DNA of 64,000 nucleotides from Barnesiella intestinihominis YIT 11860 (GTDB lineage Bacteria; Bacteroidota; Bacteroidia; Bacteroidales; Barnesiellaceae): positions 744,001 to 808,000 of the forward strand of contig NZ_JH815203.1 in assembly GCF_000296465.1 (NCBI RefSeq), written 5' to 3'. Positions 1 to 64,000 of the stretch are shown here, piece by piece. The notes under the pieces were generated by a model. It did not search any database. It saw only the letters and a program-made list of their open reading frames with translations, and was not told the DNA's origin. Position numbers and translations under genes: made by a program. Numbering within the stretch: position 1 is the stretch's first letter; each line of letters starts with the position of its first letter.

Positions 1-2186
1 GTAAGAAGCGACAATTGGGGAAGCCGTTGCAACCGGCTCCGGCTCAGGAATAATCGATCGTCCCGTCGCCGTAAGTCGACCGGTATTATACACATTATTC
101 AACTGCGCAAACGAGGGGGTTATTCCCCCGACCTCCACACTCGGTCCCGTACCCGATATATTCCCGGTATTATACCCGTTCACTACCTTCGCATTAGCTG
201 CCACCAGCCCCGAGACACACACAATGCCCCAAGTCGAAAATCCGACAACATCATTCGCATTGGAGCAATTATAAACCGGATTATATTGGTTGTCAAATCC
301 CAAAATACCGGCGGCGAATATATCATCGAAAAGGCTTCGAGCCTCTATATAGGCCCGATTATGACAATTCGCAATATAATTACCACCCAACACACCACAT
401 ATACTTCCCACATTAAGGTATTGCGAACCGGTAGCGGTAACCCGCACCGCGCAATCTTCCGCCAAAGTCACATTTTCGATCACTCCGGAAGAATAGCCGA
501 AGAAACCGACAAGACACGTAGTACTCCCTTGCGCATACGAATACGCCTTCATACTTATATTCAGATTACGTATCACGTGCCCCCCACCGTCGAACGTTCC
601 GCCAAAAATTGCCACAGACTGTGCATTTCGGGAATTACGTCCAATGGGAACCCATAAATGTTCCGCCAAATCAATATCGTTTGTCAACAAAATTGTTTTA
701 CCGCTAAACGTATGGCATGTATTCACCAAATAAGCCAATCCCGCCAACTGTGCCGGAGTAGAAATAGTGAACTCGGTACGAGAGCCGTCATACCACGAGA
801 CATCGTAGTTTCCGTCCGAAGTCCACCAATTGGACTGCACATAATCCTCCTCTATCAATGCAGGTCCGTTTTCTCCCGGCCTCCACATCTTCAAGGAAGA
901 TACGAAAGGATCGCTCAAAACGATACCCGACGCAGCTGAATTCATCGTACGCACCTGCGCATCGGAAAGCAATTCGTCCGAAGGTAACGCAGTTCCTATA
1001 TCATTGTAACCGTCTCCGACGCAACCGTCCCCATAAAAACATTTCTCCAAAAAGGTATTGTAGGACGTCCCGACAATACCGCCCGTCGTTACCTGCTCTT
1101 CGTTCTTAACAGCCGTGAACGGCGGTACATAGCCTTCCAACCAACCGAAATCCCATCATTGGTATATCTGACCAACATCGTGGCATAGGCTCCATACGAT
1201 CCCAGTTGTTGTTCCCCTATGGAAATATGCAAACAACCATCATCTTCTATAAAACCTGTTAATGTATAAACAATACCATACCTCGAAGACCTCCAACCGA
1301 TAGTCAATCTTTCGGGAGACGAATCATCGGCTTCGATGGTCATCTCGAAACTTTGAGTTTCCTCTCCCTCAAAAGGAGAACCGGCGGTCACCGTATAGCT
1401 TCCCACCCAAGCATTCGCAGCTTCGAGTTTCGACACACGACCGTTAAAGATAGATGCCAATACCGAAGAGTTATCGGAATTCCCGACCAAACCGCCTGCG
1501 GTATATCCCTGCACCGCAGCATCGGAACGACAGTTCATAATCGCGCTTTCATTCATACTCCCGGCTATGGAACCGGCCACAGAGCCGACCACCACGCAAG
1601 ACGAGGAGAGCATGACATTACGAATATCGGTAGAAGCAACCGCCCCGAACAATCCCGAAAACTTCTCCATATCCGTATGCAAACCGGAGATCGTATGGCC
1701 GCCACCATCGAACAGACCTTTAAACTCAACTCCTCTTGTACCTATCGGAATCCATTTGTAATTCGACAAATCGATATCTGCGGACAAACGTACCGTACAA
1801 TATTGGAAATTCTTACCTGCACGGACCAAATAGGACAACCCGGCTAACTGCGCCGGAGAGGAAAGAGAAAATTCGTCTTTCGTCTCGTCATACCAAGAAA
1901 TATCGTAATTTCCATCAGCGAGCCAAGAGTTGGCAGAAACGGCATTCCGAAACGCCGACGAATTCGCGGTAACCGAAGAAACGGCTGACCGCGATAATAT
2001 CCGGCCGATGTTTTTCGTATCGACCGGCCGAACAGTCCCTTCCATTCGGGTAGTCCCCTCGTTCAATACCCCCAATCGCATCTGTGCCGCCTGCACAGGA
2101 GAGATTCTTTTCAAAGGTTGGTTAGTCGCCGAAATCATACCGGTCATTAGACAACACAACCCGATTAATGTAAACCATTTTTTCAT
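1..2186 (-). pseudogene. GLUG-repeat exported surface protein, frameshifted, 3' end outside window
   Basis: The start at 2186 gives the signal peptide MKKWFTLIGLCCLMTGMISA; an earlier in-frame ATG at 2237 would put 17 unsuited residues before it. The protein has GLUG-like beta-helix blocks that occur twice: W..DGNYDISWYD, then S/TPAQLAGL.YLV, then IPIGTRG..FKGLFDGGGHTI, then a GG.VG-type segment. The first reading frame closes at a TAA at 1089-1091. A second minus-strand frame is open from about 1155 to the window edge and continues the same protein (LEGYVPPFTAVKNEEQ, TTGGIVGTSYNT, then a second TPAQLAGLAYLV and FDGGGHVIRNL). One missing base near 1137-1150 explains the break. Between the two blocks sits a roughly 85-residue beta-rich insert (GSYTVTAGSPFEGEE to LGSYGAYATMLV) that I do not recognise. 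GLUG proteins are usually surface or adhesin-like. The break is either real decay, phase variation or a sequencing error. Confidence 0.75.
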
Positions 2187-2411
2187 ATCGTATATATTAA
2201 AATTATGCACGAATTGAGTCCTGTAAGCCTTTCTCATTCACAACCTATAAAACTGAAAAAAATAGGAAAAACATTCCCGACCTGCGATAAGTCCCTCTTT
2301 TACAGATTTCCCTTTTTTCTGAATTGCAAATTAAATAAAAAATAACATATTACAACATAACAAAGTATTGGTTTTCATAATATTCTATATATTATATAAA
2401 CAAATGTCACA

Positions 2412-2445
2412 AAAAGAGGGGTGACGAAATCGCCACCCCTCTTTT
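2412..2445 (-). terminator. Rho-independent terminator after marC
   Basis: Stem AAAAGAGGGGTG (2412-2423) pairs with CACCCCTCTTTT (2434-2445). The stem has A/T ends and could work in both directions. It lies just downstream of the marC stop. Confidence 0.8.
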
Positions 2446-2466
2446 CAAATATATAATCGGTATGCA

Positions 2467-3060
2467 TCAGAATGATTCGAGAGCAATGGAAAGATTCTGC
2501 AAAAACATGCGAACCGAAAGTGCCAATAAAATAATACCGAAGAACTTGCGCAATACATAAACCCCCGTTTTCCCCAAAGCACGCTCCAAAATATGGACAT
2601 TGCGAATAACAACATAGATAACAAGAATATTCAAGAACAAAGCGGCCAGAATACTACCCAACCCATACAGAGCCCTCAACGACAGCAGAGTCGTAAAAGA
2701 GCCGGCGCCGGCAATCAAAGGGAAAACGATCGGTACGATCGATGCCGCACCCTCGGGCCCGTCATTCCTGAAAATCTCCACCCCGAGCAACATCTCTATG
2801 GCCATCACGAAGATAACTAGCGCGCCGGCAATGGCAAACGAAGAAATATCGACTTGAAACAGATTGAGTATCATATTCCCCATAAACAGAAAGGCGAGGA
2901 ATGTAACCAACGAATAGACTGCCGCTTTCCAAGCGATAATATTTTGTCCCTTCTGCTTCATATCGATAATAATAGGAGTAAGCCCCGTTATATCGATTAC
3001 AGCAAACAAAATAATAAAAGCACTCAGGAAATCCTGAAAACGAAACGATATTATTTCCAT
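2467..3060 (-). CDS. MarC family integral membrane protein
   Basis: 197 residues with about six hydrophobic segments. The family pattern is clear: an N-terminal segment with FAVIDITGLTPII, a middle FPLIAGAGSFTTLL segment, and a C-terminal FFGIILLALSVRMFLQNL. MarC/YhgN proteins are inner-membrane proteins of uncertain transport role; the old link to multiple antibiotic resistance is not supported for the family. The length matches the family. It is transcribed divergently from the Crp/Fnr gene, with a TAACTTTG box upstream and a hairpin terminator downstream, so it is probably monocistronic. Confidence 0.88.
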   Translation of the reverse strand: MEIISFRFQDFLSAFIILFAVIDITGLTPIIIDMKQKGQNIIAWKAAVYSLVTFLAFLFMGNMILNLFQVDISSFAIAGALVIFVMAIEMLLGVEIFRNDGPEGAASIVPIVFPLIAGAGSFTTLLSLRALYGLGSILAALFLNILVIYVVIRNVHILERALGKTGVYVLRKFFGIILLALSVRMFLQNLSIALESF

Positions 3061-3148
3061 ATTCTACATAGTTTAAGGTGTACGACGACAAGGTAAATAC
3101 AAGAGTCTATATACACTCACATTTACACGATTTCTATCTTATCCGGTA

Positions 3149-3156
3149 CAAAGTTA
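3149..3156 (-). promoter_or_regulatory. Probable marC promoter, -7 box
   Basis: The minus strand reads TAACTTTG, a perfect TAnnTTTG match, about 88 nt before the marC start. No clear TTTG is seen at -33. Confidence 0.5.
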
Positions 3157-3237
3157 ATGAAAAAAAAAGAAATGAATAGTTTCTAAACAAAGAAGATGTT
3201 TTAGCTTTTATAACGAAACATAGTAAAAAAATTTTGT

Positions 3238-3245
3238 TAGTTTTG
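3238..3245 (+). promoter_or_regulatory. Probable promoter of the Crp/Fnr gene, -7 box
   Basis: TAGTTTTG matches TAnnTTTG, 21 nt before the ATG at 3267. The -33 position lacks TTTG, which could mean activator dependence. Confidence 0.5.
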
Positions 3246-3266
3246 AAGAATCTAATCGTATAGCGT

Positions 3267-3962
3267 ATGGACAGCATGTATGATGTTTTATTACAGCTCC
3301 CTATTTTTCAAGGAGTCAGCCGAAATAAAATTTCGGAATTAATCGAGAAAATGAAATTTCATTTTCTCAAATATCCCGACGGAGAAAAAATCGTCACGAG
3401 CGGGGAAGAATGCAATCATTTGAAATTTCTCATCTCGGGAGAAATTCGCTCCGAACTGATTACACAAAACGAGAAAATGAGAATTACAGAGCTGATACAA
3501 GCTCCTAATGTAATAGCTCCCGACCATCTATTCGGCCGCGACACCTATTTCCCGGCTAATCTTTATGCCGTAGGAACCGTAGGAATCATGCAAATAGAAA
3601 AAGCCTCGGTCATACAAATGTTACAAGAAGAGCCTATCTTCCTCATCAATTTGTTGAACATACTCTCTCGCAGATCGCAAAAGGCACTCGAAAGTTTTAC
3701 GGCTCTTTCGTCCAACGACCTCAAAGAACGACTGGCATTTTGGGTGTTGAGTCTCACGCAACAAAAATCGGTCGACATACGCATCATCTGCAAACAAAAA
3801 GATTTATATGCTTTCTTCGGTGTGCAACGGTCGGTATTCCTGTCTACCCTCGATGAATTGAAAGAAGACGGTATCATCGATTACAATGCAAAAGAAATCA
3901 TCATTTTAGACCGGTCCCGATTAAAAGATATGTTACTCGGCACAAGCAAAGACGACTTTTAG
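3267..3962 (+). CDS. Crp/Fnr family transcriptional regulator
   Basis: 231 residues. The N-terminal cyclic-nucleotide-binding-like beta-roll (about 15-125) is recognisable from FLISGEIRSELI and the following strands. A long dimerisation helix follows (about 125-160), then a winged helix containing DLYAFFGVQRSVFLSTLDELKEDGIIDYNAKEI (about 175-215), which fits the family's HTH position. No cysteine cluster of the FNR iron-sulfur type is present, so ligand and signal are unknown. It is divergent from marC and followed by a strong terminator, so it stands alone. A second Met at residue 4 is an alternative start. Confidence 0.88.
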   Translation: MDSMYDVLLQLPIFQGVSRNKISELIEKMKFHFLKYPDGEKIVTSGEECNHLKFLISGEIRSELITQNEKMRITELIQAPNVIAPDHLFGRDTYFPANLYAVGTVGIMQIEKASVIQMLQEEPIFLINLLNILSRRSQKALESFTALSSNDLKERLAFWVLSLTQQKSVDIRIICKQKDLYAFFGVQRSVFLSTLDELKEDGIIDYNAKEIIILDRSRLKDMLLGTSKDDF

Positions 3963-3986
3963 CATAACCCTATCCCATTTTATTCC

Positions 3987-4015
3987 ACGGAGCAGCACTA
4001 CTGCTCCGTTTTTTT
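3987..4015 (+). terminator. Terminator after the Crp/Fnr gene
   Basis: ACGGAGCAG (3987-3995) pairs with CTGCTCCGT (4001-4009) across a 5-nt loop, followed by a T run to 4015. Confidence 0.9.
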
Positions 4016-4207
4016 GAAGCTGTTTTAAATTTATTCCGAGACAGATTGAGACCTATGTTGAAGCAGATTGGAGTCCGAGATATGCAGTCAATAGCAGGCT
4101 CTTGACAAAAATCAAGGGATTCTAGATGAGAGACAGGGGCTCAATATGGCCGGAACATACCTGCTTGCAATGATAATATTATTTTTCAATAAATTTAAAA
4201 CAGCTTC
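4016..4207. mobile_element. 192-bp MITE-like element with perfect 20-bp terminal inverted repeats
   Basis: The left end GAAGCTGTTTTAAATTTATT (4016-4035) is the exact reverse complement of the right end at 4188-4207. Nothing in the 192 bp encodes a protein. The left end abuts the T-tract of the preceding terminator. Inside, two partly similar stretches occur (ACAGATTGAGACC and GCAGATTGGAGTC). The size and architecture fit a non-autonomous transposon. No clear target duplication is visible, so a structured RNA is an alternative. Confidence 0.5.
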
Positions 4208-4255
4208 TTATATCGTTATCCGGCAATACCCAGTAGCGACTCAATAGAGATTAAA

Positions 4256-4495
4256 CCTCCTCCCTGCCGTGTCCCGTAGCCTTACGGGGTGCTTTACCAT
4301 GCAATTATAGGGGAGGAAGTTGAATAACTTGTTACATAAAAGTTCGCCGAACTGTAACAAAAGTATGAAATGTGTCACACTCCTCCTCTGTATGGCGTTA
4401 GCCATATAGGAGAGGTGTCCGAAGGACGGAGGGGTTAGAAAAGACAGGCAGGAGGGATAGGGGAGGAGAAGGTTGAATAGCTTGTTACATAAAAA
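4256..4495. repeat. Intergenic palindromic repeat family, divergent copy
   Basis: Two diverged modules, at 4256-4341 and 4379-4495. The first has CTCCTCCCTGCCGTGTCCCG and ends ATAGGGGAGGAAG; the second has ACTCCTCCTCTGTATGGCG, then GTGTCCGAAGGACGGAGGGG. Each module ends with nearly the same GTTGAATAnCTTGTTACATAAAA tail (about 4319-4341 and 4472-4495). The 5' CTCCTCC and 3' GGGGAGG parts can pair. The same family recurs near 48.5, 53.3, 55.4 and 62.3 kb. The small ORF across it is not a gene. Confidence 0.75.
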
Positions 4496-4525
4496 AAGAG
4501 GCTCGCACACGGCAAGCCCCTTTTT
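4491..4525 (-). terminator. Probable terminator after nifJ
   Basis: On the minus strand AAAGGGGCTTGC pairs, with G-T pairs, with GCGAGCCTCTTT. It lies 22 bp past the oxidoreductase stop and ends in a T-rich run. Confidence 0.6.
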
Positions 4526-4547
4526 CGATTATGTGAAAGACTGAATT

Positions 4548-7500
4548 TTAATCTTCCTGTTCAACACCCCATTGTTGTTTTGCCAAACGACGATAGTTAT
4601 TGTAACGCCACTTAGCATTGTCCTCGGCAGCTTTGAACAGTTCCGCAGCCTCCGAAGGATATTGTTTCATGACAGAAGCGAAACGAACCTCTCCTTTCAA
4701 GAAGTCTTGGAATTTTTCCCACTGCGGTTCCTTGCTGTCCAATGTGAACGGATTCTTGCCTTCGGCTTCCAATTCGGGATTGTAACGCCACAAGTGCCAG
4801 TATCCGCATGCTACGGCAGCAGCTTCCTCGGCCTGAGCCTTACCCATACCAGCCTTCAAACCGTGGTTGATACAAGGTGCATAAGCAATGATGATAGAAG
4901 GACCATCATAGGCTTCTGCCTCACGGATAGCTTTCAAGGTCTGAGCTTGATCGGCTCCCATAGCCACCTGTGCACAATATACATATCCATAGGTCGAAGC
5001 GATAAGACCGAGATCTTTCTTACGAACCCGTTTACCCGCCGCGGCAAACTTAGCGATAGCTCCCACCGGAGTAGCTTTCGAAGCCTGACCACCGGTATTC
5101 GAATATACTTCGGTATCCAAAACGAGGATATTCACATTTTTGCCCGATGCCAAAACATGGTCGAGACCACCGAAGCCGATATCGTACGAAGCACCGTCAC
5201 CACCGATAATCCACTGTGATTTTTTGATAAGATACTGACTCAATGAAGCTATTTCTTTACATATTTCACACTTATCGGCATTGGCTTTCACGATAGGTGT
5301 AATTTGAGCTTCGAGCTCGATAGAACGTTCGGTATTGTCTTTATCGGCAATCCATGCTGCGAACAGTTCTTTGGTCTCTGCCGGACAGCTATCGCCCTCG
5401 ATGGCTCGATTCATCAATTTCACCAAACGCTCGCGCATTTTTTCAACGGCCAACGTCATACCCAAACCGAACTCACAGAAATCTTCGAACAACGAATTGG
5501 CCCAAGCGACACCCTTACCTTTATCGTTCGTTGTGTAAGGAGTAGAAGGTATCGAACCCGAATAAATCGAAGAACAGCCCGTAGCGTTAGATACCATTTC
5601 ACGGTCGCCGAAAAGCTGAGAAATCAATTTTACATAGGGAGTTTCACCGCAACCCGAACATGCACCCGAGAACTCGAACAACGGAGTAGCGAACTGCGAA
5701 TTTTTCACGTTCGATTTAATATCTACCAAGTGTTGTTTGCTCTTCACATTCTCGGCACAATAATCCCAACGGGGAGCCTCGCCCAACTGGCTTTCCAAAT
5801 CGGACATAGACAGAGCCTTACCGTTCTTATTGCCCGGACAAACATCTACGCAATTACCACAGCCCAAACAGTCGAGGACATCGACCTGCATACGGAAGTG
5901 CATACCCTTCATGGCAGCAGGAACTTTCATTTCGAGAGTCTCGCCAGCCTTGTAAGGAGAAGCAGCCAATTCGGCTTCATCGAGGACGAACGGACGGATA
6001 GAAGCATGAGGACAAACGTAAGCACACTTGTTACATTGTATACAGTTTTCACTGTTCCAAACAGGAACGAAAGCAGAAACACCGCGTTTTTCATATTTAG
6101 CGGTTCCGGCAGGCCAAGTTCCGTCTTCGATTCCAGAGAATGCAGAAACAGGCAGGTCATCTCCGGCTTGTGCATTGATAACCTTCACAACATTTTCTAC
6201 AAATTCGGGAGCTTTGCTTTCGGCTTTTTCGTCATCGGGTAGATTTGCCCATGCAGCATCTACCGTCACCTTCTCATATTCACCTCCACGATCTACGGCA
6301 GCATAATTCTTGTTTACGACATCTTCGCCTTTTTTACCGTAGGACTTCACGATGAATTTCTTCATCTGCTCGATAGCCAAATCCACGGGAATCACCTCTG
6401 TTATGCGGAAAAACGCCGATTGAAGTATCGTATTCGTACGATTGCCCAAACCTATTTCCTGAGCAATCTTCGTAGCATTGATCGTATAGAACGAAATATT
6501 TTTCTGTGCCAATGTACGTTTCACGTTATTGGGCAAATGCTTAACCAGCTCTTCGGCGGTCCAAATCGTATTCAACAGGAACGTACCGTTCTGACGAATT
6601 CCGCGCAACACATCGTACATGTGCAAATAGGCTTGAACATGACAAGCCACGAAATTGGGCGTATTCACCAAATATGTAGAGCGAATAGGCGTATCGCCGA
6701 AACGCAAGTGAGAACAGGTGAAACCTCCCGACTTTTTCGAATCGTAGGAGAAATAGGCCTGACAATATTTATCGGTATTGTCACCGATAATCTTTACAGA
6801 GTTCTTGTTAGCACCTACCGTACCATCGGCTCCCAAACCATAAAATTTAGCCTCGAAGATACCTTCGCCGCCCAATGCCAATTCTTCTTTCGGAGGAAGA
6901 GACGTGAAAGTGACATCATCGACAATACCGATAGTAAAGTGGTTCTTAGGCTCAGGCAAAGACAAGTTTTCATATACCGACAAAATCTGTGTCGGAGTCG
7001 TATCTTTCGAAGCCAAACCATAACGACCGCCAACGATAAGCGGAGCATCGGCTTTACCATAAAATACATCTTTAACATCGAGATACAAAGGTTCGCCATT
7101 AGCGCCCGGTTCTTTGGTACGATCGAGCACAGCCACACGTTTAACCGTCTTAGGCAGGGCAGACAAGAAATGTTCCGCCGAGAAAGGACGATATAAATGA
7201 ACAGCGACCAAACCTACTTTCTCGCCTTTTGCCATCAAATAGTCGATTGCCTCACGAGCAGCTTCGGTTACCGACCCCATCGCTATAATTACACGATCGG
7301 CATCCTCGGCTCCATAATAGTTGAACAAATGATAATCACGACCGGTAATCTTATTGATTTCCTGCATATAGTCTTCTACGATAGCAGGAACGGCTTCATA
7401 AAATTTATTGGAAGCCTCACGATGTTGGAAGAAGGTATCGGGATTCTCGGCCATACCCCGCATAACCGGAGCCTCGGGATTCAATGCTCGTGCACGGAAC

Positions 7501-8111
7501 TCGGCCAAAGCCTTCTGATCGATAAGCGGAGCTAAATCCTCATTTTCAAGAGCCTCTATTTTCTGTATTTCGTGCGATGTACGGAATCCATCGAAGAAAT
7601 TCACAAAAGGCACTCTCGACCGAATCGTAGATAAATGAGCTACACCGGCCAAATCCATTACCTCTTGCACAGACCCTTCGGCCAACATGGCAAATCCCGT
7701 TTGCCGAGTCGACATCACATCTTGGTGATCTCCGAAGATGGATAGCGAATGAGAAGCCAACGTACGTGCCGATACATGGAACACGCAAGGCAACAATTCA
7801 CCGGCAATCTTATACATGTTGGGGATCATCAACAGAAGTCCCTGAGACGCTGTATAAGTTGTCGTTAATGCACCTGCCTGCAAAGAACCATGAACTGCTC
7901 CGGCAGCTCCACCCTCAGATTGCATTTCTTGTACGAGGACGGTTTCCCCGAAAATATTCTTACGCCCGGCAGCAGCCCACTCATCTACATACTCAGCCAT
8001 AGTAGATGACGGAGTGATGGGATAGATGGCTGCAACCTCAGAAAACATATACGAGATATGCGCTGCGGCCTGATTACCATCGCAAGTTAAAAATTTTTTC
8101 TGTTTACTCAT
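4548..8111 (-). CDS. nifJ: Pyruvate:ferredoxin (flavodoxin) oxidoreductase
   Basis: 1187 residues, normal for single-chain PFOR. It converts pyruvate and CoA to acetyl-CoA and CO2 and passes electrons to ferredoxin, a central step in anaerobic Bacteroidales. Domains in order: N-terminal pyrimidine-binding domain with YPITPSS (30-36); transketolase C-like domain (about 265-385); gamma domain (about 420-600); 4Fe-4S insert with CIQCNKCAYVC (690-700) and CLGCGNCVDVC (748-758); then the C-terminal domain with SGACSGCGE (815-823), TGCSS near 845 and the thiamine pyrophosphate motif GGDGASYDIG to NTGGQ (970-1009). All expected cluster cysteines are visible. It lies 46 bp downstream of the AAA ATPase gene and has no obvious promoter of its own in that gap. 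Confidence 0.97.
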   Translation of the reverse strand: MSKQKKFLTCDGNQAAAHISYMFSEVAAIYPITPSSTMAEYVDEWAAAGRKNIFGETVLVQEMQSEGGAAGAVHGSLQAGALTTTYTASQGLLLMIPNMYKIAGELLPCVFHVSARTLASHSLSIFGDHQDVMSTRQTGFAMLAEGSVQEVMDLAGVAHLSTIRSRVPFVNFFDGFRTSHEIQKIEALENEDLAPLIDQKALAEFRARALNPEAPVMRGMAENPDTFFQHREASNKFYEAVPAIVEDYMQEINKITGRDYHLFNYYGAEDADRVIIAMGSVTEAAREAIDYLMAKGEKVGLVAVHLYRPFSAEHFLSALPKTVKRVAVLDRTKEPGANGEPLYLDVKDVFYGKADAPLIVGGRYGLASKDTTPTQILSVYENLSLPEPKNHFTIGIVDDVTFTSLPPKEELALGGEGIFEAKFYGLGADGTVGANKNSVKIIGDNTDKYCQAYFSYDSKKSGGFTCSHLRFGDTPIRSTYLVNTPNFVACHVQAYLHMYDVLRGIRQNGTFLLNTIWTAEELVKHLPNNVKRTLAQKNISFYTINATKIAQEIGLGNRTNTILQSAFFRITEVIPVDLAIEQMKKFIVKSYGKKGEDVVNKNYAAVDRGGEYEKVTVDAAWANLPDDEKAESKAPEFVENVVKVINAQAGDDLPVSAFSGIEDGTWPAGTAKYEKRGVSAFVPVWNSENCIQCNKCAYVCPHASIRPFVLDEAELAASPYKAGETLEMKVPAAMKGMHFRMQVDVLDCLGCGNCVDVCPGNKNGKALSMSDLESQLGEAPRWDYCAENVKSKQHLVDIKSNVKNSQFATPLFEFSGACSGCGETPYVKLISQLFGDREMVSNATGCSSIYSGSIPSTPYTTNDKGKGVAWANSLFEDFCEFGLGMTLAVEKMRERLVKLMNRAIEGDSCPAETKELFAAWIADKDNTERSIELEAQITPIVKANADKCEICKEIASLSQYLIKKSQWIIGGDGASYDIGFGGLDHVLASGKNVNILVLDTEVYSNTGGQASKATPVGAIAKFAAAGKRVRKKDLGLIASTYGYVYCAQVAMGADQAQTLKAIREAEAYDGPSIIIAYAPCINHGLKAGMGKAQAEEAAAVACGYWHLWRYNPELEAEGKNPFTLDSKEPQWEKFQDFLKGEVRFASVMKQYPSEAAELFKAAEDNAKWRYNNYRRLAKQQWGVEQED

Positions 8112-8157
8112 CTTTTCTTGTTATTAAGTAATTAATATTGTTTTTTTCATCTCTAAA

Positions 8158-9402
8158 TCAATACACAAACCCAAACAACCATAAAGGTATTAAGTTTTCA
8201 CTACCTATTTTCAAATCGTCTACCGCATAATAAAAATGAGGGTTGATACGACTGCGGGGCACACTCCCTTGTATTCTGAACAAAAGTTCTCGGTTCACCA
8301 AAAACTGAGCGTTTTTACTACCCATATTCAAACGATGATCCTTGTGCAACGTATTATAAAAAAAGGTTTCGCGAATCGATTGAGGATCTGCCTGAACCGA
8401 CCGATTGGAATATATAATATTCGTATTATGCATATACACCATAGCCGGTTTTTTAGGAAATTCCTCCCCTACCCGATAAAGCATATTAATAAGCCTCGCA
8501 TCTTTCAAACTTTTAATATAATTCATAACCGTCGCTCTTGAAATTTGAATATCCTTGCTCAACTGACTCACGTTAGTGGGAGCCGGCGAATGAACCGACA
8601 ACAAATACATTAAACGACGAACCTTCGGGAGATAAGACAATTCTATTTGCTTAATCAACAGAATATCCACCTCCATAATCATATTGATATTTTTAACCAG
8701 ATTTTCCGAGAAATTCGATTTATCCAAAAAGAACGGATAATATCCATGATGCAAATACCCCGGAAAATAATCTAATGGATTTACTTGCGCACAAATTTCC
8801 TGAGCGATAGCCCTATGATTGGTTATAATATCGCTAAGTGAATATGAAGGGAAATGAGTCGAAGCCATCAAATTCAAATATTCCCGAAATGAAAACCCTC
8901 GCAGATTATAAGAATCGACCAATCCGGCCAATACCGGATTCTCCTCTTTTAATCGCATAACCGACGAACCGGAAAAAATTATTTTCAATTCGGGCAAATG
9001 ATCATAACAATATTTCAATTCCTCCGACCAACCCGGATACTTAAATACCTGATCTATCAGTAATACCCGTCCCCCTTGTCCATAAAAACGTTCTGCAAAA
9101 TCTCTCAGAGTATGCTCTGTAAAATATAAATTATTGAGATTTATATATAAGCACGACCGGTCTAAGCCGTAATTTTCTTTGGCATATTGCAGCAAAAATG
9201 TGGTTTTTCCTACCCCTCGGCTACCCTTTATACCTACCAAACGGCTGTTTTTGTCGATTTGATACATTAAGTCCCGTTTCACCGGAGACTCTACATGCTC
9301 GACGAGATACTTGTGTGTTCTATAAAACGATTCCACGGCTTCTCTCTTAAACAGGCCACAAAGATAATAAAACACCTCTATTTTGGCAAGCCGACTTTGC
9401 AA
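8158..9402 (-). CDS. AAA_14/DUF4143-type ATP-binding protein
   Basis: 414 residues. Walker A is GIKGSRGVGKTTFLLQYA (about 57-74). The Walker B region reads VLLIDQV, with Gln where most P-loop relatives of this type have Glu. FSGSSVMRL is the sensor region. A winged-helix-like segment (SQLSKDIQISRATVMNYIKSL, about 280-300) and a C-terminal DUF4143-like nuclease-fold region follow. Members are common, often duplicated and horizontally moved in Bacteroidetes; their cellular role is not known. The start shown is a TTG; the true start could be some residues downstream. It stands alone between nifJ and the OmpA gene. Confidence 0.8.
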   Translation of the reverse strand: MQSRLAKIEVFYYLCGLFKREAVESFYRTHKYLVEHVESPVKRDLMYQIDKNSRLVGIKGSRGVGKTTFLLQYAKENYGLDRSCLYINLNNLYFTEHTLRDFAERFYGQGGRVLLIDQVFKYPGWSEELKYCYDHLPELKIIFSGSSVMRLKEENPVLAGLVDSYNLRGFSFREYLNLMASTHFPSYSLSDIITNHRAIAQEICAQVNPLDYFPGYLHHGYYPFFLDKSNFSENLVKNINMIMEVDILLIKQIELSYLPKVRRLMYLLSVHSPAPTNVSQLSKDIQISRATVMNYIKSLKDARLINMLYRVGEEFPKKPAMVYMHNTNIIYSNRSVQADPQSIRETFFYNTLHKDHRLNMGSKNAQFLVNRELLFRIQGSVPRSRINPHFYYAVDDLKIGSENLIPLWLFGFVY

Positions 9403-9527
9403 TTTATAATATGATAGTGTTTATTACTTTTTATTTTAACATTATTTCAAAGAAGTATCTTCCCCACTTATAAGCTCCTATAATAAACAAACACAATAAT
9501 ATTTCATTAGAAATACCTATATAACAC

Positions 9528-9560
9528 AAGAGAGATTACCGAACCTCGATAATCTCTCTT
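9528..9560 (-). terminator. Terminator after the OmpA-family gene
   Basis: AAGAGAGATTA (9528-9538) pairs with TAATCTCTCTT (9550-9560), 23 bp downstream of the stop codon. Confidence 0.85.
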
Positions 9561-9582
9561 AATTTATTTATTCGTTTAGTTA

Positions 9583-10758
9583 TCACTTCGCAGGAGAAAT
9601 CGTTGCTGCACGATCGAGAATATAAGAACCGAAACGATCGAGTTTCGCATCGCTGGTCTTTTGTTCCAACTGATCGGGGCTAACGCCATAAGATACTAAG
9701 GCATCATAGACTCTTTCGGCACGAGCTTTGCGCAACTTAGCATTGAAGGCTGCCGTACCTGTTTCGCTATCGGCATAACCGGTAATCACATACTTCGTAT
9801 CCTTGTTAGCTTTAATAGCCTTTGCAACAGCTTTCAACACGACTCTGTCTTTCCCTTGCAGTTCCGAACTATTTATATTATAATAAACGGTAACCACAGG
9901 AGCTTGTTCCTCAACGATCTTTTCTGCCGGACGATTCTTACATTCGGCCAATTGTTGTTCGAGGTCTGCTATTTTTCGATTGGCATCACGCAATTGAGCG
10001 ACAAGAGCATCTCCTTCCGCATCGCTGTATTTGCCCACAACCGGAGCTACAACAGGCACAACCGGAGCATTCCAACCACGACCCTTGAACTTATAGGTTA
10101 CACCCACCAAAGCAGAAAGAGTCTTAGCATGATTCCCTTCTCCGGCAACAGTCGCTTCAAACACATCGAAACGGAGATCCAAATTGATAGCCCAAGCATC
10201 GCTTAAACGGAAACGGTTTAACAAACCGCCTCTCATACCCATATTGACACAATCGGCAATATCTCCATCACCGGAAACCGCAACAGGAATTCCCATACCG
10301 ACATATAAAATAGGAGAATAAACGCGCTCGCGATATCCACAGAACAAACTTGCCAAATCGCCCATCACATCAAGAGCCGGCGTTATTAAAGCATACGATT
10401 GTTTGTAATAAGTATTGTCGAGCATCTCGCCACTCATGCCATTACCCCATAAAGCAGCTCCTTTCATTCCATAATAATCAGCGCCCAAACGCAACCCGAT
10501 AACAGGAGAAAACCATTTCTCGACATTAAGACCAAACACAGGAGCAATACGCTTACCAAAATCGGCATGGCTATCAAATCTCCCTAAACTAAAATCAACC
10601 CCGCCTTCAAGTGAAATCATCCAATTGTCTTTAAACTTATTCAAGACAATTTCTTTGGAAGGTTCTGTCTTAGCCTCCTCTTGGGAAGCTGCTGCAACCA
10701 TTGCCGGCATTGCTGCAAAAGCACCTGTAAGCAAAATTGCAGATACAGTCTTCTTCAT
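9583..10758 (-). CDS. OmpA family outer-membrane protein
   Basis: 391 residues. A signal peptide ends near AAMPAMVAAA. An N-terminal eight-strand-type barrel (about 45-230) contains WMISLEGGVDFSLGRF and ends SALVGVTYKFKGRGW. A proline/valine linker and a short coiled coil (DAEGDALVAQLRDANRKI, about 255-285) lead to the OmpA C-terminal peptidoglycan-binding domain (about 295-385) with YYNINSSEL, ITGYADSETGTAAFN and LRKARAERV. The protein probably anchors the outer membrane to the cell wall. It has its own promoter (10859-10889) with a leader of about 93 nt and its own terminator, as expected of an abundant porin-like protein. Confidence 0.93.
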   Translation of the reverse strand: MKKTVSAILLTGAFAAMPAMVAAASQEEAKTEPSKEIVLNKFKDNWMISLEGGVDFSLGRFDSHADFGKRIAPVFGLNVEKWFSPVIGLRLGADYYGMKGAALWGNGMSGEMLDNTYYKQSYALITPALDVMGDLASLFCGYRERVYSPILYVGMGIPVAVSGDGDIADCVNMGMRGGLLNRFRLSDAWAINLDLRFDVFEATVAGEGNHAKTLSALVGVTYKFKGRGWNAPVVPVVAPVVGKYSDAEGDALVAQLRDANRKIADLEQQLAECKNRPAEKIVEEQAPVVTVYYNINSSELQGKDRVVLKAVAKAIKANKDTKYVITGYADSETGTAAFNAKLRKARAERVYDALVSYGVSPDQLEQKTSDAKLDRFGSYILDRAATISPAK

Positions 10759-10858
10759 ACTACTATTATTTTTAATTAATATATGTTTAACATTCGATCG
10801 ACCAGCATATAAAAGATATGAAAATCAATCATTTTATAGACCCAATTGAATTTGGGGA

Positions 10859-10889
10859 TAAAGATAATTGATTTATTTTATTCGACAAA
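10859..10889 (-). promoter_or_regulatory. Promoter of the OmpA-family gene
   Basis: The minus strand has TTTG (10886-10889), a 19-nt spacer, then TATCTTTA (10859-10866), which is 7 of 8 to the Bacteroidetes -33/-7 pattern. Confidence 0.65.
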
Positions 10890-10911
10890 CAAATTTTATT
10901 TAAATTTACAA

Positions 10912-10948
10912 CAAAGTCGTTCTTCTATAAAAAAGAAAAACGACTTTG
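10912..10948 (-). terminator. Terminator after transketolase
   Basis: CAAAGTCGTT (10912-10921) pairs with AACGACTTTG (10939-10948). The stem extends through TCTT/AAGA. It is 20 bp past the transketolase stop. Confidence 0.8.
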
Positions 10949-10967
10949 CTTAAATTTCTCTAAATAC

Positions 10968-13001
10968 TTATTTCTCTACAAATTCAATAATTTCCCGAGC
11001 GATATTATCCGAGGTAAATCCCAATTTTTCATCAAGAACCTTATATGGCGCAGAATAACCGAAATGGTCCAATCCATACACTTTGCCCTCACTGCCCACC
11101 AACGGGAACAGAGTCGAAGGCAAACCGGCCGTCAACCCAAACACCGGCAACCCGGGAGGTATTACCACGTTTCTATACGATAAAGGCTGCTCCAAAAATA
11201 GACCTATCGAAGGAGCCGAGACGATCTGTACCCGTACCCCCTTATCATGCAATATATTTACAGCGCCGACTAAGGTAGAGACCTCCGATCCATTGGCTAC
11301 CAATACAACATCGGGAGTCTCGTCTTTCATCAATATATAAGCGCCTTTCTCTGCTTGTAATGCATCGTTATAACGACTGTCCGAAGCCGACGGTAAATCG
11401 GGGACATCTTGACGGGAAAGAATCAATGCCGTCGGTGTATCCTTATTCTCCATAGCCAATTTCCAAGAAACAAGAGTTTCGGCGCTATCGGCCGGCCTCA
11501 GAACCAACACACTATTTTTGCCGCTATGATTCTTCAACTGCTCCATTAACCGTATTTGAGCTTCTTGCTCTACCGGCTCGTGAGTAGGTCCATCTTCTCC
11601 CACCCTGAAAGCATCATGCGTCCAAACATATTTCACGGGCAATTCCATCAAAGCCGCCATACGAACTGCCGGTTTCATATAGTCAGAGAAAACAAAGAAT
11701 GTTCCACAAGCAGTCTGCATTCCTCCATGCAACAATATACCGTTCATAATCGCCGCCATAGTCAATTCAGCGACCCCAGCATGTAAAAATGCTCCGTGGA
11801 AATCACCCTTCGCAAAAGCTCCTGTCTTCTTCAAAAAAGCCTCTGTCTTATCCGAATTTGCCAAATCGGCCGAAGAAACGACCATATTTTTCACCCGTTC
11901 CGCCAAATAAGCCAAAACGTTTGCCGAAGCAGTCCGAGTAGCGACATTCGGTTTATACTCTATCGATGAGAAGTCGAGTGCAGGAAGTTTCCCAGCATAA
12001 AAATCGTGCAACTCTCTGGCCAATTCGGGATTTTCTTTCTCCCACGCAGCTTGCGCCGATTTACGTTCTGCGACAATCGCTTTCAATTCCTCTGCTCGAC
12101 GAGCATACAGACCGGCAGTTTCAGGGAATATCACAAACGGATTTTCCACATTTCCGCCTAAATTCTCAATGGTCTTTTCATAAGATGCACCCGACTTACT
12201 CAAAGGCTGTCCATGCGTAGAATATTTCCCTTCGAATTTCTCTCCCGTAACCGTTACACACCCACGTCCCATAATGGTTTTCCCTATAATCAGAGTCGGA
12301 CGTTCTGTCTCACGGTTAGCCAGCGCCAATGCATCACGAATAGCTACCGGATCGGTTCCATCTATTTCCACGACATTCCAATTCCACGACCTATACTTCG
12401 CAGCAGTATCTTCATCGGTCACCGCATCTGTATCAGTCGAAAGTTGTACGTCGTTACTATCATAGAACATAATCAAATTATGCAATCCCAAGAATCCGGC
12501 CAAACGACCTGCACCCTGAGAAATCTCCTCTTGAATACCTCCATCGGAAATAAACGCATAAATTTTATGACTACACCATTCGCCGAAACGAGCAGCCATA
12601 AAACGCTCGGCGATAGCAGCGCCGACAGCCATCGTATGTCCCTGACCCAAAGGTCCCGAAGTATTCTCAATACCATGCATTACATCGACTTCGGGGTGGC
12701 CGGGAGTTATACTGCCCCATTGACGAAACGACTTCAAATCGTCCATCGTATAAAACCCCGACATAGCCAATACACTATAAAGCATCGGGGACATGTGCCC
12801 GGGATCTAAAAAGAAACGATCACGATTTATCCATTTCGGATCCGCCGGATCGTACACTAAAAACTCGGAATATAACACATTGATAAAATCAGCTCCCCCC
12901 ATAGCACCTCCGGGGTGACCCGATTTGGCTTTTTCAACCATCGCCGCCGTCAATACTCTGATATTGTCGGCCGATTTGTTTAATAAGTTCGTATCGTTCA
13001 T
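10968..13001 (-). CDS. tkt: Transketolase
   Basis: The start at 13001 (MNDTNLLNKSADNIRV) gives 677 residues, the family length. A longer frame reaching 13100 would run across the promoter. The thiamine enzyme moves two-carbon units in the non-oxidative pentose phosphate pathway. Visible motifs: AKSGHPGGAMGGADF (about 25-40), SGPLGQGHTMAVGAAIA, the TPP/metal segment FISDGGIQEE with YDSNDVQLS (SDGG in place of the usual GDG), and the C-terminal THDAFRVGEDGPTHEPVEQ. The pyrimidine and C-terminal domains are complete. It has its own promoter with a very short leader and its own terminator. Confidence 0.96.
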   Translation of the reverse strand: MNDTNLLNKSADNIRVLTAAMVEKAKSGHPGGAMGGADFINVLYSEFLVYDPADPKWINRDRFFLDPGHMSPMLYSVLAMSGFYTMDDLKSFRQWGSITPGHPEVDVMHGIENTSGPLGQGHTMAVGAAIAERFMAARFGEWCSHKIYAFISDGGIQEEISQGAGRLAGFLGLHNLIMFYDSNDVQLSTDTDAVTDEDTAAKYRSWNWNVVEIDGTDPVAIRDALALANRETERPTLIIGKTIMGRGCVTVTGEKFEGKYSTHGQPLSKSGASYEKTIENLGGNVENPFVIFPETAGLYARRAEELKAIVAERKSAQAAWEKENPELARELHDFYAGKLPALDFSSIEYKPNVATRTASANVLAYLAERVKNMVVSSADLANSDKTEAFLKKTGAFAKGDFHGAFLHAGVAELTMAAIMNGILLHGGMQTACGTFFVFSDYMKPAVRMAALMELPVKYVWTHDAFRVGEDGPTHEPVEQEAQIRLMEQLKNHSGKNSVLVLRPADSAETLVSWKLAMENKDTPTALILSRQDVPDLPSASDSRYNDALQAEKGAYILMKDETPDVVLVANGSEVSTLVGAVNILHDKGVRVQIVSAPSIGLFLEQPLSYRNVVIPPGLPVFGLTAGLPSTLFPLVGSEGKVYGLDHFGYSAPYKVLDEKLGFTSDNIAREIIEFVEK

Positions 13002-13014
13002 GGGAATTTTTTTA

Positions 13015-13044
13015 CAAAAATAATACAATTCATGAGTATACAAA
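13015..13044 (-). promoter_or_regulatory. Transketolase promoter
   Basis: The minus strand has TTTG (13041-13044), an 18-nt spacer and TATTTTTG (13015-13022). The -7 box is 13 nt before the ATG, which also rules out the upstream start codon. Confidence 0.7.
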
Positions 13045-13075
13045 CACAAAAACCGCCAAAAGTTCACAAAAAGAC

Positions 13076-13107
13076 AAAGAGAGTGAAGAAGCATCTTCAC
13101 TCTCTTT
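13076..13107 (-). terminator. Terminator after the sugar MFS gene
   Basis: A 14-bp perfect stem: AAAGAGAGTGAAGA (13076-13089) with TCTTCACTCTCTTT (13094-13107), four-base loop. It separates the transporter from transketolase. Confidence 0.9.
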
Positions 13108-13134
13108 ACTAAATCTTATCTATTAAATAAATAG

Positions 13135-14421
13135 TTATGCCTCATAATCGTCGGTCGGAATATCTGTATTAACATTCTTACTACCTATGGCAGCATAGAA
13201 TAAAATATAAGCCAATCCCAACGCAATTACCCAATAGCTATTCAAGAATCCGGCGAAATCGGCTACACCTCCTTGAATCAAAGGCAATATACCGCCACCG
13301 CAAACCATAACCATAAACAGACCAGAAGCTGCTGCTGTATATTTGCCTAACCCCTCTACTGCAAGGTTGAAAATACCGCCCCACATCACAGAAGTACAAA
13401 GTCCGCAAAGGATTAACAACATCACGTTTACAGGAACTTGGGCAAAGCCGAATGAAATATCGGACTTAAATACCGGCATATTTACCAAAATATTATCAGC
13501 ACAGAATATCGCACCCAATACCAATGCGATACCCACTGTCGATACAACCGTCAACATCGCGCGACTGGACACCTTCGCTCCGATAGAGGCCCCGCACAAA
13601 CGACCGATCATCATCAAGAACCAATATGTCCCTACAACCGATCCGGCAATCGTTGGATCGATGTTTATCTCAGGTGAAGTCATAAACAAATTGGCAAAAT
13701 TAGGAATGCCGACTTCAACACCTACATATATAAAGATAGCAACAGTTCCCAACACAAAATGGCGGAAAGAAAGTGCGCTATGTTTACTCTTTTCCTTCTT
13801 GGCAGAAGTTTTTACGATATGAGGTTCTGGAATATTTACAAAATATAAAACGACAAATGCCAAAGCAAAAATACCCATTGCCAAGAATAAGGCAGGGTCG
13901 GCATTGGAAATTTTAGCCTGAGCCAAATCACCGATCAAATAACCTACCAACACCGGTACAATAGTCGCACTAATCGAGTTGAACGAGCCACCTAATTGAA
14001 TCAATTGATTTCCTTTGTTTCCACCGCCGGCAAGAGTATTCAACATAGGATTCACTACCGTATTCAACATACACATGGAAAAACCGGAAATGAAAGCGCC
14101 CACCAAATACACGGCGAAACTTTCGGCGATACCCGACAAGAAAGTGATACCTACACCGATAAACCCGACGGTTACGGCAAGAAGCGCGGTCTTCTTATAA
14201 CCAATGCGCTGCAACAGCATACCGGCCGGAATTCCCATAAAGGCATAAGCGATAAAGTTAGCCGCATTTCCCAACTGCGACATAAAGTTACTGGCTCCGA
14301 ACTGACTTTTAACAATGACTCCCATCGGATTCTGAAGCCCTGTCACAAACGAAATCATGGCGAACAATGCAAACATCACTATAATGGGAAGTGCATAGTT
14401 CTTTTTCTGCTCTGTACTCAT
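13135..14421 (-). CDS. FHS-type sugar MFS transporter (FucP/GluP-like)
   Basis: 428 residues with twelve predicted membrane segments. The N-terminal FVTGLQNPMGVIVKSQF segment, the GIPAGMLLQRIGYKKTAL loop between helices 2 and 3, and ISGFSMCMLNTVVNPMLN match the fucose:H+ / glucose-galactose symporter family (FHS). The exact substrate (glucose, galactose or fucose) cannot be read from the sequence. It is single-gene, with its own TACTTTTG box upstream and its own terminator, and it neighbours transketolase, which fits hexose use. Confidence 0.9.
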   Translation of the reverse strand: MSTEQKKNYALPIIVMFALFAMISFVTGLQNPMGVIVKSQFGASNFMSQLGNAANFIAYAFMGIPAGMLLQRIGYKKTALLAVTVGFIGVGITFLSGIAESFAVYLVGAFISGFSMCMLNTVVNPMLNTLAGGGNKGNQLIQLGGSFNSISATIVPVLVGYLIGDLAQAKISNADPALFLAMGIFALAFVVLYFVNIPEPHIVKTSAKKEKSKHSALSFRHFVLGTVAIFIYVGVEVGIPNFANLFMTSPEINIDPTIAGSVVGTYWFLMMIGRLCGASIGAKVSSRAMLTVVSTVGIALVLGAIFCADNILVNMPVFKSDISFGFAQVPVNVMLLILCGLCTSVMWGGIFNLAVEGLGKYTAAASGLFMVMVCGGGILPLIQGGVADFAGFLNSYWVIALGLAYILFYAAIGSKNVNTDIPTDDYEA

Positions 14422-14515
14422 TTTATAAGATTTTAATTAATGAATTTATGTGTGTTTTATTTCTTTTACAATAGATATTTTACCCTTTGCACATCAAAAA
14501 ATACAAAATTGAGAG

Positions 14516-14523
14516 CAAAAGTA
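14516..14523 (-). promoter_or_regulatory. Probable promoter of the sugar MFS gene, -7 box
   Basis: The minus strand reads TACTTTTG, about 95 nt before the start codon. The -33 box is weak. Confidence 0.45.
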
Positions 14524-14604
14524 ATGTTAATTATCCATCAACAGATACGATAGCAGCATGTTTTTGAGCATAAAAACTTTCAAAACTCACATTCAGATTG
14601 TCAT

Positions 14605-15285
14605 TCAAAAACATGAATAAACACGTTCCCCGAATATAGACGTTCCTATACGCACCAACGTACTGCCATGTCGTAAAGCCAACGGATAATCATGTGACAT
14701 TCCCATCGATAATTCACAAAATGCCGAAGAGTCGACCGCGCTCGAACCTTTCACCTCATCGAACAATTTTTTCAAAGCACCGAATTCTCGCTCTATACAA
14801 TCCTCATCATCTGTCTGGGTGGCCATACCCATCAATCCACATATCCTTACATGAGGATATTTCTCCGAGGAACCGCCTTGTAACAATTCCCGGCAAGAAT
14901 CAGGCGTAAAGCCATATTTACTATCCTCTTGCGCCACGTGGATTTCAAGAAGGCAATCGACTACTCGATCGCATTTGGCCGCCTCGCTTTCTATAACCGA
15001 AAGGAGCTTTTCGCTATCCACGCTATGAATAAGAGAAACGAACGGGACAATATATTTCACTTTATTGGTTTGCAAATGACCTATAAAATGCCATTCTATA
15101 TCCTTAGGCAAAACCTCATATTTTTCAACAAGTTCCTGTACTCGGCTCTCCCCGAAAATACGCTGTCCCGCCTCATAAGCCTCCATTATGGTTTCGGCCG
15201 TATGAAATTTCGAGACCGCCACCAACCGAGTTCCAGCAGGTAACTCTTGACGAATTCGCTCTATATGTCGGGCTATATCACTCAT
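14605..15285 (-). CDS. yggS: YggS family PLP homeostasis protein
   Basis: 226 residues, a single-domain TIM-barrel PLP-binding protein. The PLP lysine lies in LVAVSKFH (about 20-27). Other family motifs are FGESRVQEL, WHFIGHLQTNKVKY and the C-terminal phosphate-binding LSMGMSHDYPLAL with VRIGTSIFG. The family buffers vitamin B6 and amino-acid pools and has no known catalysis. The start codon overlaps the stop of the DUF4494 gene (ATGA), so the two are translationally coupled. Confidence 0.95.
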   Translation of the reverse strand: MSDIARHIERIRQELPAGTRLVAVSKFHTAETIMEAYEAGQRIFGESRVQELVEKYEVLPKDIEWHFIGHLQTNKVKYIVPFVSLIHSVDSEKLLSVIESEAAKCDRVVDCLLEIHVAQEDSKYGFTPDSCRELLQGGSSEKYPHVRICGLMGMATQTDDEDCIEREFGALKKLFDEVKGSSAVDSSAFCELSMGMSHDYPLALRHGSTLVRIGTSIFGERVYSCF

Positions 15286-15746
15286 TCTTGCGGACGATCT
15301 TCTTCTTTTGTTTTTCTTTCGGGATCAAACGGATAAACGTCCATCAACGGAGTTTCTGTAATAGAAACAATCACCCAGTCGGCCATTGTTCCTTTCATGC
15401 CTTCCACCAAGTTTTTCAATGCCGTTTCAAAATCTGCGGCCTGCACAAGCATATACGATGCCGTACGCTTTTCCATACCGCTTTTCTCGTCGAGAGTGAT
15501 AAAATTGAGCTTACATTTATACCACCGATCACCTGTTTCATCGAAAAAAAGCTCGCTGAAATTAGCGCGCTTTACCGCCGAAACAGAAAATTCCCCCGAG
15601 ATAAACGGAGATACCTCCTCAATAATACGAGCTTCCGCTTCGGTAAACGATAAAGCATCCACCAAATAGGGCTCTGTCACTTTTTTTTGCATGCCGTTTT
15701 CCAGCATCTTATCGTACTTAACTCTGCACTCAAACCAATTAGCCAT
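15282..15746 (-). CDS. DUF4494 family protein
   Basis: 154 residues, soluble, beginning MANWFECRVKYDKMLENG. It resembles the DUF4494 family, which is confined to Bacteroidetes and has no known function. The pattern is mixed alpha/beta with no visible catalytic motif. It overlaps yggS by 4 bp, which suggests a role near PLP or amino-acid balance, but that is inference only. Confidence 0.8.
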   Translation of the reverse strand: MANWFECRVKYDKMLENGMQKKVTEPYLVDALSFTEAEARIIEEVSPFISGEFSVSAVKRANFSELFFDETGDRWYKCKLNFITLDEKSGMEKRTASYMLVQAADFETALKNLVEGMKGTMADWVIVSITETPLMDVYPFDPERKTKEEDRPQE

Positions 15747-15757
15747 ATTTTTGCATT

Positions 15758-15782
15758 CAAAAAAGAAGGTGCTCCTGCACCC
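15758..15782 (-). terminator. Terminator after guanine deaminase
   Basis: On the minus strand GGTGC-AGGA-GCACC (15768-15782) is followed by TTCTTTTTT. It lies between guaD and the DUF4494 gene. Confidence 0.75.
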
Positions 15783-15789
15783 TCGGTTG

Positions 15790-16260
15790 TTAATATTCTA
15801 TTTTATCACTCTTGTTTTCCCATTTTTCAAAAGCCTTGATAGCTTCATCGCGCATCATCGGGACTACATTCAAATGGCGTTTTTCCAAAGGTAAAGCCAA
15901 TTCGTCGTAAATAAACGAGTCATCGAATCCTATCTCCTTGGCATCCGCCTTCGTATTTCCGTAATACACTTTGTCGAGATGCGCCCAATAAATGGCTCCC
16001 AAACACATGGGACAAGGCTCGCAAGAAGTATAGATCTCGCATCCGCTCAAATCGAATGTTCCCAATACCCGGGCTGCTTCACGAATCGCATTTACTTCTG
16101 CATGCGCCGTAGGATCGACCGACGCAGTCACACGATTTACCCCCCGCGCTATGATTTTTCCATCTTTCACAATCACCGCACCGAACGGACCTCCGTCGTG
16201 ATCTATATTATCGAGAGACAACTTTATAGCCTCCCTCATAAATGATTCTTTTTCACACAT
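15790..16260 (-). CDS. guaD: Guanine deaminase (CMP/dCMP deaminase fold)
   Basis: 156 residues, the same length as the Bacillus subtilis enzyme. It hydrolyses guanine to xanthine and ammonia. Zinc ligands: HAE in PTAHAEVNAIREA (about 52-64), and the two cysteines in TSCEPCPMCLGAIYWA (about 81-96). The signature GFDDSFIYDELALP and the aromatic C-terminus (SDKIEY) match GuaD rather than the tRNA adenosine deaminase TadA. It has a leader of about 165 nt and its own terminator. Confidence 0.9.
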   Translation of the reverse strand: MCEKESFMREAIKLSLDNIDHDGGPFGAVIVKDGKIIARGVNRVTASVDPTAHAEVNAIREAARVLGTFDLSGCEIYTSCEPCPMCLGAIYWAHLDKVYYGNTKADAKEIGFDDSFIYDELALPLEKRHLNVVPMMRDEAIKAFEKWENKSDKIEY

Positions 16261-16431
16261 ACGTCAAGAACAATTCACATTAATTTATAAAGTCTTCAAT
16301 GAGAGCAAGTAAAAAGGGCTGCACATCTCCGCTTATAACTATGCCTATTTCTCTCTTTCACTACAAAAAGACGACATGAATAAAACGAATTTATTCGATT
16401 GCACTGTATATTGTCTATTTTGCATTACTTG

Positions 16432-16439
16432 CAAAGTTA
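16432..16439 (-). promoter_or_regulatory. Probable guaD promoter, -7 box
   Basis: The minus strand reads TAACTTTG. It predicts a leader of about 165 nt before guaD; I see no known riboswitch in it. Confidence 0.5.
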
Positions 16440-16488
16440 CAAAACAGATTCAACGAAAAAAATATACTTAAAAAAGTATGTCCCTATT

Positions 16489-17094
16489 TTAAGCTTCTTT
16501 CAAACTTTTATTCACGCGATCGATATAATCGAGCAACTCTTCACGTCCCCGTCTTTTTTCCGACGATGTAGCGAAAATAGGAGGCAATTCTTCCCAAGAT
16601 TCATGCAGCACCTGTTTGTAATACTCTATATGCTCTTTCAGTACTACGGGACCAATCTTATCCGTTTTTGTAAATACAATAGCAAAAGGCACGCTGTTTT
16701 CACCCAACCATTCCATGAATTCGAGGTCTATCTTTTGAGGTTTGTGCCGACAATCGAGCAGGACAAAAAGACAAGTCATTTCCTTGCGATAAAGCACATA
16801 CCCCTCTATCATTTCCCGCAATGCCTCTCGACTCTCTTTGCCTCGGCGGGCATATCCATAACCCGGCAAATCGACCAAGTACCAACTATCATCGACCAAA
16901 AAATGATTGATAAGCATTGTCTTCCCCGGAGTAGAAGAGGTCATCGCCAACCCTTTCTTACAAGTCAACATATTTATCAACGACGACTTTCCCACATTGG
17001 AACGTCCGATAAAAGCATATTCGGGTAATCCGTGCGATGGGCAGTCCTTCACATGGCTGCTGCTAATCACAAACCGGGCGTTTTTTATTTCCAT
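16489..17094 (-). CDS. ysxC: Ribosome biogenesis GTPase YsxC/EngB
   Basis: 201 residues. GTPase motifs: G1 [14 protein letters not shown] (about 30-43), G2 threonine in [10 protein letters not shown]3 DLPGYGYA (about 76-83), G4 TKTDK (about 144-148) and a G5-like ATSS. The family is needed for late 50S assembly. It has its own TATTTTTG box upstream and lies divergent from recR. Confidence 0.95.
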
Positions 17095-17123
17095 ATATTA
17101 TATTCAAATTTTGACAATCCATG

Positions 17124-17131
17124 CAAAAATA
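17124..17131 (-). promoter_or_regulatory. Probable ysxC promoter, -7 box
   Basis: The minus strand reads TATTTTTG, 30 nt before the start codon; the -33 match is only GTTG. Confidence 0.5.
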
Positions 17132-17278
17132 CTCATTTTTCCCGATTTGACGACAACGCTGTTTTTTCTCTGTCTCAAAATATGACATACAGAACAATAA
17201 CTAACAGATATTTCCTATATTTGTAGATACGAATATAGGATGCGGTTCGGAATAGTCAAGCAGGAAATAAGATTTCGG

Positions 17279-17310
17279 TTTGCCTCTGCACTCACCTTTT
17301 ACTATATTTG
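17279..17310 (+). promoter_or_regulatory. recR promoter
   Basis: TTTG (17279-17282), a 20-nt spacer, then TATATTTG (17303-17310): a full Bacteroidetes consensus. A second TATATTTG lies at 17216-17223 without a clear -33 box. Confidence 0.75.
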
Positions 17311-17336
17311 CAAACTCGTGAAAAGGAACAACCCTT

Positions 17337-17960
17337 ATGGACCAACAATATTCTTCTATTCTTCTCGAAAATGCGGTAAACGAATTTGCCAAACTACCCG
17401 GTATCGGTAGGAAAACGGCTTTACGTTTGGTTCTGCATTTGTTAAGACAAGAAGAGGGCGAAGCCGAAAAGTTCGGTAATACCATTATTAAGTTATGTAA
17501 AGAAATCAAACGTTGCCACATTTGCCATAACATATCCGACTCGGATACCTGTACCATCTGTGGCGACCCTTCGCGCGATGCCTCCACGTTATGCGTTGTC
17601 GAAAATGTGAAAGAGGTGATGGTAGTCGAGAACACTCGCCAATTCCACGGGCTTTATCACGTATTGGGGGGGGTCATCTCCCCGATGGACGGCATAGGTC
17701 CGGCCGACCTCGAAATCGAAAGTTTGGTAGACCGAGTCGCCTCCGGTGGAATAAAAGAGGTAATACTCGCACTCAGCGCCACGATGGAAGGCGACACGAC
17801 CAATTTCTACATATTCAGGAAGTTGGCTCCGTTCGATGTTAAAATCACCATCATCGCCAGAGGAGTATCCATAGGCGGAGAGCTGGAATACACCGACGAA
17901 ATCACATTGGGGCGTTCCATTCTCAACCGCACGTTATTCAGCGAAAGTTTCAAAGGATAA
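17337..17960 (+). CDS. recR: Recombination mediator RecR
   Basis: 207 residues. In order: N-terminal helix-hairpin-helix ([17 protein letters not shown], about 20-36), zinc finger CHIC...CTIC (about 60-80), Toprim domain with VVEN (about 86-89) and [11 protein letters not shown], and a C-terminal Walker-like tail. RecR loads RecA with RecF/RecO at gaps. It has its own promoter, and a GT2 gene follows 58 bp downstream. Confidence 0.96.
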
Positions 17961-18018
17961 TATTATACTATTTTCATTAGACTGCCGTTATACATTATAA
18001 TATTAGAGATTCTGTCTT

Positions 18019-19191
18019 GTGGTAAAAATCAGTGTCGTTATTGTCAATTACCGTGTAAAATACTTTTTGGAGCAATCGCTTCGGTCGGTACGGGCTGCAT
18101 TAAAGGCATACCCGATGGAAGTCGAGATCTTTGTCGTGGACAACCACTCGCAAGACGACTCGCTCGATTACCTCATACCCCGGTTTCCCGAAGTCCGATT
18201 CATCGCCAATACCGAAAACGTAGGATTCGCACGAGCCAATAACCAAGCCATCGAACAATCTACCGGGAAATATGTTCTGTTGCTTAACCCCGACACTGTA
18301 ATAGCCGAAAATACGTTATACGAAGTTTTCCAATTTATGGAAGCTCACCCCGAAGCCGGAGGAACCGGGGTAAAAATGCTCGATGGTGACGGACGGTTTT
18401 TACCGGAATCCAAAAGAGGATTCCCCACTCCGTGGGTATCGTTCTGCAAGATTTTCGGGCTCTCGGCATTATTTCCCCATTCCCGCATTTTCGGTCGTTA
18501 TCACATGAAATATCTCTCTCCCGACGAATGCCACCCCATAGACATTCTTTCGGGTGCATTCATGTTCATGAGACGTGAAACACTGGACAAAAGCGGGCTA
18601 CTCGACGAAAGTTTTTTCATGTACGGCGAAGACATCGATCTCTCCTATCGGCTCGTCCTTGCAGGATACACCAATTATTTCCTGCCGACTCCTATTATAC
18701 ATTACAAAGGAGAGAGCACGAAGAAAGGAAGCCTGCGATACGTCCGTGTCTTTTATGAAGCTATGCTCATTTTTTTCAAAAAGCATTACCCGCATTACAG
18801 CAAAGGGTACTACCTCGCCGTAAAATTCTCTATATTCTTCCGAGCCTCGTTAGCCGCTGCTTACCGAGTCGTCTCCTTTCCGTTTCATAAGCATGGAAAA
18901 ACCGATAAGAAAGAGAAAGGAAAATGGTATATTCTCTCCCGCACCCCGCAAACCATAGCCCGATTGATTCCGGGTATAAAACACTACACGCCTATATGGT
19001 CAGCCGATGAAATTCCATCGTCATCTGAACGACAAGACAACCGACACATCATATTAGATTCGGGACTACTTTCCTATCGGGAAATCATAGAAACCATACA
19101 ATCAAAAAGCGACGTCCGTAACCATTTCCTCATCTATACTCCCGACTCAGAAATCATCATTTCACCCCAACAAACCTATACGAAACCATGA
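18019..19191 (+). CDS. Family 2 glycosyltransferase (rhamnosyltransferase-like)
   Basis: 390 residues, GTG start immediately before the first beta strand (VKISVVIVNYR). GT-A fold motifs: VDNHSQDDSL (about 41-50), ENVGFARANNQA, the metal-binding LLLNPDTVI (the usual DxD position), and the acceptor-side SGAFMFMRRETLD and FFMYGEDIDLSYRL. This matches WbbL-type transferases of surface glycans. A basic stretch near 270-310 looks membrane-associated. The C-terminal 60 residues (from about HIILDSGLLSYREII) form an extra segment I do not recognise. It overlaps the GNAT gene by 4 bp (ATGA). Confidence 0.9.
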   Translation: MVKISVVIVNYRVKYFLEQSLRSVRAALKAYPMEVEIFVVDNHSQDDSLDYLIPRFPEVRFIANTENVGFARANNQAIEQSTGKYVLLLNPDTVIAENTLYEVFQFMEAHPEAGGTGVKMLDGDGRFLPESKRGFPTPWVSFCKIFGLSALFPHSRIFGRYHMKYLSPDECHPIDILSGAFMFMRRETLDKSGLLDESFFMYGEDIDLSYRLVLAGYTNYFLPTPIIHYKGESTKKGSLRYVRVFYEAMLIFFKKHYPHYSKGYYLAVKFSIFFRASLAAAYRVVSFPFHKHGKTDKKEKGKWYILSRTPQTIARLIPGIKHYTPIWSADEIPSSSERQDNRHIILDSGLLSYREIIETIQSKSDVRNHFLIYTPDSEIIISPQQTYTKP

Positions 19192-19715
19192 ACTACCTCA
19201 CCGGCAAACAAATAGAACTGCGAGCGGTAGAACCCGAAGACCTCGATGCTCTTTACCGCTGGGAAAATGATTCGTCTCTGTGGATATACGGAAGTACCGT
19301 ATCGCCCTTCTCACGTTATCTGTTGAAACAATACATCGAAAACTATACTGCCGACATCGCTCGGGACAAACAATTAAGACTCATAATCATGCGAAAAGAG
19401 AGTCGCCAAGTTATCGGTGCGATAGACTGTTTCGACTACGATATCACAAACCGTAAAGCAGCGATAGGTCTCCTCATCGATCCCGATCACAAACGACAAG
19501 GATTCGGACGAGATGCCCTCGAAACATTCATTGAATATGCTTTCCGTTTTTTACACCTGCATCAATTATATGTACATATTCCCGTTTGTAACACAGCCAG
19601 CATAGCGCTTTTCAGGACATGCGGATTTCACGAAAGCACACGCTTAAAAGACTGGATACGGTTGCCTCAGGGATATGCCGATGCTCTGATATTTCAAAAA
19701 TTCAATCGGGAATAA
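19188..19715 (+). CDS. GNAT family N-acetyltransferase (RimJ/RimL-like)
   Basis: 175 residues. The acetyl-CoA loop is seen in IDPDHKRQGFGRDALETF (about 101-118), followed by LHQLYVHIPVCNTASIALFRTCGF, the usual beta5-alpha4 region of acetyltransferase_3. The substrate is unknown. Translation is coupled to the preceding glycosyltransferase, so an amino sugar or cell-envelope substrate is possible but unproven. Confidence 0.9.
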   Translation: MNYLTGKQIELRAVEPEDLDALYRWENDSSLWIYGSTVSPFSRYLLKQYIENYTADIARDKQLRLIIMRKESRQVIGAIDCFDYDITNRKAAIGLLIDPDHKRQGFGRDALETFIEYAFRFLHLHQLYVHIPVCNTASIALFRTCGFHESTRLKDWIRLPQGYADALIFQKFNRE

Positions 19716-19737
19716 GTGCCTAATTCATCAGAGGCTT

Positions 19738-20325
19738 CTAATTGAGCGAAGGCTCCTGCGGGGAATTTAACCACAACTTATATCCGTCGCCCATACCCTT
19801 TACTATCTCTCTCCAAAAAGCATCACCTTCGGCCGCAAGACAATCGCCCGGCGAAGACATAGTCGTCACAGCCCACGACTCCTGTTTTAATTCCCCGTCG
19901 AGTTGCCCGGCCGACCAACCGCTATACCCGATCAAAAACTTCACATGTTTTTGCACCGTAGAGTCGCTTTTCAAAAAATCGAGCAGCATATCGAAATCCC
20001 CATTAGCGAACAAGCCCGTCGAAACCTCCACTGCACCGGGCAATGACGCTATATCGTGCAAGAAAAACAAATGATCCGTTCCTACCGGCCCTCCACAAAA
20101 AACCGGAATGGAAGGTATATCGTTCTCTCCCTCTAACAATTCACTCAGAACATATCTCGTAGGGCTATTCAACACAAACCCCACCGCACCCTTCTCCGAA
20201 TATTCGGCCAAACAAATAACAGCTCGGCGGAAACACCCTTCGTCCAAAAATGGCTCCGCCACCAACAACGCGCCCCGGTGAGGCGGCATCACCCGCCTGC
20301 GTATATGAAACGATTCGACGTGCAT
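19738..20325 (-). CDS. YqgE/AlgH family protein
   Basis: 195 residues. The family opening is RGALLVAEPFLDEGCFRRAVICL, then VGFVLNSPT, FCGGPVGTDHLFFLH and LIGYSGWSAGQLDGEL. AlgH/YqgE proteins are small cytosolic proteins of unclear function; the old alginate link is indirect. A strong promoter lies just upstream. Confidence 0.93.
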   Translation of the reverse strand: MHVESFHIRRRVMPPHRGALLVAEPFLDEGCFRRAVICLAEYSEKGAVGFVLNSPTRYVLSELLEGENDIPSIPVFCGGPVGTDHLFFLHDIASLPGAVEVSTGLFANGDFDMLLDFLKSDSTVQKHVKFLIGYSGWSAGQLDGELKQESWAVTTMSSPGDCLAAEGDAFWREIVKGMGDGYKLWLNSPQEPSLN

Positions 20326-20347
20326 ACAGATACGATTAAATCTCTAT

Positions 20348-20378
20348 CAAATATAAAAATTCAATCCCGTAGTTCAAA
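20348..20378 (-). promoter_or_regulatory. yqgE promoter
   Basis: The minus strand has TTTG (20375-20378), a 19-nt spacer, then TATATTTG (20348-20355): a perfect match to the Bacteroidetes pattern. Confidence 0.75.
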
Positions 20379-20531
20379 ACAAATCGTAAAGTTTCACCGA
20401 CAAAAAACGCTCTTACAATCATTTCTTTTCGCATGGTCTCGAACTGTTACGACAGTAAACAGGCTAAGTAGAACCGTTATAAATTAAACGATAACACAGA
20501 ACAAACGATACGAAATAGCCACGAAACGCCT

Positions 20532-20539
20532 TACATTTG
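20532..20539 (+). promoter_or_regulatory. Probable promoter of the CDF transporter, -7 box
   Basis: TACATTTG, 20 nt before the ATG; no clear -33 box. Confidence 0.5.
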
Positions 20540-20559
20540 TACAGCAACATTACACTATT

Positions 20560-21480
20560 ATGGACGGAAAAGACGACATCTCGAATGTAATCCGGGAGAA
20601 AAAAGCCGCACGGGTCACTTGGGTGGGATTTTTTACCAATCTCATCTTGTCTACCGCAAAAATCATAGCCGGCATATGGGGGCGAAGTAGTGCCATGATT
20701 GCAGACGGCATACACTCCTTATCCGATTTTATCACAGATTTCATCGTTATCATCTTCATTAAAATCTCATCGAAAAACGAAGACAGTGACCACCCTTACG
20801 GACATGGCAAATTCGAAACCTTTGCCACCATGCTCATCAGCTTTGCACTCTTCGTCGTCGCCATTGGAATATTTTATTCGGGAAGCATCAAAATATACGA
20901 AGTCCTCAACGGGGAAATTATCGAACGGCCCACCTATTTGGCACTCGCTATGGCGGCTGTTTCCATCATCGTAAAAGAGGGCTTATACTGGTACACGATC
21001 ACAATCGGGCGCAACATCGACAGTCCGGCTGTCATTGCCAACGGCTGGCATCACCGTTCCGACGCTTTCTCCTCGATAGGAACCCTCATAGGCATATCGG
21101 GAGCTATGTTTCTGGGTGAACGCTGGCGTGTGCTCGATCCCATAACCTCTCTCGTCGTAGGAATATTTATCTTTGGAGTCGCTTATAAGCTCGCCCGCCC
21201 CAGCATACAAGAACTTCTCGAAATGTCCCTCCCCGAAGAAGTGGAACAAAATATTGCCGAGAAAATACAGCAGACACCCGGAGTCATCGCATTCCACCAC
21301 CTGCGCACGCGTAAAAACGGAAACACATTCATCATCGACATGCACATCAAAGTCGACCCCGATTCGTCTATCGTCAAAGCGCACGACATCGCCACACAAG
21401 TGGAAGAATCGCTCAAAACCACTTTCGGGAAAAGGACGCAGGTCAATATCCACATCGAACCGTATCTGCAAAAAAATTAA
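20560..21480 (+). CDS. Cation diffusion facilitator family metal transporter
   Basis: 306 residues with six membrane segments and a C-terminal cytosolic dimer domain (about 215-306). Metal-site residues are in ADGIHSLSDFITDF (helix 2) and GWHHRSDAFSSIGTL (helix 5). The first is HxxxD rather than the DxxxD usual in FieF, which usually points to zinc preference. An HPYGHGKFETF loop is present between helices 2 and 3. It exports divalent metal against protons across the inner membrane. Confidence 0.93.
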   Translation: MDGKDDISNVIREKKAARVTWVGFFTNLILSTAKIIAGIWGRSSAMIADGIHSLSDFITDFIVIIFIKISSKNEDSDHPYGHGKFETFATMLISFALFVVAIGIFYSGSIKIYEVLNGEIIERPTYLALAMAAVSIIVKEGLYWYTITIGRNIDSPAVIANGWHHRSDAFSSIGTLIGISGAMFLGERWRVLDPITSLVVGIFIFGVAYKLARPSIQELLEMSLPEEVEQNIAEKIQQTPGVIAFHHLRTRKNGNTFIIDMHIKVDPDSSIVKAHDIATQVEESLKTTFGKRTQVNIHIEPYLQKN

Positions 21481-21742
21481 GCGATACAGATACTATTTTA
21501 TCATTTTTTTCTATTTTTGTATTTGAACAGTCGTTAATAAACTGTTTTTGAAATCATTCAATCAAGTATAAACCCTAAAAGAAGAAAGGAGAAAACAAAT
21601 AAAAAAACACGAACGAAACAATGGGATTTGTGTACGACAGTATAGAATCCTCATAAATGCAATTAACCCGATGTATAAACACCCGGATAAGCGTTTCCCG
21701 TTCGGACACTTAAAATAAAATCGAGCTTTCAGCTCTTGTTCT

Positions 21743-21899
21743 CTTTACGTTGAATACCGCCAAACATTCATTCCACGAGAACAAGCAGATCGAAAGTTCA
21801 CGCTTCAAAGGCGTGAGCTGTTCTGTGCTTGTTGTGGAATATGGTCACTTGGCGGTAACCAAACGTAAAGCAAGCGAAGAATGGTTACACGCCTTTTCC
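21743..21899 (+). promoter_or_regulatory. Structured leader with mutually exclusive hairpins
   Basis: A 442-bp gap (21481-21922) carries a long imperfect palindrome. CTTTACGTT..TACCGCCAA (21743-21762) and ATTCCAC..AACAAGCA (21770-21787) pair with the complementary 21823-21870 region, around a central CACGC..GCGTG hairpin (21800-21816). GGCGGTAACCA (21851-21861) can instead pair with TGGTTACACGCC (21882-21893), which is followed by TTTTCC. That layout resembles an attenuator or riboswitch for the exported-protein genes downstream, but a MITE-type palindrome is also possible. The rest of the gap (21481-21742) shows no gene. Confidence 0.45.
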
Positions 21900-21922
21900 A
21901 TATTTAAACCAATCGAAAAAAA

Positions 21923-22336
21923 ATGAAAAGAATTATCCCAATATTGACTACATTGTTAGCCCTCTTGATATGCTCGGCTTGTACCAATGCTGATGAACCC
22001 GATACACAAAAAGCCGACACAGAAACAAAAGATAACTATTACGTGAGATATGAAATATCAAATGGCAGTGCTTTTTCTGTTAGAGGAAACGTTGCAACCG
22101 AAAAAGGGAATTTAGATTTCTCTGGAAAATTCAACGAAACATTTGGTCCAGTTCCAAAAGGGTTCCGAGCATATGCATATGCACGTTTTTATCATGAAGG
22201 CCGTGGAGGAAGTACAAATTATAATATTCGCATATATGTAAGCAAGAACACAGAGCCTTTTGTTTTAAAAAGTCAAAAATCCGGTACATTCCCCGATGGA
22301 GGGAGCGACGAAGCCTCCTATACAATAGATTTCTAA
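21923..22336 (+). CDS. Small lipoprotein, unknown function
   Basis: 137 residues. The lipobox LLICSAC places the lipid-bearing cysteine at residue 20. The mature protein has an acidic linker and a beta-rich domain of about 100 residues (YYVRYEISNGSAF to EASYTIDF). I do not recognise the family. It is the first of three exported-protein genes spaced 12-18 bp apart, so probably an operon. Confidence 0.75.
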   Translation: MKRIIPILTTLLALLICSACTNADEPDTQKADTETKDNYYVRYEISNGSAFSVRGNVATEKGNLDFSGKFNETFGPVPKGFRAYAYARFYHEGRGGSTNYNIRIYVSKNTEPFVLKSQKSGTFPDGGSDEASYTIDF

Positions 22337-22354
22337 CCATTTAACTATATAATT

Positions 22355-22612
22355 ATGAAAAAGACAACCCTTTTATTCATTTTGTTCTTAACAGGGCTGA
22401 TGGCTTGTTCTACACCCGTAACACCCGAAGACAAGCCGAAACAACAAAACAATGCTGCCCCGGCATTCCAATTATTCCCCACCACCAATATGTGGACTTT
22501 TATCAAATTGGATACCCGAAACGGTCGCATGTGGCAAGTACAATGGGCTATCGATGTCGACCAACGGCTTGTTATTCCTATAAATCCAACTCAAAATTCT
22601 ACTAATCTTTAA
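22355..22612 (+). CDS. Small lipoprotein with WTFIKLDTRNGRMWQVQ motif
   Basis: 85 residues. The lipobox is LTGLMAC (cysteine 18). After a short linker rich in N and Q comes one compact motif, MWTFIKLDTRNGRMWQVQWA, ending with a basic RLVIPINP strand. Small Bacteroidales proteins with this motif are familiar but uncharacterised. It sits 18 bp after the previous gene. Confidence 0.75.
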   Translation: MKKTTLLFILFLTGLMACSTPVTPEDKPKQQNNAAPAFQLFPTTNMWTFIKLDTRNGRMWQVQWAIDVDQRLVIPINPTQNSTNL

Positions 22613-22624
22613 AACAATATAATC

Positions 22625-23299
22625 ATGAAAAATTTACTGACCGTTGTGATGCTGTTTGTTTTTTCAACAGCATTATATGCACAAAAAGACGTAACCAAAT
22701 TTCTCGGAATTCCCGTCGATGGCGCTAAAACTGCAATGATACAAAAACTTAAAGCCAAAGGATTCCAATACAACAGTTCCGGCGATTACCTGACCGGTGA
22801 ATTTAACGGTAGAAATGTTTTGTTGAAAGTTGTAACCAATAACAACAAAGTATATCGAATAGCAGTTACAGATGCTAAAAATTCAAATGAAACCGACATT
22901 AAGATAAGATTCAATACCCTTTGCCGACAATTCAAAAACAACAAAAAATATGTATCATTCGATGATTACACATTATCAGAAGATGAAAAAATATCCTATG
23001 AAATGACTGTAAACAACAAACGGTATGAGGCTGTTTATTATCAACAACCGGAAATCACAGACAGCATAGCTTTTGCAAACGAAGTACAATCGACTCTCCT
23101 ATCGAAATATACCGAAGAACAATTGGCCAATCCCTCGGAGGAAATGAAACAAGAAGTTTTAGAAGCCACATTTTCATACATGATGGATTTATATTCAAAA
23201 AAGGCGGTTTGGTTTATGATTAACGAGCAATTCGGGGAATATTACATTACTATATATTATGACAATGAATACAATCACGCCGATGGAGAAGATTTATAA
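22625..23299 (+). CDS. Exported protein of unknown function
   Basis: 224 residues with a Sec signal peptide (to FSTALYAQ). The mature part begins KDVTKFLGIPVDGAK, then LKAKGFQYN, EFNGRNVLLKVVTNNNKVYRI and FNTLCRQFKNNKKYVS. These strand-helix patterns suggest two tandem alpha/beta units. No catalytic motif is visible. I believe similar proteins are widespread in Bacteroidales, without assigned function. It shares a convergent terminator with GH97. Confidence 0.75.
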   Translation: MKNLLTVVMLFVFSTALYAQKDVTKFLGIPVDGAKTAMIQKLKAKGFQYNSSGDYLTGEFNGRNVLLKVVTNNNKVYRIAVTDAKNSNETDIKIRFNTLCRQFKNNKKYVSFDDYTLSEDEKISYEMTVNNKRYEAVYYQQPEITDSIAFANEVQSTLLSKYTEEQLANPSEEMKQEVLEATFSYMMDLYSKKAVWFMINEQFGEYYITIYYDNEYNHADGEDL

Positions 23300-23316
23300 T
23301 TATAAACCCAATAAAA

Positions 23317-23351
23317 AACAAGCGGAGCTTCGAGAAAAAGCTCCGCTTGTT
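23317..23351. terminator. Bidirectional terminator between convergent genes
   Basis: A perfect 14-bp stem: AACAAGCGGAGCTT (23317-23330) and AAGCTCCGCTTGTT (23338-23351). It serves the exported-protein operon (+) and GH97 (-). Confidence 0.9.
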
Positions 23352-23365
23352 GTATTTCATGCTAT

Positions 23366-25381
23366 CTACCGTCTCTCAATACGGCCGGCAAAACCGCCAC
23401 CGGGGAATAAAGTGACCTTCAACTGTCGGTCTTCGGGAACAGGCATTACTACCCGTTTATAATCGCAAGCGGCACGGTCGGCATTTATACCGTCCTTGAA
23501 CAGCTCTATCTCATAAAAGCCCTCTTCTAAAAATGAGAGATCGACAATTATATCCCGTTTATCCCAGTTTGTCAAACCTCCTACGTACCACTCATCGCCC
23601 GAGCGCCTCGCCATTGTAATATATTCGCCCACTTTCCCGTCAAGCCCCAAAGTTTCGTCCCACACAGTCGGGATGCGGGCTATGAAAGCGGTACACTCCG
23701 GTTCCCTTCTGTAATTCGAAGGATTGTCGCACAACATATTCAACGGAGAATCAAAAATAACATACGTAGCCAACTGACGACAACGTGTGCCCTGACTCAT
23801 CGGCTCACTATTCACCGGATTATAATTCTTCTTGATTGCATTGCGCATAGCTCCCTGCGTATAGTCCATAGGTCCGGCAAACTGACGAATAAAAGGAATC
23901 TGTACATCGTAAGTCACTTGGTCATATCCTTTCGGGCTCCATTTCAATTGTTCCAAACCATTCACGCCTTCATAGTTGATCACATTGGGCCATGTACGTT
24001 GCGCACCCGTAGGTTTGTACATTCCATGAAAATCCACCAACATATTATAACAGGCGCACAATTCCGAAGCCTCATTGATAAACCGCACCATCTCTTGGTC
24101 GTCCCTATCCATAAAATCTACTTTGAACCCTTTTATCCCCATATCGGCATAATGCTTCACGACATTTTCCATATCCCGATGGAAAGCCCAATATCCGGTC
24201 CAAAGAATCAAACCGACATTTTTCCCGTCGGCATACGTTACCAATTCAGGCAAATCTATTTCAGGAACGACCTGCATTAAATCGGCCTTTTTATTCACAG
24301 CCCACCCCTCGTCGAGAATCACATATTCTATCCCGTTCTCCGCAGCAAAATCGATATAATATTTATACGTCTCGTTATTGATTCCGGCACGAAAATCTAC
24401 CCCGTAGAGATTCCACGCATTCCACCAATCCCAAGCCACCTTACCCGGTTTTATCCACGAAGTATCGGCGATACGCAAAGGTTTCCCCAAACGGAACACG
24501 ATATCACTGGCGGCCAACTCTGCATCATTACCGGCAACGGCAATCACCCGCCACGGAAGCTGGGCATTGGCATCACGAGCAATATATTCTTCTCGGGAAG
24601 TAACAAACTTTTGTAACATGTTATGTCCCCCTTGAACCGTCGTTTTCGGGACCGGCGCAAAGTGCGACGCAAGGACCGGAGTATCGCCTCCACCCACCAA
24701 ATACATACCCGGATAATTATCCAAGTCGGCTTCGGTTATACACACTTTCATTCCATGAGGCAACTCTACCAATACAGGAAGAAATAAAAGGCGCGACGAT
24801 TTAAATTTGGTAATAGATTCATGTTCATAAGTATTCTCGAACGAGTTGATATACTGCGACTCGAAATCGCCATCGTCTCCACGTTTCACATAGCTAGCGT
24901 ACATCGGATAATCGGCGGGAAATGTAAAATCGGCTTGTTCGTTATATACCGTATAAGGGATATTACTTTTATAGGTCAATCGATACGCTATTCCATCGTC
25001 ATAAGCCCGCACGACCAACCCCTGTTTTCCCGATGTCAAAACCATCTGATTATAACGATCCTTCACTTGAAAACGTTTATAAACAGGAGCCGGAATCATC
25101 TCGTCTACAAAACTCCTGCGAACTTTGGGTTGTTTGGAATTCATGCCCCATAAAACTTTTGTTCGAGATTCGTTGTTTTCTTTTATCGTGATGGATATAG
25201 GAGACGGAGCCAAAACCTCTGTTTCTCCGGCAAACACGCTTAGAGTCGTCCCGGAATTCGTTACCGATACAACCGCTCTTAAATCTCCCGAGGGCGAAGC
25301 TACTTCATAATTTTTAGCTTGGGCCGCAAATACCGTCATGACCGCAATAAAAAGGGAAATGCACTTTTGGAAAATGTTCAT
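23366..25381 (-). CDS. Glycoside hydrolase family 97
   Basis: 671 residues with a signal peptide (to FAAQA). An N-terminal beta-sandwich (about 25-290) is followed by the catalytic barrel (about 300-580) and a C-terminal beta domain, the standard GH97 order. KVAWDWWNAWNLYGVDF, EYVILDEGWA and KGFKVDFMDRDDQEMV are family landmarks. Asp422 in VDFMDRDD is where retaining GH97 enzymes carry the nucleophile; inverting SusB-type alpha-glucosidases lack it. That favours a retaining, alpha-galactosidase-like activity. Glu471 or Glu477 (NYEGVNGLEQ) is a candidate acid/base. No SusC/D partner is nearby. Probably periplasmic. Confidence 0.93.
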   Translation of the reverse strand: MNIFQKCISLFIAVMTVFAAQAKNYEVASPSGDLRAVVSVTNSGTTLSVFAGETEVLAPSPISITIKENNESRTKVLWGMNSKQPKVRRSFVDEMIPAPVYKRFQVKDRYNQMVLTSGKQGLVVRAYDDGIAYRLTYKSNIPYTVYNEQADFTFPADYPMYASYVKRGDDGDFESQYINSFENTYEHESITKFKSSRLLFLPVLVELPHGMKVCITEADLDNYPGMYLVGGGDTPVLASHFAPVPKTTVQGGHNMLQKFVTSREEYIARDANAQLPWRVIAVAGNDAELAASDIVFRLGKPLRIADTSWIKPGKVAWDWWNAWNLYGVDFRAGINNETYKYYIDFAAENGIEYVILDEGWAVNKKADLMQVVPEIDLPELVTYADGKNVGLILWTGYWAFHRDMENVVKHYADMGIKGFKVDFMDRDDQEMVRFINEASELCACYNMLVDFHGMYKPTGAQRTWPNVINYEGVNGLEQLKWSPKGYDQVTYDVQIPFIRQFAGPMDYTQGAMRNAIKKNYNPVNSEPMSQGTRCRQLATYVIFDSPLNMLCDNPSNYRREPECTAFIARIPTVWDETLGLDGKVGEYITMARRSGDEWYVGGLTNWDKRDIIVDLSFLEEGFYEIELFKDGINADRAACDYKRVVMPVPEDRQLKVTLFPGGGFAGRIERR

Positions 25382-25433
25382 AAGGTTAACTTTATTTTAT
25401 TATTACTCTGTAAAATGCAATGATAAACAAAAG

Positions 25434-25441
25434 CAAAAATA
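25434..25441 (-). promoter_or_regulatory. Probable GH97 promoter, -7 box
   Basis: The minus strand reads TATTTTTG, about 53 nt before the start; 19 nt upstream is TTTT rather than TTTG. Confidence 0.5.
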
Positions 25442-25565
25442 ACAAAATAGTCACATATCGAAAAGAAAAGAAACTTTTATTTCTCATTTTTTATAAACAA
25501 GACATGTATTCCTCGCTTCCCGATACGAAATTTGCCGTCGAAACATTTGAATACAATTTTAAATT

Positions 25566-26012
25566 ATGGACGAACGCAATCTCATCAACGGCTCGCTCGT
25601 GTCGTATCTCTCTTGGGCCGCCGATTTTATCTCACCCATACGTTGGTTTCTATTAGCTGCATTCGCATTGGTTTTGGCCGACTTGAAATTCGGTATCGAA
25701 GCAGCACGGCATAGGGGCGAAACCATACGCAAAAGCAGGGCAATACGCCGAAGCGCAAACAAAATCATCGACTATCTTTGCTGGATACTGGTCGCCACGA
25801 GCTTTGGCGAAGCGTTCGGCACACCGTTCGGGATTCCCATATTACCGGCTCTCGTGCTGTTAGTGGTGTATGGCTGTGAAATCAATTCGTGTTTCAACAA
25901 TTACTTCGAAGCCCGGGGAAGCAAACTGCGAATCAATATCTTCAAATGGTTAAAAAACAAGTCCGATATTATGGTTCCCTCCGACGATGAAAACGATACC
26001 ACGAAAACATAA
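25566..26012 (+). CDS. Phage-holin-like small membrane protein
   Basis: 148 residues with three hydrophobic segments (about 18-40, 68-84 and 90-110), separated by the basic loop EAARHRGETIRKSRAIRR. The ADLKFGIEAARHRGE / ANKIIDYLCWILVAT pattern resembles holin-type proteins of Bacteroidetes phages and prophages. The C-terminus is acidic and charged (PSDDENDTTKT). No other phage gene lies nearby, so a domesticated membrane protein is as likely as a prophage relic. Function is unknown. Confidence 0.6.
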   Translation: MDERNLINGSLVSYLSWAADFISPIRWFLLAAFALVLADLKFGIEAARHRGETIRKSRAIRRSANKIIDYLCWILVATSFGEAFGTPFGIPILPALVLLVVYGCEINSCFNNYFEARGSKLRINIFKWLKNKSDIMVPSDDENDTTKT

Positions 26013-26086
26013 ACTTTACATCGGGATAACAGTCGCTCGATAACAATAATTTACGCCAAACATAGCCGGATTAGCTCAAAGTTTTG

Positions 26087-26094
26087 TATTTTTG
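26087..26094 (+). promoter_or_regulatory. Probable lysS operon promoter, -7 box
   Basis: TATTTTTG, 23 nt before the lysS ATG; no good -33 box. Confidence 0.5.
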
Positions 26095-26117
26095 CGAAAA
26101 TTTACAAACATATACCT

Positions 26118-27851
26118 ATGAATATTCTCGACCTAAGCGAACAAGAGATCATTCGTCGTAACAGTCTCGACGAAATGCGCAAATTGGGCATAGAACCCTA
26201 CCCTGCTGCCGAATATCCTGTAAACGCCTATTCTCAGGAAATAAAAAATAATTTCGTCGATGGTGCGGAAACTCCTCGTCAGGTAGCCATAGCCGGACGT
26301 ATTATGAGTCGGCGTATCATGGGTAAAGCCTCATTCATCGAGTTGAAAGACTCGGAGGGCCGAATCCAAGTTTATATTTCGCGTGACGACCTCTGCCCGG
26401 GAGAAGATAAAGAATTATACAATACCGTATTCAAAAAGCTGCTCGACATCGGCGATTTCATCGGTATTCGCGGATTTGTATTCCGCACCCAAATGGGAGA
26501 AATAACGGTCCACGCACAAGAGCTGACAGTACTCGCCAAATCGATACGCCCCCTTCCCATCGTAAAGATGAAAGACGGGGTAGCCTACGACGCTTTCGAA
26601 GACCCCGAGCTCCGTTATCGTCAACGCTATGTAGACTTGGTGGTAAACGAAGGAGTAAAAAATATATTCATCAAACGGAACAAAGTGTACACCTCCATGC
26701 GGGAATATTTCAACTCTCGTGGATATCTGGAAGTCGAAACACCCATTCTGCAATCGATACCCGGAGGTGCGGCCGCCCGTCCGTTCATCACCCACCACAA
26801 TGCACTCGACATACCTCTATATTTGCGTATCGCCGATGAATTATATTTGAAACGGCTGATTGTCGGAGGCTTCGAAGGAGTGTACGAATTTTCCAAAAAC
26901 TTCCGCAACGAAGGCATGGACAGAACGCACAATCCGGAATTTACCTGTATGGAAATCTATGTCTCTTACAAGGACTACAACTGGATGATGGATTTCACCG
27001 AAAAAATGTTAGAAAAAATCTGTCTCGACGTAAACGGTACTACCGAAGTCAAAGTCGGTGAAAACACGATCAATTTCAAAACTCCGTTCAAGCGTATCAC
27101 TATGCTCGACGCCATCAAGGAACACACGGGTATCGACATCAGCGGCATGGACGAAGCACAATTGCGCGAAGTTTGCAAAAAAATCGGGGTCGAGGTCGAC
27201 GAAACAATGGGCAAAGGAAAAATCATCGACGAAATATTCGGCGAGAAATGCGAAGGCCATTACATACAGCCCACCTTTATCACCGATTATCCCATCGAAA
27301 TGTCGCCGCTTACCAAACGTCATCGGAACAACCCCGAACTGACCGAACGTTTCGAACTAATGGTAAATGGGAAAGAACTCTGTAATGCCTACTCCGAGTT
27401 GAACGACCCCATCGACCAACGGTTGCGTTTCGAAGAACAACTCCGCCTCTCCGAAAAAGGAGACGACGAAGCCATGTTCATCGATAATGACTTTATCCGG
27501 GCTCTCGAATACGGCATGCCTCCCACATCGGGTATGGGAATAGGTATGGACCGGCTCGTCATGCTCATGACCGGACAAACCACCATACAAGAAGTTCTCC
27601 TCTTCCCGCAAATGCGCCCCGAGAAAGTTCAAAAACGAGATAACGAAGCGGCCTATACCACCATAAACATTCCTGCCGAATGGGTCGCACCCATTCAAAA
27701 AGCAGGATACCTCACCGTAGCAGACGTAGCAGAAGCCAATCCGAACAAAATGCATCAAGAAATCTGTGGCATTAACAAAAAATACAAGCTCGAACTGGCT
27801 AACCCCACGATCGACGATGTAAAAGAATGGGTAGAAAACGCAAAACGATAA
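26118..27851 (+). CDS. lysS: Lysyl-tRNA synthetase, class II
   Basis: 577 residues. The N-terminal OB-fold anticodon domain (about 55-155) starts with [21 protein letters not shown]. The class II core has motif 2 [14 protein letters not shown] (about 262-275) and motif 3 [12 protein letters not shown] (about 472-483). A C-terminal extension of about 70 residues ([17 protein letters not shown] onwards) is typical of the Bacteroidetes form; it resembles a helix-hairpin unit and makes the protein longer than the 505-residue E. coli enzyme. It starts a likely lysS-gpsA-pgi run with gaps of 6 and 21 bp. Confidence 0.97.
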
Positions 27852-27857
27852 TCGACC

Positions 27858-28856
27858 ATGCCTATACCCGGTAAAATAGCGATCATGGGAGGTGGCAGTT
27901 GGGCGACAGCTTTGGCAAAGCTGGCGCTTAATAATGCCGATAATATCCTATGGTACATGCGTCGAGACGACCGTATCGCCGATTTCAAACAAACAGGTCA
28001 CAATCCTGTATATTTGTCCGATGTCACATTCGACACATCTCGAATACATTTCAGTTCCGACATCAACGAAATCGCCGATGCGGCCGACACATTGCTCTTG
28101 GTGACTCCATCGCCCTACATGAAGTCCCATTTAAAGAAACTGTCGGCCGACATCAGTAAAAAATTTGTCGTGACAGCGATAAAAGGAATCGTTCCCGACG
28201 AAAATATGATCGTCACCGAATACCTGCAAAATTTCTATCACGTGCCGGAATCCCACTTGGCCGTAATCGGGGGGCCATGCCATGCCGAGGAAGTAGCGCT
28301 CGAACGGCTCTCCTATCTCACCATCGGGTGTAACGATCTGCAAAAAGCGAGAAGTTTCGCCGACATATTGGCGAGTCCCAAGCTGAAAACCATTATCTCC
28401 TCCGATGTAAAAGGTATTGAATATTCTGCCGTATTAAAAAACGTCTATGCCATAGCCGCCGGGATTTGTCATGGTATGAAGAGCGGAGATAATTTTCAAG
28501 CTATGCTCGTATCCAACGCCTTGAACGAAATGGACCGTTTTTTACAAGCAGTCTCCCCATGCCGGGACAGAAACATCAGCGACTCGGTATATTTGGGAGA
28601 CCTTTTGGTTACCGCCTATTCCCGGTTCAGCCGCAATCACAATTTCGGATCCATGATAGGACGTGGTTACTCCGTCAGCGCCGCAAAAATGGAAATGGAG
28701 ATGATTGCCGAAGGATATTTCGGCACGAAGTGTATTTACGAAATAAACGAACGATACAAGGTGAACATGCCCATACTGCAATGTGTTTATGATATACTCT
28801 ACAAAAAAGTATTGCCCCGGCACGCCATCGAAAGTATATATGATACATTTCTGTAA
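27858..28856 (+). CDS. gpsA: Glycerol-3-phosphate dehydrogenase (NAD(P)+)
   Basis: 332 residues. The nucleotide-binding turn is GGGSWATALAKLA (about 11-23). Other marks are TAIKGIVPDEN, the GGPCHAEEVALERLSYLTIG substrate loop and the catalytic lysine in SAVLKNVYAIAAGICHG (about 195). It makes sn-glycerol-3-phosphate from dihydroxyacetone phosphate for phospholipid synthesis. It lies 6 bp after lysS. Confidence 0.96.
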   Translation: MPIPGKIAIMGGGSWATALAKLALNNADNILWYMRRDDRIADFKQTGHNPVYLSDVTFDTSRIHFSSDINEIADAADTLLLVTPSPYMKSHLKKLSADISKKFVVTAIKGIVPDENMIVTEYLQNFYHVPESHLAVIGGPCHAEEVALERLSYLTIGCNDLQKARSFADILASPKLKTIISSDVKGIEYSAVLKNVYAIAAGICHGMKSGDNFQAMLVSNALNEMDRFLQAVSPCRDRNISDSVYLGDLLVTAYSRFSRNHNFGSMIGRGYSVSAAKMEMEMIAEGYFGTKCIYEINERYKVNMPILQCVYDILYKKVLPRHAIESIYDTFL

Positions 28857-28877
28857 TACAACTAATATAGTGAAACT

Positions 28878-30221
28878 ATGAAATCAATCGAATTGAACAT
28901 TGAAAAAGCATTAGGCACTGTATCCAAAAGCGATGTATTCGCATTGGAAGACAAAGCGAAAAGCGGCATGGAAATGCTGCACAAAGGTACGGGTAAAGGA
29001 AATGACTTTTTAGGGTGGCTGCATCTACCCTCCGAAATAACAGAAGCCCATTTAGCAGACCTCGAAGCTGCTGCAAAACAATTGAAAGACCGTTGCGAAA
29101 TAGTAGTAGTCATTGGTATCGGAGGTAGCTACCTCGGGGCCAAAGCTGTTATCGAGGCTCTATCCGACTCATTCGAATTTCTTCGCTCGGAACATAAAAA
29201 TCCGCTCGTACTGTTTGCCGGACACAACATCGGCGAAGACTATTTGTTTGAACTGCAAACCCTCCTGAAAAATAAATCTTTTGGCATCGTCGTCATTTCA
29301 AAATCGGGAACGACAACAGAACCCGCCATTGCTTTCCGATTGTTGAAAGAACAGCTCGAAGCACAAGTAGGAAAAGACGAAGCCAAACATCGCATCATCG
29401 CCATAACCGATGCAAAAAAAGGTGCATTGCGTAAACTGGCCGACAACGTAGGATACAAAACTTTTGTCATTGCCGACAACGTAGGAGGCCGTTTCTCGGT
29501 ACTCACTCCCGTAGGACTATTGCCTATCGCCATAGCCGGATTCGACATCAGAACGCTGGTTTCCGGAGCGGTAGCTATGGAAAAAGCGTGTGGAGAAGAT
29601 ATTCCTTTCGAGAAAAACCCCGCAGCGATTTATGCTGCCACCCGAAATGCTTTATATCAAAGCGGAAAGAAAATAGAAATCCTCGTCAACTTCAATCCTA
29701 AATTACACTTCTTCGCAGAATGGTGGAAACAACTCTACGGAGAAAGCGAAGGAAAAGAAAACCTCGGAATCTATCCGGCGTCTGTCGACTTCACGACCGA
29801 TTTACATTCGATGGGACAATGGATTCAGGAAGGTGAAAGAACCATCTTCGAAACCGTTCTTTCGGTTGCCCAAATGAAACATACGGTAAATATCCCTTCC
29901 GACAAGGATAATCTGGACGGGCTGAATTTCCTGTCGGGAAAGAGAGTGGACGAAGTAAACAAAATGGCCGAACTTGGGACTCAAATAGCTCACGTAGATG
30001 GCGGAGTCCCCAACCTTAAAATAGAAATACCCGAATTATCGGAGCTCTATTTGGGACAACTGATTTACTTCTTCGAAAAAGCCTGCGGCATTAGCGGTTA
30101 TATTTTGGGCGTAAACCCGTTTAACCAACCGGGAGTCGAAGCATACAAACGCAATATGTTCGCTTTGCTCAATAAACCCGGTTACGAAGAAGAAAGTAAA
30201 GCCATACAAGCTCGTATCTAA
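28878..30221 (+). CDS. pgi: Glucose-6-phosphate isomerase
   Basis: 447 residues, the short bacterial form. Motifs: [16 protein letters not shown] (about 78-93), [15 protein letters not shown] (phosphate binding, about 139-153), [16 protein letters not shown] and the catalytic GEERTIF-like segment GERTIFET. It interconverts glucose-6-phosphate and fructose-6-phosphate. It is the third gene of the lysS cluster and is closed by a strong terminator. Confidence 0.97.
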
Positions 30222-30242
30222 TTAAACATAACGTAAATGTAG

Positions 30243-30275
30243 GAACAGCCTGCCGAAAAATTCGGCAGGCTGTTC
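30243..30275 (+). terminator. Terminator of the lysS-gpsA-pgi operon
   Basis: A 15-bp perfect stem: GAACAGCCTGCCGAA (30243-30257) with TTCGGCAGGCTGTTC (30261-30275), then TTTT. Confidence 0.95.
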
Positions 30276-30353
30276 TTTTAAAATATCTTATCAAATAAAT
30301 TTTTCTATATATTTTTAATATCTTTACTCCCTATAAAACATAACCCTTAGATC

Positions 30354-32204
30354 ATGAGAAGATTAGCTACTCTTATTTTATCGTTATGGGGAATTGCACT
30401 CTCCCATGCCGCTCTTGAAGTCCCCAAAGCTCTACCCGCAACCGATATTACTGAAAATTCCTTTACCGCAAACTGGCAATCTGTATCTCAGGCTTCGGCT
30501 TACAATTTGAATGTTTTTGCCTATAAAATGGAAGATTGCGGGACAGAAACAGTAAAAGTCACAGAAAGTTTTGAGGGATTAGTGCCTCGTTCTTCCGGGT
30601 CAAAACGAAATAAATACATAGACTCTAACCTATCCGTATTCCCCGAAAATTGGAAAATCGACGTGAATACCGGCTCTATTCGCCAATTATATACGACCAA
30701 TGTCGCCGGAGATACCACATCTGTTTATTCGGGGAAAATAGCTCTTGCATTCGATGCCACAGGCGATTCGATTGTTACCCCTGTATTACCGGCTCCCGCC
30801 TCGAAATTTTCGTTTTGGATAAAAAACGCCAATGCCACCGGAACAGTCGCAGTTTACGGATTTGACGGCTTTCAATGGCACTCTCTCGGTGAAGCCTCAA
30901 CAATTAGTTATCGAAGTGGGGGAATAGCCGATTTTTCCGCCAATATCCCGGTGGGGTGTATTCAGTTCAAAATGATTTATACCGATGAAAATCCAGATCT
31001 AAACAGTCCCACGGCTATTGACGAAATAAGTTATACTTATGGCGGTATCGTAAAAACACGGGATTATCTTGTCGAAAACAAACGAATCACAGAAACGTCA
31101 GCTCCCGTAACCGGACTCAAAGACAATACCGATTATTTTTACACGGTAAAAAGCACCAACGGCTCTGAAACTTCTTTGGAATCAAATATGATTGATGTAT
31201 TCGGATATGCAGGTTCCCTTTCCAAACCTGTACTCAAAGAATTCACCGATATTAAAGGGGGGCAATATACAGCCAACTGGAACACAGTCATCGGGTCCAA
31301 CGGATATGTCGTTTACAATGTTTATACCCACATTGCCCAAAGAGACGAAACAAAAACCATTCTCCACGAAAATTTCGATGCTTTTACGGGAGGCACGATC
31401 GATCTTCCGGCAGAAGACGACGGTACAACGAATTACGACGAATATACAACGGTCCCTGACTGGTCTGTTAATTTCGGATGCTGGACGGAAGGCATGCTCA
31501 GTGGTATCAATATTCAGACCCCCGTCATCAGCACAACCAATACAAATGGTTGTACAGTCAACGTACGAGTATATGGAGCCAAAGGAGACAAAATCGACTT
31601 TAACAACTACTACTCACAAGGTACTCCCGAGAAAATAACCAAATTTCTCACACAAGAAGGCTATAATAATTTGACAATAGACTTTAAGCATAGCAGTGAA
31701 CAAATGTATATCGAATTATATTTCAGGCAACTCGATTATACCAAAGAAATCTATCTCGACGAATTCACAATGACTCAAACTCTTTCAAAGGGAGACCGGT
31801 TTAGCTATAACTACGATTATACCCTCGTCGAAGGCCGCAGGACGAACAGTTACACTTTTACAGATCTACCCAAAGCATGGGGTGACCAATTTGCATTTCG
31901 CATGAGTGCCTATGCAGTAGTGGGCGACGATCTTTACCAATCTCAATGGACAGAACTGACAGAAGTTCCCGTTCCCTCGAATATAGACAATACCCGTCGA
32001 GAAAACCAAGAGATCAAGGTTATTTCCTATCCCGGCAACACAATTATACGACTTCTTGTACCCCAAGAAATTATCATCAGCGACCTACAAGGTCGAATCG
32101 TAGCCCAAGTTCAAGGTGTTGAGGGAGATAACTCCATCTCATTGAAGCAAGGGATTTATTTGTTGCGATGTGGTAACCATTGTCAAAAATTTATCTGTCG
32201 ATAA
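30354..32204 (+). CDS. Secreted multidomain protein with T9SS-like C-terminal tail
   Basis: 616 residues with a signal peptide (to SHAALE). Two fibronectin-III-like units occur (ENSFTANWQSVSQASAYNL; GGQYTANWNTVIGSNGY), each followed by a jelly-roll-like region (about 65-230 and 355-490). The last 75 residues (IDNTRRENQEIKVIS to GIYLLRCG) look like a type IX secretion sorting domain: KV..YPG.T.I, then IIISDLQGRIV, then ISLKQGIYLL. No catalytic residues are recognised; a surface binding or adhesive role is likely. Terminators on both sides make it a single-gene unit. Confidence 0.75.
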   Translation: MRRLATLILSLWGIALSHAALEVPKALPATDITENSFTANWQSVSQASAYNLNVFAYKMEDCGTETVKVTESFEGLVPRSSGSKRNKYIDSNLSVFPENWKIDVNTGSIRQLYTTNVAGDTTSVYSGKIALAFDATGDSIVTPVLPAPASKFSFWIKNANATGTVAVYGFDGFQWHSLGEASTISYRSGGIADFSANIPVGCIQFKMIYTDENPDLNSPTAIDEISYTYGGIVKTRDYLVENKRITETSAPVTGLKDNTDYFYTVKSTNGSETSLESNMIDVFGYAGSLSKPVLKEFTDIKGGQYTANWNTVIGSNGYVVYNVYTHIAQRDETKTILHENFDAFTGGTIDLPAEDDGTTNYDEYTTVPDWSVNFGCWTEGMLSGINIQTPVISTTNTNGCTVNVRVYGAKGDKIDFNNYYSQGTPEKITKFLTQEGYNNLTIDFKHSSEQMYIELYFRQLDYTKEIYLDEFTMTQTLSKGDRFSYNYDYTLVEGRRTNSYTFTDLPKAWGDQFAFRMSAYAVVGDDLYQSQWTELTEVPVPSNIDNTRRENQEIKVISYPGNTIIRLLVPQEIIISDLQGRIVAQVQGVEGDNSISLKQGIYLLRCGNHCQKFICR

Positions 32205-32270
32205 CGAAGAAACGAGCAAAACGAAAATCGGATTCAACATTTAGTCGATATAATTAAAACGTTCACATTT

Positions 32271-32315
32271 AAAATAAAACGAGATTACCTCCAAAAGATA
32301 ATCTCGTTTTATTTT
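32271..32315. terminator. Terminator between convergent genes
   Basis: A 17-bp perfect stem: AAAATAAAACGAGATTA (32271-32287) with TAATCTCGTTTTATTTT (32299-32315). It can serve both the plus gene and the minus SusE/F-like gene. Confidence 0.9.
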
Positions 32316-32408
32316 TATTTCAACAGCCCGATTACTTTAAAATCCCGATAGCGGAACACAGGCTCGTGTCGATTAACTATTATAACAAATTCCAATCTAA
32401 GTCCAGAT

Positions 32409-33776
32409 TCAATCAACAAAAACTTTGAACTCGGCAACTTGCGTACCATCTTCACGGTGAAGGACTACGATATAATAACCACGAGAGAGGCTAATGTCCG
32501 TACCACCTATAAAAACATCTTCCGAGACGAGACACCCATCAAGGGCAAATACACGAACCTGCAACTGTAAATTGTTTTTACTTCGCAAGAAAAGCGTATT
32601 ATCCGAACTATAATAGATCAACTCGCCAGATGTTTTAATCGATTCAACGCCACTGCCTTCCGTTTCTTCATTATCCACCCTCAATTTCATTCGGTTAAGG
32701 TCGAGCGTCAGAATACAATGATTTGTCTTGGGAAGCACAAACTTATAGTCATTTCCCTCCTCAAACGAATTATACTCATAAATAACATCATGTTCCTCGC
32801 CAAAACGAATAGGTTCATCTTTTGTCCTAGCCACATAACAACGTTCCCAAGTTCCTCTTCTACGAAGGAATTTGAAATCGCCGGCCTCTACATCTCCTTC
32901 CCAACGATATACACCCTCTGCGATCGGGGTCATCACCATAGGATGGGCATTATCCCAACCACAAGGCATAGCCGCTCCAACAGCAAAAACCGAAAGAGGA
33001 AATGGATTCTCTACCAAATCCGGTTCAAACTTTTCGACGGTAAGTGTAAGATTGAGTAAATCGACTTTCAATTCATAATATCCATCTCCACTTCGGTCAG
33101 CCGGAATAGTCCACTTATTATCCTCTCCATTCAAACGCATTTTCAAAGGTTGTCCCACCTTTCCCGAAATAGAAAAATCTCCACTCGATGCAGGGTGATA
33201 TTTATCGTCCCAGCTCAATCGTTTCAAAAACATGAAACTACCGCACTCGTCACCCTCATCGTTATAGCGCATGACACCCTTATAATAGAAAATATAAGGA
33301 TATGTCCGATCCACTTCTAAGGCTTTGGCATCCTGAAACTTCCAAAATTGAATCTCTCGATTAAACGGGCCTCCTATGATATACAAGTTTTTAGGCAATT
33401 CGAGCCGTTCAGCCTTCAAACTTTTTGCATTACCATCGACTGTAAGGGTCAATCTATATACATCGGTCTCGCTCGCATACCGGATACACAACCCTCGCTC
33501 GTCTTCACCGGCCTCTCGCAAAGGTATAGAATCGCCCAAAGGATTATTACTACCACATTCATGGACATACTCCGTTATACCATCGGTCAATTTAAACAAA
33601 ACTTCCGGCAAGCCACCCACGTAAACAAACTCCTTTCCATCGTCTCCCACCGGAGAAAGCACGACGGGAATCTTTAATTCAGCCGTATCTCCAACAAGCC
33701 GCCAATCTGCTCTCGCAGTTAGAACAAATCCAAACAAGAGAAGTAAAACGGCCATATTCTTGCAAAATCTTTTCAT
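32409..33776 (-). CDS. SusE/SusF-like outer-membrane protein with sorting-domain-like tail
   Basis: 455 residues with a signal peptide (to LTARA). The SusE/F pattern is seen twice: LYIIGGPFNREIQFWKF then FMFLKRLSWDDKYH, and VFAVGAAMPCGWDNAHPM then FKFLRRRGTWERCYV (about 125-225 and 250-345). In the Sus system these domains bind starch at the surface. There is no lipobox at the start. The C-terminal 70 residues (VESIKTSGELIYYSS to EFKVFVD) resemble a T9SS sorting domain instead. It sits 15 bp downstream of the GH31 gene and is very probably co-transcribed with it. Confidence 0.8.
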   Translation of the reverse strand: MKRFCKNMAVLLLLFGFVLTARADWRLVGDTAELKIPVVLSPVGDDGKEFVYVGGLPEVLFKLTDGITEYVHECGSNNPLGDSIPLREAGEDERGLCIRYASETDVYRLTLTVDGNAKSLKAERLELPKNLYIIGGPFNREIQFWKFQDAKALEVDRTYPYIFYYKGVMRYNDEGDECGSFMFLKRLSWDDKYHPASSGDFSISGKVGQPLKMRLNGEDNKWTIPADRSGDGYYELKVDLLNLTLTVEKFEPDLVENPFPLSVFAVGAAMPCGWDNAHPMVMTPIAEGVYRWEGDVEAGDFKFLRRRGTWERCYVARTKDEPIRFGEEHDVIYEYNSFEEGNDYKFVLPKTNHCILTLDLNRMKLRVDNEETEGSGVESIKTSGELIYYSSDNTLFLRSKNNLQLQVRVFALDGCLVSEDVFIGGTDISLSRGYYIVVLHREDGTQVAEFKVFVD

Positions 33777-33791
33777 ATTTTTCTCTTTTTA

Positions 33792-36101
33792 TTATTCAAT
33801 GATTACGGTTATAGCTGAACTGCATGCTCTTTTCGGTACGGAGATCACGATCTTTTTACCCTCGGCATCATACTCATAGACAGCATGCGTTCCATCGGAA
33901 AAAGTGACCTTTGTCGGAGCCTCGTTCCGAGCCAAAAATTCAAGACGATAAGCCCGTTCTTCCGGCATATCGTCGAATGATCCGGTACGAGGATAAATAG
34001 TACAAGAGGTTCTTCCGTCCTCGGTATTTTGCGTAATTCTTGTAAATGTACAAGCTGTTTGATAATCAGCGTTGTTTCCGGCATCCTCATAATAATTAAA
34101 TTCGCCTCTGGCTCCGGGTGTAAACTGCAAAGTGAGTGTTTCAGGCCGTTTTTTCAGGTGCATCATACGAGGATAAAGCGGAATGATAGCACCCTCGCGA
34201 TAATAATAAGGAATCTGTTCACGAGTGAACGAACGAGTAACGACCGAACCACCGTCGATTAACTCACCCGTCATCACTTCATACCACTTGCCCTCAGGTA
34301 GCCAAATATCTTTTTCACTGACATTCGTTCCTTTATCCGACGAAGTGACGGGGGCTACGAGTATATCGTTTCCAAACATATACTGTCCCTCATAACGGTA
34401 AGCCTCATCTGCTTCGGGATAATCATAATACATAGGACGACACATGCCCACTCCCGTATCGTACGACCAACGTGCCATCGTATAAATATAAGGTATCAAA
34501 GCATAACGCAAATAAATGGCATCACGCATCTGCTCAAAATTAGCATATTTCCAAATGCGACGTTCGATATGGCCGGCAGCCGTAGCATGTGTACGCAATA
34601 TAGGAGAGAAGACCCCGTATTGAATCCACCGCAAATACAACTCGGCATCGTTGGCTCCCTCCTGATTATGACCTCCTATATCATGACTCCAATAACCATA
34701 ACCGACATTAGATGCGGTAGCTGTAAAATAGGGCTGAAAAGCCAACGAAGAAAAAGTCGCTTCCGAGTCTCCCGAAAAACCGATAGGATAACGATGATTA
34801 CCCAACCCACCCCAACGATGAAAGATAAACGGCCGATTTTTTGCCTGCAATTTTTTATCGTTGAAAAACACATGATTCAACCAAAAAGTATTACCTAAAT
34901 TCGGTTCATTCTGCGCAATCATCCACTGTTGCCAATCGACCCACCAAAAATCGACACCGATATTTTCATGAGGCCGTAAAATATGTTCGAAAAAGGCCTT
35001 GTAGAAATCCTTGTTTTCGATATTCCAACGAATGGTACCGTCTTCGTTAGTCAGACTATCGGCCTTTATATCGGAATAACGTCCGGCCAAATCGGCATAC
35101 AAAGCATCATAATTATCCTCTTTTGGGAAAACACCATCGGCCGGATGCAAATTAAGTGTCGTATTCAAATTTTGTTCATCGTGCAACCAAGAGATAAAAC
35201 CGGCAGGATCGGGGAAAAGAGCTTTATTCCAACTCCAACCGGTCCACTCGGTTCCATCGGTAGAACCGGTCTTACCATTACGATGCCAATCCATATCTAT
35301 AACGAGTACATCCATAGGAATATCACGCGAACGTATTTCATTTACAATATCGCGCATATCTTGCTCGGTATAACGTTGAAACTTAGAGTACCAATATCCA
35401 AATACATAAAGCGGAGGCAACGGAATCTTACCGGCTATCTTGGTGAAATCGCCAAGAGCCTTTTTATAATCATGCCCATAACCCATGAAATACATATCAA
35501 GAGCGGCGGTATCCTTACGTTGAGCGACCCAATCCATACCCCCATTCGTATCTCTCTCGAACATAAGACTCAGACTACCGTCTTTGCGAGGTTCTCGTTC
35601 ATCGATCACAGCCCAACCAACACGAGAAAGTAACCCATTCTCCAACCATTCACGCACATCGCCCTCTGCTCTATCCAAAGTTCTAGTCGTTCCTTTCAGA
35701 TTATACGGGTCTTGTTTCCCAGGATACCACACCTCTTCGACCCCGTTCACATCGAGTGTAATTTGTAAATTAGGATTACAACGATCATTGCTTACCGGAT
35801 ATGTACCCAGTTTATAACGCAGTTCCAGTTTATCGGTTGTAAGATAAAGATATCCGTCACGTTCCTCTTGGGTAAAATTCGGAACCGGAAGATGGCGATT
35901 AATGACTACAAAGGACGCGCGATCCTCAAACTGCAATTTCGCACTATATTCTATACGAATCATTTCGGGAGTCAACACCGTAAAGCGCATGTTACCCGAC
36001 TTCACAATAGCCTTTTCATCGGCCATCGAATTATCCTGCGCCCCGACAGTACACGCAATGAAAAGTCCCAAAATACTTAGGAGTACATGTTTTTTAATCA
36101 T
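33792..36101 (-). CDS. Glycoside hydrolase family 31
   Basis: The start at 36101 gives a signal peptide MIKKHVLLSILGLFIACTVG and a 769-residue protein; the longer frame to 36164 adds an unsuited leader. N-terminal beta domain (about 25-200), (beta/alpha)8 barrel (about 210-560), then DUF5110-type C-terminal beta domains. Catalytic candidates are Asp in DFWWVDWQQW (the nucleophile position) and Asp in FSGDSEATFSSL (acid/base). The usual WxDxNE motif is replaced by WWVDWQQW, a known GH31 subgroup. WSHDIGGH and LRTHA line the sugar-binding site. The activity is alpha-glucosidase or alpha-xylosidase type. Confidence 0.93.
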   Translation of the reverse strand: MIKKHVLLSILGLFIACTVGAQDNSMADEKAIVKSGNMRFTVLTPEMIRIEYSAKLQFEDRASFVVINRHLPVPNFTQEERDGYLYLTTDKLELRYKLGTYPVSNDRCNPNLQITLDVNGVEEVWYPGKQDPYNLKGTTRTLDRAEGDVREWLENGLLSRVGWAVIDEREPRKDGSLSLMFERDTNGGMDWVAQRKDTAALDMYFMGYGHDYKKALGDFTKIAGKIPLPPLYVFGYWYSKFQRYTEQDMRDIVNEIRSRDIPMDVLVIDMDWHRNGKTGSTDGTEWTGWSWNKALFPDPAGFISWLHDEQNLNTTLNLHPADGVFPKEDNYDALYADLAGRYSDIKADSLTNEDGTIRWNIENKDFYKAFFEHILRPHENIGVDFWWVDWQQWMIAQNEPNLGNTFWLNHVFFNDKKLQAKNRPFIFHRWGGLGNHRYPIGFSGDSEATFSSLAFQPYFTATASNVGYGYWSHDIGGHNQEGANDAELYLRWIQYGVFSPILRTHATAAGHIERRIWKYANFEQMRDAIYLRYALIPYIYTMARWSYDTGVGMCRPMYYDYPEADEAYRYEGQYMFGNDILVAPVTSSDKGTNVSEKDIWLPEGKWYEVMTGELIDGGSVVTRSFTREQIPYYYREGAIIPLYPRMMHLKKRPETLTLQFTPGARGEFNYYEDAGNNADYQTACTFTRITQNTEDGRTSCTIYPRTGSFDDMPEERAYRLEFLARNEAPTKVTFSDGTHAVYEYDAEGKKIVISVPKRACSSAITVIIE

Positions 36102-36241
36102 AAATACATAAATTTTTAATAGAAAGATTAAAGTCGTTCTACCATTATGACACAAAAAATACACATACCCCCTACATACCTGAAAAATTTTTGCTTTTAC
36201 ATGTTTTGTTATACGATATCGATAATATTTTGAATCGAATA

Positions 36242-36280
36242 AAAAAGGAAAGGGCTACAAAATGTAGCCCTTTCCTTTTT
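36242..36280 (-). terminator. Terminator after the 263-residue lipoprotein gene
   Basis: An 18-bp perfect stem: AAAAAGGAAAGGGCTACA (36242-36259) with TGTAGCCCTTTCCTTTTT (36263-36280). Confidence 0.95.
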
Positions 36281-36302
36281 TATTTTTAAACCATTCTATT
36301 TA

Positions 36303-37094
36303 TTATTCCGCTTCATACTCTATGGCGTCGCTTTCTGTATCATCGTCTTCCAACGCCTGAGCATCCGTTAAGATGGTTTTCACAAAGGTTGGTTTCTCAT
36401 TAAACAAAACGATAGCAGATTGATTCCCGTCCGGAGTAATAAACTCTACCTGAGCAGCAACACCCAAAACCTCAGTCGTATCACGACCGACATAGCGAGC
36501 GATTAAATCATACGATTGTATATAATCGTCTACATTCGTGGCGACAAATTGATCATAAGCCGATTTGGCGGTCTCATATTCTCGAATATACGAAAAGTCC
36601 CTATCCTTGTCAAATTTTACATAAGCTTCATGATCTTTGGGCAAACGCTCCATAGCCTGTTTATATCCTTCTATTTTCGAAGCATAATTACGGTCATTCC
36701 CATGTGAACGCATAGCCTCTTTCAATTTTCGTTCATAATCGGCACGACGAGCAAACTGGCTGTTCTCATCGAGTTTATAATTATGTTCCGCTACCTCCAT
36801 CTCATATTTCAAACGTTGTTCGGTAGAAACGTAGCTATCGATAGCCTCTTGACGACCGGCTCGAAGACTATCGGCAACGGTCACTTCATGGAGAATTTCT
36901 ACTTGAATCGAATCGACTTTCTCTGCGGATAAGTTTTCATCGGCCGATAGAACCCACGTTCCAGACTTCAACTCCGATTTTACATATTCTTTAAATGCAC
37001 CGACATAATCTCCATCGGCTACTCCACCCCCACAGGCACATAAAACAGCACCCATTGCACACACCGGAATCCATTTACATAATAGTCTCTTCAT
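36303..37094 (-). CDS. Lipoprotein with charged helical region, unknown function
   Basis: 263 residues. The lipobox AVLCAC puts the acylated cysteine near residue 20, followed by a GGG linker. Residues about 60-190 are strongly charged and helical (VSTEQRLKYEMEVAEHNYKLDEN; RADYERKLKEAMRSH), likely coiled coil. A small beta-rich C-terminal portion (VAAQVEFITPDGNQSAIVLFNEKP) and an acidic tail follow. I do not recognise the family. It has its own promoter and terminator. Confidence 0.75.
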   Translation of the reverse strand: MKRLLCKWIPVCAMGAVLCACGGGVADGDYVGAFKEYVKSELKSGTWVLSADENLSAEKVDSIQVEILHEVTVADSLRAGRQEAIDSYVSTEQRLKYEMEVAEHNYKLDENSQFARRADYERKLKEAMRSHGNDRNYASKIEGYKQAMERLPKDHEAYVKFDKDRDFSYIREYETAKSAYDQFVATNVDDYIQSYDLIARYVGRDTTEVLGVAAQVEFITPDGNQSAIVLFNEKPTFVKTILTDAQALEDDDTESDAIEYEAE

Positions 37095-37178
37095 ATCCTT
37101 ATAACTTTATTTTATTTCAAAAAGCAGAAAAAACAAATCTTGATAATATCGAAATACAATCCATTTCCATATTTGCGA

Positions 37179-37210
37179 CAAAAATAGTACAAGCCCAACG
37201 CAGAAACAAG
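37179..37210 (-). promoter_or_regulatory. Promoter of the 263-residue lipoprotein gene
   Basis: The minus strand has CTTG (37207-37210), a 20-nt spacer, then TATTTTTG (37179-37186). The 348-bp gap 37095-37442 holds this, a second minus-strand TATTTTTG (37255-37262) and the plus-strand promoter below; no gene is seen. Confidence 0.6.
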
Positions 37211-37384
37211 TTTGATTAGTAATGCCGAAACTCGACCTATTCTCGTATCTATTGCAAAAATAATGGATTATCACAGAATACAAACATTTATGCCTTAATT
37301 TTACATCTTGTTAAATTTTTAACAAACCAGAAATAAACCCAATATCCAATCTCAAACAAAATAAAAGTCTTTCAACATCACTTC

Positions 37385-37416
37385 TTTGGCTAATTATCTC
37401 AAAAGCTCTATTTTTG
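37385..37416 (+). promoter_or_regulatory. Promoter of the HAD-aroB operon
   Basis: TTTG (37385-37388), a 20-nt spacer and TATTTTTG (37409-37416): a full consensus match 26 nt before the TTG start. Confidence 0.75.
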
Positions 37417-37442
37417 TAGAATAAAACAAGAAACACGACATT

Positions 37443-38180
37443 TTGGAAAATATCGCTATTAAAAACTATCTTTTACAGCACAACGTGCCTTGCATTACTC
37501 CTAAGGCCGCGCTTATCGATATGGACGGAGTTCTCTACGACTCGATGAAAAATCATGTCGAAGCTTGGTATCGTACACTCACCCCTATGGGATTCAAATG
37601 TTCCAAAGATGAATTTTATCTATACGAAGGACGAACAGGAGCCAGTACAATTAAATACTTGTTCGACAAACATTTCGGGAAACAGGTGTCCGATGACGAG
37701 TGTGCCGAGATTTATAAAATCAAGGAAAAACATTTCAACGCGTTGGAAAAAATCGTCCCCATGCCGGGAGCCGACCTCATGCTGCAACGAATCATCGGTA
37801 ACGGCATACGCCCTGTACTGGTCACAGGTTCGGGACAAGGTTCTCTCTTAGATCGGTTAGACCACGATTATCCCGGTGTATTCGAACAGCAATATAAGGT
37901 GACGGCATATGACGTAAAGATTGGGAAGCCGAGTCCCGAACCCTATTTAATGGGACTTTCCAAAGCCGGAGTCAAAGCGAACGAAGCGATTGTCATCGAA
38001 AACGCACCCTTAGGGGTAGTCTCCGGTACGGCAGCACAAATATTTACCATAGCAGTCAACACAGGCCCCATTCCGGCACAGGCACTCATCGAAGCCGGAG
38101 CCGATATGGTTTTCCCGTCCATGCCCGATTTCGCCAATCATGTCGACGAACTTATACACACGCTAAAAATCACCCGATAA
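37443..38180 (+). CDS. HAD-IA phosphatase, beta-phosphoglucomutase-like
   Basis: 245 residues, TTG start set by the promoter just upstream. HAD motifs: I LIDMDGVLYDS (nucleophile and acid Asp, about 24-34), II VLVTGSGQGS (about 117-126), III lysine in KIGKPSPEPY and IV VIENAPLGVVSG. The cap helix (GRTGASTIKYLF) matches the beta-phosphoglucomutase subgroup. The substrate is probably a small sugar phosphate but cannot be named. aroB follows 10 bp later. Confidence 0.88.
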   Translation: MENIAIKNYLLQHNVPCITPKAALIDMDGVLYDSMKNHVEAWYRTLTPMGFKCSKDEFYLYEGRTGASTIKYLFDKHFGKQVSDDECAEIYKIKEKHFNALEKIVPMPGADLMLQRIIGNGIRPVLVTGSGQGSLLDRLDHDYPGVFEQQYKVTAYDVKIGKPSPEPYLMGLSKAGVKANEAIVIENAPLGVVSGTAAQIFTIAVNTGPIPAQALIEAGADMVFPSMPDFANHVDELIHTLKITR

Positions 38181-38190
38181 TATCATCTGT

Positions 38191-39249
38191 ATGGAGTCGC
38201 AAAAAATCATATTCACAGCCACACCCGGCGAGACCCTTAAAAATATGCTCGAAAACTTTTCTTTCGATACCCTTTTTATACTCTGCGACACACATACCCA
38301 AAAATTCGCCCTACCCGAAATATCGAAAAACATATCCACACAAGCCCAATATATTACGATCGAAGCCGGCGACACCTATAAAACACTCCAAACACTCGTT
38401 CACGTATGGAACGAACTGAGCCACAAGGGAGCCAGCAGAAAATCGCTTCTTATCAACTTGGGAGGAGGTATGGTCACCGACTTGGGAGGTTTCGCCGCAG
38501 CCTGTTTCAAAAGAGGAATCCGTTTCATCAATATCCCCACAACCCTATTAGGAGCAGTAGATGCCGCCGTAGGAGGAAAAACAGGAATAAATTTCAACGG
38601 ATTGAAAAATGAAATAGGAGCCTTTCGCCCGGCCGATACGGTCATCGTCTCTACACAATTCTTTCAGACACTGCCACAGAACGAATTATTGTCGGGATAC
38701 GCCGAAATGTTAAAACACGGACTTATCGACAATCCAGCCACCTACCGTTCATTGCTCGATTTCGACTTGTCCATGCCCAATTGGGAAAAACTTCTGCCAC
38801 TGCTCAAAGAATCGATACAAGTCAAAGAACGTATCGTCGCCGAAGATCCCTTTGAAAAAGGAATACGCAAAGCCTTGAATTTAGGTCATACCATCGGCCA
38901 TGCATTCGAGAGCCTTTCACACAAGCGGGAAACTCCCATACCTCACGGATTCGCCGTGGCTTGGGGATTCATATGCGAATTACTACTCTCCCACCGTTAT
39001 CTGAAATTTCCGTCCGAAACAATCTCCGAATTGGCAGCATACATCTATCGCCATTACAGAGCATTTCCCATTACCTGTAAGGACTACGAAACACTCTACG
39101 AGTTGATGACCCACGACAAAAAAAACGAAGCCGGATACATCAACTTCACATTATTACAAACCATCGGCAAACCGGTCATCGACTGTCACGTCGATAAGGA
39201 AGAAATATTCGTAGCATTCGACCTATACCGCGACCTATTTAAATTATAA
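38191..39249 (+). CDS. aroB: 3-Dehydroquinate synthase
   Basis: 352 residues. The NAD-binding segment is NLGGGMVTDLGGFAA (about 89-103). IPTTLLGAVDAAVGGKTGIN, then LLSGYAEMLKHGLI and the zinc/active-site NLGHTIGHAFE are canonical. It catalyses the second step of the shikimate pathway. It is co-transcribed with the HAD gene, with no metabolic link known to me. Confidence 0.97.
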   Translation: MESQKIIFTATPGETLKNMLENFSFDTLFILCDTHTQKFALPEISKNISTQAQYITIEAGDTYKTLQTLVHVWNELSHKGASRKSLLINLGGGMVTDLGGFAAACFKRGIRFINIPTTLLGAVDAAVGGKTGINFNGLKNEIGAFRPADTVIVSTQFFQTLPQNELLSGYAEMLKHGLIDNPATYRSLLDFDLSMPNWEKLLPLLKESIQVKERIVAEDPFEKGIRKALNLGHTIGHAFESLSHKRETPIPHGFAVAWGFICELLLSHRYLKFPSETISELAAYIYRHYRAFPITCKDYETLYELMTHDKKNEAGYINFTLLQTIGKPVIDCHVDKEEIFVAFDLYRDLFKL

Positions 39250-39320
39250 CCCCTACCGACTCTCTTGCAAGCAATTAGGAAATTTCGAAGAAAAACAGGA
39301 GTAAAAAAGTTGTTCAAAAT

Positions 39321-39351
39321 TTTGTCAGTATAGAAAATACCACTACTTTTG
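39321..39351 (+). promoter_or_regulatory. Promoter of tRNA-Pro
   Basis: TTTG (39321-39324), a 19-nt spacer and TACTTTTG (39344-39351), 15 nt before the mature tRNA. Confidence 0.75.
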
Positions 39352-39365
39352 CACTACCAATTCAG

Positions 39366-39441
39366 CGGGGTGTAGCTCAGCCCGGTTTAGAGTACGCGTC
39401 TGGGGGGCGTGTGGTCGCAAGTTCGAATCTTGTCACCCCGA
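39366..39441 (+). tRNA. tRNA-Pro (anticodon GGG)
   Basis: 76 nt cloverleaf. Acceptor CGGGGTG (39366-39372) pairs with CACCCCG (39434-39440); D stem GCTC/GAGT; anticodon loop CTGGGGG with GGG at 39402-39404; T arm GCAAG-TTCGAAT-CTTGT. CCA is not encoded. It is followed by a terminator, so it is a single-tRNA transcript. Confidence 0.95.
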
Positions 39442-39450
39442 CTGATTTAT

Positions 39451-39482
39451 AAAAACACTGATAATTAATTATCAGTGTTTTT
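39451..39482 (+). terminator. Terminator after tRNA-Pro
   Basis: AAAAACACTGAT (39451-39462) pairs with ATCAGTGTTTTT (39471-39482). Confidence 0.85.
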
Positions 39483-39647
39483 CTTTTTATATCCAGTCTT
39501 AAAAATATGGACCTAATAGGCAAATGGTAGGCCGGTAATCGCATTAATAGACATTCATACAGGTTTTGATTCCGAAAAAAATAGACACTGCTAATCGTCA
39601 AGTCATTGATTTTGACAATATAAAAGCAAAATAGAATTTCTATAAAT

Positions 39648-39791
39648 TTACTTTGCATAATAGTATCTCATGGAGACAAAAACGGTCACAATATCATCAT
39701 GAACCGTGTAGATAATACGATGTTCGGAATTGATACGACGAGACCAATACCCGGTGAACTCATATCTCAGAAGTTCATCACTGTTTTTTAA
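39648..39791 (-). pseudogene. Remnant of a YoeB/Txe-type mRNA-interferase toxin
   Basis: A minus-strand frame without a start codon reads LLRYEFTGYWSRRINSEHR, then IIYTVHDDIVTVFVSMRYYYAK and a stop at 39648-39650. This is the C-terminal half of a YoeB/Txe RelE-fold toxin (the family's GxWSRRIxxEHRLVY core and RYHY end). An in-frame stop lies just upstream at 39792-39794 and the N-terminal half is missing. The 3' half of the toxin therefore survives next to the RhuM promoter. No antitoxin gene is visible. The rest of the 39483-39824 gap is non-coding. Confidence 0.75.
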
Positions 39792-39800
39792 TTATTTATG

Positions 39801-39808
39801 TACATTTG
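39801..39808 (+). promoter_or_regulatory. RhuM-hicB promoter, -7 box
   Basis: TACATTTG, 17 nt before the ATG at 39825. It lies inside the longer possible reading frame and so fixes the later start. Confidence 0.6.
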
Positions 39809-39824
39809 CAAAAACTATTCAGAG

Positions 39825-40694
39825 ATGGAACAAAAGAGTGAAATCGTATTATATCAACCAGAAGGTTCTGTAAGTCTGGAAGTCCGTTTAGAAAATGAGA
39901 CCGTATGGCTGACACAACAACAGATATCTGAACTGTTCGGAACAGGGAGGCAAGCTATAACCAAACATCTAAAAAACATCTTTGCCAGTAATGAGTTAGA
40001 CGAAAATTCAGTATGTTCCATTTTGGAACTAACTGCCGCAGATGGAAAAAACTATAAAACAAAAGTCTATAACTTAGATGCTATTCTATCGGTAGGCTAT
40101 CGTGTAAATTCAAAAAACGCTACACTTTTCAGACGTTGGGCAAATTCTGTTCTAAAAGATTATATGTTGAAAGGTTATTCCTTAAACCATCGGTTTGAAA
40201 GATTGGAAGACAAAATCGATACCCGTTTCCAAAGATATGACTCCGAAATACAAAGGCTCAGTAACCAAGTAGATTTTTTTGTCCGCCATTCCTTACCGCC
40301 GATAGAGGGAATATTTTTTGCCGGCCAGATATTCGACGCCTACAAATTCGTTTGCGATCTTGTCAAGTCAGCCCGAAAGAGTATCGTCCTTTTCGACAAC
40401 TACATAGACGAGTCTGTCTTGACTTTATTCGGGAAACGAGGAAAATCGGTATCGGTGGTGATTTATACGGATAAAATCACTCCGCAATTAGAGCTCGACA
40501 TCAAGCGATTCAACGCTCAATATTCGCCTGTAAAGGTCAAGTTATACACAAAGGCGCACGATCGGTTCCTAATCATCGATGGGGAAATCTACCATATAGG
40601 CGCTTCGCTGAAAGACTTGGGAAAGAAACTTTTCGCCTTCTCGAAAATATCGGCTATTCCGCCCGAAATCATATATAAACAAATTGACTCGTGA
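39825..40694 (+). CDS. RhuM-family protein fused to a PLD-like domain
   Basis: 289 residues from the ATG at 39825 (MEQKSEIVLYQ). Residues about 8-115 are the RhuM domain, with VRLENETVWLTQQQISELFGT as a DNA-binding-like helix and KVYNLDAILSVGYRVNS / FRRWANSVLKDYMLKGY. A short coiled coil (about 120-155) links to a C-terminal phospholipase-D-like fold (about 160-285) with one HKD-like motif, H245DRFLIID252, then GAS at 259-261. The lysine of HxK is replaced by arginine. RhuM proteins are widespread in accessory regions and poorly understood. The hicB start overlaps the stop. Confidence 0.85.
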   Translation: MEQKSEIVLYQPEGSVSLEVRLENETVWLTQQQISELFGTGRQAITKHLKNIFASNELDENSVCSILELTAADGKNYKTKVYNLDAILSVGYRVNSKNATLFRRWANSVLKDYMLKGYSLNHRFERLEDKIDTRFQRYDSEIQRLSNQVDFFVRHSLPPIEGIFFAGQIFDAYKFVCDLVKSARKSIVLFDNYIDESVLTLFGKRGKSVSVVIYTDKITPQLELDIKRFNAQYSPVKVKLYTKAHDRFLIIDGEIYHIGASLKDLGKKLFAFSKISAIPPEIIYKQIDS

Positions 40695-40975
40695 ACGTTA
40701 TGCGACCTCGTACCGATAAAATAGAAATCTCCGGTAATCTGCTTACAGGGGTATTCCACATCTACATCTTCAAACAAGATAATACCTATATCGCCTATTG
40801 TCCTTCCATCGATTTAGCCGTCTCCGGGAACAGCATACGAAATGCGGAAGAGTCCTTCCAAGAATCCGTGTCGATACATCTCGATTATCAGATAAAGAAT
40901 AAAGTACTCTTGAAGGACTTGAAAAAGCACAAATGGAAAGTCCGATATCTTATTAAAAACAAGAAAAGCCGGTGA
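40691..40975 (+). CDS. HicB-family antitoxin-like protein, no HicA partner
   Basis: 94 residues from the GTG overlapping the RhuM stop (GTGA); an ATG at 40700 is the alternative. The HicB partial RNase-H fold is seen in YIAYCPSIDLAVSGNSIRNAEESFQESVSIHLDY. The usual small HicA toxin is absent on both sides. Coupling to RhuM-PLD suggests that HicB here pairs with RhuM, which is inference. Confidence 0.75.
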   Translation: MNVMRPRTDKIEISGNLLTGVFHIYIFKQDNTYIAYCPSIDLAVSGNSIRNAEESFQESVSIHLDYQIKNKVLLKDLKKHKWKVRYLIKNKKSR

Positions 40976-40988
40976 TTGACCGGCTTTT
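40964..40988 (+). terminator. Terminator after hicB
   Basis: AAAAGCCGGT (40964-40973) pairs with ACCGGCTTTT (40979-40988), overlapping the hicB stop codon. Confidence 0.85.
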
Positions 40989-41295
40989 TCATTTTTATAC
41001 TTCGGTAGTTACGTTAAATACATTCTTGTTACCCGACCGACTTCAATCCAATCAAAGTTAGAAATTCAATACAACAAGGGAAATTTATCACCAACAAAAA
41101 ATAATTGCTAATAATTATTTCGATTATTCCCGATAATTAGTATTATAATAATAAAGCCAAACAAACATCTAATTATCAATATTTTACAAGAACCACAAAT
41201 CTTATTTCCATTTATTTTTCATTACAATTTTAAATATATTATATTTTAGAATCATTTTTTATATACTTAAATAATGAATATAAAATAAAAATATC

Positions 41296-41303
41296 TACAT
41301 TTG
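41296..41303 (+). promoter_or_regulatory. Probable promoter of the TolB-like gene, -7 box
   Basis: TACATTTG, 85 nt before the ATG. The 412-bp gap 40976-41387 is very A+T rich and holds no gene that I can see. Confidence 0.5.
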
Positions 41304-41387
41304 AAAACCTGAAATAAACACAAAGACTCAAAATATACTCGAATTATCCTTAATAATCCATTATTTACCTATATAATTTTAATCATT

Positions 41388-42302
41388 ATGAGAAAAACAT
41401 TTCTAGGAGTACTCGTTTTTATGAGTCAGTTGATTTTTGCCCAAGGAATTGAGGTAATCAGTACCAAAGCCCTTACACTCGACGGGCAAGGAGTATTTCT
41501 CCCGAAGATAAGTCCGAAGGGGGATTGCGTTCTAGTAACCAACGAAGACATGAGCGGTCTGAAAAAATTTGATCTTGCAACCGGGAAATTGACGACCATT
41601 ACCAATGACCGAAGTGCTGGGTTTAATGCCCAATTTTCCGAAGACGGCTCTACCGTAATTTATAGAAAGAGTGAATATAAAGGGAAACTTCGCTACTCAT
41701 CATTAAACAGTGTAAATCTACAAACCGGGAAAACAGAACAACTAGTAAAACCTACCCGAAATCTAGAAGGTGTGACTGTGAAAGGAGGTACGGTTCTCGC
41801 TGTAAATAATGGCAAACTTATTTCTAAACGGATTGCCGGTAAAAAGCTGAAAAACCTCCCAGCTATCCCAAGTATTAAGAACAGCCAGCTTTACGTTACA
41901 ATCGATGGAAAAACAAAGCAACTTTCTCCCAACGGAACGAATGTAGGATATTTATGGCCATCGGTTTCTCCCGATGGGGGAAAACTTCTCTATTATGTCA
42001 TTGACGAAGCGAAAGCATACGTCTGCAATATAGATGGAACAAATCCGGTTTCTTTGGGGACATTGCGTGCGCCGGTCTGGTTAGGTAACGATTGGGTTGT
42101 AGGCATGGTAGATTATGATAACGGGGAAATCGTTACTTACTCCCAAATATTCGCCGTTACGTCACAAGGCACTCATCGCACGGCATTGACAGATCAATCA
42201 AAAATCTGCATGTACCCTTCTGCATCCGACGATGCTTCTAAAATCGTCTATACGACACAAAATGGAGAGATATTTTTAATGAATGTAGCAACCTCAAAAT
42301 AA
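41388..42302 (+). CDS. Periplasmic TolB/WD40-like beta-propeller protein
   Basis: 304 residues with a signal peptide (to QLIFAQ). PD40-type blades repeat: LPKISPKGDCVLVTNEDMSG, FNAQFSEDGSTVIYRKSEY, LWPSVSPDGGKLLYYVIDE and MYPSASDDASKIVYTTQNGE. The family usually forms six- or seven-bladed propellers that bind proteins or glycans. No enzyme domain is attached. The amidase gene starts 9 bp after its stop, so the two are co-transcribed and probably act together on the envelope. Confidence 0.85.
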   Translation: MRKTFLGVLVFMSQLIFAQGIEVISTKALTLDGQGVFLPKISPKGDCVLVTNEDMSGLKKFDLATGKLTTITNDRSAGFNAQFSEDGSTVIYRKSEYKGKLRYSSLNSVNLQTGKTEQLVKPTRNLEGVTVKGGTVLAVNNGKLISKRIAGKKLKNLPAIPSIKNSQLYVTIDGKTKQLSPNGTNVGYLWPSVSPDGGKLLYYVIDEAKAYVCNIDGTNPVSLGTLRAPVWLGNDWVVGMVDYDNGEIVTYSQIFAVTSQGTHRTALTDQSKICMYPSASDDASKIVYTTQNGEIFLMNVATSK

Positions 42303-42311
42303 TTAATCACC

Positions 42312-45300
42312 ATGAAACTCAATAAACTTCTATCGATATGCTTAGGAATAACGTTAGCATTTTCGGTAAGTGCAAACGATCTAAGCGAGGCCAGAATATA
42401 TATTAATCCGGGGCACGGCGGTTGGGGGCCTAACGACCGGCCGATGGCAACGATCAACTATGCTCAAATGGATACTCTCGGATTCTTCGAAACAAATACG
42501 AACTTGATAAAAGGAATGGCCCTAAGGGAAGAACTCGTAAAAGCCGGAGCCGGATATGTGAGAATGTCGCGCACGGTAAACGGTGTTGTATCGGCCGATG
42601 ATGAACACAAAACCGAAAACGACAAATACATCGAGACTCAGCCCGGAGAAAGTGGAACTCAACAGTTAGTTACCCTATCGGTGATTTGTCAAGATGTAGA
42701 GGCCAACAATATGGATTATTTCATTTCGATCCATAGTAACGCTGCAACGGAGGGGAGCAGTACGAATTATCCACTGATTCTCTATCGAGGGACCGATTCG
42801 GAATCGGGAAACGGATTGACAAACGCCCGCGATATGGCTCGTGCCGCATGGCCATATGTCAACAAGAATGAGGTTACCTATAAATCCTATTATACCGGCG
42901 AAAACGACAACAACAGCCGGGGCGACATATCTTTCTATGGTAGCTCGTCCTCAAACAGCATGGGATATACCGGTTATCTCGGTGTTTTGAAACACGGGTG
43001 TGACGGCTTCCTTTGTGAAGGCTGTTTCCACACCTATCAACCCGAACGCCAAAGACTTCTCAACAAAGACTACTGCAAACAAGAAGGTATGCGATATGCT
43101 CGGGCCATACGTGCATGGTTCAACGACGATAGCGAAACTACCGGCTGCATTATGGGGACTGTTAAAGATAAATATAACACTCTCGAACACGACCTCTATA
43201 AATACAAAATCAATTCGATCGATTCCTATGCTCCCTTGAACAACGTAACTGTTATTCTTCAAAACGAGAACGGTGAAGAAGTAGGCCGATATACAACCGA
43301 TAAAGAATATAATGGATTATTCGTATTTACCGATTTGACTCCCGGAAACTACAATCTGGTATTCGACATCGAGGGATTCTGGAAAGAAACCGAACCAATC
43401 GAAGTCATCGTCAATGAAACGGCATTCATTAATAAAAGGCTGACCGATTTGGAACATGAAGAACCCTCTGATGAAGAAATAGAAGAGGAAGTGCTTGATT
43501 ATCCACACCCCGACCAAGACGGAGATATTGCAGCAGCGGCATATTACAATCTCTCCAAAGAAACAGAAATTACCGACATCGAAGCCTTGAATGGACTTAC
43601 CGTACGTCGGGCAATACTGCGAGACAACAAATATTATGTATTGGCAGTAGATGAAAATAAAATTCCTAAACTCTTGGTTCTAAATCCAGCAACCGGAGAA
43701 CTCATTAAAGAAATGAGTACCGAAGGTCTTGTAACCGAAGGTTATAACGGGAAAGAATTACCCTATATACTATCCGATATCGCCTTTACTATCGACGGCG
43801 TGCTTATTGGGACAAACTCGACGGTCATCGGCAAAGAAGGCAATGCGTATCAAACCGGAGACTTTTACGTATATAAATGGCAGGGAAGTGAAACGACCTC
43901 GTTAGAAGATTCAGCCCCGGTTGTCGTCGCTACATTACAAACGAATACAAGTGCCAGCCTCGCAGCCGCCGGAAATAACAACTCCAACTATATAGCCAAC
44001 ACCATCGCTGTAAGCGGCACGATCGACGATTTCCAACTGTATTTCGACTCCCATGCCGGAAACGCTTGGAATACGGCATACGGTATCAGATATGTATGTT
44101 GGAACATTAAAAACGGAGAAGTGGCCGGATTCCAGAAAAACGATACGGACTTCGACGAAAGTCAAATCGGAGAAAAAGCCCATATCACACTCTCGCCCTT
44201 AGCAAAAAGTAGATTGATCATAGACGGTACACTCACGGCCCCAAGAGAATTTTTAATGGACTGGATGAGCGATCAGGGAATCATGCTAGCCGATTTCTCG
44301 GATAACATTCCGGTAGAGTCATACGGAGCGAATTATTTCCGTTACGCCGATAAAATTTATATGAGCGCACCCATTTGTGAAAGTCAAGGAGATGGAAATT
44401 ATTCTTATAAAGTTCGTTTATACGACATTACGAATGGAATAGATCAAGCCCAAAACATCGGAGATACCGAATCTTTCATCTCCACTACGGGACTTTCTCC
44501 AATGACAAGTATAGGAATCGTAGATAATTCCGATATAGATATATACCTGTTGGCTGGAAACAAAATCGTAAAATACACGACCAAAGGCATGGAGCAATCC
44601 GAATCTCCCGCCCGTATATTTGCATACAGTTTATCCTATGACGAAACAGAAGACGGATATACTATCAACTTCAACTTAAACGAGGATGCCACATCTGTAA
44701 ACTTGATATTGAATAATCCAGAAACAGGCGAAGCTGTTCAAACGATTGCATTAGGAGCGCTACCAAAAGGAGCGAATCAGACTACTATATCCAGAGCCGA
44801 TCTTCCTGCCGAAAAGCTGAATTGGAGTATTCAAGCCATCGCCGGAAACGTCACGAAATTTACGAAAATATCCGACGACAGTCCTCTATACCAGTACTAC
44901 TCACCATACGGTGTCGCCATCGATAAATCACCTGAAAGCGACTACTTCGGACGTATCTATATAACGAACACTGCTGCCGGAACAGTAAGTGCAGGAAATC
45001 CTTCACAAGCCCAAACCTCGACAGTGGGTGTGTATGTACTCGGTGCAGACATAAGCGATATCACTCAACAAGGCTCCACAGCTTATAGCGGAACCATATC
45101 TTGGAGCGGAGAAACCGGTATGGGTCCGAGAAAAGCAGCCGTAGCATCAGATGGACGAGTATTCCTATGCGACGCCAGCACGAACAACGCAGGTATTTAC
45201 CTGATGAACCCCGAAACCTTTGATATTTCTTCTATATTTACAGGAGCTACAAATTCGAATGGCAGCCTAATGATAGGAGGCAAATATGTATGCGGCCAAA

Positions 45301-46172
45301 TAACAGCCGTAGGTATTCGAGGAGAAGGTGCTACAACTCAACTTTATGCCATAGATAAAACGGCTTCGGGTTCATCTTGGAAAAAATTTATCAACGTCTA
45401 TAACATCGGCGAATCGAATACATGGACAACTGCGCCCAACGAATCGAAAGCCGCCAGTAGTTACGTGGGCAACGACAACAGCAGTATCGTACCCGTTTCT
45501 ACCGGATATTGGGCCGCACAATACAGAGGTGGCGGAAGCAACTCTCCCGCAAATCCATGTATGTTCTATTACAGCGATCAATACCAAGATGCCGTATTTA
45601 ATACAGCCGAGCCCAACATCATCGGTGAGTCGTCCCAAAACGGAGCTCTCGCCGTCAATGAAAAAGAACAGCTTATAGCCCTTAGCGTAAATGGCGGAGT
45701 GGCCGTGTACTCCTACAAGATGAAAGAGGGAATACCTTCTGTCACGGAAAAATTCCGAAAAGAAATTGCCGAAATGGGCGGTTATGTTAATGATTTCGAA
45801 TTCGACTATGCCGGGAACTTATATGCGGTATCCAATGCCGGTGAAAGATTAGCCGTATGGGCTATGCCTACCAGTGACAACAGTTGTGTGACACCCGCAA
45901 AGAAATCATTGGTATTGAACAATATATATACAGGCATAGAAAATGCAGTAAGCATTTCACGTATATCGCCCAACCCCACGACGGGAATCATTACGATATC
46001 TGCTCAAAATACAATCGAAACGGTCGAAATATATAATATAGCCGGTTCTCTGGTAATGAGACAAGCCCATGTAGGTACGACAACTATTTCTCTCGACCTT
46101 TCCGATCTTGCTGGCGGTATGTATTTTGTAAAAGTGAACGATGGTAAAGCCGTGAAAGTCATCAAAAAATAA
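42312..46172 (+). CDS. Giant secreted N-acetylmuramoyl-L-alanine amidase with T9SS sorting domain
   Basis: 1286 residues. Signal peptide to about 22. Amidase_3 domain (about 27-275): zinc ligands likely His in NPGHGGWGPND, Glu in FFETNTNL and His in FISIHSNAAT. Then a carboxypeptidase-regulatory-like domain (about 285-380: GTVKDKYN, TVILQNENGEEVGRY, FVFTDLTPGNYNLVFD), a long multi-blade beta region (about 395-1200) like DUF4623 proteins, and a C-terminal type IX sorting domain (about 1205-1286: ISPNPTTGIITIS, VEIYNIAGSLVM, GGMYFVKVNDGKAVKV). It cleaves the peptide stem from peptidoglycan. The surface tail suggests action on foreign or shed wall rather than routine division. Confidence 0.9.
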   Translation: MKLNKLLSICLGITLAFSVSANDLSEARIYINPGHGGWGPNDRPMATINYAQMDTLGFFETNTNLIKGMALREELVKAGAGYVRMSRTVNGVVSADDEHKTENDKYIETQPGESGTQQLVTLSVICQDVEANNMDYFISIHSNAATEGSSTNYPLILYRGTDSESGNGLTNARDMARAAWPYVNKNEVTYKSYYTGENDNNSRGDISFYGSSSSNSMGYTGYLGVLKHGCDGFLCEGCFHTYQPERQRLLNKDYCKQEGMRYARAIRAWFNDDSETTGCIMGTVKDKYNTLEHDLYKYKINSIDSYAPLNNVTVILQNENGEEVGRYTTDKEYNGLFVFTDLTPGNYNLVFDIEGFWKETEPIEVIVNETAFINKRLTDLEHEEPSDEEIEEEVLDYPHPDQDGDIAAAAYYNLSKETEITDIEALNGLTVRRAILRDNKYYVLAVDENKIPKLLVLNPATGELIKEMSTEGLVTEGYNGKELPYILSDIAFTIDGVLIGTNSTVIGKEGNAYQTGDFYVYKWQGSETTSLEDSAPVVVATLQTNTSASLAAAGNNNSNYIANTIAVSGTIDDFQLYFDSHAGNAWNTAYGIRYVCWNIKNGEVAGFQKNDTDFDESQIGEKAHITLSPLAKSRLIIDGTLTAPREFLMDWMSDQGIMLADFSDNIPVESYGANYFRYADKIYMSAPICESQGDGNYSYKVRLYDITNGIDQAQNIGDTESFISTTGLSPMTSIGIVDNSDIDIYLLAGNKIVKYTTKGMEQSESPARIFAYSLSYDETEDGYTINFNLNEDATSVNLILNNPETGEAVQTIALGALPKGANQTTISRADLPAEKLNWSIQAIAGNVTKFTKISDDSPLYQYYSPYGVAIDKSPESDYFGRIYITNTAAGTVSAGNPSQAQTSTVGVYVLGADISDITQQGSTAYSGTISWSGETGMGPRKAAVASDGRVFLCDASTNNAGIYLMNPETFDISSIFTGATNSNGSLMIGGKYVCGQITAVGIRGEGATTQLYAIDKTASGSSWKKFINVYNIGESNTWTTAPNESKAASSYVGNDNSSIVPVSTGYWAAQYRGGGSNSPANPCMFYYSDQYQDAVFNTAEPNIIGESSQNGALAVNEKEQLIALSVNGGVAVYSYKMKEGIPSVTEKFRKEIAEMGGYVNDFEFDYAGNLYAVSNAGERLAVWAMPTSDNSCVTPAKKSLVLNNIYTGIENAVSISRISPNPTTGIITISAQNTIETVEIYNIAGSLVMRQAHVGTTTISLDLSDLAGGMYFVKVNDGKAVKVIKK

Positions 46173-46227
46173 AATGCTAAATTATCCCAACTCATCTTTT
46201 TGAATTATAAAGATATAGTCCTACACA

Positions 46228-46260
46228 AAATCCCCCGCCTTGAAAAAGAGCGGGGGATTT
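46228..46260 (+). terminator. Terminator after the amidase gene
   Basis: AAATCCCCCGC (46228-46238) pairs with GCGGGGGATTT (46250-46260). It also faces the MFS remnant. Confidence 0.9.
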
Positions 46261-46303
46261 ATACATTTCTGTTAATTACGATCACTACTTTTATTACCCA
46301 TTT

Positions 46304-46714
46304 TTATTTCTCTCGCCTCAAAAAGAAAAACCTAGCAGCAGGCCCCATCTTACATTTGAAACTCCCCCATAAGTTCATACGTGTCTGGTTCATAGCCAAA
46401 ACGGAAAAACAAAGAGAACACACCGAGCAAACGAAAAATATCAGACCCGTAGTAGAAAGGATATCGCCCAATCCCACCAACAGAGAAACGATACCTCCAA
46501 AAGCAAAACCTGCTGCTCCGAACAACGCAGAGGCCGTTCCCGAATTGGCTCGCTCACAATCCATGTCCAAAGTCGTAGAAGCTGTAAAAGTCAATCCCAT
46601 AGAAAAAAGCAACACAAACAGCACAGCCTCATATACAACAAAACGATATTCATTACTAAGGATTACAAACTCTACCGCAATTTCAAACTCCCCGTACGAA
46701 AATCCTCTCTTCAA
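46304..46714 (-). pseudogene. C-terminal remnant of a Bcr/CflA-type MFS drug transporter
   Basis: The minus-strand frame reads VLLFSMGLTFTASTTLDMD, then SGTASALFGAAGFAFGGIVSLLVG and GLIFFVCSVCSLCFSVLA. These are the last two to three membrane segments of a Bcr/CflA transporter. A stop lies immediately upstream (near 46718) and the N-terminal nine or ten segments are absent, so it is a relic. Plus-strand frames here are shadows. Non-coding sequence fills 46173-46303 and 46715-46862. Confidence 0.75.
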
Positions 46715-46836
46715 AAATTAAAACAATTTCTAATATCTTCTTAACAATAAGGACTATATCAAAAACATTTTTCACATTTAAAGCCATACTATCCTAAAAA
46801 TAACTTCATCGACTACATATTAACAGAAAGATACCG

Positions 46837-46844
46837 TATATTTG
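46837..46844 (+). promoter_or_regulatory. Promoter of the outer-membrane barrel gene, -7 box
   Basis: TATATTTG, 18 nt before the ATG at 46863. It excludes the TTG at 46842 as the start. Confidence 0.6.
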
Positions 46845-46862
46845 TCCCTCAAACTTTTGGAT

Positions 46863-47357
46863 ATGAAAAAAATAATAGGACTTTTTATATTCATGGGGCT
46901 GCTTTCCGCCACCACCGTCCAAGCACAAAATTACAATACGAAGTGCTTAGGCATATCAGCCGGATACATGTTCGATACAGAAAACGTACAAGCAGGAGTT
47001 TTCATGCATCTCCCCTTTGCAAAAAACTGGCGAGTAGTGCCGTCGGTCAACTACACATTCTCGCACCACGACCTCAACGAATGGGAAATCAACGGGAACA
47101 TTCATTACCTCATTCCTTTCGCCGGTCGATTCTCGGTATATCCCTTAGCCGGTATCGCGTTTCAAAGTTGGAGGGGAAATGCGTTACAAAACGATAAAGA
47201 ACTCTCCAATACCCGAAATAAATTCGGAATAAACGCCGGAGCCGGATTCGAAATGAACATCTCTCGCCACCTAAACCTACATATAGAGGGAAAATATATT
47301 TTCATAAACGACTTCAATCAGGCTAATATCTCCATTGGTCTCGGATACAAATTCTAA
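46863..47357 (+). CDS. Small outer-membrane beta-barrel protein
   Basis: 164 residues from MKKIIGLFIFMGLLSATTVQAQ (a signal peptide). Alternating strands (AGVFMHLPFAKNWRVVPSVNYTF, RFSVYPLAGIAFQSW, NKFGINAGAGFEMNI, LNLHIEGKYIF) end in the aromatic GLGYKF, typical of an eight-strand OmpW/OmpX-like or 'outer membrane protein beta-barrel' fold. A glycosyltransferase gene starts 6 bp later. Confidence 0.85.
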   Translation: MKKIIGLFIFMGLLSATTVQAQNYNTKCLGISAGYMFDTENVQAGVFMHLPFAKNWRVVPSVNYTFSHHDLNEWEINGNIHYLIPFAGRFSVYPLAGIAFQSWRGNALQNDKELSNTRNKFGINAGAGFEMNISRHLNLHIEGKYIFINDFNQANISIGLGYKF

Positions 47358-47363
47358 TTTCCC

Positions 47364-48512
47364 ATGAGTTTGTCTCCGTCTCCCTCCCGACGTTTCCATG
47401 TCGTTTCTCTGCAAGTCCCTTTTCCACCGGACTATGGAGGAGTTATCGATATTTACTATAAGTTGAAAGCGTTAAAAAATATGGGCTACGAGACATGGCT
47501 ACACACATTCCAATACGACCGGAGTAGAGCCGAACAACTGAACGAAGTAGCCGCCAGAGTCTCTTACTATCCGCGCCACCGGTCTGTTATCCGCCAGCTT
47601 TCGCATATCCCTTATATTGTTTCCAGTCGCCATTGTTCAAAACTTCTCGACGATCTGCTTTCCGACAATGCCCCCATACTGTTCGAAGGTCTGCATTGCT
47701 GCGCCTTTCTATCCGACAAACGGCTGAAAGACCGTGTCAAATTAGTCCGAATGCACAACATCGAGCACGAATATTACAAAGAATTATTCCGCAAGACATC
47801 AGGGTGGAAAAAATTCTACTACGAACTCGAAGCTGTCAAATTGGAAAAATACGAAAAGATACTCCTGCATGCCGATGCCATTTTAGCGATCTCCGAGAGC
47901 GACCGCTGTTATTTCTCGTCGAGATACCCGCAAATTCCGGTGTCGCTGCTTCCCGCCTTTCACGCATACACCGAAGTAGCCCCTGCCGACCCGAAGGAGA
48001 ACTATATCCTTTATCACGGAAACCTTTCGGTCGAAGAGAACATCGAAGCCGCCGAATACCTGTTACGGCAAGTCGTCCCGCTCACACAAGGCACATCATG
48101 GATATTCGCCGGAAAAAATCCCCCGGAAACACTCGTTCGGCTGGTCGAACGGACACCCGGCGCACAACTCATCGCCAATCCCTCGGAAGAACAAATGAAC
48201 CACCTTATTGAAAAAGCGGCAGCCAACCTGCTCGTCACATTCCAACCCACGGGATTAAAACTGAAACTATTGAATGCCCTCTTTCACGGAGGACACTGTA
48301 TCGTAAACAGCAAAATGCTATTCGGCACAGGCTTGGACAAAGCCTGCCTCATTGCCGATACACCTCAGGCTATGGCTCGCGCTGTCGAAACCGCCTTAAA
48401 CGAACCTTTCGACCAAGCCAAACGCACCGAACGAATACAGCTGCTGAAAGCGTACGATAATGAAAAGAATATCCATATCCTCTCCGATCTTCTCGAAGAG
48501 AAACTCAGGTAA
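47364..48512 (+). CDS. GT-B glycosyltransferase
   Basis: 382 residues. The N-terminal Rossmann half opens HVVSLQVPFPPDYGGVIDIYYKLKALKNMGYE, the usual donor-side glycine-rich start of GT4-like enzymes. An IEHEYYKELF segment and DAILAISESDRCYF follow. The C-terminal half begins YILYHGNLSVEENIEAAEYLL and contains GTSWIFAGKNP and the nucleotide-sugar site near LLVTFQPTGLKLKLLNALFHG. The sugar and acceptor are unknown. It is co-transcribed with the small barrel gene. Confidence 0.88.
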   Translation: MSLSPSPSRRFHVVSLQVPFPPDYGGVIDIYYKLKALKNMGYETWLHTFQYDRSRAEQLNEVAARVSYYPRHRSVIRQLSHIPYIVSSRHCSKLLDDLLSDNAPILFEGLHCCAFLSDKRLKDRVKLVRMHNIEHEYYKELFRKTSGWKKFYYELEAVKLEKYEKILLHADAILAISESDRCYFSSRYPQIPVSLLPAFHAYTEVAPADPKENYILYHGNLSVEENIEAAEYLLRQVVPLTQGTSWIFAGKNPPETLVRLVERTPGAQLIANPSEEQMNHLIEKAAANLLVTFQPTGLKLKLLNALFHGGHCIVNSKMLFGTGLDKACLIADTPQAMARAVETALNEPFDQAKRTERIQLLKAYDNEKNIHILSDLLEEKLR

Positions 48513-48536
48513 ATCACAAATAAACAATCAGCGAAC

Positions 48537-48925
48537 CCCTCTCCGCAGAACAAAGTTCTGTGGGTCTCCCCTATTGCTAACACAACTTCCCGTAAGGCTA
48601 CGGGACACGGCAGGGGAGAAGGGCTAATACCTTCGATAACGAGAACAGAGTGAGGCATATCTCTCTCCCTCTGTGTTCCTGAAAGGAATATAGGGGGAGT
48701 GCCCGCAGGACGAGGGGGTTGAAAAGAATATCAAAAATAACATGTCAATCCTCCCCCTGCCGATAGGGAAAGTACCCGTAGAAAAAAGAAGGAGTGAAAA
48801 TAAACGGTAAAGCTAAAATACTGAACACCAACGCCCTCCTCCCTTGCCATGTCCCGCAGCATTGCGGGGTGTTTTTGCAACGCAAAATATAGGGGAGGTG
48901 TCCGAAGGACGGAGGGGTTAAAGAA
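48537..48925. repeat. Intergenic palindromic repeat family, several modules
   Basis: The 540-bp gap 48513-49052 holds this. Modules at 48537-48632 and 48660-48720 (CTCTCCGC...GGGGAGAAGGG; CCCTCTGTG...ATAGGGGGAGTGCCCGCAG) and 48829-48921 (CCTCCTCCCTTGCCATGTCC; AGGGGAGGTGTCCGAAGGAC). ORFs over it are not genes. Confidence 0.7.
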
Positions 48926-48968
48926 AAAGACAAAAAAGTATGGCTATTCCGCCTTTCCCGGAAAATCC

Positions 48969-49006
48969 AAAGCCCTCATAAATCATATAGGATTTATGAG
49001 GGCTTT
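48969..49006 (-). terminator. Terminator after the ECF sigma factor
   Basis: A 16-bp perfect stem: AAAGCCCTCATAAATC (48969-48984) with GATTTATGAGGGCTTT (48991-49006). Confidence 0.9.
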
Positions 49007-49052
49007 CTATGAGGAACACTTCGAATGAGCCTAAAAACAATTCGGCTATACT

Positions 49053-49556
49053 TTATTTATAATCTTTCAGCATCTCCTGCAAACGTTGACGGGCAAAAAA
49101 GATTCGGCTTTTTACCGTGCCCAAAGGCAAATCCATTTTTTCGGCAATCTCGTGATATTTATACCCTGCCACATGCATAGAAAACGGTATCCGATACTCC
49201 TCGCTGAAACTATTGATAGCCGTTGTAATCTCCTTCACCGTAAAAGAACCTTCCGGCGACGCGAATCCCGAGTCTTGGGGCAAGTTCAAGTGATACAGAT
49301 CTTCTGTCTGGTCTATAATAGTTTGGTTCCGTACAACCCTGCGATAATTATTGATAAAAATATTTCGCATGATGGTAAACACCCAACCTTTGAAATTGAC
49401 ATTGTCGATATATTTATCTTCGTTGTCGAGAGCTTTAAGAGTCGTATCTTGAAGCAAATCTTTCGCTTCTTCCCGGTTTGCGGTAAGCATATAAGCGAAG
49501 TTTAGCAAATTGTCTTGGAGACCTAACAATCTATCTTGAAATTTTAGAGAGTTCAT
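49053..49556 (-). CDS. ECF-type RNA polymerase sigma factor
   Basis: 167 residues. Region 2 (about 15-80) contains LLNFAYMLTANREEAKDLLQDTTLKAL and GWVFTIMRNIFINNYRR. Region 4 (about 110-160) contains FSMHVAGYKYHEIAEKMDLPLGTVKSRIFFARQRL, a standard helix-turn-helix. No anti-sigma gene adjoins, unlike many SusCD-linked ECFs, so its control is unknown. A 282-bp A+T-rich gap (49557-49838) separates it from NfeD. Confidence 0.93.
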   Translation of the reverse strand: MNSLKFQDRLLGLQDNLLNFAYMLTANREEAKDLLQDTTLKALDNEDKYIDNVNFKGWVFTIMRNIFINNYRRVVRNQTIIDQTEDLYHLNLPQDSGFASPEGSFTVKEITTAINSFSEEYRIPFSMHVAGYKYHEIAEKMDLPLGTVKSRIFFARQRLQEMLKDYK

Positions 49557-49838
49557 AATTGAAAATTTTGATGATTTTGTAATTCTTGTTTACTACTTAT
49601 ACTACTACTTTGTATTACGAAAATGCATCGAAAATCTACTCATACTAACTACTACAATCTGAAATTTCTACATTCTCCTAAACGTCTTCGAAACATTCAG
49701 CTATTTCAAAGGGGCTCAAAAAAAATCTGTTTTCGCAAAATACAATCCCATAATATTGTTCTGATTATTTTTTATTTACTTTGTAACATATTTCTTATCT
49801 TTTTTAATTGTGCTTCTTAATATTAAACACATAGGTTC

Positions 49839-51203
49839 ATGAAAAAGTTTCACAAATATATCTTTTTTCTCATATTATTTTTCCAGTATTTTGTATCGAA
49901 CTCACAAAACACTGTTTATCAAATAGATATAACCAAAGAAATCGGGAGTACGACTTGGCGATATTTAAGAGCCGGTTTACACCAAGCCCAAGAACAAAAT
50001 GCAAAAGCCGTCATACTACGGCTGAACACCTACGGGGGAACTGTCGTTCACGCCGATTCCATGAGAACGGCTATACTCAATGCACCCATTCCCGTCTATG
50101 CTTTCGTCGACAACAATGCCGCATCGGCAGGAGCACTCATCGCCATAGCCTGCGACAGTATCTATATGCGCAGCAGCGCAAGCATGGGAGCCACTACGGT
50201 AGTCAATGAAACCGGAGCCGCCATGCCCGACAAATACCAGTCATACATGCGGGCGACCATGCGGGCGACGGCCGAGTCACACGGAAAAGACGAATCGGGA
50301 AACTGGCGGCGCAATCCGCTCATAGCCGAAGCTATGGTCGACGAAAGAGTAATCGTCCCCAATCTTTGCGATTCGGGCAAAGTACTCACCCTTACGGCAA
50401 ACGAGGCCATCGCCCAAAAATATTGCGAAGGCATAGTCGATAACGTTGACGAGATCATTTCGCAAAAACTCCGGTACGAGACTTATACTTTACAAGAATT
50501 CAAACCCTCGCTCTTCGACGATATCGCCGGTTTTCTCACTCACCCCGCCTTTCAGGCTCTCATGGTAACGCTCATATTCGGCGGTATCTTCATGGAACTG
50601 AAAACACCGGGCATAGGATTGCCCTCGGCCATTGCCTGTACCGCAGCCGTACTTTATTTCACTCCGCTTTACATCGACGGATTAGCCGCAAATTGGGAAA
50701 TACTGCTTTTCGTCATCGGCATCATTCTGCTCATTTTCGAATTTCTCGTTATCCCCGGCTTCGGTATAGCCGGCATTTCGGGCTCCATTCTGATATTAGG
50801 AGCACTCATTTTGGCATTAGTCGGGAATGTCAATTTCGATTTCGACTTCGTATCTGCCGCCGACATCAGCAAAGGAATAATAACTGTCATCTCGGGAGTC
50901 ATTATTTCCGTAGCTTTACTCTTTTGGTTTTTCCAAAAAATCGGCAGTAAAGGCCCACTCGGACGTTTAGCCCTTCAAGCGGATCAAGCCACAGAAAAAG
51001 GATACATCGGAGTTCCCTCCGAATTACAAGAATATATCGGAAAAGAAGGACTCGCGGCAACCATACTCCGACCCTCCGGGAAAGTAACCATCGGCGACAG
51101 ACAGTTCGACGCCGTAGCCCTTCACGGATACATCGAAAAAGGAGCGGGTATAAAAGTTGTCAAATACGAAAACGCGCAGCTTTATGTGATCGAAATCAAA
51201 TAA
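49839..51203 (+). CDS. NfeD-like membrane serine protease
   Basis: 454 residues. Signal peptide to about 22. A ClpP-class serine protease domain (about 25-210) has LNTYGGTVVHADSM and the catalytic serine S96 in NNAASAGALIAIACDSIYM, followed by SSASMGATTVV. About four membrane segments (about 245-375) follow, and then a C-terminal OB-fold NfeD domain (about 385-454: GKEGLAATILRPSGKVTI). Full-length NfeD proteases cleave stomatin-like partners; no stomatin gene is adjacent. kdsB follows 23 bp later. Confidence 0.93.
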   Translation: MKKFHKYIFFLILFFQYFVSNSQNTVYQIDITKEIGSTTWRYLRAGLHQAQEQNAKAVILRLNTYGGTVVHADSMRTAILNAPIPVYAFVDNNAASAGALIAIACDSIYMRSSASMGATTVVNETGAAMPDKYQSYMRATMRATAESHGKDESGNWRRNPLIAEAMVDERVIVPNLCDSGKVLTLTANEAIAQKYCEGIVDNVDEIISQKLRYETYTLQEFKPSLFDDIAGFLTHPAFQALMVTLIFGGIFMELKTPGIGLPSAIACTAAVLYFTPLYIDGLAANWEILLFVIGIILLIFEFLVIPGFGIAGISGSILILGALILALVGNVNFDFDFVSAADISKGIITVISGVIISVALLFWFFQKIGSKGPLGRLALQADQATEKGYIGVPSELQEYIGKEGLAATILRPSGKVTIGDRQFDAVALHGYIEKGAGIKVVKYENAQLYVIEIK

Positions 51204-51226
51204 AAAAACGTTATAAGAAATTCAAT

Positions 51227-51967
51227 ATGAAATTCATCGGTATTATTCCGGCTCGCTACGCCTCTACCCGATTCCCCGGGAAACCGCTGGCCGACATGAA
51301 AGGGAAATATATGATTCAACGGGTCTACGAGCAAGTCCGCAAAATCCTCGACAATGTATGTGTCGCCACTGACGACGACCGAATATTCAACGCCGTGGAA
51401 TCTTTCGGCGGGAACGTTGTCATGACATCGGCCGAACACCGTAGTGGAACAGATCGTTGCTTCGAAGCCTACAATCGTCTGGGCGGAAACGAAGACGTAA
51501 TCATCAACATTCAAGGAGACGAACCATTTATCAAACCCGAACAGATCGAGAGCCTCATCGCTTGCTTCGATTCGCCTCAAACCCAGATAGCGACCCTCGT
51601 GCGCCCCTTCGAGGCAACCGAAGGTTACGAGGCCCTCGCCAATCCCAACTCTCCGAAGGTCATTCTCAACGACAAAAACGAAGCACTCTATTTCAGCCGT
51701 TCGATAATTCCCTATATGAGAAATATATCCCCCGAACAATGGCCCGATAAACACGTTTACTACAAACACATCGGCATGTATGGATACAGAGCCGACATAT
51801 TGTCCCAGATCACCCGGCTGCCCCAGTCGTCGCTCGAAATCGCCGAATCGCTCGAACAACTCCGGTGGCTGCAAAACGGCTATACGATTAAAGTGGGCAT
51901 CACCACACAAGAAACAATCGGTATAGATACCCCCGATGATTTACAAAAAGCACTCACTCTACTCTGA
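51227..51967 (+). CDS. kdsB: 3-Deoxy-manno-octulosonate cytidylyltransferase
   Basis: 246 residues. IPARYASTRFPGKPLADMKGK (about 5-25), VATDDDRI, NIQGDEPFI and IGMYGYRADIL are canonical. It activates KDO with CTP for lipopolysaccharide inner-core synthesis, showing a Gram-negative envelope. The M16 gene starts 5 bp after it. Confidence 0.97.
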   Translation: MKFIGIIPARYASTRFPGKPLADMKGKYMIQRVYEQVRKILDNVCVATDDDRIFNAVESFGGNVVMTSAEHRSGTDRCFEAYNRLGGNEDVIINIQGDEPFIKPEQIESLIACFDSPQTQIATLVRPFEATEGYEALANPNSPKVILNDKNEALYFSRSIIPYMRNISPEQWPDKHVYYKHIGMYGYRADILSQITRLPQSSLEIAESLEQLRWLQNGYTIKVGITTQETIGIDTPDDLQKALTLL

Positions 51968-51972
51968 AAATT

Positions 51973-53286
51973 ATGACGTTAGACCGAACAACGACTCCGC
52001 CTGTCGGAACATTTCCGCCCCTATCCCTGCCCGCACCCGGCATCCATGCTTTATCGAACGGCATCGAAATCATCGCTTGTAATCGAGGTGACGAAGACGT
52101 GTGCCGCATAGACCTTATGTTCGAAGGAGGTTACTATACCGAACAGAAACCGGGTACAGCCGCCCTCACCCTGTTGATGCTCAAAGAAGGCGCTGCGGGC
52201 AAAAGCTCGGAAGAGATAGCCGAATCATTCGACTACCACGGAGCATGGTTGCAAACCTCCGCATCGAGTCACTATCTCTATGTCACGCTCTACACGCTCA
52301 ATCGGCATCTCGACACCTGCCTATCTCTACTGGCAGACATCGTTATACGGCCCGATTTCCCGGAAAAAGAATTCACCCGGCTCAAAGAACGGCGTCTCCA
52401 ACAACTGCTCGTTCAGAAAGAAAAAGTAGACGTCCTCGCCTCCGAGACTTTTCTCTCTATGATTTTCGGGGACAAGCACCCTTACGGACGGGCTGTCACC
52501 CCCGACCATATAAACCATATCACAACCGAAGACCTCCGAGACTACCATCGGCAGCACATCGCTCCCGGGAAATGTCGTATCTTCATCGCCGGAAAAATCA
52601 CCGGGAAACTTCTCGATAATTTGGAACTCCACTTCGGCCACACATGGAATGTACCCTCTGTCGATTCTGCGATAATCCCCGCTTTCCCCATACATCGTAC
52701 CGAAAATCCGATAATAGTCACCCACAAAGAAAACGCCCTCCAATCCGGAATCCGAATGGGACTGCCGGTCATCGGCCGGGAAAACCCCGATTTCTTCGCC
52801 CTGAAACTGCTCTGCACTATACTCGGCGGATATTTCGGCAGCAGACTCATGTCCAACATACGGGAAGAAAAGGGCTATACCTATGGCATATCTTCCTCTA
52901 TCGCCGCCATGCGATACGGAAGCTATTTAACCATATCAACCCAAACCGGAACCGAATTCACCCGCCCGCTCATCGACGAAGTCTTCGTCGAAATAGATCG
53001 ACTCAGAAACGAGCCCGTCCCGACCGACGAGTTCATCACCGTACAAAACTACCTGAGAGGAGACATGGCTCGTACCCTCGACTCCCCCTTTTCCATAGCG
53101 GACTACTACCTTTCATTGAAAGCCAACGATCTCCCAGTCGAATATTTTGCGCAGCAAGACGAAGCCATACGGCAACTGTCACCCGGCGATCTACTATCGG
53201 CAGCACAAAAATATCTCGTCCCCTCACAATTCTACATAGCCGTCGCCGGAGACAAGAACAAAATTCCCCCGCTCTCCCTACCTTGA
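51973..53286 (+). CDS. M16-family peptidase homologue lacking the zinc motif
   Basis: 437 residues with the two-lobed M16 fold. N-lobe: LSNGIEIIACNRGDEDVCRIDLMFEGG (about 30-56). The position for HxxEH (after GGYYTEQKPGTA) reads ALTLLMLKEGAAG, so His and Glu zinc ligands are absent. The second lobe has the GYFGSRLMSNIREEKGYTYGISS block with R and Y, the substrate-side residues. M16 proteins often work as a catalytic plus a non-catalytic pair, and this matches the non-catalytic type. No catalytic partner is within the window. No signal peptide is seen. Confidence 0.85.
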   Translation: MTLDRTTTPPVGTFPPLSLPAPGIHALSNGIEIIACNRGDEDVCRIDLMFEGGYYTEQKPGTAALTLLMLKEGAAGKSSEEIAESFDYHGAWLQTSASSHYLYVTLYTLNRHLDTCLSLLADIVIRPDFPEKEFTRLKERRLQQLLVQKEKVDVLASETFLSMIFGDKHPYGRAVTPDHINHITTEDLRDYHRQHIAPGKCRIFIAGKITGKLLDNLELHFGHTWNVPSVDSAIIPAFPIHRTENPIIVTHKENALQSGIRMGLPVIGRENPDFFALKLLCTILGGYFGSRLMSNIREEKGYTYGISSSIAAMRYGSYLTISTQTGTEFTRPLIDEVFVEIDRLRNEPVPTDEFITVQNYLRGDMARTLDSPFSIADYYLSLKANDLPVEYFAQQDEAIRQLSPGDLLSAAQKYLVPSQFYIAVAGDKNKIPPLSLP

Positions 53287-53329
53287 CAAATTCTTTCTCC
53301 TCTACCACGCCCCCTATTGTTACTCGACA

Positions 53330-54150
53330 CCCCAATGCTACGGGGGGGCAGAGGAGGTAGCACGTAGTGACGGAAGGGTTGAAAACGGCATCTCATTAGC
53401 CGGTTTATATTGGACATTTAACCCCCTCGCCCGATGGGCACTCCCCCTATACCGCTACGCGGCACAGGGGGAGAGAGCTAAAATGCGCTTCAAATATTTT
53501 AAACTCCTCCATTGCCGTGCCCCGTAGCTTTATGGGGTATTTCTGTTTCACTATCGGAGACATTTAAAACTCCTCCCCTGTGTGACGCCAGCCATATAGG
53601 GGAGGTGGCACGTAGTGACGGAGGGGTTGAAAACAGCCTCTCATCAGCCGGTTTATATTGATCATTTAACCCCCTCGCCCGATGGGCACTCCCCCTATAC
53701 CACTGCGCGGCACAGGGGGAGAGGTTGAAAAGTGTCGCTTCGAAAATTTTAAACTCCTCCATTGCCGTGCCCCGTAGCTTTATGGGGTATTTCTGTTTCA
53801 CTATCGGAGACATTTAAAACTCCTCCCCTGTGTGACGCCAGCCATATAGGGGAGGTGGCACGTAGTGACGGAGGGGTTGAAAACAGCCTCTCATCAGCCG
53901 GTTTATATTGATCATTTAACCCCCTCGCCCGATGGGCACTCCCCCTATACCACTGCGCGGCACAGGGGGAGAGGTTGAAAAGTGTCGCTTCGAAAATTTT
54001 AAACTCCTCCATTGCCGTGCCCCGTAGCTTTATGGGGTATTTCTGTTTCACTATCGGAGACATTTAAAACTCCTCCCCTGTGTGACGCCAGCCATATAGG
54101 GGAGGTGGCACGTAGTGACGGAGGGGTTGAAAACAGCCCCTCATCAACCG
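53330..54150. repeat. 250-bp tandem repeat array
   Basis: About three near-identical units of 250 bp, beginning at 53501, 53751 and 54001 with AAACTCCTCCATTGCCGTGC, with a partial unit at about 53340-53500. Each unit has two imperfect hairpins: CTCCCCT...AGGGGAG and CTCCCCCTATACC...GCACAGGGGGAG. Units 2 and 3 are almost identical, so the array is recent or homogenised. ORFs of 104 aa over it repeat exactly with the array and are not genes. It fills the gap between M16 and the zinc-ribbon gene (53287-54166). Confidence 0.9.
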
Positions 54151-54166
54151 ATTCATATCGGACAAA

Positions 54167-54373
54167 TCACATTTTCACCATACGTTTGGGGGACCCGCTC
54201 CAAGAGCAACCCATACAATAAACTGTTTCAAGATCGAAACCATCGAGAGTCTCGCCCTCTTTGCGGGCAACGACTACCCCTCCATCGGTCACATACACCG
54301 CCCTACGCTCCCCCTTACCGTTCTTCACATACATCGAAGACACCTTACACTGCGGACAAAGCAATTTTCTCAT
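54167..54373 (-). CDS. Small zinc-ribbon protein, unknown function
   Basis: 68 residues. CPQCKVSSMYVKNGKGERR begins a zinc ribbon and YCMGCSWSG closes it, so four cysteines (CxxC...CxxC) likely bind zinc. Between them is a short beta-hairpin with a charged loop (RRAVYVTDGGVVVARKEG). I believe it is conserved in Bacteroidales but uncharacterised. It lies 111 bp downstream of ferritin on the same strand and right beside the repeat array. Confidence 0.8.
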   Translation of the reverse strand: MRKLLCPQCKVSSMYVKNGKGERRAVYVTDGGVVVARKEGETLDGFDLETVYCMGCSWSGSPKRMVKM

Positions 54374-54484
54374 CGTACAAATAGTTTACCCAATCGATAC
54401 CGAATATACAAAAAAAGAACCTCGGAAAAAACAATTCTTCCAAAGTCCCTTTTTCAATCACTTATAAGAAATAATCCTTGACAA

Positions 54485-54967
54485 TTACCTCTCACCCAGT
54501 TTCTCGTCCATATACAAAATACTGGCTTCGTCTTTACAACGTTTCAACTTCTCGACAATGCCCAAAGCCGTGGCCTCTTCTTCTACCTGCTCGCGCACAT
54601 AGCCCCAGAGAAAATCTTGCGAAGCCTTATCCTTTTCGGAAGAAGCGACATTTACCAACTCGTCGATAAGAGAAGATACATGGCACTCGTGTTTATAAAC
54701 ATTTTCAAAAGCATCGAGCACACTCTCCCATTCCTGAGGAACGACATCTATCTTATCTACTTTGGCTACACCGCCGCGCTTCGATACATAATCGGCCAAG
54801 TCGTAAGCATGCTCCAACTCTTCCTGAGACTGTTTTCTCATCCAATTGGCAAATCCGTCATATCCCAATTTTTTGAAATAAAACGACATCGATAAATAAA
54901 GATTCGACGACCACATTTCAGCCGCAATCTGAACGTTAATGGCTTCTTGTAATTTCTGTGAAATCAT
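54485..54967 (-). CDS. ftnA: Ferritin
   Basis: 160 residues, a four-helix ferritin. Ferroxidase-site residues: Glu17 in AAEMWSSNLYLSM, Glu50 and His53 in QEELEHAYDLADY, Glu94 region in VYKHECHVSSLIDELV and the final helix QVEEEATALGIVEKL. It stores iron as Fe(III) inside a 24-mer and guards against oxidative damage. Confidence 0.97.
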   Translation of the reverse strand: MISQKLQEAINVQIAAEMWSSNLYLSMSFYFKKLGYDGFANWMRKQSQEELEHAYDLADYVSKRGGVAKVDKIDVVPQEWESVLDAFENVYKHECHVSSLIDELVNVASSEKDKASQDFLWGYVREQVEEEATALGIVEKLKRCKDEASILYMDEKLGER

Positions 54968-55115
54968 AATGGTTTATTTTTTATATGTTAATACTCATTT
55001 TCATTACATATCGATAATATACAAAAATTATACCATCACATAATAATAAGACTTTATCATAACCTAAAAATAAAAACCAAGACAATACAACCTCTTTAAT
55101 GACATAATTGCAGAA

Positions 55116-55343
55116 TCATTTTGTCCGAATTTGACATTCTTCGAGACAGATTATAGAATACCAAAATACATAGAATGCAACTACCAATAATCCTATAATA
55201 AAGCCAGCAAGAACCCACGATTTGACAGTAGAGTCGACACGTAGCGCATCATCGTATCTACGGCTATCGAAGTAATTATTTATTTCAAGGTATAAAGCAA
55301 CGCTCGCCCGGATTTTGTCATTGAGATTCTTGCAGGTTTTGTT
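55116..55343 (-). pseudogene. Truncated membrane-protein fragment
   Basis: A 75-codon minus-strand frame without a start codon: KIRASVALYLEINNYFD, then SRRYDDALRVDSTVKSW, a single hydrophobic helix VLAGFIIGLLVVAFYVFWYS and a short tail. A stop lies just upstream at 55344-55346, next to repeat DNA at 55349. It looks like the 3' end of a gene whose 5' part was lost. I cannot name the family. The rest of the 1-kb gap 54968-55993 is non-coding. Confidence 0.45.
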
Positions 55344-55348
55344 TCAGC

Positions 55349-55855
55349 CCCTTCGCCCTACGGGCACTCCCTCCTATATCGATTGTTGCGATACAGAGGG
55401 AAAGGATTAAATGTGTTGCTTTGAACGGTCTTTTTATCTTTTCGGTTCTTTGTGAGTATTCCCCCCTTCTCCCCTGCCGTGTCCCGTAGCCTTACGGGAA
55501 GTTGCGCAGCAATATAGGGGAGAGACAGAGGAGCGGCAGCGACGAAGAGAGGGGTTAAAAAAGAAGCACATAGGATTTTTTTGTAGAACTAACCCCCTCG
55601 CCCGATGGGCACTCCCCCTATACCGCTATGCGGCACAGGGGGAGAGGTTTGAAAGTGTCGCTTCAAATATTTTAAACTCCTCCATTGCCGTGCCCCGTAG
55701 CTTTATGGAGTATTTCTGTTTTCACTATCGGAGACATTTAAAACTCCTCCCCTGTGTTTTGTAATGCAAAATATAGGGGAGGTGGCATGTAGTGACGGAG
55801 GGGTTAAAAACAGCCTCTCATCTGCCGATTTATATTGGACATTTAACCTCTTCTC
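55349..55855. repeat. Intergenic palindromic repeat family, three modules
   Basis: Modules at 55349-55410, 55470-55565 (CCCCTGCCGTGTCCCGTAGC ... GGGGAGAGACAGAGGAGCGG) and 55590-55855, the last a near copy of one 250-bp array unit of 53.5 kb, including CCCGATGGGCACTCCCCCTA and GAGGTGGCATGTAGTGACGG. Confidence 0.8.
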
Positions 55856-55993
55856 TTATCCGCTAAAAGAACATTTCCGGCTAAAATACTCCGGCCTATG
55901 GGAGAAAACGAAAAAGGAAAACATCGGGGAGAAAACAAAAAGCACCTGCGACCAAACGGCCACAGATGCTTATACATAATAAGATACAAATGA

Positions 55994-57004
55994 TTACTTA
56001 CTCAAAGCCTGAGCTACATCGACAGCACAAGCCACGGTGCAACCCACCATAGGGTTATTACCGATACCGAGGAATCCCATCATTTCTACGTGAGCAGGAA
56101 CTGACGAAGACCCGGCAAACTGAGCATCGCTGTGCATACGACCCATTGTATCGGTCATACCGTAAGAAGCAGGACCGGCAGCCATGTTGTCGGGGTGCAA
56201 AGTACGACCCGTACCGCCACCGGAAGCTACCGAGAAATATTTCTTACCCTTCTCTACGCACTCTTTCTTGTAAGTACCGGCTACGGGGTGTTGGAAACGG
56301 GTAGGGTTCGTAGAGTTACCCGTGATAGATACGTCTACACCTTCGTGCCACATGATAGCCACGCCTTCGCGCACATCATCGGCTCCATAACATTTTACTT
56401 TGGCACGTTCACCTTTGGAATAAGCTATTTCACGAACTACCTTCAACTCGCCCGTATAATAGTCGAATTGTGTTTGAACGTAGGTAAATCCATTGATACG
56501 CGAAATGATTTGAGCAGCATCTTTACCCAGACCGTTCAAAATACAACGCAAAGGTTCCTTGCGCACTTTATCGGCCTTAGCGGCAATTTTGATAGCGCCC
56601 TCGGCTGCGGCGAACGACTCGTGGCCGGCAAGGAATGCAAAACATTTCGTCTCTTCGCGAAGCAAACGAGCGGCCAAATTTCCATGTCCGAGACCCACTT
56701 TGCGGTCATCGGCTACCGAACCGGGAATACAGAACGACTGCAAACCGATACCGATAGCTTCGGCTGCATCAGCAGCATTCTTACAACCTTTCTTCAAAGC
56801 GATAGCAGCACCTACCACGTAAGCCCATTTTGCATTCTCGAAACAAATAGGTTGTGTCTCTTCACAAGTTTTATAAGGATCGAGTCCATAAGATTCGCAG
56901 ATAGCGTTAGCCTCTTCAATATCTTTAATACCGTTAGCGTTCAAAGCGGCAAGAATTTGCTTGATACGACGGTCTTGACTTTCAAATTTCACTTCTCTAA
57001 TCAT
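55994..57004 (-). CDS. GGGtGRT family protein
   Basis: 336 residues with the defining motif SVASGGGTGRT (about 265-275). Other patterns: IGLQSFCIPGSVADDRKVGLGHGNLAARLLREE, and a cysteine-bearing end GNNPMVGCTVACAVDVAQAL. The family is found in anaerobes and consistently paired with a NifU/TSCPD-like gene. Its function is not established; a role in iron-sulfur or radical chemistry is inferred. A strong Shine-Dalgarno site (57011-57020) precedes it and the partner lies 18 bp upstream. Confidence 0.92.
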   Translation of the reverse strand: MIREVKFESQDRRIKQILAALNANGIKDIEEANAICESYGLDPYKTCEETQPICFENAKWAYVVGAAIALKKGCKNAADAAEAIGIGLQSFCIPGSVADDRKVGLGHGNLAARLLREETKCFAFLAGHESFAAAEGAIKIAAKADKVRKEPLRCILNGLGKDAAQIISRINGFTYVQTQFDYYTGELKVVREIAYSKGERAKVKCYGADDVREGVAIMWHEGVDVSITGNSTNPTRFQHPVAGTYKKECVEKGKKYFSVASGGGTGRTLHPDNMAAGPASYGMTDTMGRMHSDAQFAGSSSVPAHVEMMGFLGIGNNPMVGCTVACAVDVAQALSK

Positions 57005-57010
57005 AGTAAC

Positions 57011-57020
57011 TTCCTCCTTA
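57011..57020 (-). promoter_or_regulatory. Unusually strong Shine-Dalgarno site
   Basis: The minus strand reads TAAGGAGGAA, 6 nt before the GGGtGRT start. Few genes in the window have such a site; it suggests high or independent translation of the second cistron. Confidence 0.8.
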
Positions 57021-57022
57021 TT

Positions 57023-57724
57023 TTATTCGTGACGGGGATCTATATATTTCACTGCACCGGCCTCTTTGGTGAAACGTCCGTAAGTTCCGGTTACCTTCTT
57101 CAATGCCTCGTTGGCATCGGTTCCTTTCTTGATTTCGTCCATGAATTTACCCATGTGAACAAATTCATATCCGCAGATTTCATCGTTTTCATCAAGAGCA
57201 AGAGTTTTTATATAACCCTCTGCCATTTCAAGATAACGAGGACCTTTGGCCAATGTACCGTACAACGTACCTACTTGGCTGCGCAATCCTTTACCGAGGT
57301 CTTCGAGACCTGCACCGATCATCAAACCGCCTTCCGAGAAAGCCGATTGAGTACGCCCGTAAACGATTTGCAGGAATAACTCGCGCATAGCCGTATTGAT
57401 GGCATCACAAACGAGGTCGGTATTCAGAGCTTCCAAAATAGTTTTACCCGGAAGGATTTCCGATGCCATAGCGGCCGAGTGGGTCATACCCGAACAACCG
57501 ATAGTCTCTACCAATGCCTCTTGAATAACACCGTTCTTTACATTCAACGTCAGTTTACATGCACCCTGTTGAGGAGCACACCAACCGATACCATGAGTCA
57601 AGCCCGAAATATCAATCACTTCTTTTGCCTTCACCCATTTTCCCTCTTCGGGGATAGGAGCCGGTCCGTGATTAGGACCTTTCTTTACAACACACATGTG
57701 TTCTACTTCGTGTGAATAAACCAT
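57023..57724 (-). CDS. NifU/TSCPD-like iron-sulfur scaffold protein
   Basis: 233 residues. WCAPQQGACKLTLNVKNGVIQEALVETIGCSGMT (about 45-80) holds three cysteines placed as in IscU/NifU-type scaffolds and TSCPD proteins; ASEILPGKTILEALN continues the fold. A C-terminal half (about 150-233) with YLEMAEGYIKTLALDEND is extra to IscU. It is always found with GGGtGRT proteins, as here, and is the first gene of the pair. The substrate cluster or client is unknown. Confidence 0.88.
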   Translation of the reverse strand: MVYSHEVEHMCVVKKGPNHGPAPIPEEGKWVKAKEVIDISGLTHGIGWCAPQQGACKLTLNVKNGVIQEALVETIGCSGMTHSAAMASEILPGKTILEALNTDLVCDAINTAMRELFLQIVYGRTQSAFSEGGLMIGAGLEDLGKGLRSQVGTLYGTLAKGPRYLEMAEGYIKTLALDENDEICGYEFVHMGKFMDEIKKGTDANEALKKVTGTYGRFTKEAGAVKYIDPRHE

Positions 57725-57773
57725 AATTCGCTCTTTTTATTTGATGAGTATTTTTACGCTCTTTTCAGCGTTG

Positions 57774-57805
57774 CAAAGATAATTTTTTTTCTTTATGTAA
57801 GCAAT
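57774..57805 (-). promoter_or_regulatory. Promoter of the Fe-S scaffold / GGGtGRT operon
   Basis: The minus strand has ATTG (57802-57805), a 20-nt spacer, then TATCTTTG (57774-57781). Confidence 0.65.
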
Positions 57806-57847
57806 AGCAAATTTATTTGTAACGGCTCAAAATAATTATATCGCCAT

Positions 57848-59680
57848 TCAATCGTTTTCAGAAGAGTCAGAGGGAATAATACCCATTTTTCTCATGAGAA
57901 AACAGGCGTTCATATTTTCGGCTATACCCGGCTGTAACCGATAAGAAAAAGTAAGTTCGTCTCCTTGTATAGCTGCCTCGAAGCGATAATTGCCGACTTT
58001 TCCGGGCAGACTATCGGCAAGTTTGCCCAAAGCCAAATCATGAGTAGCGATAATTCCCGTTGCTCCGGCCCCGACCAACTGACGGATAAGAGCAAGCGAA
58101 CCGGTCTGCTTATCGACCGAGTTGGTTCCCCGCAGTATCTCGTCGAGAATAATAAATAATTTCTCCCCACGACGTAAACGCAAAACGATTTGCTGCAAAC
58201 GTTTCAATTCGGCAAAAAAGTAAGACTCGTTATCGGCAAGAGAATCAGAGGCCCGCAATCCGGTAAACAAAGGCAACGGAGTAAAAGTCATGCTATCGGC
58301 ACAAACGGGAGCGCCCATGCAGCCGAGTAAATAATTGATTCCGATAGTCCTCAAAAACGTACTCTTCCCGGCCATATTGGCTCCGGTGATAATCTGGAAA
58401 GAAGCCTCGTTCATGGGCGCAACATCGTTACAGACGCGCTTCTCTCTCGGGATAAGCGGGTGTCCCAGAGCTTCGGCCTGCATAACCGGGGTGCGATCTT
58501 CCCGTATATCGGGAAATACATAGTCGGGGTGATTGTATCGAAAAGTTCCTAACGAGACATATACGTCGAACCGCGACAATACATCTATCCATTGCGTTAT
58601 TTTTTCACGATTGTCACACAGCCATCGGTCGAGCGCGTTGATTTGCCGCAAATCCCAAAGCAGAAATCCGTTCAACAAGGCGAATCCTACGAAATTGTAG
58701 CGTTGGTCGAGATTGCTGAGCAAATGCCGTAAACGGGACACCCTCTGCGAGACAGAGCCGTTGCTGTCAACACACCGGCTTTGTAACTCACTCAATGGCT
58801 TGCACCGGAATCGCGTCCGCTCCATCATCTCGAACAGACGTGAATAACGAGAAAGCGATTGAAGCGTCCGGTTGAGCTGTTCTTGTATGCGGGTTACCCG
58901 TTTGGCAAATAGACCGGACAAAACCAACAAAAAAATGAAAACCGCCACGATCACATTCCCTGCGACCATTCCCGTTAACCATAAAGCGAATAAGGCAAGA
59001 TAAACCGCAGGAACCGCATAAACCAGCCAACGCACAATCCGCCCCGTTCCGAACCGAGGCATTCCGGCAAGCCGTTCGATAGCCTCGGTATCTACCCGGC
59101 TCTCTCCCGAACAGCCCCCGTATGATTGAAAATCTATCCTGAAATCCGTATGGCAGGACATTTCCTCGACAGCCTCCTGCCTCTCCCGAATAGACGCAGT
59201 TTTCAAATCGGGGTGAAGCAACTCCCGGGACAACGCGACTCGCCCTACTGTCGTCGCTGTGCGATTGATATAGGCGAAGAAGGACCTCTCGCCGAAAAGG
59301 TCGAGGTCGAAGCTATAATCATGGGAAGGGTCGATGAATTCACTGCCCCCGTCGATTCCGTCGAAACGATATTCCAACAAGGACAATTCCCTATGAATAA
59401 TCCGGTCCCGACAATCGACAAATTCTTTTTTCCGAAACCAGCGATCGTGCACCTGGGCCAACGACAGGAACAGAACGATTCCTATCAATACGGTTGTGCC
59501 CCACACCTCTACACCCTCATTTCTAAACAAATACACGATCAATGTCGCAACAACGACTACCGAAAGACGAAGAAAAGCAATGATACGAATATACATTTTT
59601 ATCCGCTCCGTTTCCCGGCTGTTAGCTTGAAGTCGGGAACGGTAATCTCGCAGGACTTTTTCCATAATCACCAATGACAA
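57848..59680 (-). CDS. Membrane-anchored MutS-family ATPase
   Basis: 610 residues. Two pairs of hydrophobic helices (about 31-52 / 61-78 and 217-238 / 241-259) flank a cytosolic segment. The C-terminal half has MutS core helices (about 285-380), then the ATPase domain: Walker A GANMAGKSTFLRT (433-445), LRASDSLADNESYFFAELKRL (signature-like, 475-495), Walker B FIILDEILRGT (509-519) and the TGIIATHDLALGKL switch. No mismatch-recognition or Smr nuclease domain is present, so it differs from MutS1 and MutS2. It starts 7 bp after the channel gene, hence co-transcribed. Its role is unknown. Confidence 0.9.
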   Translation of the reverse strand: MSLVIMEKVLRDYRSRLQANSRETERIKMYIRIIAFLRLSVVVVATLIVYLFRNEGVEVWGTTVLIGIVLFLSLAQVHDRWFRKKEFVDCRDRIIHRELSLLEYRFDGIDGGSEFIDPSHDYSFDLDLFGERSFFAYINRTATTVGRVALSRELLHPDLKTASIRERQEAVEEMSCHTDFRIDFQSYGGCSGESRVDTEAIERLAGMPRFGTGRIVRWLVYAVPAVYLALFALWLTGMVAGNVIVAVFIFLLVLSGLFAKRVTRIQEQLNRTLQSLSRYSRLFEMMERTRFRCKPLSELQSRCVDSNGSVSQRVSRLRHLLSNLDQRYNFVGFALLNGFLLWDLRQINALDRWLCDNREKITQWIDVLSRFDVYVSLGTFRYNHPDYVFPDIREDRTPVMQAEALGHPLIPREKRVCNDVAPMNEASFQIITGANMAGKSTFLRTIGINYLLGCMGAPVCADSMTFTPLPLFTGLRASDSLADNESYFFAELKRLQQIVLRLRRGEKLFIILDEILRGTNSVDKQTGSLALIRQLVGAGATGIIATHDLALGKLADSLPGKVGNYRFEAAIQGDELTFSYRLQPGIAENMNACFLMRKMGIIPSDSSEND

Positions 59681-59687
59681 AAAATGA

Positions 59688-61868
59688 TTATACCCTCCAC
59701 AAATATTTCATAATCAATCGATCGTAATCCTTAACCGATTCGCTCAATGCTTCATACGGTTTGATATAAGTATGGGCAAAAGATTCACGCTCTATCTTTC
59801 TTTTCCGTTCCTTGCCCAATCGTTGTATCTCCTCGTCTTCTCCGGAAGTTGTAGGACGATACCCCATAATCAGTTTCTCCATATTCCAACGATTGTGTTC
59901 CACTTCTGCCATCATCTCGATCAAAGCAGTATCTTCATCGAGATTTTCAGGTTCCGATTTTCCGAAACTTCTTCGCTTGGAAGGAATAGAGTGGGCATTG
60001 TAAACATTCGACCAACGATGCACGGTAGACAATTCTTCCCACAATGCCCTTGCCTCGATATCGTTCAATGTTTGCGGGAAAGGCTGTTCGGGAGTTATTT
60101 TATGATAAATAAAGTTTATCCGCCGTACCCGTTTCATGCAATCGTCGTCTATGTCATAGCACTCGTCCAACATGCCGAACGCCCTCAATTTACCGTATTG
60201 ATGAGCTTTTCGTATCAATTCGATGGTCGAGCAGGAAACATTCTGACGCACGAGTATCGAATGAGCCTTTTCATACACGAGCCGAGGCATATAAAGTGCC
60301 GTAGCGATACTCTTTTGAGGAATTTCGAAACAGATAGCGATAGTCAACAACCGTCCGTCTTCCTCCTCTGCCCAATGTTGTAGCAACTCTTGTATCGGAC
60401 GGCTCTCGACAGAACCTTTGATAAATTCAAACTCTATGTCGGTAAACTTATCATCGGTATTCGGGTTGGCATAACTCTTAGCTGGCTCTACCGTATCGAT
60501 AACTCGATAGTCGCACATGTCGAACAAAGAGTTGTATCTGCCCCGCAACCGATCGAACTCGGTGTCGGCATTCATGTCGATAAAAGAGATTCGAGTCCGT
60601 TTACTCCGGTCTCGAAGGAAATTGGGATAATGGGCGATATGAGCGGCTTTCACCCCCATGGCGATTCCCATGCTGGTCATTCCCACAATGACGAGATGGA
60701 CGTATCGGTTGCTGTCATAACCGATTCCGTCACCGTCGATAGGTACATAACGTATGACTTCCGAACCTTTGTCATGCGGAGTATACAGGCCTCGCACCAA
60801 CACCTTCTCCGCCCAAGTTTCATAAAAATTAAACGGCAGAAAATCGATAAGCCTTTCGCTCAATCGATTGAAAGTCAGCATTAATTTCAATAATTTTTCA
60901 TTCTCCGCACCGTCTTTATATTTTTTTTGGAAATGCACCAGCCATTGCTTCTCAGTCTTCTTCGGAAGTTGGAATATAGATTCTATATCATACCGTTGAA
61001 ATACGGCAAAGGTCGATTGAGCTTCGAAAAGCACATTACATTTTTTACAACGGCCCTGTATTTGCGCTACCAACATACGCAGCTCCTCTATATCCCGGGG
61101 CTCTTTTCCTATTGCGTTCTTTTCCCGCAAAATCCTATTAATGAGAGCCGCACATTCGATATTGATCGAGTCATGATCGGTTTCATTCTCCTCGCCCAAC
61201 AAAAATATCTCCTTGCAATCCGGCAAATACAGTTTCTCCAAATCTTCCCGCGAATCGCGGCCCCCGTGCAAAATTATCGTACGACGGTCGATAGAGGCAT
61301 CAAGTTTGGACAACAACTCGTGACGGGCAGAATCGACGCTACCCGAAGTCTGAATGACAAACAAATAAGGCGTATGATCCGACTGTTCGGCCACACTCTT
61401 TTGATACAACTGTTTGATAAGCCCGATAGCCATCTTATCGAACCCTATAATCACATAATGATTCCTAAATTTATAGCCTATCTGACCCTCCCTCGCACGC
61501 TCTACCCGGCGGTCGATAATATTCGAGAAAATAGAGATGAGCAAACCGCCCATCAGTGCAGACCCGGTGATCGAAATAAGGAATGCAAGGAATCGATTCC
61601 ATGTCCCTTCGACGACATACTGATTGCCGGGATCGGCAAAATGATAATAGACATCAACAAAAATATTACGTGGGTCGTTCTCCTTAATAGTAAGAATACT
61701 GCCTGTAAGCCATTCGATTACGATGAACAAAAGAATAGCAGCAACGATAACACCCAGTAAAAAAAGCAATTGCCATTTGATACCCGATGACAAAATCCGG
61801 TCTATACCGATAACCGGGTGTCTGAAAAAATCCTTCATCGCCCCGAAAAATTCTTTTAGTCTTTTCAT
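59688..61868 (-). CDS. CASTOR/POLLUX-like channel with tandem Rossmann domains and C-terminal RyR domain
   Basis: 726 residues. Two membrane helices (32-56 and 92-118) flank a pore loop with the filter-like motif F77-ADPGN-Q83, close to the ADxGN filter of plant CASTOR/POLLUX nuclear cation channels. Two Rossmann-like RCK units follow: HYVIIGFDKMAIGLIKQL (137-154) and HLVIVGMTSMGIAMGVKAAH (391-410). The last 70 residues (about 655-726) form an RyR domain, with EVEHNRWNMEKLIMGYRP and ending YIKPYEAL..SVKDYDRLI. The preceding RyR gene overlaps it by 4 bp. Ligand-gated ion flux across the inner membrane is the likely act; the ligand is unknown. Confidence 0.88.
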   Translation of the reverse strand: MKRLKEFFGAMKDFFRHPVIGIDRILSSGIKWQLLFLLGVIVAAILLFIVIEWLTGSILTIKENDPRNIFVDVYYHFADPGNQYVVEGTWNRFLAFLISITGSALMGGLLISIFSNIIDRRVERAREGQIGYKFRNHYVIIGFDKMAIGLIKQLYQKSVAEQSDHTPYLFVIQTSGSVDSARHELLSKLDASIDRRTIILHGGRDSREDLEKLYLPDCKEIFLLGEENETDHDSINIECAALINRILREKNAIGKEPRDIEELRMLVAQIQGRCKKCNVLFEAQSTFAVFQRYDIESIFQLPKKTEKQWLVHFQKKYKDGAENEKLLKLMLTFNRLSERLIDFLPFNFYETWAEKVLVRGLYTPHDKGSEVIRYVPIDGDGIGYDSNRYVHLVIVGMTSMGIAMGVKAAHIAHYPNFLRDRSKRTRISFIDMNADTEFDRLRGRYNSLFDMCDYRVIDTVEPAKSYANPNTDDKFTDIEFEFIKGSVESRPIQELLQHWAEEEDGRLLTIAICFEIPQKSIATALYMPRLVYEKAHSILVRQNVSCSTIELIRKAHQYGKLRAFGMLDECYDIDDDCMKRVRRINFIYHKITPEQPFPQTLNDIEARALWEELSTVHRWSNVYNAHSIPSKRRSFGKSEPENLDEDTALIEMMAEVEHNRWNMEKLIMGYRPTTSGEDEEIQRLGKERKRKIERESFAHTYIKPYEALSESVKDYDRLIMKYLWRV

Positions 61869-62167
61869 CTCTTCTTCACAATATCGAATCCCAACGCTTG
61901 TATCAGTTTAAGCGTCCCTATCGCTGTGTTGCGATCGTAATCCTTTTCTATTTCGGGTAATTCCTCATAAGGCACGAGACAGGGATGCGTCTTCTTCTCA
62001 TCGTCCCGTCGCGCTCCGTAAGTCCACCCTTCGGACAAACGAGATTGCGACCATACCTCATGAACATTTTTCGCCATTACCTCGACCAACTCCATAAGTT
62101 CCTCCGGTAGTTTTTCCCGGCTGGTATCCGTCGGAGCCGGAATATACTTTTCGCGTTTCATCGTCAT
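61865..62167 (-). CDS. Stand-alone RyR-domain protein
   Basis: 100 residues, nearly all one RyR domain: VHEVWSQSRLSEGWTYGARR, then THPCLVPYEELPEIEKDYDRN. The name comes from the repeat in animal ryanodine receptors; bacterial members are largely uncharacterised. A second in-frame ATG at 62161 is possible. It overlaps the channel gene (ATGA), so it is the first cistron of the operon, driven by a consensus promoter. It may share or compete for the ligand of the channel's own RyR domain. Confidence 0.88.
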   Translation of the reverse strand: MTMKREKYIPAPTDTSREKLPEELMELVEVMAKNVHEVWSQSRLSEGWTYGARRDDEKKTHPCLVPYEELPEIEKDYDRNTAIGTLKLIQALGFDIVKKR

Positions 62168-62192
62168 ACTGTATTATCCAAGTTATTTTCCC

Positions 62193-62223
62193 CAAAGATA
62201 GCATAAGGCGAGTACAGGACAAA
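62193..62223 (-). promoter_or_regulatory. Promoter of the RyR-channel-MutS operon
   Basis: The minus strand has TTTG (62220-62223), a 19-nt spacer, then TATCTTTG (62193-62200), 26 nt before the first ATG. This is among the best matches in the window. Confidence 0.75.
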
Positions 62224-62279
62224 ACGAACATGCAAAATACTTTCGGTCCCCACCTGCAAAACCTCATGATAACATCACA

Positions 62280-62612
62280 AAACTCCTCCTCTGCCGTGCC
62301 CCGTAGCATTACGGGGTGTTTTGTAACGCAAAATATAGGGGGAGGTGGCACGCAGTGACGGAGGGATTAGTTCTAAAAAATCCTATATGCCTCTTTCTAA
62401 CCCCTCTCTTCGTCTCCACCGCTCCTCTGTCTCTCCTCTATACCGCTTCGCAACACAAGGGTGAAGGGGAAAGCTTTCTCGCCTTACCGGCAAAATTACA
62501 CGATAAAAGAGTGTCGCAAAACTCCTCCTCTGCCGTGCCCCATAGCATTACGGGGTGTTTTGCAACGCAAAATATAGGGGAGGTGGCACGTAGTGACGGA
62601 GGGGTTAGTTCT
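62280..62612. repeat. Intergenic palindromic repeat family, two direct copies
   Basis: Two nearly identical modules, 62281-62372 and 62521-62612, 240 bp apart: ACTCCTCCTCTGCCGTGCCC, a CATTACGGGGTGTTTTG core, then GGAGGTGGCACGnAGTGACGG. The DNA between carries a diverged CTCTCCTCTATACCGC module. It fills most of the 62224-62706 gap; no gene is present. Confidence 0.8.
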
Positions 62613-62706
62613 ACAAAAATTCTGGTAAAGATTATCTATCTTATGGGAAAAATCGGGGGCTTCCTTTTACCCACCTTTTCTTTTGCAGAAAAGAAGCAAC
62701 AATAAT

Positions 62707-63936
62707 CTACCTCACATCTAATGTACGCCGCATCACAAAATGCTCGTCGAGTTCTTCGGTTTTGAGGTACAGCTCCACTTCGTAACGCCCGGCTGGGAAT
62801 GGGCTTGTTATACCGTTCGGACCTTCCAGCCTCATGGAACTGGATACTTCGAAATCTTGTTGAAAAATATCTTTCGAGTCCGGTTCATTAGTGACTGCAT
62901 CTTGAACACTGGTATAAACTAAGTTACCCTCCATATAGAACTTGAATATCAATTTCAATGAATGTCCTTTTTCAAGCGAGCGCCACTGGAATCCGGCTAA
63001 TAGCCTTTTGTATGTATTGGCTTTGAAAGATTTCTGTTCAATGATTTTTCCCTCGTAGATGTGCAATGCGCAATCATAAGTAACCCATTGTTGCACTTCT
63101 TCATCGGTATTGTAAAAATGAAGCACCAATGCCAAAGGTTCTATCCAGCCTCGCTGCTTAGGCGATTTCACGACCTCGAATCGCCCACGACCCATTTCTC
63201 GATTCTTATAGTAAAGAGTGTAAGTATGAGTGCCGGGAGCATAAGAAGTACCGGAATCGGAGCCCCAGCCACATATTTGCAACCATTGGGATCCATCTCG
63301 GGGATTGAGTGTGACTGTGTGGTCGAACGCTTTGATTTTGCCTGTCCTTTCATTCTTGATCTCCACATGGTAAGTAACCTTGCGCACAACGTCCGAATAG
63401 CAGGTACATCGGCAACGCATTTGCATATACTTGGGCTCCACGAAGTTGCCTGTATTCCAATCATCGATCACTTCACCATTGCCGTTGATATTACGAAATT
63501 CAAGGTTCGAGACAATATGAATCCAACCCATGCTTTCCCAAATGTCTTCCAACGGAGCTATTTCGAGCGGAGCACTGATAACCACATGATCTTCTTCATC
63601 AAGAATATCGAACCGCCATGTACCGACCGCAGTGAAATGGTCTCGCTTTTCCGACCCCCACCACGGAAATTGCGCCGACATGTTCTCAACGGGTTTTAAC
63701 GGGGCATCGAAGTCGTAGGTATGAGTTTTGCCGCTTGGTTCGGTAATGCGTACTTTTATCTTGACGGTGCGGTCGATGCGCGATGTCATCTTCACCACAG
63801 GCATAATATAGCGAGAGTCGGTATAGTGTTTGCTACTTGGCCGGGTATCGCGTTTGCCGTCTTTACCCACTTCGCAAAATTCGAGCGAATGGATTTCGTA
63901 CCCGCGATCTTTCTTGAACAAATCGAATAATCCCAT
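62707..63936 (-). CDS. Cytosolic beta-rich protein, unknown function
   Basis: 409 residues from MGLFDLFKKDRGYEIHSLEF at 63936; the longer frame to 63999 crosses the promoter. No signal peptide or membrane helix. The sequence is almost entirely beta strand, with three or four immunoglobulin-like units: about 35-130 (MPVVKMTSRIDRTVKIKVRI ... AVGTWRFDILDEEDHVV), 135-260 (SNLEFRNINGNG ... SYAPGTHTYTLYYKN) and 270-409 (ALVLHFYNTDEE ... FPAGRYEVELYLK). Tryptophans recur at strand ends. I do not recognise the family. Confidence 0.7.
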   Translation of the reverse strand: MGLFDLFKKDRGYEIHSLEFCEVGKDGKRDTRPSSKHYTDSRYIMPVVKMTSRIDRTVKIKVRITEPSGKTHTYDFDAPLKPVENMSAQFPWWGSEKRDHFTAVGTWRFDILDEEDHVVISAPLEIAPLEDIWESMGWIHIVSNLEFRNINGNGEVIDDWNTGNFVEPKYMQMRCRCTCYSDVVRKVTYHVEIKNERTGKIKAFDHTVTLNPRDGSQWLQICGWGSDSGTSYAPGTHTYTLYYKNREMGRGRFEVVKSPKQRGWIEPLALVLHFYNTDEEVQQWVTYDCALHIYEGKIIEQKSFKANTYKRLLAGFQWRSLEKGHSLKLIFKFYMEGNLVYTSVQDAVTNEPDSKDIFQQDFEVSSSMRLEGPNGITSPFPAGRYEVELYLKTEELDEHFVMRRTLDVR

Positions 63937-63968
63937 AGATATCGAGACAAGGTTAATGTGACAATATG

Positions 63969-64000
63969 CGAATTTATAAAATGTCATAAAATTTGCCAAA
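63969..64000 (-). promoter_or_regulatory. Probable promoter of the beta-rich protein gene
   Basis: The minus strand has TTTG (63997-64000), a 20-nt spacer, then TAAATTCG (63969-63976), 7 of 8. It sits at the window edge. Confidence 0.5.

What the first reader, a model, noticed from the sequence alone, without database searches (positions are those of the whole stretch)
57848..62223. Operon of a RyR protein, a CASTOR/POLLUX-like channel with its own RyR domain, and a membrane MutS ATPase
Three genes are tightly coupled (4-bp overlap, then a 7-bp gap) under one consensus promoter. Seen directly: two RyR-type domains in one operon, one free and one fused to a two-helix channel with an ADPGN pore motif and two Rossmann units, followed by a MutS-core ATPase with four membrane helices and no mismatch or nuclease domain. 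Known: RyR domains and ADxGN filters belong to eukaryotic calcium-linked channels; bacterial RyR proteins are poorly studied. Inference: a ligand-gated ion-flux system, perhaps for stress or phage defence, with the RyR protein as a sensor or regulator and the MutS ATPase as a partner. I know of no described system of this layout.
Basis: partly seen in the sequence, partly recalled or inferred. Interest (0 to 1): 0.75.

Follow-up and report, generated by a model that had tools for sequence, protein, structure and literature searches.

The report
Bacterial channel with ryanodine-receptor sensor
A gut bacterium carries a small ryanodine-receptor-type protein next to an ion channel that ends in the same kind of sensor domain, and comparison across genomes ties the pair to TIR enzymes that make ADP-ribose alarm molecules, so this may be a bacterial forerunner of the cyclic-ADP-ribose/ryanodine-receptor signalling of animals.

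Summary
RyR (61865-62167) is a clear PF02026 member; the channel (59688-61868) is modelled with confidence as TM1-pore helix-DPGN filter-TM2, two RCK units and a C-terminal RyR domain. The third gene, a membrane MutS ATPase, looks resident rather than a partner: it is in 9 of 9 genus genomes while the channel is in 5 of 9, and in the order it does not co-occur with RyR. What does travel with RyR is TIR: 21 of 129 scanned operon neighbours of RyR genes against 3 of 111 distal genes. In the genus, TIR domains occur in exactly the five channel carriers, including one 1,890-aa TIR protein encoded elsewhere; in another contig its 73%-identical homologue lies directly behind channel-RyR. All four residues that hold 3'cADPR in phage RyDEP (H75, W78, H100, D117) are present in the free RyR and in the channel's RyR domain. 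Best reading: a TIR-signal-gated ion channel, a Thoeris-like effector of a kind I found undescribed. Ligand, direction of ion flow and defence role are inferred; one relevant preprint could not be read.

The parts
61865..62167 (-). Free RyR-domain protein, 100 aa; pocket residues H36, W39, H61, D78
   Evidence: PF02026 118.4 bits; pocket residues invariant in A2 (11 proteins) and in A6 (10 proteins, among them phage RyDEP and RyR proteins of a Ruegeria and a Pectobacterium phage); numbering checked
59688..61868 (-). Channel protein, 726 aa: 2TM pore, tandem RCK, C-terminal RyR domain
   Evidence: AlphaFold model pLDDT 91.5; Foldseek best GsuK E 2.7e-8 (whole-chain TM-score only about 0.3), then Slo, LjCASTOR gating ring, MthK; profile search
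61491..61781 (-). Pore domain, residues 30-126: TM1 30-55, pore helix 69-78, filter, TM2 89-126
   Evidence: Model secondary structure
61620..61634 (-). Selectivity-filter-like DPGNQ, residues 79-83
   Evidence: D79 34 of 44, P80 31 of 44, G81 34 of 44, N82 25 of 44 aligned channels
60969..61472 (-). RCK1 (first Rossmann unit), about residues 133-300
   Evidence: Slo-like_RCK weak match 133-243; model
60159..60704 (-). RCK2 (second Rossmann unit), about residues 389-570
   Evidence: Model strand-helix pattern; G396 44 of 44, D431 42 of 44
59706..59930 (-). C-terminal RyR domain of the channel, residues 647-721; pocket H658, W661, H699, D716
   Evidence: H658 41, W661 44, H699 43, D716 43 of 44 channels; profile match of this part to RyR structures E 2.5e-9
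62193..62223 (-). Bacteroidales-type promoter TTTG-N19-TATCTTTG for the RyR-channel operon
   Evidence: Pattern scan; consensus recalled
57848..59665 (-). Membrane MutS ATPase: downstream neighbour in the operon, probably resident and not part of the system (TTG start at 59680 also possible)
62707..63936 (-). Upstream protein of unknown function (409 aa, family g430); one to four tandem copies lie before RyR in relatives
   Evidence: no Pfam match up to E 1 for the window copy and only sub-threshold ones for relatives, no PDB match

Best explanation
The RyR gene and the channel gene are one unit: an ion channel opened by an ADP-ribose-type nucleotide made by a TIR-domain enzyme. A TIR protein (in this genome most likely the 1,892-aa TIR-Sel1 protein encoded elsewhere) is triggered by infection or stress and converts NAD+ into a cyclic-ADPR-like signal. 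The signal binds the RyR domain at the C-terminus of each channel subunit; the free RyR protein pairs with that domain to form a split version of the animal Repeat12 two-RyR module. Binding moves the RCK gating ring, the DPGN pore opens, and ion flux stops growth or kills the cell. Shown here: domain make-up, conserved pocket, conserved RyR-channel linkage, TIR linkage and co-occurrence. Inferred: the ligand, that RyR pairs with the channel, ion selectivity, trigger, and the defence role.
For: RyR-channel linkage: 47 of 80 named RyR loci have a channel-family gene in the same-strand run (gaps up to 150 bp), 33 of them adjacent or fused. Natural fusions of the two parts: L099 and L101. Pocket: the residues that hold the ligand in RyDEP (PMC13232231) are invariant in the aligned free RyR proteins and are among the most conserved residues of the whole channel. 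TIR linkage: TIR_2 is the commonest Pfam family among operon neighbours, 21 of 129, against 3 of 111 distal genes, one-sided p 3e-4 with genes taken as independent; a TIR gene is in the same-strand run in 34 of 80 loci, 18 of them with a channel too; 0 of 12 control loci (163 kb) had TIR. Order: 12 of 15 RyR genomes have TIR against 48 of 134 others, p 0.0012 without correction for phylogeny. Genus: TIR in 5 of 5 carriers, 0 of 4 non-carriers. L125: a TIR-Sel1 protein 72.6% identical over residues 1-1889 lies 137 bp behind channel-RyR.
Against: In this genus no TIR domain lies near the channel; the link is in trans. In 27 of 80 named loci a channel is present and no TIR gene was found in the stretch held, and in 15 a TIR gene and no channel (44 of the 80 stretches are cut short), so the TIR link belongs to RyR rather than to the channel alone. 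The genus pattern rests on few events: the rpoC-region tree needs only two changes. The L125 channel is only 30% identical to ours although its TIR protein is 73% identical, and its bin label (Rickettsiales) looks doubtful to me. The model of the L101 fusion did not resolve the pairing of two RyR domains: residues 664-721 have pLDDT under 50. 10 of 44 aligned channels lack the filter aspartate. Nothing here measures a ligand, a current or protection.
Confidence: 0.47

Rival explanations
1. Same pathway, other role for the free RyR: it is the off-switch. It hydrolyses or soaks up the TIR signal, as phage RyDEP proteins do, while the channel's own RyR domain is the only sensor.
For: RyDEP cleaves 2'/3'cADPR with this same pocket, and six of eight tested homologues bound the signals without cleaving them (PMC13232231); the catalytic pair H75/D117 of RyDEP is present as H36/D78 in the free RyR; free RyR genes also occur with neither channel nor TIR found (13 of 80 loci).
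Against: The same H and D are also present in the channel domain, which should be a sensor, so they do not by themselves mean hydrolysis; natural fusions L099 and L101 join the free-type RyR to the channel.
Confidence: 0.2
2. A housekeeping ion channel: RyR domains read a common metabolite (ATP, ADP, NAD, ADPR) and tune ion balance under stress, without any immune role.
For: Closest solved channel GsuK was solved with NAD and with ADP (entry titles); human RyR3 Repeat12 binds adenine ligands (PMC13232231 section 4).
Against: Patchy distribution (channel in 5 of 9 genus genomes, RyR in 15 of 149 order genomes) and the excess of TIR genes beside RyR fit accessory signalling better.
Confidence: 0.2
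3. One reading: RyR, channel and MutS ATPase work together.
For: Order RyR-channel-MutS kept in 5 of 5 carriers with spacing of -13 to 22 bp; a second lineage, G028, has MutS 108 bp from RyR, though without a channel found there.
Against: MutS in 9 of 9 genus genomes including four without channel; 68 of 149 order genomes have it (my count of genomes with E below 1e-70), 6 of 15 with RyR against 62 of 134 without, p 0.79; of 98 loci annotated, only the window, L055 (same genus) and L046 (G028) hold a full-length homologue.
Confidence: 0.06

Closest known systems
RyDEP and homologues (phage PF02026 proteins; PMC13232231, preprint)
   Same: Same domain family, same four pocket residues at the same spacing in the free RyR; bind TIR-made 2'/3'cADPR
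   Different: Phage anti-defence proteins that act alone; here a host gene beside, and a domain inside, a channel
Thoeris systems (TIR enzyme, nucleotide signal, effector; recalled and PMC13232231)
   Same: TIR genes are the commonest neighbours of RyR genes
   Different: Effector here would be a 2TM tandem-RCK channel with RyR sensor; in this genome the TIR is in trans; no phage protection shown
GsuK (4GX0-4GX5), Slo1/Slo2 channels
   Same: 2TM pore with tandem RCK gating ring, best fold and channel-profile matches
   Different: Filter DPGN instead of the potassium signature (recalled); extra C-terminal RyR domain
CASTOR/POLLUX (DMI1) plant channels
   Same: Gating ring is a fold match (E 3.5e-7); filter resembles the ADxGN type (recalled)
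   Different: Weak sequence match (E 0.011 and 0.013); no RyR domain (recalled)
Animal ryanodine receptor Repeat12
   Same: RyR units in a channel; adenine-ligand pocket
   Different: Giant receptor with tandem repeats in one chain; here one RyR in the channel and one in a separate protein
Oomycete PKDRR proteins (PMC7399828, title and start of abstract in a search listing only)
   Same: By title, a polycystin-type channel combined with a RyR domain
   Different: Eukaryotic, another channel family

Membership tests
RyR domain family PF02026 | Match over the curated cut-off | tested here: met
   Free RyR 118.4 bits against 27.4. The channel's own domain scores 18.6 alone, below cut-off, and is supported by profile instead
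RyDEP-type cADPR-binding pocket | H75, W78, H100, D117 equivalents | tested here: met
   Free RyR H36 W39 H61 D78; channel H658 W661 H699 D716
RyDEP-type cADPR-binding pocket | Binding or cleavage of 2'/3'cADPR | not testable with these tools
   Needs purified protein
2TM tandem-RCK channels (GsuK/Slo/MthK) | TM1, pore helix, TM2, Rossmann-type RCK units | tested here: met
Potassium-selective RCK channels | Potassium filter signature (recalled) | tested here: not met
   DPGNQ at residues 79-83; by eye none of the 44 listed filter stretches shows the signature
CASTOR/POLLUX | ADxGN-type filter and RCK gating ring, calcium conduction | tested here: inconclusive
   Filter and ring resemble, sequence match E 0.011; conduction not testable
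Thoeris | TIR gene in the same locus | tested here: not met
   None near the channel in this genome; TIR domains lie elsewhere. In related RyR loci a TIR gene is in the same-strand run in 34 of 80
Thoeris | Anti-phage activity through a TIR-made signal | not testable with these tools
   Needs phage challenge and nucleotide assays
DNA mismatch repair MutS | Mismatch-recognition domain I | tested here: not met
   Only MutS_III and MutS_V among MutS models; four hydrophobic segments instead

The most novel reading that the evidence does not exclude
A bacterial forerunner of cADPR/ryanodine-receptor signalling: a TIR enzyme makes a cyclic ADP-ribose isomer that directly opens an RCK channel through a split Repeat12 module, formed by the channel's own RyR domain and a separate RyR protein, as an immune effector.
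Probability: 0.33. Interest if true: 0.93.

Novelty: new variant of a known kind. Interest (0 to 1): 0.78.

Why it matters
Whether cyclic ADP-ribose acts directly on ryanodine receptors is an old open question (recalled; PMC13232231 raises it again). A small bacterial channel whose most conserved residues include the cADPR-holding residues of a phage RyR protein, and whose genes sit with TIR genes, makes the question directly testable in a simple system and would add ion channels with RyR sensors to the effectors of TIR immunity. It would also give a reason why so many phage records carry RyR proteins (284 records matched at E 0.01, at least one of them mislabelled bacterial DNA).

Tried and rejected
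Considered and rejected: MutS as a partner (see rivals). A phage origin, suggested by a 99% identical RyR in record MT836850.1 called 'Bacteriophage sp.': the record matches the window at 97-98% over two stretches and continues into the chromosomal genes found upstream in this genome. PADLOC on four window proteins gave only weak generic ATPase-type matches for MutS. NCBIfam gave no match over its cut-off for six window proteins. The g430 protein has no clear Pfam or PDB relative.

Led nowhere: first two literature searches; conserved-stretch scan with the channel alignment; second structure job, meant to show two RyR domains packing in the natural fusion L101, left residues 664-721 under pLDDT 50. 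I could not read Yirmiya et al. [quoted passage not shown] not held), which may describe related effectors; nor did I look up Burroughs et al. 2015 on nucleotide-centred conflict systems (recalled). That no RyR-channel/TIR system is in print rests only on searches of one open-access library, read as listings.

Mistakes corrected: the first gene caller lost RyR genes under antisense ORFs (replaced); an iterated channel profile drifted onto free RyR domains and gave an inflated 102 of 106 loci (replaced by a profile cut before the RyR part); the first rpoC tree had two loci in the wrong strand (redone). The MutS gene tree left the genus unresolved. Rows dropped: from the neighbour set, the genus loci and L042 (same contig as L121) and, by the size limit, the rest, so 129 of 229 neighbours were scanned; from the distal set I left out by hand 29 of 140 drawn rows (of 277), mostly ones cut by contig ends, so 111 were scanned. 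A5 holds 44 of the 75 long channel-family rows, full-length ones preferred. Three channel-profile hits that only touched the RyR part were left out of the counts. L055 is the same contig as G544 and L121 as G120, so these loci appear in two samples.
Full report
Observation. The free RyR protein is a strong PF02026 member (118.4 bits, cut-off 27.4) and matches solved RyR domains, among them the 'putative ryanodine receptor' chains 3NRT, 4N05 and 6UAG. The channel has only weak single-sequence matches, but its AlphaFold model is confident (pLDDT 91.5, pTM 0.87): TM1 30-55, pore helix 69-78, DPGNQ at 79-83, TM2 89-126, two Rossmann units, and helices at 647-721. Foldseek ranks GsuK first (E 2.7e-8, whole-chain TM-score about 0.3), then Slo channels, the CASTOR gating ring and MthK. 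A 44-sequence profile finds RyR structures (2.5e-9), GsuK (3.4e-6), CASTOR (0.011) and DMI1 (0.013). The promoter is a full match to the Bacteroidales pattern. The MutS protein has the ATPase core and four hydrophobic segments. The genus includes a contig titled uncultured Barnesiella sp. (L055, identical to the start of G544:C21).

What belongs together. In nine genomes of the genus the MutS gene is present in all nine and the channel in five. In the five, the order is always RyR-channel-MutS; in the other four MutS is there without RyR and channel, in three of them without any of the upstream genes and in G542 with one g430 gene left. In 149 genomes of the order MutS homologues with E below 1e-70 are in 68 (my count), in 6 of 15 RyR genomes and 62 of 134 others (p 0.79). 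MutS is therefore best read as a resident gene that RyR-channel is transcribed into, not a proven partner; the reason to keep it in mind is a second lineage (G028) with MutS 108 bp from RyR. RyR and channel do belong together: 8 order genomes have a strong channel match (E below 1e-30), 7 of these have RyR, and in 6 RyR lies next to a channel-family gene. Among 80 named RyR loci (the best 80 of 541, so biased to close relatives; 44 are cut short by contig ends) 52 hold a channel-family gene; in 47 it is in the same-strand run, in 33 adjacent or fused. Two natural fusions, L099 and L101, join a free-type RyR to the channel's C-terminus.

The TIR link. Pfam scans of 129 operon neighbours of RyR genes (71 loci) give TIR_2 as the commonest family, 21 of 129; 111 genes further away in the same set of loci give 3 (p 3e-4). 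PADLOC agrees: its TIR-type model PDLC02012 leads with 15 of 129, against 3 of 111. With a TIR profile, 40 of 80 named loci hold a TIR gene, 25 of them with a channel; 67 hold one or the other, 13 neither; 0 of 12 control loci (MutS neighbourhoods of other genera, 163 kb against 1.34 Mb) hold TIR. In 34 of 80 a TIR gene is in the same-strand run as RyR, in 16 directly adjacent, in 18 together with a channel. Over the order, TIR is in 12 of 15 RyR genomes and 48 of 134 others (p 0.0012, no correction for phylogeny); in 5 of the 15 a TIR domain lies within 5 kb of RyR (G020, G022, G028, G120, G146).

In this genus TIR is not in the operon. It is in trans: TIR domains (E up to 1e-3) occur in exactly the five channel carriers, and all five share one protein of about 1,890 aa with an N-terminal TIR; the copy of this genome has TIR_2 at 6-119 and 25 Sel1 stretches. 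The rpoC-region tree places the four non-carriers on two branches, so the pattern reflects at least two changes; this is suggestive, not strong. The telling case is L125: there a protein 72.6% identical to TIR-Sel1 over residues 1-1889 lies 137 bp behind a channel-RyR pair. The channel of that locus is only 30% identical to ours and the RyR 60%, so the parts seem exchangeable; and I doubt the contig's bin label.

The pocket. A preprint of May 2026 (PMC13232231; I read the first part of the text with the abstract, the sections on homology and catalysis, the figure legends and found passages) shows that the phage RyR-domain protein RyDEP cleaves the TIR products 2'cADPR and 3'cADPR, that six of eight tested homologues bind them without cleavage, and that H75, W78, H100 and D117 hold the ligand. 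I fetched RyDEP itself (phage DyoEdafos gp78) and checked the numbering. The window's free RyR has H36, W39, H61, D78 in the same spacing, invariant in ten aligned proteins including RyDEP and RyR proteins of a Ruegeria and a Pectobacterium phage (the paper's two sponge proteins come from phages of these hosts, but I did not check that they are the same proteins). The channel's domain has H658, W661, H699, D716, kept in 41, 44, 43 and 43 of 44 channels, while most of the protein varies. So both RyR units look able to hold an ADP-ribose-type ligand. RyDEP is a homodimer and animal Repeat12 is a tandem pair with two-fold symmetry; one RyR in the channel and one beside it would make the same pair. 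That pairing is inferred; the model of the L101 fusion did not resolve it.

Mechanism and limits. Most likely a TIR-made nucleotide opens a cation or non-selective channel through RyR sensors and an RCK ring. Steps shown: parts, pocket, linkage. Steps inferred: ligand, pairing, ion, trigger, outcome. Against: 27 of 80 loci have a channel and no TIR found in the stretch, 15 TIR and no channel; 10 of 44 channels lack the filter aspartate; RyR genes with neither partner exist, three of them in Bacteroides (L075, L082, L085). The free RyR may instead end the signal, as RyDEP does.

Novelty. TIR-nucleotide-effector systems are a known kind; a RyR-gated RCK channel as effector is not described in the listings I searched. 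One preprint on TIR systems could not be read. I therefore rate it a new variant of a known kind, with high interest if the ligand link is confirmed.

Noticed in passing
62707-63936: g430 family: about 400-aa protein starting MGLFDLFKKDRGY, in one to four copies upstream of RyR in relatives (4-bp overlap with RyR in G546), and left behind alone in G542, which lacks RyR-channel. Possibly a further part of the system.
   Followed up: partly
L259 (Priestia aryabhattai plasmid NZ_CP128553.1), 3653-11862: RyR gene directly behind an adenylate/guanylate cyclase gene in a run with a Pycsar-effector-family gene, and a TIR gene nearby on the other strand: RyR among defence-type genes on a Bacillota plasmid.
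   Followed up: no
L125 9568-15228: TIR-Sel1 protein of 1,886 aa in the same direction behind channel-RyR; contig is binned as Rickettsiales but the protein is 73% identical to that of this genus.
   Followed up: partly
L214 (MT836850.1): GenBank record named Bacteriophage sp. matches this bacterial locus at 97-98%.
   Followed up: yes
Genus g189 (20 of the 27 genomes with a match): Genomes of one genus in another class of the phylum carry RyR matches, mostly two close together in an open frame of 879-937 aa.
   Followed up: no
L061, L065, L117, L118 and others: A second RyR-fused protein type of 310-370 aa; in several loci beside a small protein that by eye resembles an ECF sigma factor (cluster 3, 16 loci; no Pfam match for the one tested).
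   Followed up: no
62303-62323 and 62542-62562: Repeated intergenic element (GTAGCATTACGGGGTGTTTTG): 4 matches in the window with up to 3 mismatches, 0.01 expected; repeat-like ORFs also at 53499-54063 and beside the TIR-Sel1 gene in L230.
   Followed up: partly
55994-57724: GGGtGRT protein (PF14057) and a NifU_N-like protein, 18 bp apart in the genus loci where both were seen.
   Followed up: no
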